Source: a virus
Length of the DNA stretch: 20,354 nt
IMG/VR virus record: IMGVR_UViG_3300017917_001212
Span: 1 to 20,354 of that record
Reading direction: 5' to 3' (one strand)
A model generated the notes under the pieces. The model was not told where the DNA came from. It ran no database searches and saw only the letters and a program-made list of their open reading frames with translations. Both the position numbers and the translations under genes were made by a program. This document shows, one piece after another, positions 1-20,354 of the stretch (position 1 is the first letter of the stretch; the number at the start of each line of letters is the position of its first letter).

Positions 1-251
1 CCACGGATCAATACTTTGTCTCCGTTCAAGCGAGCCAAGGTGGGCAATGCACGGCGGTTGATCACAACGTCACCCAAATGGTACACTTTGTCGTTAGGGC
101 GCACACGATCGTTCCAACGACGGATCATTTCTTCGTCCATTTCCTCGGGTGTGTCCCAAGGACGCAACTTTGTCACACCGTCGTTGCGCATGAATCGGCA
201 AACACCCAAGTGTCCAAAATGCGTATCGCTGACCAAAAATACTGATGGCAT
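1..251 (-). CDS. Calcineurin-like metallophosphoesterase, C-terminus beyond window edge
   Basis: The first 83 residues of a phosphoesterase of the calcineurin-like superfamily, a family of metal-dependent phosphomonoesterases and phosphodiesterases. The N-terminus reads MPSVFLVSDTHFGH, which carries the D-x-H metal-binding motif (Asp9, His11). A second metal-site motif, YHLGDVV, follows near residue 58. The sequence runs off the window just after LIRG, where the family's GNHD motif is expected. The start at 251 is supported by a GGAG Shine-Dalgarno sequence six bases upstream. The gene begins 11 bases after the stop of the 81-residue gene upstream, so the two are probably co-transcribed. The substrate cannot be told; phage members of this type are usually annotated only as phosphoesterases. 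Confidence 0.85.
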   Translation of the reverse strand, partial: MPSVFLVSDTHFGHLGVCRFMRNDGVTKLRPWDTPEEMDEEMIRRWNDRVRPNDKVYHLGDVVINRRALPTLARLNGDKVLIR

Positions 252-262
252 CTGTTGCTCCT

Positions 263-508
263 TTATTCTATCGGAATTTCTTTTGTTGGATTATTGATCT
301 TTTCTTCTACTACAAACACATCAAAATGCTTTTCATCTTCTGGGTGTCGAATCTCTTCTAAAAACACATGCGAGAATTTAGTACGCCAATGCACAAAGCA
401 TTCACGTTCTGCATTCCAACGAGCTTCGCTGGCATTGCGACACCTACCTTTATAGTAAGCACCATGCTCCAGATCTACCTTGGCAATTTTAGGCGTATAG
501 TCACTCAT
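263..508 (-). CDS. Conserved-looking small phage protein, unknown function
   Basis: Encodes 81 residues with no family I can name. The middle is rich in aromatic, basic and Cys residues (GAYYKGRCRNASEARWN, then CFVHWRTKF), and the C-terminal half is acidic. There is no signal peptide or membrane segment. The start at 508 lies six bases after a perfect TATAAT box and has no Shine-Dalgarno sequence, so it may be read from a leaderless transcript. It is the first gene after that promoter and is followed closely by the phosphoesterase gene. The compact, soluble, charged composition fits an early accessory protein, but no function can be assigned. Confidence 0.75.
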   Translation of the reverse strand: MSDYTPKIAKVDLEHGAYYKGRCRNASEARWNAERECFVHWRTKFSHVFLEEIRHPEDEKHFDVFVVEEKINNPTKEIPIE

Positions 509-514
509 GATTGT

Positions 515-543
515 ATTATAGTATAAACTGAAGTTTTAGTCAA
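515..543 (-). promoter_or_regulatory. Sigma70-type promoter ahead of the 81-residue gene
   Basis: On the minus strand, TTGACT (543-538) is separated by exactly 17 bases from a perfect TATAAT (520-515). The -35 box lies across the end of the phosphatase gene, whose stop is at 538-536. The predicted transcript start, seven bases past the -10 box, falls on the A of the start codon at 508. It would serve the 81-residue gene and the phosphoesterase. Confidence 0.75.
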
Positions 544-997
544 CCGTTTTGAATGTGCGCCAATCGTCAATGTTTGGCTTTTCATCAGCATCGTATGTCC
601 ACCCTAGAGCTCGCATCATGCGATGCTTTACCCGTAGATTAGGACTACGAAAACGTTCGCAATCATCAAAGCCCAGCATCACGCCAACTTCGCAGATGGC
701 CCCACTACGACAAATACCAGCCATACAGTGTACAACCACATTCATGCGATTATCCTTGGCATGTTGAAGTAGGCGAACCATTTCAACAGCCTGCTCGTCT
801 GTAAATTTGGCTTCCTCAGGAAAGCCATCCGCATCCTCTGCGTCTAAGAATTCAAATTGATAGACTTCTTTAAACTGATATTTGGGTGTAGGAAACCAGC
901 CAGCTGGATCAGAGATTTGAATCAGCATGCTGTTGGGGCCAGCGTCGTGGTGAAAGCCTTGGCTCACATCAGTTGCTGCTACATTTTCGATCCACAT
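536..997 (-). CDS. Protein-tyrosine/dual-specificity phosphatase-like protein
   Basis: A 153-residue cysteine-phosphatase fold protein. The signature HCMAGICRSGA at residues 90-100 gives the C-x5-R loop (nucleophile Cys91, phosphate-binding Arg97), followed by Ser98 as in dual-specificity phosphatases. A general-acid Asp is expected in the acidic stretch around residues 52-57, but I cannot fix which one. The family hydrolyses phosphotyrosine, phosphoserine/threonine or other phosphomonoesters; the substrate here is unknown. The start at 997 has an AGAGGA Shine-Dalgarno sequence and lies inside the 3' end of the upstream nuclease-like gene (19-base overlap), so it is probably translationally coupled to it. 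It belongs to the left-end early-type cassette. Confidence 0.85.
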   Translation of the reverse strand: MWIENVAATDVSQGFHHDAGPNSMLIQISDPAGWFPTPKYQFKEVYQFEFLDAEDADGFPEEAKFTDEQAVEMVRLLQHAKDNRMNVVVHCMAGICRSGAICEVGVMLGFDDCERFRSPNLRVKHRMMRALGWTYDADEKPNIDDWRTFKTVD

Positions 998-1503
998 AAG
1001 TATTCCTCTAAATCAAATCCACTTTGTTGTTTAACAAATTCAAAACTGCGTTTACCAGTTAGTATCTGCCATCCACCTTGTTCACAGCTGGTAACTGCGC
1101 CGGGCAAGTTATCTTCTCTCAGTATCAACAGTACTGGCTCAAATCCCTGTGCCTTTAGATCCTGTGCATACTGTTTTAGTTTTTTATGAGTACCGCTGTC
1201 ACCGCTGCCTATGCGATACTTGGTATCAATTGCATACTGCCCTACAACCAAATCACAGGGCTCGTCGTTGCCAATTCGTATTGCAGGTTTGAAATTTGCA
1301 CAATGCTTACTGCATACTTCAACCACTAGCCGTTGCCAACACATGCCCAGTTCGCGACCCCAGTACTGTCTATTTTCCAATTTCTGCTCGGGTGTTACTC
1401 CTAGTGCATCCATTAGAATATCCGAAGAGGACTCCTCTTGCAGATGTTGCTTTTCTGCAAACTTTTGTCTATACAGTTGTAGAGTTTCAAGTAAGGTTGC
1501 CAT
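979..1503 (-). CDS. Putative PD-(D/E)XK nuclease (restriction-endonuclease-like)
   Basis: Encodes 174 residues. A likely nuclease core lies at residues 82-95: PCDLVVG with Asp84, then YAIDTKYRIGSGDSG with Asp93-x-Lys95. This matches the order of the PD-(D/E)XK fold, in which two acidic residues and a Lys bind metal and activate water. Glu51 in the preceding helix (GRELGMCWQRLV) could be the usual first acidic residue. A helical KKLKQYAQDLKAQG and a strand PVLLILRE follow, as in type II restriction endonucleases and phage resolvase-type nucleases. There is no methylase partner in the window. The start at 1503 has no Shine-Dalgarno sequence and follows a strong sigma70-type promoter. The reading frame is sure; the function is inferred from motif order only. 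Confidence 0.7.
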   Translation of the reverse strand: MATLLETLQLYRQKFAEKQHLQEESSSDILMDALGVTPEQKLENRQYWGRELGMCWQRLVVEVCSKHCANFKPAIRIGNDEPCDLVVGQYAIDTKYRIGSGDSGTHKKLKQYAQDLKAQGFEPVLLILREDNLPGAVTSCEQGGWQILTGKRSFEFVKQQSGFDLEEYLCGSKM

Positions 1504-1511
1504 TTATGCTA

Positions 1512-1540
1512 ATAATAACATAAAGGCAACCGCTTGTCAA
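1512..1540 (-). promoter_or_regulatory. Sigma70-type promoter for the left-end early-type cassette
   Basis: On the minus strand a perfect TTGACA (1540-1535), a 17-base spacer and TATTAT (1517-1512, one mismatch to TATAAT). The start codon at 1503 is eight bases past the -10 box, so the transcript would begin about two bases before it. The promoter sits in the short gap after the fibre gene and would drive the nuclease, phosphatase and downstream genes. Confidence 0.75.
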
Positions 1541-1560
1541 GTTAGTAGAAAGTTAACAGT

Positions 1561-4194
1561 TTAGGACACATAGAATGTTTTGGCTTTTACTGTGTAGGTA
1601 AACGTGGTCAAAGAGTTTGCACCAATTGCACCTGTTATGTTTTCTAGACGCAATCGAATGTCGTGGTTGTTCACTTGGTTATTGACCAGGATGTAGGCCT
1701 TGCCTGCTGCCACTGCACCAGCTGCAAAGTTGGTAGCATCTGAGTTGTAAACTGTGGTTAGCAACACTTGGTCATGTATGGCCCAGAGACTGGATGAAGT
1801 ACTTTGCGACACAGTGGCCACCCATTGTTTTCTCAAACGTTTCACTGTGGGAGGAGATACGTTAATATCTTGTATGTACAGTGCCTGCACATATATTTCT
1901 AGATCAGTTTGATAACGGTCACCACCAGTGCTGATTAATGGACTGTTAAGAGTATTCAGTACATTGGCAGCAAGAGAGATGTTTGCCCACAATGAACTAC
2001 TGTTCAAAGTTAGCTTTCCTTGAGCTATTGTTTCTTCAAACTCTTCTTGCTTTGCTCGCACACGATATGCAACACCATCTGCTTGTAACACTGCACCTGA
2101 GTTACTGTATGCCTCAAACGCACCAGTTAGTGCAATTGTTGGAGTGAGATATGCAAAGTTCTGTATGGATCCAATTAGACCATTATAAATGGTTGATTGG
2201 ATTCCAGCTGCTCGTAGATTTCCTGCACCCACTTGTAGTATAGGTGTGCCCGATATGGTTGTACTGTTGTCAGCAGCATAAAAATTGATCTGCGCACCAC
2301 CACCAGCGTCTGTTGCCACAGTGGAAATTCTAGCACGAACATTGGCTGCATTGTTTGATGCGTCTTCACCTGTCCACTCAATGTTACCATAGATCTCGCC
2401 CGTGGTTACTGTGGTGTCTGGTGTGCGTGTAAAACGCACAGTTGGATTGTTAGTGCTGCGCAATAGAACATTTCCGCTGGCATTGAAATTTACTGCATCC
2501 ACATTGGATGCAAATACTGCACCATTGGATCGAACATTGGCTGTGATGTAATCTACATTGCTTTGCAGTTGCGAGATGTTCAAGTTTGCTGCTGTGATGT
2601 TGGCACGTATCTGGTCTAGGTTTTCTGCTGTACCAATACTGGCTTCCACTGCTGCAATGTATGCGTTGGCTGCTGCAACGTTAGATTGCAAACTGGATAT
2701 TTCTACGTTGGCTGCTGCCACTTGTGCATTAGCCGACGCATGTACTGCGTTGGTGGTGCTTACCATTGCGGCATTGGCCGCTGTGACGTTGGCTCTTAGT
2801 GAATCAATGGCTGTGTTGGCCGCTGCAACGTTAGATTGTAATGTGACTATTTGTACGTTAGCCGCTGTAATGTTGGCACGTAGGGCAGCAATTTCCACAT
2901 TGGCAGCTGCCACACGATTGGTGTTGGTTAATATCAAAGCATTAGCAGCAGTCAGGTTTGCATTAACCAAAGAGATACTCAAGTTGGCTGCTGTCACTCT
3001 GGTGTTGGCACCATCCACACGACTGCCAACAATAACAATTTCTGCATTGGCTGCATCCACTCGGGCAGTGTTTACAACAATGGCAGCGTTGGCCGCTGTG
3101 ACATTTGCCTGCACTCCTGCAATACTGGTAACCAAGGTTGAGCTCAAACTTGCATTGTTGCCCAGGCTTTCTGCAAGTTCTTGCAGTGTATCAAGTGCGC
3201 CAGGTGCGGCACCAATCAAATTGGTAAATCTATCATCCAAATAGTTTTTCAATGCACTGTTGGCACTAACAATGGCGGCATTGGCTGCTGTGATGTTGGC
3301 ACGTAGAGCTGCTGATTCATTTACTCTAGCTGCTAGATTGCTCAACACTGTGTCTTGATTACTGGTAATAGTTGCATTGGCTGCTGTGATGTTGGCTCTG
3401 AGTCCTGCTAGTTCTGCTGTTTGAGTGGCTGCATTAGCATTGGTACTAGAAGTTAGACTAGAGATGGTTGCATTGGCCGCAGTGACATTTGCATTAAATG
3501 AATTGATCAATTCTGCTTGTGTGGCTGCGTTGGCAGTCAACGAAGTAATTGCTGCGTTGGCGGCGGTGATGTTGGCACGTAGGGCAGCAATTTCCACATT
3601 GGCAGCTGCCACACGATTGGTGTTGGTTAAAATAGCAGCATTAGCTGCTGTGATGTTGGCACGTAGGGCATCAATGCTTTGTGCTTGTGCTGCGCCATTG
3701 CTTAGTACCAATCCTTCCACACTCACTATGGCAGCATTTGTGCCAATACTGGCAGCTTGTAGTTCTACAATGTCAGATTCAGTTACTGTGGTTCTAATTT
3801 CCACAGCCTGGATTGCGCCATTAGCACCTGCTAGGTCAGAAGTTAAACCAACAATCTGAACACCTTGTACAGTGGCATTTGCATTCAAATTTGCAATTTG
3901 CACGTTTGCCGCAGCAACGTTTGCTCTCAATGAGCTGATGCTGGAGGTAGCACCAGCTGGATCCAGACTGTTTAAGTCTATTCGCAACAATCCAACATTG
4001 GCAAAGAGTGAGGAAATTTGAGCATTCGCAGCAGTTACGTCTGCCTGTCGTGCGCCAGGGTGCCCGCCCAAGGTGCTTCCATCATGCACAACAACCACAT
4101 CCTTTGTGGTATCCACAGTGACTTCGCCAACTGCTCCAATGAAACTGTTGTGCTCTGTTGTACTGCCTCTACGTAATTGCGTCTGCTTTGCCAT
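1561..4194 (-). CDS. Large tail-fibre protein with 14-residue coiled-coil-like repeats
   Basis: Encodes 877 residues. Residues 5-45 (LRRGSTTEH ... GEVTVDTTK ... VVHDGSTLGG) match the short N-terminal domain common on phage tail fibres and tailspikes, which docks to the tail. Residues 54-547 are dominated by a 14-residue, double-heptad pattern around LRANITAANAAI, predicted as a trimeric coiled-coil or similar rod. At residues 316-347 it is interrupted by a widespread fibre motif (YLDDRFTNLIGAAPGALDTLQEL). From about residue 565 the repeats give way to beta-rich sequence that should form the distal, receptor-contacting part. An AAGGAAG Shine-Dalgarno sequence supports the start, and a CATAAATA late-promoter box lies 41 bases upstream. 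It follows the second fibre gene in the same direction. The host receptor is unknown. Confidence 0.88.
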   Translation of the reverse strand: MAKQTQLRRGSTTEHNSFIGAVGEVTVDTTKDVVVVHDGSTLGGHPGARQADVTAANAQISSLFANVGLLRIDLNSLDPAGATSSISSLRANVAAANVQIANLNANATVQGVQIVGLTSDLAGANGAIQAVEIRTTVTESDIVELQAASIGTNAAIVSVEGLVLSNGAAQAQSIDALRANITAANAAILTNTNRVAAANVEIAALRANITAANAAITSLTANAATQAELINSFNANVTAANATISSLTSSTNANAATQTAELAGLRANITAANATITSNQDTVLSNLAARVNESAALRANITAANAAIVSANSALKNYLDDRFTNLIGAAPGALDTLQELAESLGNNASLSSTLVTSIAGVQANVTAANAAIVVNTARVDAANAEIVIVGSRVDGANTRVTAANLSISLVNANLTAANALILTNTNRVAAANVEIAALRANITAANVQIVTLQSNVAAANTAIDSLRANVTAANAAMVSTTNAVHASANAQVAAANVEISSLQSNVAAANAYIAAVEASIGTAENLDQIRANITAANLNISQLQSNVDYITANVRSNGAVFASNVDAVNFNASGNVLLRSTNNPTVRFTRTPDTTVTTGEIYGNIEWTGEDASNNAANVRARISTVATDAGGGAQINFYAADNSTTISGTPILQVGAGNLRAAGIQSTIYNGLIGSIQNFAYLTPTIALTGAFEAYSNSGAVLQADGVAYRVRAKQEEFEETIAQGKLTLNSSSLWANISLAANVLNTLNSPLISTGGDRYQTDLEIYVQALYIQDINVSPPTVKRLRKQWVATVSQSTSSSLWAIHDQVLLTTVYNSDATNFAAGAVAAGKAYILVNNQVNNHDIRLRLENITGAIGANSLTTFTYTVKAKTFYVS
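2870..2931 (-). repeat. 62-bp perfect direct repeat, copy A, inside fibre 1
   Basis: Identical over 62 bases to 3569-3630. It encodes residues 422-442 (LTNTNRVAAANVEIAALRANI) in the same frame as the other copy. The offset is 699 bases, exactly 233 codons. Confidence 0.95.
3569..3630 (-). repeat. 62-bp perfect direct repeat, copy B, inside fibre 1
   Basis: Second copy of the 62-base repeat, encoding residues 189-209. Identity at every base, including third codon positions, contrasts with the surrounding repeats, which are similar as protein but diverged as DNA. Confidence 0.95.
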
Positions 4195-4234
4195 TTTACT
4201 TCCTTAATCTATTGTTGCGTGTCCGTTTATTCTA

Positions 4235-4242
4235 TATTTATG
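4235..4242 (-). promoter_or_regulatory. T4-late-type promoter CATAAATA for fibre 1
   Basis: The minus strand reads CATAAATA, one base from the T4 late consensus TATAAATA, in the 60-base gap between the two fibre genes. The predicted start leaves a leader of about 35 bases that contains the Shine-Dalgarno sequence of the fibre gene. Confidence 0.6.
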
Positions 4243-4254
4243 GTACTAATAGTA

Positions 4255-7200
4255 TCATGATGCGGCTTCGTAAGTTCCAGATATAACAAAGTAATCGCCA
4301 TCGGTCCAAGTAAATGGACTATTGTGCGTGACTACTCCTGTATCCCAGAACAGTGTGACTGCATCATATGACTGGTTGTATGTTGAGTAGATGTTATGTG
4401 CCAACGAATTGTAAAGTCTTGTGCCCACGTCGTGCATGACAAGATTCAAAATTGCCATTCCCACAGAACGTCCGGGCACTGGCAGAGAGACTTTATACTC
4501 GCCTGAACCAAAAGTGGTAGATGATCCAAAATTTATTGCAACATAAACATGTACCACTTTACCTATTTGTTTATATCTACCTTCCACAAATCCGTTACCA
4601 ATTGCGGCATTGCCGTCAGCAGATGTCCAAACAGGTGTGTACTCTCGCCACTCACCGCCGGTAATGTTGACGTTGCCAGTGACTGTAATATTTCCACCTA
4701 CAGTGAGATTAGCGGTAACATTGGCGGTACTTGTTACAAAATTTTGTACACCGCTGATGGTTGCCGGGCTGGCTGTAAAGGCTATGGTGCTTAATTGTTG
4801 TAGGTAAGCATCAACTTCAACATTACCGTATGCACCGGCACTATAGGTTATTTCTTTTGTAGCGGCATCATAATATAAAACATTGCCACTGGTAGCTTCA
4901 CGAACAGGAGCAACAAACAAACCAGCACCTGTGGCTGCTAGTTGGGTTCCTGTGGCATCAATGATAATACTGTTATTGGGTTGCAAAGAGTTAACCGATG
5001 CACCTGCACCAATAGCAATACTGTAGTCACCTTGATTAATTGGAGATGCATCTGCTCCAATGGCAATTGCTCCATCACCTTGGCCGGTATAGGCTGCACC
5101 ACTACCAATGGCAACAGCAAAATTGCCCTGATTGTATTCTCCAGCAACAAATCCTAATGCTGTAGAAGCATTTCCTTGATTTTGCTCGGCTGCGCTAGTT
5201 CCTACCGCAACAGAATTAACACCTTGTACGTTGGCGCCTGCTAATGCGCCAACAGCAACAGAACTACCGCCTTGACTGTTATTACCAGCTAGTAGACCAA
5301 TGGCCACAGTGTTCTCATCTTGGTCATAACGACCTGCGTGAGTTCCGACGGCTACTGCGTTAGCACTCTGGCTGGTTAATCCAGCGTCTTTTCCTATGTG
5401 TACTGTGCTTTCGACTGTTCTAATGTTTTGTGCTTGAATATTACCAGGAGCAATTAAGTTACCAGTGTCGCCAAAAACCCAATCATAAGTGGTAACCCCA
5501 CCTATATTACGAACAATGGTATTACCTACTGTTCCTATTGTAAGGTTACCCAAGCTAGGGTTAAAGATTTCAGCGTTGGGTGGAGGCTCTAATGTAAGTC
5601 CCGAACCAGTAAAGGTCCAGTCTCCGCCGGGGTTAGTACCCACTGCAGGAATACTGATTTGAACATATCCACCTATAGTGGTTTCATCACCACCTTCGCC
5701 TGAGCTCAATATAATACTACCACGATCTAGAGCGGCATCTGTGGTATCCCCGGCTGTGATATAAATGCCGCCACCAAACCCACCGCCGCCACCATTTGGT
5801 TGACCACCGCTACCGGCTGTGATACTAATGCTGCCACCCGAACCTGCTTCGGCAACGGCACTACCGTCACCACCATTACCTCCGCTGATGCTTATAGTAC
5901 CGCCAAAGCCACCAGAGATAATATTACCAGTGCCGCCAACTCCACCACTGAGTTGAATGTCACCACCTCCGCCGCCACCAGAGGTGTTGTTATCAGGTGA
6001 GCCGTTACCAGCATAAATGTTAATGTCGCCACCTTCAGGTTCGCCGGCGTTAGTGCGGTCAGCACCCTGAAGCAGTATGTTATCCGCTGAGTATATTGAT
6101 ATGTCTGCGACTACCCCTGCTTCGCGGTTGTCAATGAGAATATTGTCATTGGATACAATGCTACCGGGTAAAGTTAAATTACCGTCTGTGCCAAATTGCC
6201 ACTGCGGTCCGCTTTCGATGGCACCAGTTTCTACTCTAAAACCTTCGTAGCTATGTACTGTAACTACATTGCCACCGTAGCCCAAGCTACCAATTTCAGC
6301 GCCAGGTCCATTGCCGCCACGAAGTGTAAAGTATTGACCGTACACTTCGCCCGGGGCCGTGAGTTTGCCATCATTGTCAAACTTCCAACTGTCGCCACCG
6401 GCTCTAATATAGGCATTGCCGGTTACCGTTGTGAGTTCGATATCATTGACATTGCCAGCACCACCATTGGTATTTGCACCAAAGGTCAATTTACCATCGC
6501 CTTCAGTTCCAGAATTTGAAATAAATCCCAGCGTCTTATCAATTCCGTTGAAATTAAAATAGCCAGGAGTTGATGCAAGACCTGTACCTATTAGGAACGT
6601 GTTGGCATTGGCTCCTAGTAAATTCCAGTTTAGTGTAACTGTTTCATTGCCAACAAGAAGATCGCTAAACTTCCATAGGAAACTGTTAGTAGTTCCATTT
6701 GTAGTTGTAGGTAAAGTAACAATACTATTACTGTACGTTGTGCCATTCGTTAATTCTAAATTACCAGTTACTGTAACACCGGTTGAATCAAATTTGGCTA
6801 CTTCATTGTTATCGTTTACACCACCAGCAAAGATAGTCACATGCTTGCCAGGTGTAGTTACACCCAATGCCAAATTGCCACCTGTGGCATTGGCTGTGTT
6901 GCCTTGTATGTAAATGTAACCATCGTTGGCTGTGATCACATTGCCTAGACTGTTCACTGGGTTGGTATTGTCGTACCCACTGTTGGTTAGACCTACATCA
7001 AGATAGTATTCTGTATCCGTTCCATTGTCTGCGGTTAATATATAATCTGTGGTTGCTGCTGTTCCACTGCGTTGATTTCGGAAGTTGATTTGGCTGTAGC
7101 TGTTTACATTACCAGAAAACTCTGCCACAGAATTTGGCAAGAACTGATGTCCTGCTGCACCAACTACCACGTTGGCAGAGTACAATACCTTCCAGCGAAA

Positions 7201-8190
7201 GTTAGGCTCACCTAGACTGTACACTGCATCTTGGTTGGCCACAATGTTGCCAGACTCAGCTTTTAAGTTAGCAGGTGTGTCCCAATACAGTTGTCCAACA
7301 CCGTTTGTGGTCAAACGTTGCCCTGGTGCGCCACCACCTACTGGAAAATTAAACAACGGAAACTCTGTTGCGCCATTTACGCGGAATCTCCAGTAGCGTT
7401 GTACACCTGCATCTGTGGTATGAAATTCAATACCATCAGTGGTATGGTTTACTGTGGCTTGATCGCCAGTCACATTATCTACCCAGCCAATTTTTACTTG
7501 ACCAGTGGCACCAGTTGTTTTAATACCAATAGTGGTATTAGCTGGTGTTAAGAAAAAGCTGTCGTTGTTTGTGGTCACATTGCCATTGGCCTGTAACTTG
7601 AACTGATATGCTCCATTGGTCAAGGTTGAGGCCACGTTGGCAACCGTGGCATTGATATTATCAATTGCCACTGCTTGTGTTGCAGCATTGGCCTGTAGAT
7701 TGGTAATTGCGCCAGACTGTGTGGCTGCATTGCCTAACAGTGTGGTAAGTTCGCCGGCTTGTGTGACCGCATTGCCCAACAGCGAACTGAGTTCAATGGA
7801 TTGAGCTGCTGCATTAGATACTAAATTGCTTAGTGCGCTGCCTTGTGTTGCTGCATTGCCTGTTAATGTATCAATCAAGCTGGCTTGTAGTGCGGCGTTG
7901 GCTTGCAAGCTGGTAATGGCCAATGCTTGAACCGCAGCATTGGCGTTTGCCGCAGTGATTTGTGCTGTAGTGGCATAGCCACTTAGGTTAATGTTGCCTA
8001 GTGCAATATCTTCAAGTTCACCAAAAGTTGCTAGTCTTGTGCCACCGACTGTGGTACCATCATGAACACGCAGAGTTTTCAAATCTGTGTCCATGGTAAT
8101 TTCACCACGCACACCAGAATACACACTGCTTACCGCGGTATTGCCACGCCCTACTAGAACCTTTTTAATCTGTATGTTTGCTGTAGCCAT
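4255..8190 (-). CDS. Giant tail-fibre protein with YadA-like and glycine-rich segments
   Basis: Encodes 1311 residues from ATG at 8190. That start lies four bases after the upstream stop and has a GGGGAA sequence upstream; an in-frame ATG at 8214 would overlap the preceding gene. The N-terminus (KVLVGRGNTA ... GEITMDTDLKTLRVHDGTTVGG) is the tail-docking domain also seen on fibre 1. Then come seven 14-residue coiled-coil-like repeats, a long Asn/Thr/Gly-rich beta region with GNLT-type turns, a glycine-rich segment, eight 16-residue YadA-head-like repeats, a short stalk, and a C-terminal domain of about 135 residues (YTPVWTSADGN ... GNGFVEGRYKQIGKVVHVYV ... FGSGEYKVSLP). That last module type is widespread at fibre tips and probably binds the receptor. 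It is the longest gene in the window and is co-directional with the other structural genes. Confidence 0.88.
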   Translation of the reverse strand: MATANIQIKKVLVGRGNTAVSSVYSGVRGEITMDTDLKTLRVHDGTTVGGTRLATFGELEDIALGNINLSGYATTAQITAANANAAVQALAITSLQANAALQASLIDTLTGNAATQGSALSNLVSNAAAQSIELSSLLGNAVTQAGELTTLLGNAATQSGAITNLQANAATQAVAIDNINATVANVASTLTNGAYQFKLQANGNVTTNNDSFFLTPANTTIGIKTTGATGQVKIGWVDNVTGDQATVNHTTDGIEFHTTDAGVQRYWRFRVNGATEFPLFNFPVGGGAPGQRLTTNGVGQLYWDTPANLKAESGNIVANQDAVYSLGEPNFRWKVLYSANVVVGAAGHQFLPNSVAEFSGNVNSYSQINFRNQRSGTAATTDYILTADNGTDTEYYLDVGLTNSGYDNTNPVNSLGNVITANDGYIYIQGNTANATGGNLALGVTTPGKHVTIFAGGVNDNNEVAKFDSTGVTVTGNLELTNGTTYSNSIVTLPTTTNGTTNSFLWKFSDLLVGNETVTLNWNLLGANANTFLIGTGLASTPGYFNFNGIDKTLGFISNSGTEGDGKLTFGANTNGGAGNVNDIELTTVTGNAYIRAGGDSWKFDNDGKLTAPGEVYGQYFTLRGGNGPGAEIGSLGYGGNVVTVHSYEGFRVETGAIESGPQWQFGTDGNLTLPGSIVSNDNILIDNREAGVVADISIYSADNILLQGADRTNAGEPEGGDINIYAGNGSPDNNTSGGGGGGDIQLSGGVGGTGNIISGGFGGTISISGGNGGDGSAVAEAGSGGSISITAGSGGQPNGGGGGFGGGIYITAGDTTDAALDRGSIILSSGEGGDETTIGGYVQISIPAVGTNPGGDWTFTGSGLTLEPPPNAEIFNPSLGNLTIGTVGNTIVRNIGGVTTYDWVFGDTGNLIAPGNIQAQNIRTVESTVHIGKDAGLTSQSANAVAVGTHAGRYDQDENTVAIGLLAGNNSQGGSSVAVGALAGANVQGVNSVAVGTSAAEQNQGNASTALGFVAGEYNQGNFAVAIGSGAAYTGQGDGAIAIGADASPINQGDYSIAIGAGASVNSLQPNNSIIIDATGTQLAATGAGLFVAPVREATSGNVLYYDAATKEITYSAGAYGNVEVDAYLQQLSTIAFTASPATISGVQNFVTSTANVTANLTVGGNITVTGNVNITGGEWREYTPVWTSADGNAAIGNGFVEGRYKQIGKVVHVYVAINFGSSTTFGSGEYKVSLPVPGRSVGMAILNLVMHDVGTRLYNSLAHNIYSTYNQSYDAVTLFWDTGVVTHNSPFTWTDGDYFVISGTYEAAS
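4975..5358 (-). repeat. Eight 16-residue YadA-head-like repeats in fibre 2
   Basis: Eight consecutive units of exactly 16 residues, each opening with a form of [AST]-[VIT]-A-[VIL]-G (AVAVG, TVAIG, SVAVG, STALG, AIAIG and so on) and most carrying NQG, SQG or VQG near the end. This is the pattern of the left-handed beta-roll head of YadA-type trimeric adhesins. Confidence 0.88.
5740..6032 (-). repeat. Glycine-rich beta segment of fibre 2
   Basis: About 95 residues in which short beta-prone words (DINIYAG, DIQLSGG, TISISGG, SISITAG, IYITAGD) alternate with Gly-rich turns, including runs of five or six Gly. The regular [S/T]-I-x-[I/L]-x-G-G spacing suggests stacked beta turns around a trimer axis. 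The repeat is irregular in length. Confidence 0.7.
7648..7941 (-). repeat. Seven tandem 14-residue coiled-coil-like repeats in fibre 2
   Basis: Seven uninterrupted units of exactly 14 residues (42 bases each) with the pattern N-A-A-x-Q-x3-I/L-x-x-L-x-x, lying directly after the N-terminal docking domain. The same unit type occurs in fibre 1, where it includes NAATQ words. Confidence 0.88.
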
Positions 8191-8194
8191 TTTA

Positions 8195-8692
8195 TTATAG
8201 TTCCCCAGCGTCAATCACGCCATCATAGATTGTGGTTGGCAACACCGGAGTATTTGAATAGTAACCACTTAGAACCTGCACAGGTAATCTAATGCTGTAG
8301 TTGTCATCTATGTACAAAGGTGTTTCGTCATTGGAATCCAAGTTGATCAACTTGACTGTGAATTCATAATGCCGTTGATCCAGTGCGTTCACTGTGGCTA
8401 CTGGAATTGTAAACATACCCAGTCCTTTGTCCTGAGTAATAAAGTTCACAGTAAAAGTCTCTACTGTGAGCTGGTTTTCAGGATCCTGTATGTCAACTTG
8501 CACATCGTACCCAGTTAAATCAACAGCCTTTTGGTCTTGATTTTTAGTCACAATGTGAATAGGGTTATCAATGCCCTGGTAGATTTTTATTGTTCTGCTG
8601 TACACGATCCTGTTCCTTGTGGTAAAGATAGCAGGATCAATGACCTGAATTTCCAGGATATTTTTGTACCAAAATGCTTCAATTGTTTGCAT
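8195..8692 (-). CDS. Probable baseplate or fibre-attachment structural protein
   Basis: Encodes 165 residues. The central part (PIHIVTKNQDQKAVDLTGYDVQVDIQDP through HYEFTVKLIN) has the alternating beta pattern of the immunoglobulin-like N-terminal domain of phage baseplate upper proteins: a polarised 'x-a-D-L-T-G-y' turn, then a sandwich. There is no signal peptide, coiled coil or enzyme motif. It is the first gene after a CATAAATA late-type promoter and lies four bases upstream of the chosen start of the giant fibre gene, so it probably belongs to the same late structural operon and may hold the fibre on the virion. The assignment rests on fold-like pattern and position, not on a recognised family signature. 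Confidence 0.6.
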   Translation of the reverse strand: MQTIEAFWYKNILEIQVIDPAIFTTRNRIVYSRTIKIYQGIDNPIHIVTKNQDQKAVDLTGYDVQVDIQDPENQLTVETFTVNFITQDKGLGMFTIPVATVNALDQRHYEFTVKLINLDSNDETPLYIDDNYSIRLPVQVLSGYYSNTPVLPTTIYDGVIDAGEL

Positions 8693-8717
8693 AGATCCGC
8701 TGTCCGTATTATTTTAG

Positions 8718-8725
8718 TATTTATG
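8718..8725 (-). promoter_or_regulatory. T4-late-type promoter CATAAATA for the fibre operon
   Basis: The minus strand has CATAAATA 26 bases before the start codon at 8692, the same variant and a similar setting to the box ahead of fibre 1. It lies back to back with a plus-strand TATAAATA at 8752-8759. Confidence 0.6.
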
Positions 8726-8751
8726 GAAAATAGATATCTGCTACCCTGGGC

Positions 8752-8759
8752 TATAAATA
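8752..8759 (+). promoter_or_regulatory. T4-late-type promoter TATAAATA ahead of the plus-strand methyltransferase
   Basis: An exact TATAAATA on the plus strand. The start codon at 8765 follows after five bases, which is where a T4 late transcript is expected to begin (about six bases past the box). There is no Shine-Dalgarno sequence between them. Confidence 0.65.
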
Positions 8760-8764
8760 TCTGC

Positions 8765-9427
8765 ATGACTACAGACTTTATCGAGCAATTGCCCAGCGCA
8801 TGGAAGGGACATAGAGGTTTTGCACACTGGCTGGTCCAGTATCTTCAGCCCAAGATCACTGTGGAACTGGGTGTGGATTATGGGTACAGTACGTTTGTGC
8901 TTGCACAAAACAATCCCGGGCAGGTGTACGGAATTGACTTATTTGAAGGCGATGCGCATGCTGGCCATAGGGATACTGAACAGTATCAAAAAGTATTGGA
9001 TTTTAAAACCCTGCACAGTTTTGATAATGTTCAATTGATCAAAGATAAATTTGACAATGTTAACGCCACTTGGACTAGCCCAATAGACATACTACACATT
9101 GATGGGCTGCACACCGGGGAAGCAGTTGAACACGATTTAGTAACCTGGAGTAGATTTTTTCACACTAACACTGTGGTGCTCATGCACGATGTATCAAGTT
9201 TTGAAGAAGTAGAAGATATATTTCTTAAAATACCGCAGCCTAAACTGAGATTTGTTCACTCAGGCGGGCTGGGCGTTTTGTGCCAGAACACAGAAATTTT
9301 ACGTGCTATAAAAACGCACTGGGTTGATGATATATTTGATGAGCACGAACTGGTTCATCCTGCTCGATATGATGTTGTCATGCGAAGGTATCGCAACGAC
9401 AACAATGTTAGATTAAGTCAGCCTTAA
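8765..9427 (+). CDS. SAM-dependent methyltransferase, class I (Methyltransf_24-like)
   Basis: Encodes 220 residues from ATG at 8765. Residues 33-43 (VELGVDYGYST) are the SAM-binding glycine loop. VYGIDLFEGDAHAGH (54-68) supplies the acidic residue that binds the SAM ribose. IDILHIDGLHTGEAVEHDL followed by VVLMHDV is the metal-binding D-x-H and H-D pattern of small-molecule or sugar O-methyltransferases related to CmcI and TylF. An earlier in-frame ATG at 8723 exists but lies upstream of the late-promoter box, so 8765 is preferred. The gene is on the strand opposite its neighbours, and its end overlaps the cupin gene by four bases tail to tail. A sugar or glycan substrate would fit the adjacent heptose genes, but that is inference. 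Confidence 0.82.
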   Translation: MTTDFIEQLPSAWKGHRGFAHWLVQYLQPKITVELGVDYGYSTFVLAQNNPGQVYGIDLFEGDAHAGHRDTEQYQKVLDFKTLHSFDNVQLIKDKFDNVNATWTSPIDILHIDGLHTGEAVEHDLVTWSRFFHTNTVVLMHDVSSFEEVEDIFLKIPQPKLRFVHSGGLGVLCQNTEILRAIKTHWVDDIFDEHELVHPARYDVVMRRYRNDNNVRLSQP

Positions 9428-9789
9428 CGAGCTGCTTGACTGTCTCCTGGCGCTACACGGTAATTGTCTTCCACGCTGTCCGGAGTACTTACTTCAATAA
9501 TTGTACCAGCTTCTTGACAGATCAGCTGATGCGGCTTGCAAGGCTCATTGTGCCACACATCTCCAGGTTTGAGATACTGTGTGTGCTCGGTTGCAGTCTT
9601 GGTATCAATCCATTTAACAAAAAACAATCCATCTAGCACATACCAGGTTTCTTCTTTGAACTGATGAAAGTGCATGCTGAATTTAGCACCAGTATTGAAC
9701 CGCATCAGCTTGCCACAATACCGGTCGTTGGTAGCCCAGATGTTTTCGTGGCCCCAACCTTTCTCCACAAATCCTTCTAGTCGTGTCAT
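9424..9789 (-). CDS. Cupin-domain protein (mannose-6-phosphate-isomerase-like)
   Basis: A 121-residue single-domain cupin. Metal ligands fit His40, His42 and Glu46 (HFHQFKEETWYVLDG), with the second cupin motif at PGDVWHNEPCKPHQL giving His87. The length matches stand-alone cupins of the ManC C-terminal type, which isomerise or bind sugar phosphates, but the reaction cannot be read from sequence. The start has an AAAGGAAA Shine-Dalgarno sequence and overlaps the stop of the heptose kinase gene as ATGA, so the two are translationally coupled. Position suggests a role in making or editing an activated sugar. Confidence 0.82.
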   Translation of the reverse strand: MTRLEGFVEKGWGHENIWATNDRYCGKLMRFNTGAKFSMHFHQFKEETWYVLDGLFFVKWIDTKTATEHTQYLKPGDVWHNEPCKPHQLICQEAGTIIEVSTPDSVEDNYRVAPGDSQAAR

Positions 9790-10538
9790 TGTATTTCCTT
9801 TAAACCGGGTGCATACACACCCACATGCTGCACTGTTACTGCACTGGCCCGCATGGCAAACTTTATAGCAGAAACAATGTCTTTACCGTTGTTTAGATAA
9901 CCGTAGGTAAGTGCTGCTAGGAAGGTATCTCCTGCACCGCATACATCAGTTACTTCGATTGCTGGCGCAGGATAAACAGTTCCTTGATATTTGGCACCAT
10001 CTTTGCCCAGTGTCACAATTAGGTCACTAGGAAAGGTTTTTGCCGCTTCAAACTCAACACTGTTGATTTTTACAAAGCAGCCGTCAAAACGATGCAGATC
10101 TGTTTTCTTGGTATCCACAAACACTGGTCCGTTGAAGTGAGTTCTAATGTTTTCAATGGTTTCGTAGTCCACGCTGCCTTTGTTATAGTCACTTACGACC
10201 ACTGCATCATATTCGTTGATGATACCGTAGTCAGGGCGTATTGCACGTGAGCTCATGTCTTGGTCAATTCTGCAGAGATGTTGTTTGCTTTTAAGATCGA
10301 TTACTCTGGTCTTAACGCAGGTTTTCATGCCGTGTACAAAGTCCACTTCACAGCCTAGTGCCAACAGATTTTCTTTAACATTAGCTGCCATACCGGGCAT
10401 GGTTTCCATATGACTGAAACTAACCACAGGCACAGGTGCTTCTGGGCTAATACGTTCTACCCAGCCATACTGATATTGATCGATGCCGTTGTCACCTACT
10501 AACAATATCTTGAATTTTTTTAGTTGTTGAATATCCAT
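9786..10538 (-). CDS. hldA: D-glycero-beta-D-manno-heptose-7-phosphate kinase-like (PfkB family)
   Basis: A 250-residue ribokinase-fold sugar kinase. It shows the HldA/HldE-N hallmarks: ERISPEAPVPVV (28-39), PGMAANVKENLLALG (48-62), KTRVIDL, VVVSDYNKGSV (113-123), NSVEFEA (159-165) and the catalytic GAGDTF (201-206, base Asp204). The family phosphorylates heptose 7-phosphate at C1 in ADP-heptose synthesis. Compared with the roughly 315-residue bacterial domain it is compact: segments are missing between VDFVHG and KTRVI and again after NSVEFEA. The usual GGAAN is GMAAN. The gene overlaps the end of the adenylyltransferase gene by 47 bases. In fused bacterial HldE the kinase comes first; here it is the second gene. 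Activity is likely but untested. Confidence 0.85.
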   Translation of the reverse strand: MDIQQLKKFKILLVGDNGIDQYQYGWVERISPEAPVPVVSFSHMETMPGMAANVKENLLALGCEVDFVHGMKTCVKTRVIDLKSKQHLCRIDQDMSSRAIRPDYGIINEYDAVVVSDYNKGSVDYETIENIRTHFNGPVFVDTKKTDLHRFDGCFVKINSVEFEAAKTFPSDLIVTLGKDGAKYQGTVYPAPAIEVTDVCGAGDTFLAALTYGYLNNGKDIVSAIKFAMRASAVTVQHVGVYAPGLKEIQ

Positions 10539-10890
10539 TTACCAATTGATAGAATTCTATAGCTTTGCAATGTTCGGCGCCAATGATTGGCTTGCCCACA
10601 TAATCCGAACCTTTGACCATAATGTCCGGTGCATATAACTTAATTATGTTTTCTAGTTCCTCGTCAGAATCAAATGTACACACGCTGTCAACTGCTCGTA
10701 GATTTTCTAACAGTAGCACACGTTCTGTTTGACTATTAACCGGACGGGAAGCACCTTTAAGTTGTTGTACTCTACGATCTGTGTCTATGGCCACTGTCAG
10801 TTGATCACCGAGGCTTCGAGCATAATTAAGCATCTCGATGTGTCCTCGGTGAACAATGTCAAACGTTCCATTTACAAATATCTTTTTCAT
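10492..10890 (-). CDS. hldC: D-glycero-beta-D-manno-heptose-1-phosphate adenylyltransferase-like
   Basis: A 132-residue nucleotidyltransferase of the cytidylyltransferase-like superfamily. GTFDIVHRGHIEML (8-21) holds the H-x-G-H nucleotide-binding motif (His14, His17). VKGSDYVGKP and the C-terminal GYSTTKKI correspond to the family's K-G-x-D-Y and I-S-T-T motifs. It resembles the C-terminal domain of HldE, which uses ATP to make ADP-heptose, the donor for lipopolysaccharide core heptose. The length is normal for a stand-alone enzyme. It starts on an ATGA overlap with the 76-residue gene and its end overlaps the kinase gene by 47 bases. GmhA and GmhB, the isomerase and phosphatase of the pathway, are not in this window; host enzymes could supply them. 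Confidence 0.87.
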   Translation of the reverse strand: MKKIFVNGTFDIVHRGHIEMLNYARSLGDQLTVAIDTDRRVQQLKGASRPVNSQTERVLLLENLRAVDSVCTFDSDEELENIIKLYAPDIMVKGSDYVGKPIIGAEHCKAIEFYQLVNGYSTTKKIQDIVSR

Positions 10891-11117
10891 TTACGCCGTT
10901 TTTTCCAGGTGTACCCAGTGCCATCAGGCAGTACTCCATTTTCCACAGCATCCACTCCATCCTGTCCCACACGGTTAGGGTCAGCACTGACCATGGTAAC
11001 AAAGGTCATGCCTTCATTACGAAACCGCTTGGTCAGTATAAGTGCATCATTTAGATCTTCGCAGTCCCAGTTGTAGGGCTTGTTGTTTTTTGGATCTGTG
11101 TAATAAATCTTGAACAT
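10887..11117 (-). CDS. Small phage protein, unknown function
   Basis: Encodes 76 residues with no family I can name. The N-terminal half alternates short strands and a helix (FKIYYTDP, WDCEDLNDALILTKRFRNEG, TFVTMVSADP). The C-terminus is basic (TWKKRRK). A strong AAAAAGGAG Shine-Dalgarno sequence supports the start, and an ATGA overlap couples it to the adenylyltransferase gene. It is the first coding gene after tRNA-Trp. The small alpha/beta layout could suit a binding or adaptor protein, but nothing in it points to a specific partner. Confidence 0.75.
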   Translation of the reverse strand: MFKIYYTDPKNNKPYNWDCEDLNDALILTKRFRNEGMTFVTMVSADPNRVGQDGVDAVENGVLPDGTGYTWKKRRK

Positions 11118-11145
11118 CTTAACTCCTTTTTGATTTTTATTATTA

Positions 11146-11221
11146 TGGCGTCCCGCCAGGGATTTGAACCCCGTCTTTTGGTTTTGGAGACCAACGTGCT
11201 GCCGTTAAACACTAGCAAGAC
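11146..11221 (-). tRNA. tRNA-Trp (anticodon CCA)
   Basis: A 76-base cloverleaf on the minus strand. The acceptor GTCTTGC pairs with GCGGGAC (two G-T pairs), the anticodon stem TTGGT/ACCAA encloses CTCCAAA, and the T arm carries TTCAAAT. The CCA end is encoded. It lies six bases downstream of tRNA-Ser and is co-transcribed with it. Confidence 0.92.
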
Positions 11222-11227
11222 ATAATT

Positions 11228-11322
11228 TGGCGGAGCGTATTGGATTCGAACCAATGATCCAGGTTTTTGCCCAGATGCTTTCTTAGCAGGAAAGTGCCTT
11301 CGACCAACTCGGCCAACGCTCC
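11228..11322 (-). tRNA. tRNA-Ser (anticodon GCT)
   Basis: A 95-base class II tRNA. The acceptor GGAGCGT pairs with ACGCTCC, with discriminator G and encoded CCA. The anticodon arm CTTTC-CTGCTAA-GAAAG gives GCT, reading AGC and AGU. A long variable arm is present, as expected for serine tRNA. A sigma70-type promoter ends ten bases upstream. Confidence 0.93.
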
Positions 11323-11331
11323 ATGTTTTGT

Positions 11332-11360
11332 ATTTTACTTAGTTTTTCATTGCTTGTCAA
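11332..11360 (-). promoter_or_regulatory. Sigma70-type promoter for tRNA-Ser and tRNA-Trp
   Basis: On the minus strand TTGACA (11360-11355), 17 bases, then TAAAAT (11337-11332). The -35 box contains the TGA stop codon of the DUF2452-type gene. The predicted transcript start is about three bases before the 5' end of tRNA-Ser. Confidence 0.75.
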
Positions 11361-11830
11361 CTGTTAATTTCGCGCCAGGTAAAATCTCCTAGCCATTGTA
11401 TTTTTGTTATGTATTCATAATGGTCTGGAACTCCTGTGCTCCAGTCATTTGGTCCCATGATACTTAACCCTGTGTTACCTTTTTTAGTGTCATTGTACAA
11501 CCAATAGCACTGTCCTGGATACAGTTTCATCTGATACGCTGCTGCATGCACCTGATCAGTTAGATCTAACCTTTTCTTTATATCTGCTGCTTGCTTTTGT
11601 AGCACTGCAACCAGTTCCATGATCCTATCATATTCCTGCTGAGCATACATCCTAGCAGTGTTAAGCATGAGATCTTTTTGTTCTTTAACTGGTACTAGAT
11701 CAAACTTGGGGCCACCTGCTTCTGTAGGATATGCTGTTACATTACGATTAAAGAATGGTATTAGAGAGTCGCCCACCTCGGAATCGTAACTGTCTCTGCC
11801 TTTGGCTGAGTTAGACTTAGTTTTTCGCAT
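11357..11830 (-). CDS. DUF2452-type phage protein, unknown function
   Basis: Encodes 157 residues from ATG at 11830. A longer frame would begin inside the upstream tRNA and is rejected. A helical middle (residues 55-90, VKEQKDLMLNTARMYAQQE onward) is followed by a compact C-terminal part (YPGQCYWLYNDTKKG, LSIMGPNDWSTG, IQWLGDFTWREI). This fits the DUF2452 family, found in T4-like phages and in cellular genomes, whose role is unknown. There is no clear Shine-Dalgarno sequence; the start lies 22 bases after the tRNA 3' end, so its leader may be made by tRNA processing. The family call is from memory of its conserved words and is moderately sure. Confidence 0.75.
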   Translation of the reverse strand: MRKTKSNSAKGRDSYDSEVGDSLIPFFNRNVTAYPTEAGGPKFDLVPVKEQKDLMLNTARMYAQQEYDRIMELVAVLQKQAADIKKRLDLTDQVHAAAYQMKLYPGQCYWLYNDTKKGNTGLSIMGPNDWSTGVPDHYEYITKIQWLGDFTWREINS

Positions 11831-11851
11831 GCAATTACTTAGTTGGGGAAT

Positions 11852-11941
11852 TGGTCCCACGGTGCGGAATCGAACCGCATCCTGGGTCTTATCTGGACGA
11901 AAGGCTTATAAGGCCTCCTGCTCTCCATGAGCTACCGTGGG
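11852..11941 (-). tRNA. tRNA-Ile (anticodon TAT) with an unusually long variable region
   Basis: A 90-base tRNA-like gene with encoded CCA and discriminator A. The acceptor CCCACGG pairs perfectly with CCGTGGG, the anticodon arm GAGGC-CTTATAA-GCCTT gives TAT (reading AUA), and the T arm TGCGG-TTCGATT-CCGCA is perfect. The D arm GCTC-ATGGA-GAGC has a very short loop. Twenty-one bases separate the anticodon arm from the T arm, far above the 4-5 usual for isoleucine tRNA, and they do not form an obvious long stem. The tRNA call is sure; the amino-acid identity is less so. Confidence 0.75.
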
Positions 11942-12004
11942 AATACTGTCACCAACTGTGTTGGTTTGATATTCGTGCAGTAGTATAGAGCTGTTTCATA
12001 TGTT

Positions 12005-12012
12005 TATTTATC
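12005..12012 (-). promoter_or_regulatory. Possible late-type box GATAAATA in the tRNA cluster
   Basis: The minus strand reads GATAAATA, one base from TATAAATA, in the 72-base gap between tRNA-Leu and tRNA-Ile. It could drive tRNA-Ile and the DUF2452-type gene late in infection. It is weaker than the other late boxes because no gene start follows at a close distance. Confidence 0.35.
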
Positions 12013-12013
12013 C

Positions 12014-12098
12014 TGGTGCGACTGGCCAGAATCGAACTGGCACGCCTTGCAGCGAGAGATTTTAAGTCTCTTGTGTCTACCGATTTCACCACAGTCGC
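12014..12098 (-). tRNA. tRNA-Leu (anticodon TAA)
   Basis: An 85-base class II tRNA. The acceptor GCGACTG pairs with CAGTCGC, with discriminator A and encoded CCA. The anticodon arm AGAGA-CTTAAAA-TCTCT gives TAA, reading UUA. The variable arm and the GCCAG-TTCGATT-CTGGC T arm are well formed. Confidence 0.95.
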
Positions 12099-12120
12099 GT
12101 TAAATTTTTACTAACAAATT

Positions 12121-12196
12121 TGGTGGGCCCACTTGGGTTTGAACCAAGGACCAACGGATTATGAGTCCGCTGCTCTTACCACTGAGCTATAGGCCC
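12121..12196 (-). tRNA. tRNA with anticodon CAT (Met elongator or Ile2)
   Basis: A 76-base cloverleaf: acceptor GGGCCTA with TGGGCCC, discriminator A, encoded CCA, anticodon arm CGGA-CTCATAA-TCCG and T loop TTCAAAC. The CAT anticodon could be an elongator Met tRNA or a lysidine-modified Ile tRNA that reads AUA. The TTGGTC after the anticodon stem resembles E. coli ileX more than its elongator Met tRNA, but this is not decisive. Confidence 0.92.
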
Positions 12197-12204
12197 AAAG
12201 CATA

Positions 12205-12233
12205 ATTTTACATTAAATTTTAAATTGTGTCAA
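12205..12233 (-). promoter_or_regulatory. Sigma70-type promoter for the tRNA cluster
   Basis: On the minus strand TTGACA (12233-12228), 17 bases, then TAAAAT (12210-12205). The -35 box contains the TGA stop of the methyltransferase gene. The predicted start is about two bases before tRNA(CAT). The layout is the same as the promoter ahead of tRNA-Ser. Confidence 0.75.
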
Positions 12234-13012
12234 TCTTGAATGTAATGAAAATCTCGGTCCAACCACGCATAGATCACATCTTCTTGCTTGATGTATCCAT
12301 ATTTAGTAAGGCTGTTTTTCATACTGTCATTGATTAGATTTTTTTCAGCCAAATGATACCAACTGGTTTCTGCTGGATTCATTGGTGCATGTTGACTCTT
12401 GTACACTGCGGCATGCAACCATGGATTTTCCTTGCGTTTTAGAAAGTAGGCATCCCTACAATCAAACCCATTCACTGCCAACATGTATATAAGACTTAGA
12501 AAGTTATGATTGAAGTAACAGTAATTGTTACCCCGTGTGACCAAACGATTGTGTTTGTAACTGGATTGAACTGGCATGCCAATGTACAGCATACCGTTTT
12601 CTACCATTTGTTCGTTCCAGATTTTTAAAGTATTCAATGGATTGGTTGCATACTGAAAACTGTTATGGCACCACATGAAATCAACAGGACGACTTAGTAA
12701 AGGTTTTTCAAAGTCACCTTGAATATAGTTCACGGTGTCAGGCAAGGACTCTTTGTCAATCTGTGCAATATTCTTGTCCACAGCATACACACGATAGTTA
12801 TGTGGGCGCAAAGTTTCATGAATATTGCCTTGTGCATCTTCTGTGGTTTCAATGTACTCTTTACGTGCCCACCAGTTGACATCCAGTCCTTCTCCACAGC
12901 CCATGTCTGCAATGCTGGTGATACTGTCCATGAAGTCGTTGAAACGTTCAATCAGCCCGAGCACCTCTAGACTGTGTTCATGACTTTGATATCCGTTGCT
13001 AAATTGATCCAT
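12230..13012 (-). CDS. SAM-dependent methyltransferase, class I (Methyltransf_11/23-like)
   Basis: Encodes 260 residues. SIADMGCGEGLDV (33-45) is motif I, the SAM-binding glycine loop. YRVYAVDKN supplies the acidic residue after strand 2, INYIQGDFEKPL-like sequence (VNYIQGDFEKPL) gives motif II, and VDFMWCHNSFQYATNP is motif IV, typical of small-molecule or sugar methyltransferases. The C-terminal 100 residues form a substrate lid with many aromatic residues. The start at 13012 overlaps the upstream small gene by 14 bases, and the gene ends inside the -35 box of the tRNA promoter. It lies at the end of the recombination operon but shows no obvious link to recombination. The substrate is unknown. 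It is not closely similar to the plus-strand methyltransferase. Confidence 0.83.
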   Translation of the reverse strand: MDQFSNGYQSHEHSLEVLGLIERFNDFMDSITSIADMGCGEGLDVNWWARKEYIETTEDAQGNIHETLRPHNYRVYAVDKNIAQIDKESLPDTVNYIQGDFEKPLLSRPVDFMWCHNSFQYATNPLNTLKIWNEQMVENGMLYIGMPVQSSYKHNRLVTRGNNYCYFNHNFLSLIYMLAVNGFDCRDAYFLKRKENPWLHAAVYKSQHAPMNPAETSWYHLAEKNLINDSMKNSLTKYGYIKQEDVIYAWLDRDFHYIQD

Positions 13013-13253
13013 GGTTTAAAATCTCAATTATGACTTTTTGCTGTAATTGTTTAAGTCTTGGTTCCAACTGGTTACAGGCTTCTGCTATTTCTACCTCTGA
13101 ACCCCAGTTCTTCTGTGTGGCCAGATGTTGTGCCCACTTGGCACAAGAATCTTTTTCTAATTGTACTTCAGCTGAATTGCCGCGAGGACGAGCCTGTTTG
13201 CATAACTCAAACTCTTTTAACAATTCTTCTGCTCGCAAACGCCAGTTTATCAT
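12999..13253 (-). CDS. Small helical protein downstream of uvsY, unknown function
   Basis: Encodes 84 residues, almost entirely helical in appearance, with charged heptad-like stretches (LRAEELLKEFELCKQA at the start; EACNQLEPRLKQLQQKVIIEIL near the end) around a Trp-containing middle. There is no family I can name. An ATGA overlap with uvsY and a 14-base overlap with the methyltransferase gene place it in one operon. A coiled-coil adaptor or recombination accessory is possible but unsupported. Confidence 0.72.
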   Translation of the reverse strand: MINWRLRAEELLKEFELCKQARPRGNSAEVQLEKDSCAKWAQHLATQKNWGSEVEIAEACNQLEPRLKQLQQKVIIEILNHGSI

Positions 13254-13702
13254 ACAATAACATCTTCCATACCAGCGGTACGCAGTCGCGTGATATGTCC
13301 TAGCATGAAGTTCTTGCTTTCAAGTCCTTTCATGATTCCCAACCAACGATTGCGTAGCAGAGCCACTTCGTTGATAATGGTTTCCATGTCAATCACTTCG
13401 TCTTCGCCGTCTACGTATTTTTCTGCATCTCTACTGGTTAGTGCTCGTTGATATGCTTCCAGATACTTTTGAAAATGTGTTCTGCGTACTTTACGCAATC
13501 GAATATTCAAATATTCTAAAACTGCTTCAATTTCTTGCAACTGATTAAAACGATACTCTGTGATGCCAGGTAGGCCTGACAGACTCTTCTCTACCAGGCC
13601 TACTATTCGTACATCTTTACGTGCATCTTCTAGCTCGTTGCTGTAATAATCGATGAAGTCAGGAATATTTGCTAAATCGGCTACTACTTTGTTGTACCAC
13701 AT
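13250..13702 (-). CDS. uvsY: UvsY-like recombination mediator
   Basis: A 150-residue helical protein. T4 UvsY, 137 residues, loads UvsX recombinase onto gp32-coated single-stranded DNA. The best match is the C-terminal part: LRNRWLGIMKGLESKNFMLG then HITRLRTAG (residues 116-144) follows the UvsY pattern of a Trp-Gly-Ile helix, a short link and a conserved HI-x-x-hydrophobic-R-x-x-AG end. The basic middle (LNIRLRKVRRTHFQKYLEAY, 65-84) suits DNA binding. The context supports the call strongly: it shares an operon with uvsX and gp32, its two partners. Its start overlaps the stop of the upstream gene by one base (TAATG). Confidence 0.8.
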   Translation of the reverse strand: MWYNKVVADLANIPDFIDYYSNELEDARKDVRIVGLVEKSLSGLPGITEYRFNQLQEIEAVLEYLNIRLRKVRRTHFQKYLEAYQRALTSRDAEKYVDGEDEVIDMETIINEVALLRNRWLGIMKGLESKNFMLGHITRLRTAGMEDVIV

Positions 13703-13950
13703 TAATCATCACCGTAGTCGTAATCCGTTTCATCTTCCGAATTCTCGTCTTCCTCAGGATCTAGATATTCTGTGGAAGCACGTTTCATTAAGGAGTCTGC
13801 ACCGGACAGCATTCTAAGATCCTGCTCGCTTACACCACTGTCGTTTAGAATACTAAACACATGGTCAGCAGCAGCCTGCCTATCTTTGCTAGGAATATAT
13901 TCCTTCATGGTGGTGTATGTGTCAATCAATACATCGATGTCAATGCTCAT
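13702..13950 (-). CDS. Small acidic protein between uvsX and uvsY, unknown function
   Basis: Encodes 82 residues. The N-terminal 60 look helical (VLIDTYTTMKEYIPSKDRQA, then VFSILNDSGVSEQDLRML), and the last 20 are intensely acidic (DPEEDENSEDETDYDYGDD). There is no family I can name. Acidic tails of this kind in replication proteins often mimic DNA or bind basic partners. It starts on an ATGA overlap with uvsX and ends on a one-base overlap with uvsY, so the three are translationally coupled and probably made in related amounts. A role with the recombinase is a reasonable guess only. Confidence 0.78.
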   Translation of the reverse strand: MSIDIDVLIDTYTTMKEYIPSKDRQAAADHVFSILNDSGVSEQDLRMLSGADSLMKRASTEYLDPEEDENSEDETDYDYGDD

Positions 13951-15011
13951 TCTACTGGTTCCTCTTCAACAAGTTCAGCAGTGTCCTTGTGTGGGTTTGC
14001 AGCGAAGTCTGCCATAACTTTGTCTAGGCTACCATCTTCGTTGCGTTCCCAGGCCTTACGGAACTGTTTGATCACAGTACCATCTGCTAGGGTGTATTTA
14101 AGACTGTTGCCTTCTTTGGTTAACAAACCTTTATCTTCCATCAGATCAGTCATACCTGAATATGGACTCATACCTTGCTCATACGGAATCTTAACCTGCA
14201 CTGATTCAAATGGTTTAGCGTAGCGAGTTTTCATGACCTTACAAGCGGCACGAATACCCTTGACTTCTGAAATCTTGTTGCCGTCCTCATCCTCTTTGAG
14301 TTTGAGTTTACGCATGGCAACAACAATACTGCTGGCATAGATAAAGCCTTGTCCACCACTGATTTTGTCATCCGGGTCAAACATGTCTTGTGACGCATAG
14401 GTGTGGTTGGTTGCAACCAAGCCAATGTTTAGTGCGCCAAACATGTTAACACAGTTTCTTACTAGAGCAGTAAGTGCTTTGGGTTTACGACCAAGATCGC
14501 CTTTCATTTCGCCTGCTTCAAACTGATTAACGTCAGTTGGAGTAAGCAACATGCCCAGCGAGTCAATCACAAACAATACCTTGGGACGTTGATCTTCTGG
14601 CAGTGTTTTGTATTCTTTAACAAAGTCACTGATAACTTTGGCCACATCATCAATCATGGCCATGTTGAGTTTAAGCAGTTTGTCTTCTGTGGTATCAACT
14701 CCAAGTGCTTTGAGCCAGTCCTCGTCAAGAGCGTTTTCTGTATCAATTAGAATTGGATAGATGCCTTGTTCTTGTGCATGACGGATCAAGTTACCTGAAC
14801 AGATAAATGATTTGCCTGCACCTGATTCACCAGCAAACACTGTTACTTTGCCCATAGGAATACCTTTGTTAAAGTCTCCTGAGATCAAATAGTTTAGTGT
14901 GTAGTTGCCTGTGCTGATCCAGGTGTCTGGATCGTTAAAGCCTACGGAAATACCGTCAATGCTTTTGGTAATACTTTTTCTGAATTTACTCAGATCAAAT
15001 GGTTTAGCCAT
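13947..15011 (-). CDS. uvsX: UvsX, RecA-like strand-exchange recombinase
   Basis: A 354-residue RecA/RAD51-fold ATPase that pairs homologous DNA in phage recombination and recombination-dependent replication. Walker A is GESGAGKS (61-68). Walker B is VLFVIDS (145-151). A loop-2 region and DNA-binding segment follow (TNHTYASQ at 201-208, KISGGQGFIYASS at 216-228). The length is close to T4 UvsX (391), slightly shorter. The start has an AGGAG Shine-Dalgarno sequence. It follows gp32 by 55 bases that contain a 10-bp perfect hairpin, and it is coupled to the two genes after it. The C-terminus is acidic (AELVEEEPVE), as in other recombinases, where it tempers DNA binding. Confidence 0.95.
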   Translation of the reverse strand: MAKPFDLSKFRKSITKSIDGISVGFNDPDTWISTGNYTLNYLISGDFNKGIPMGKVTVFAGESGAGKSFICSGNLIRHAQEQGIYPILIDTENALDEDWLKALGVDTTEDKLLKLNMAMIDDVAKVISDFVKEYKTLPEDQRPKVLFVIDSLGMLLTPTDVNQFEAGEMKGDLGRKPKALTALVRNCVNMFGALNIGLVATNHTYASQDMFDPDDKISGGQGFIYASSIVVAMRKLKLKEDEDGNKISEVKGIRAACKVMKTRYAKPFESVQVKIPYEQGMSPYSGMTDLMEDKGLLTKEGNSLKYTLADGTVIKQFRKAWERNEDGSLDKVMADFAANPHKDTAELVEEEPVE

Positions 15012-15032
15012 GTTATTCTCCTAGTTGAAAGT

Positions 15033-15058
15033 AGTGGGTGGGATCAAGCCCACCCACT
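15033..15058 (-). terminator. Ten-base-pair perfect hairpin between gp32 and uvsX
   Basis: AGTGGGTGGG and CCCACCCACT pair perfectly around a six-base loop, in the gap after the gp32 stop. No U tract follows on the minus strand, so it may be a weak terminator, an RNA-stability element for gp32 message or a processing site rather than a standard intrinsic terminator. Confidence 0.6.
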
Positions 15059-15066
15059 GTAGCCGT

Positions 15067-16062
15067 TTACTGTTTCTGACGGTTACGGATCATTGCTAGG
15101 ATGTCTTCAGCTCTAGCATTAGATGCTGGCTTGGCTGCAACTGGTGCGGTAGCTTCTGGAGCATCTTCATCGGCCGCAGCAGATTTTGCCACAGGTGCAG
15201 CTTTAACAGGAACATCGTCTTCAGCGTCGTCAGCTGCTGGTGCGGCTGCGGCTGCTGGAGCATTGTTACCGCCAGTGAAGCCTGCTGGCTTGTAGTAAGA
15301 ACCCCAACGCTCTGGGTCATATGCTTGACCATCAACTGATGCTTCAAACATTTCTTTGATTACCTTGAGTTCAACGTCAGTTGGCTTCTTAGGCAAGAAG
15401 TCGCTCAAGTTATACAAGCCATGTGTGTCAACTGCTGCTTGTTCTTCAGAAGTTAGTGCAGTTTCTTTACGTGCCCAGGTGCTGGTGCTGTAGTCAGCAT
15501 AGCCACCTTTAGATGTTTTCTTGATAGTGAAATCAAGACCACCTTCGTAGTCTGTGGGCATGGATTCCATGTCTGGATCCAAGAGTGCATTACGCACCAG
15601 ATTAAAAATCTGTGGACTGATTACAAAACGACGAATCGGATTCTCTGGTGTCTTGTCATCGCCTAGTGGGTTCTCACGAACAAAGCCCTGGAACAGATAT
15701 GATTTCTTCTTCCAGTACTTACGACCCATTTCCTCAAGACTTGCATCTTTGAACCATGTACGAACTTCTGCTAGCACAGGGCAAGCATCGCCATACATTT
15801 CAACGCATGGTACTTGAACAATAACAGGCTTGCTGTCTGCTTGGCCTTTGATGCCAGCAAATGGCAAACGAATCATCAATCGTTCAACCCAGAAAAAGTC
15901 GTTTTTGGAATTACCGTCCGGTAGGAAGCGGATTTTTGCTGTGGAACCTTCTGCTATGTTCCAGTGTGGATAGATAGCGTTGTCGCCACCTGTTGATTGC
16001 CCGCCTTTGCGGTTTTCTTGCGCTTGTAGTTTTGCACGGATATCGGCCAATGTAGTTGCCAT
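15067..16062 (-). CDS. 32: gp32-like single-stranded DNA-binding protein
   Basis: A 331-residue T4 gp32 homologue that coats single-stranded DNA in replication, recombination and repair. An N-terminal basic cooperativity segment (residues 1-20, IRAKLQAQENRKGG) precedes the OB-fold core (about 30-250) with PHWNIAEGSTAKIRFLPDG, PCVEMYGDACPVL, KKKSYLFQGFV, RRFVISPQIF and DYEGGLDFTI. The C-terminal tail is Ala/Pro/Asp-rich (265-315) and ends in a short helix (ARAEDILAMIRNRQKQ). T4 gp32 binds zinc through one His and three Cys; here only Cys86 and Cys94 are present and no His is near, so that zinc site seems absent. A strong AAGGAG Shine-Dalgarno sequence and both promoter types lie upstream. Confidence 0.93.
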   Translation of the reverse strand: MATTLADIRAKLQAQENRKGGQSTGGDNAIYPHWNIAEGSTAKIRFLPDGNSKNDFFWVERLMIRLPFAGIKGQADSKPVIVQVPCVEMYGDACPVLAEVRTWFKDASLEEMGRKYWKKKSYLFQGFVRENPLGDDKTPENPIRRFVISPQIFNLVRNALLDPDMESMPTDYEGGLDFTIKKTSKGGYADYSTSTWARKETALTSEEQAAVDTHGLYNLSDFLPKKPTDVELKVIKEMFEASVDGQAYDPERWGSYYKPAGFTGGNNAPAAAAAPAADDAEDDVPVKAAPVAKSAAADEDAPEATAPVAAKPASNARAEDILAMIRNRQKQ

Positions 16063-16123
16063 AATAGTTTCTCCTTAAAAAGTTTTAAATGTGCCATGAT
16101 AGGTTTGTCTACGCACACTGTGA

Positions 16124-16152
16124 AGTATACGCATTGTTATTTATGATTGCAA
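16124..16152 (-). promoter_or_regulatory. Sigma70-type promoter for gp32
   Basis: On the minus strand TTGCAA (16152-16147), 17 bases, then TATACT (16129-16124). The expected transcript has a leader of about 55 bases ending in the Shine-Dalgarno sequence. The -35 box is weaker than those elsewhere in the window. Confidence 0.55.
16138..16145 (-). promoter_or_regulatory. Late-type box CATAAATA inside the gp32 promoter
   Basis: The same CATAAATA variant seen ahead of the fibre genes lies in the spacer of the sigma70-type promoter, 76 bases before the gp32 start codon. It would allow gp32 to be made both early and late, as known for T4 gene 32. Confidence 0.5.
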
Positions 16153-16165
16153 GAGAGTTATTGAG

Positions 16166-17968
16166 TTATTTTACCAGAAACGATTGAATGCCCGAAAGTT
16201 TCATCAATCGTTGGAAGTCTGCATCCTCTGCCACTGGTGTAGACGGCATTGGTGCCGCAGTCTGTCCAGGTTGTGCTGCATTTGGTGCTGCTTCTGGTGC
16301 CACAGGTTCTGCTGCAGGTGGTGTTCCTGGTACTGCTGCGTCCATTTCGCTGTCGTCTGCAAATCCCAACTTGTCGTACAAGCCAGGCATTTCCTGTTTT
16401 AGGTAATGCTTTACAATTGGAACAGCATCTGCTTTCGGACCTTCGCTTTCGGCCTTTTCGCCAATACGGTCAAACAGCTCGTCGTCGCCTACTAGGTCGT
16501 ACAGTGCGCTGGTAGCGTTTTCGCCATCAATGCCAACTTCCAGTGGTTGTGCCAACAGTGTTTGCAATGCTTGTATGTCTTCAGGTGATTCTGGTACTGC
16601 CCATGTTCCTTCTTCCAGTATGTCACCACTGTCAAAGTCAACATAGTCAATTTCATTTTCGCTGATACGTAAACCTTCTTTGAGGCTACGCAGATCACGT
16701 AGGTAATGGGTGGCCAACTTAACCGCTAGTGCTTGGTGCTCTCTAACGGTTTGGTTGGCTGTTTCTGTTACTGTGTTATAGTTGTTGGCCCAGTGTTTGG
16801 CAAATTCAGCTACCTCTGGAGTAGCCATTGCTCGTGTTGCAATATCTTCTAACACCTTGACCACGATGTCTGTTGGTTGGGAGAATGAGAGAGCCTTGAT
16901 GTATTCGTCCATTCCCTCGTTGGCAATCAGCTTGAGAGGCAAACGGTGTTCTACTACGTCACGTACTAATTCTAATTGTCGTACTTGTGCTTGCTCTTGT
17001 AGCCGGTATGCTTTATGTACCAAAGGTAATGCCGCAGTCATGCGGTCATCAAATATCTTTTTAACAAATTTTTCTTTCAACTGGTTAACGTCCACTTCAT
17101 CCAGTTGCTCTGCTTGTGGTTGGAAGTTTTCTACAAAAGTTCTATATGCTCTTGGACTCTTGAGATAATTCAATTGTCTGTTCATGCCATGATAATAGTT
17201 TGTGGCTGCTTGTACCATTTGTGTAGCTTCGCCGTCTTCAAACACACGATGCTTCATGCTGCGCACAAAGCGACCCAGTTCGGCCATTTCAGCAACCATG
17301 CTCTTGATGTGCTGACCAATTTCATCGTAGGGTGCGCCACCTTCACTGATATGGCGTGCCATTGCACGGGCTCCACTCAGTTTGTTGCTTTCCATTTTAA
17401 AGCGTTCGCCTTGATTGTTCTCAACATAGATAGCATTGATGTGCCTTGCTCTGCTGCCACGAACTTCTGGGTTAACACTTTCTGTGTGTAAAATTCTAAT
17501 ACGTGCGGTACCAACATTTTCAAAGCTGGTCATTGGTGTTCCGTACAGTCTGCTTTCTGTAACCTTAACGTCTTTGGCTGTTAATGTGCTGTCTGATTTG
17601 CTCACTTGTTTTAGGTCCTTAAGATGTAAATTACTGCGACTGATATCACGTGTGTCAAAGGTCAGTAGATTACGTTTTGCAAAATAGCGCAGGCTGTGCA
17701 AGAAATCAAACCAATCTTTTCTTTCGTCGTCGTCTAGTTCGTCGCTGATATTTTTGCCAAAGTAAATTTTTAAACTGTTTTCGTCAATCAAGCTGATGGT
17801 TACGTTACCGTGGCTTTTTCCGTTCGCAGTATAGTCAAAATTAAAGAAGCGAGCTTTTTCTGGATCATTGGTTGATTTAGCACCTTGATCACCCAGGCTC
17901 ACATTTTCAAATCTGCTGCGTACTTTTTCAAACAAATCTTCAGCAATTTTTTCAATTTCGCGCGACAT
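16166..17968 (-). CDS. Large phage protein of unknown function between terL and gp32
   Basis: Encodes 600 residues and is not recognised. The N-terminus (SREIEKIAEDLFEKVRSRF) is helical. Residues 40-100 alternate beta strands (GNVTISLIDENSLKIYFG). Residues 145-205 look like a small beta domain with SRARHINAIYVENNQGERF. From 205 to 450 the protein is helical and charged. A Pro/Ala-rich linker (about 553-580) leads to a C-terminal helix FQRLMKLSGIQSFLVK. There is no Walker, nuclease or signal motif. A weak GAAAG Shine-Dalgarno sequence precedes the start, 32 bases after terL. The linker plus short terminal motif resembles proteins that dock onto another component. The position next to terL suits a structural or packaging protein, but the replication neighbours on the other side leave this open. 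Confidence 0.8.
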   Translation of the reverse strand: MSREIEKIAEDLFEKVRSRFENVSLGDQGAKSTNDPEKARFFNFDYTANGKSHGNVTISLIDENSLKIYFGKNISDELDDDERKDWFDFLHSLRYFAKRNLLTFDTRDISRSNLHLKDLKQVSKSDSTLTAKDVKVTESRLYGTPMTSFENVGTARIRILHTESVNPEVRGSRARHINAIYVENNQGERFKMESNKLSGARAMARHISEGGAPYDEIGQHIKSMVAEMAELGRFVRSMKHRVFEDGEATQMVQAATNYYHGMNRQLNYLKSPRAYRTFVENFQPQAEQLDEVDVNQLKEKFVKKIFDDRMTAALPLVHKAYRLQEQAQVRQLELVRDVVEHRLPLKLIANEGMDEYIKALSFSQPTDIVVKVLEDIATRAMATPEVAEFAKHWANNYNTVTETANQTVREHQALAVKLATHYLRDLRSLKEGLRISENEIDYVDFDSGDILEEGTWAVPESPEDIQALQTLLAQPLEVGIDGENATSALYDLVGDDELFDRIGEKAESEGPKADAVPIVKHYLKQEMPGLYDKLGFADDSEMDAAVPGTPPAAEPVAPEAAPNAAQPGQTAAPMPSTPVAEDADFQRLMKLSGIQSFLVK

Positions 17969-18000
17969 TGTATTCTTTCAAATTAGTATTGTGTATTTAG

Positions 18001-19563
18001 TTAGATCATAATGAAAGGCATAGGCTCAATAAAGTCGTCTAGTGTGTCACGCACTTCTTGATCTAGCTTGCTGTCAAAGTCCTTGAGCAGCTGAATCATG
18101 CGTGTAACCAGCATTGCTGCCATTACTAGATCGTCTGTTTCGCCTTGTTTTGCTTTAAAAGATGTGCCCACTGCTACAAAGGTTTTTAGCTCGCTGATCA
18201 AGTTTTTGCTGGCCAGCGTCATTTTTTTGGTTTCTACTAGACTCTTGAACTTGCTGCAAACTGCCAGCTTGCTCTTGCTGTTGGTATTGAATCCTTTACG
18301 GTACCCACCGCCGCCCACACGCTTGGGTTCGCTGAGGAAAATGCCTGGAATGTTTTCTTCTCCAATTTCAGAAATAGCAATCAGGGCTGCTTCACCTAGT
18401 GTGTTGTTTTCCACACTGTAGTACACATCCACACTGGATCCTATTCTCTCTGCAATGTAGCCAGTGATTTCTTTAAGGATAGCCACCTGACGTTGTATGG
18501 GTGTTTTGTTGTGTTGCCATTCAGCCACTTGTTTTAGTCCAGGCAGTTCAAACACCTGTATAGCAGCCGGATCTCCGCCAGTGCCTAGACTAGGATCTAG
18601 TCCTACCACATAGGTACAACCACGTTCTGGTTTTTTATACCAACGCACCTGGCCCTGTCGCTCAATGGGTTCGATGCCGCCCAGCTCAAACAGTGTTACT
18701 GCACTAATCAGCGTTTCGTCAAAGATCAAGAACTCGCAGTCCATTTCTCGTCGGAAACGTTCTTCGCCCAACTGAGATTTCATTTCAGTGGCCCATTGAT
18801 CGTCACGCTCCGGATGCTCTCTCCAACTGCTGCGAAATGCTTTGAATCCGTTGACACCAATTTCTGTATCGTTGCCAAAAGAATCAATGCACTTGTTAGC
18901 ACCTTTCCAGATCAATGCAAACTGATCCTCGTCACTGTTTGGCGTACTGGTAATAATACACTTACCACCAGTGGCCAGCGTAGGTGTAATGGATGTCCAG
19001 AAGTCTTTGGCAATTGTGGGGCGCACAAATGCAAACTCATCACAGTATAGCAGTGAAATACTCATACCACGACCTGTGTTTTCAGTTGTTGTTTGTGCAA
19101 CAATACGACTGCCGTTATCAAAGTCAATGCTGCCTTTGTTGTAGCTTACCACACCTGCTCGAATATGATCCGGGCAGTTCTCGTAAGCATATCGTATGCG
19201 CTGCATGATTTCCTGTGCGCCTAGATATTTGTGTGCTGCCACTAGAATAGTACTGTCTGGAATGAACATTGCATACCACAATAAATATCCAGCAGCCGAA
19301 GTTGATTTGCCCGTTTGTCTAGGCATTAGACTGATAGAGAATCTATAATTATGATATGTATCTATCAGGCGTTCCTGGTACTCAAATGGATGATACTGTA
19401 TGCTACCCTGTGTAGGATGCTGTATGTAAAAATGATTGTCCATAAAGTACTGAGGACCGCTCACCGGATCTGCACATTTTGCAATCTCAATGATCTGCTG
19501 TTCAGTGTAGGTTTCTACCTGATGTGCTTTTTTAACAATAACGCCTTCTAAACTTTTTGCCAT
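18001..19563 (-). CDS. terL: Terminase large subunit (T4 gp17-like)
   Basis: Encodes 520 residues from ATG at 19563. An upstream ATG at 19599 would overlap the divergent HNH gene and its promoter, so it is rejected. The N-terminal packaging ATPase has Walker A PRQTGKST (81-88), Walker B LLYCDEF (171-177, catalytic Glu176) and the coupling motif TSTPNS (205-210). The C-terminal RNase-H-fold nuclease has the acidic residues Asp323 (GLDPSLGTGGDP), Glu385 (SVENNTLGEAA) and Asp477/Asp478 (GETDDLVMAAML). It pumps DNA into proheads and cuts concatemers. There is no Shine-Dalgarno sequence; the start codon is two bases from a late-promoter-like palindrome. It is shorter than T4 gp17 (610) but complete in motifs. 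Confidence 0.95.
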   Translation of the reverse strand: MAKSLEGVIVKKAHQVETYTEQQIIEIAKCADPVSGPQYFMDNHFYIQHPTQGSIQYHPFEYQERLIDTYHNYRFSISLMPRQTGKSTSAAGYLLWYAMFIPDSTILVAAHKYLGAQEIMQRIRYAYENCPDHIRAGVVSYNKGSIDFDNGSRIVAQTTTENTGRGMSISLLYCDEFAFVRPTIAKDFWTSITPTLATGGKCIITSTPNSDEDQFALIWKGANKCIDSFGNDTEIGVNGFKAFRSSWREHPERDDQWATEMKSQLGEERFRREMDCEFLIFDETLISAVTLFELGGIEPIERQGQVRWYKKPERGCTYVVGLDPSLGTGGDPAAIQVFELPGLKQVAEWQHNKTPIQRQVAILKEITGYIAERIGSSVDVYYSVENNTLGEAALIAISEIGEENIPGIFLSEPKRVGGGGYRKGFNTNSKSKLAVCSKFKSLVETKKMTLASKNLISELKTFVAVGTSFKAKQGETDDLVMAAMLVTRMIQLLKDFDSKLDQEVRDTLDDFIEPMPFIMI

Positions 19564-19565
19564 AG

Positions 19566-19577
19566 TAAATATATTTA
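19566..19577. promoter_or_regulatory. Palindromic divergent late-type promoter between terL and the HNH gene
   Basis: The 12-base perfect palindrome TAAATATATTTA has exactly two bases on each side to the start codons of terL (minus) and the HNH gene (plus). Each strand presents TAAATA, the core of the T4 late box TATAAATA, so transcripts would start about three bases before each ATG. Neither gene has a Shine-Dalgarno sequence. Confidence 0.5.
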
Positions 19578-19579
19578 AC

Positions 19580-20113
19580 ATGAACTGCTTGCTACTCAAC
19601 TCAAATTACGAGCCCATCTCAGTGCTACCACTGAGCATTATCAATTGGCAACATGCAATCAAACTGCTGTTTCTGGATCGTATCACTGTGCTTGAAGAGT
19701 ACGAGCAGCATGTGGCACGAAGTTCACATCTAACAATTCATTATCCTGCTGTAGCAGTTACCAAGGGTTATTTTACCAAGCGCCGTAACATTCGCTTTAG
19801 TAGAACCAATCTGTATCTGCGTGACCTGTATCAATGCCAATACTGCTTTGACACATTCTCGCATGACGAGCTTACACTGGACCACGTGATTCCACGCAGT
19901 GCTGGCGGTAAAACCAACTGGGAAAACAGTGTAACCTGCTGCAAGCCGTGTAATCATCGCAAGGGCAGCAAACTGTGGAAACCTAACCGTATGCCTTACA
20001 AGCCAGACTACTATCAACTTGTCAACAAGTGGAAGAGCCGTCCTGTGCATATTGAACATCCAAGTTGGAATCAGTATTTGGGACTGGAAGAAAAGAAGTT
20101 GGCTACTGGTTAA
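19580..20113 (+). CDS. HNH endonuclease
   Basis: A 177-residue zinc-ribbon HNH nuclease. CQYC (86-89) and CKPC (121-124) form the structural zinc site. Between them, TLDHVIPRSAGGKTNWEN (99-116) holds the Asp101-His102 pair and the conserved Asn, and NHRKG follows. The N-terminal 80 residues (LLLNSNYEPISVLPLSIINW onward) match the common bacterial and phage HNH type of this length. It is on the strand opposite its neighbours and divergent from terL; its end overlaps the minus-strand gene by 11 bases. HNH proteins beside terminase act in packaging in some phages, while others are free-standing homing or defence nucleases. Which applies cannot be told here. Confidence 0.92.
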   Translation: MNCLLLNSNYEPISVLPLSIINWQHAIKLLFLDRITVLEEYEQHVARSSHLTIHYPAVAVTKGYFTKRRNIRFSRTNLYLRDLYQCQYCFDTFSHDELTLDHVIPRSAGGKTNWENSVTCCKPCNHRKGSKLWKPNRMPYKPDYYQLVNKWKSRPVHIEHPSWNQYLGLEEKKLATG

Positions 20114-20354
20114 CAGGAGGCTCGCCTGTAAGATAAGGCTTGCTAAACCACAGTTGGAACCACTCAGGAGTGCCGGGTTTGATGTTGTGTTTCTTCATCA
20201 ACTCGGCATTTTTGTTGGCCGTTGCACTGATGTTGCTGCCTGCGTGGCCTTTGTACTCAGCAAAATGCGGACGTTGTACGCCCGCAAGTGCCATCATTTC
20301 GTAAATAGGATCGTTTGGATCCAGTACTGCATCTTCGTGTCCAGTTTCGTTATC
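20103..20354 (-). CDS. C-terminal part of an unrecognised phage protein, start beyond window edge
   Basis: The frame is open from the right edge, giving at least 83 residues. It begins with an acidic stretch (DNETGHEDAVLDPNDP), then IYEMMALAGVQRPHFAEY, a Ser/Ala/Asn-rich helix and a compact end PGTPEWFQLWFSKPYLTG. The internal ATG pair at residues 20-21 is an unlikely start because the upstream codons remain open and protein-like. The MMALAGVQ helix resembles the MKLSGIQ end of the 600-residue protein. Position upstream of terL in transcription order could suit a small terminase or structural protein; no family signature decides it. Confidence 0.72.
   Translation of the reverse strand, partial: DNETGHEDAVLDPNDPIYEMMALAGVQRPHFAEYKGHAGSNISATANKNAELMKKHNIKPGTPEWFQLWFSKPYLTGEPPVNQ

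Follow-up and report, generated by a model that had tools for sequence, protein, structure and literature searches.

The locus analyzed here raises the question of how two divergently oriented phage genes can be transcribed and translated when only 16 bases separate their start codons. It is located in a stretch of viral DNA of 20,354 nucleotides (IMG/VR record IMGVR_UViG_3300017917_001212), hereafter referred to as the window.

The terL/HNH gap and its palindrome

The terL gene, encoding a T4-type terminase large subunit of 520 aa (minus strand, 18,001–19,563; PHROG terminase large subunit, E 2e-129), was identified on one side of the gap, and its product is 54% identical to that of PA5oct. 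On the other side, an HNH endonuclease of 177 aa is encoded on the plus strand (19,580–20,113; Pfam HNH_5, E 1e-16, and PHROG HNH endonuclease). For both terL (start codon at 19,563) and HNH (start codon at 19,580), the proteins of relatives aligned from residue 1. Inspection of positions 19,561–19,582 yielded CAT-AG-TAAATATATTTA-AC-ATG, exactly the arrangement described in the original prediction, i.e., start codon, two bases, a 12-base palindrome, two bases and start codon, with 16 bases representing the entire intergenic space. Likewise, its statement that both genes lack a Shine-Dalgarno sequence was correct for the window, since none was found in the 25 bases upstream of either start. Elsewhere on the minus strand of the window, two neighbouring ORFs (9786–10,890) resemble, by eye, the two halves (kinase and nucleotidyltransferase) of an enzyme of heptose synthesis. 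Two long ORFs of 877 and 1319 aa (1561–8214) appear fibre-like by eye, the 877-aa ORF featuring many repeats of the type ANITAANAAI.

The palindrome TAAATATATTTA (19,566–19,577) can be read as two abutting, opposed late -10 boxes. The HNH-side TAAATA occupies 19,566–19,571 on the plus strand and the terL-side TAAATA 19,572–19,577 on the minus strand, each 8 nt from its ATG; besides the latter, no TAAATA is present on the minus strand from 19,572 to the end of the window. Both boxes match the T4 late box TATAAATA at six of eight bases, the outer TA being unmatched, and TATATT is also present on both strands of the palindrome. A single copy of TAAATATATTTA was found in the window even when one mismatch was allowed (expected 0.06), and a 355-kb close relative likewise has one copy, again in the terL/HNH gap. 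A perfect 12-bp palindrome has a probability of 0.016 in a gap of the same composition. However, the window contains 10 such palindromes and the 355-kb relative 95 (87 expected), and the rarity of the palindrome alone was therefore dropped as evidence. Moreover, TAAATA shows no excess across the whole window (12 occurrences vs. 12.3 expected). As judged from these counts and the comparisons below, the signal is the position, orientation and conservation of the boxes, not the number of TAAATA words.

Late boxes in the phage group and their opposed pairing

Five large related contigs were read wholly or mostly, with genes called by a simple coding-potential script. Upstream of genes, TAAATA occurred 207 times in forward and 46 times in reverse orientation, the strongest strand bias among all 4096 hexamers. 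Each of the five contigs encodes a gp55-type late sigma factor (phrog_234, E about 1e-23); the window, at 20 kb, is only a fragment. The gp45 sliding clamp (phrog_223) was not found in the relatives, three of which are partial records, nor in PA5oct, Atu_ph07 and 121Q, and a diverged clamp could escape detection. For the jumbo phages CBB and GAP32, the published description reports an ATAAATA late motif before structural genes and the presence of gp55, with gp33 and gp45 not found (PMC5259590); the same motif before structural genes and gp55 recur in the window's group. Since TAAATA is the top oriented hexamer, gp55 is present in five of five relatives and CBB possesses the motif, the window boxes are most simply taken as late promoters of this group, the assignment to the gp55-type class being made by motif and sigma factor only.

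Conservation of the gap was analyzed in 80 HNH loci, in 79 of which terL could be located. Gaps of 11–16 nt, similar to that of the window, were present in 30 of the 79 loci; others extend up to 87 nt, and two comprise about 600 nt. Opposed overlapping or abutting boxes (TAAATA or TAAGTA) were identified in 34 of the 45 distinct gaps of up to 87 nt, in which related sequences are not independent, as compared to a mean of 0.7 and a maximum of 4 in 1000 dinucleotide shuffles of these gaps. The pairs occur in 10-, 12- and 13-bp registers and persist across gaps of 13 to about 73 nt, as leaders lengthen on either side. Fourfold sites of terL show a mean identity of just 39% among the relatives, and conservation of the pair is therefore not merely a matter of recency. 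Within the same genomes, of the 198 late boxes near start codons as placed by the simple gene caller, no more than 8 have an opposed partner; three of these eight represent the terL/HNH gap, leaving about 2% of the other boxes. The cultured phages PA5oct, Atu_ph07, Phosso and 121Q do not show the HNH-terL adjacency, and their terL gaps are therefore of no use for this comparison. In T4 (NC_000866, 150,704–150,808), the gap between rnh and gene 34 contains an overlapping TAAATA/TAAGTA pair (TATAAATACTTAT).

The two sides of the gap are not equally well conserved. TAAATA was found on the terL side in 42 of the 45 distinct gaps, whereas the HNH side has the strict TAAATA in 17 (8 by chance) and TAAGTA in most of the others, so that TAARTA accounts for 37 of 45 (11 expected). 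Elsewhere in these genomes, i.e., with the terL/HNH gap excluded, TAAGTA lies 4–7 nt before start codons nine times in forward and never in reverse orientation, mostly as ATAAGTA and with T or C preceding the ATG. Because of this 9:0 orientation at leaderless distance, TAAGTA probably functions as a variant of the late box; of the two boxes, that on the HNH side is the less well supported. GAAATA was considered as a second variant box and rejected, several cases resembling an overlap with a Shine-Dalgarno sequence (GGAGAAATA).

According to the original prediction, longer, non-palindromic gaps with normal ribosome-binding sites in related phages would speak against the element. Such features do occur in part: gaps of 29–87 nt exist, a ribosome-binding site for HNH is present in 6 of 20 distinct long gaps, and the overlapping pair is absent from 11 of the 45 distinct gaps. 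Most long gaps nevertheless keep the pair. Each of the 20 distinct long gaps tested (e.g., L058, L061, L070 and L080) has TATAAT or TATACT on the HNH strand, and HNH may therefore own a second, sigma-70 type promoter in these relatives.

Recurrence of the element between other divergent genes, which had been suggested as a check, was observed for related forms and not for the exact one. Other gene pairs are separated by CATATAAATATTTATATG, a fully symmetric form of the element, and CATNTAAATATTTANATG, in which both start codons lie at 5 nt, was found in at least 120 IMG/VR stretches. Among the matches listed, 16 of the 81 read have ORFs of at least 60 codons on both sides of CATNTAAATATTTANATG. 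Two control palindromes of equal composition were found in 28 and 16 stretches, with long ORFs on both sides in none of them (0/28 and 0/16). The CATNTAAATATTTANATG pairs include genes for a fatty acid desaturase and a RuvC-like protein, as well as a relative of the window's HNH gene opposite a different gene; a late sigma factor was detected in only some of these records, and those lacking it may be incomplete. The exact 22-bp frame CATNNTAAATATATTTANNATG was discarded as a general spacing, since its 13 matches show long ORFs on both sides solely at terL/HNH. Members of the window's HNH family are divergent, across CATATAAATATTTATATG, from a different gene of 141 aa in L243:3810–3827, L258, L297 and L301, four loci that contain terL as well. 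Furthermore, in L225, L233, L266 and L300, the 18-bp CATATAAATATTTATATG lies between a divergent pair whose members resemble a methyltransferase (as judged by eye, without a Pfam match) and a sulfotransferase (weak Pfam match); a nucleotide search of cultured phages gave no match for this pair.

Box-to-start distance and predicted leaderless transcripts

Distances between late boxes and start codons are bimodal within the clade, with 48 of 198 boxes at 4–9 nt, none at 10–12 nt and a broad peak at 17–25 nt. The short-distance class includes a sharp peak of 27 genes at exactly 5 nt, where the base preceding the ATG is T in 24 and C in 3 of the 27 genes. Boxes located 4–6 nt before the start amount to 39 cases, all of which feature ATG (G001–G005, corresponding to L082–L127; e.g., L095:13098, L105:9907 and L105:18114). 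In T4, the late box spans -13 to -6 (PMC1524935), and a spacing of 5 nt would therefore set the A of the AUG at +1; both the peak and the T or C preceding the ATG agree with a start at this A. In T4, PA5oct, Atu_ph07 and 121Q, the last being a relative of CBB and GAP32, the 5-nt peak is absent and only 9 of 214 boxes lie at 4–9 nt (Fisher P 3e-9 vs. the clade, the genes not being fully independent). In the cultured pelagiphage HTVC008M (L348–L354), 7 of 29 boxes fall on the 5-nt peak. Several of the corresponding genes specify components of the tail, including the tail tube and baseplate, and several are preceded by TAAATAGTA.

With 8 nt on both sides, the pair in the window belongs to the short-distance group, for which a leader of 3 nt is predicted. 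Based on T4 geometry, the putative +1 of the HNH mRNA is position 19,577 on the plus strand (leader 5'-AAC-AUG) and that of the terL mRNA position 19,566 on the minus strand (leader 5'-ACU-AUG). Short-leader or leaderless transcripts would better explain the missing Shine-Dalgarno sequences. These transcripts would resemble known leaderless mRNAs of phages and bacteria in having the AUG at or near the predicted 5' end and in lacking a Shine-Dalgarno sequence; they differ from them in forming a large class with sharply defined spacing, linked to a single phage late promoter, as proposed here from sequence alone. On balance, we lean towards the view that at least two lineages, the jumbo clade and HTVC008M, possess a dedicated class of late mRNAs lacking a leader, the box being fixed 5 nt before the AUG, and that such promoters have repeatedly been merged into a leaderless two-gene palindrome.

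A proposed bidirectional late promoter and alternative readings

We consider it likely that the gap represents a bidirectional gp55-dependent late promoter giving rise to near-leaderless transcripts in the short-gap members of this group of large T4-related phages. In this mechanism, a gp55-like phage sigma factor on the host RNA polymerase would recognize TAAATA, which the palindrome presents once per strand in abutting boxes, so that polymerase would load in either direction and never in both at once. Transcription would start about 6 nt beyond each box, just within the opposite box, and the mRNAs of both genes, each with a leader of about 3 nt, would be translated without a Shine-Dalgarno sequence. 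Start points, the use of both directions and leaderless translation are the parts that we infer. The two overlapping T4-type late promoters proposed in the original prediction are well supported as candidates by the enrichment of the motif, by its conservation, by the presence of gp55 and by the controls.

An unlikely, though not negligible, alternative is a single late promoter serving terL only, with the remaining gap acting as an A+T-rich melting stretch and HNH owing its expression to weak transcription of spurious or read-through origin. The stronger conservation of the terL-side TAAATA (42 of 45 gaps vs. 17 for the strict HNH-side box) is in line with this reading, as is the A+T-rich segment that follows the box in T4 late promoters (PMC2988020). 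Other late boxes, however, do not feature an opposed box in that segment, apart from the eight cases mentioned above. Moreover, TAARTA on the HNH side far exceeds its expected count, TAAGTA is positioned like a box elsewhere, and HNH is the first gene on its strand in nearly all loci.

The presence of TATATT on both strands of the palindrome would also fit gp55-independent use of the gap by the host RNA polymerase as a bidirectional promoter of the sigma-70 type, and symmetric -10 elements are indeed known to give divergent transcription in E. coli (PMC12825309). Together with the TATAAT/TATACT motifs on the HNH strand of the long-gap relatives, these points favour this reading, which is nevertheless regarded as improbable: the search for sigma-70 sites yielded none at the gap, the regional count of such sites is at chance level, the dominant oriented motif is TAAATA and not TATAAT, and the short-distance class precedes genes for tail, baseplate and packaging functions. 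A chance A+T-rich palindrome, or a site for protein binding or DNA processing (an operator or an HNH nicking site) without promoter function, appears most improbable of all. Perfect 12-bp palindromes are common, as counted above, and an HNH gene adjoins this one. On the other hand, opposed TAARTA boxes are kept in several registers and not as one fixed site, and the control palindromes never lie between long divergent ORFs.

The bidirectional late promoter favoured here shares with the T4 late promoter (TATAAATA at -13 to -6, served by gp55 with gp33 and gp45) the TAAATA core, the lack of a -35 element, the location before late structural genes and, in the window's relatives, a gp55-type sigma gene. 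It differs in that the boxes abut in opposed orientation with a start codon at a distance of only 8 nt on either side, the two bases preceding TAAATA mismatch, and gp45 was not detected in the relatives. In the bidirectional promoters of E. coli described by Warman, Grainger and co-workers, a single symmetric -10 element is used on both strands, polymerases are mutually exclusive, start sites are 18, 10 and 23 bp apart, and interference arises only if one direction is strongly activated (PMC12825309). The window's element would be similar in being short and symmetric, with a box per strand, two predicted starts on opposite strands and expected mutual exclusion, and its predicted start spacing of 11 bp is near the 10-bp class. 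It is distinguished by a phage late sigma factor, full abutting boxes and nearly leaderless genes on both sides. The putative competition between terL and HNH transcription, by which the original prediction would link packaging motor and nuclease, is possible on steric grounds. The original prediction knew of no standard description of such an element, which is not quite accurate, since shared -10 bidirectional promoters are a described bacterial class. In the literature searched, no report of bidirectional late promoters in phages or of leaderless late genes in T4-like phages was found, and the available part of the CBB description, to which the comparison is confined, names neither opposed pairs nor a leaderless class (PMC5259590).

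If these interpretations are correct, a two-way element of 10–13 bp can be built from a promoter as simple as the T4 late box, so that two genes share a single binding site and nothing but promoter is left between their start codons, and a set of virion genes, some of them in a cultured pelagiphage, would be translated without leaders. Such loci would provide a natural system for studying polymerase competition at symmetric promoters and leaderless translation during infection. Furthermore, the prediction of gene starts in such genomes would be affected.
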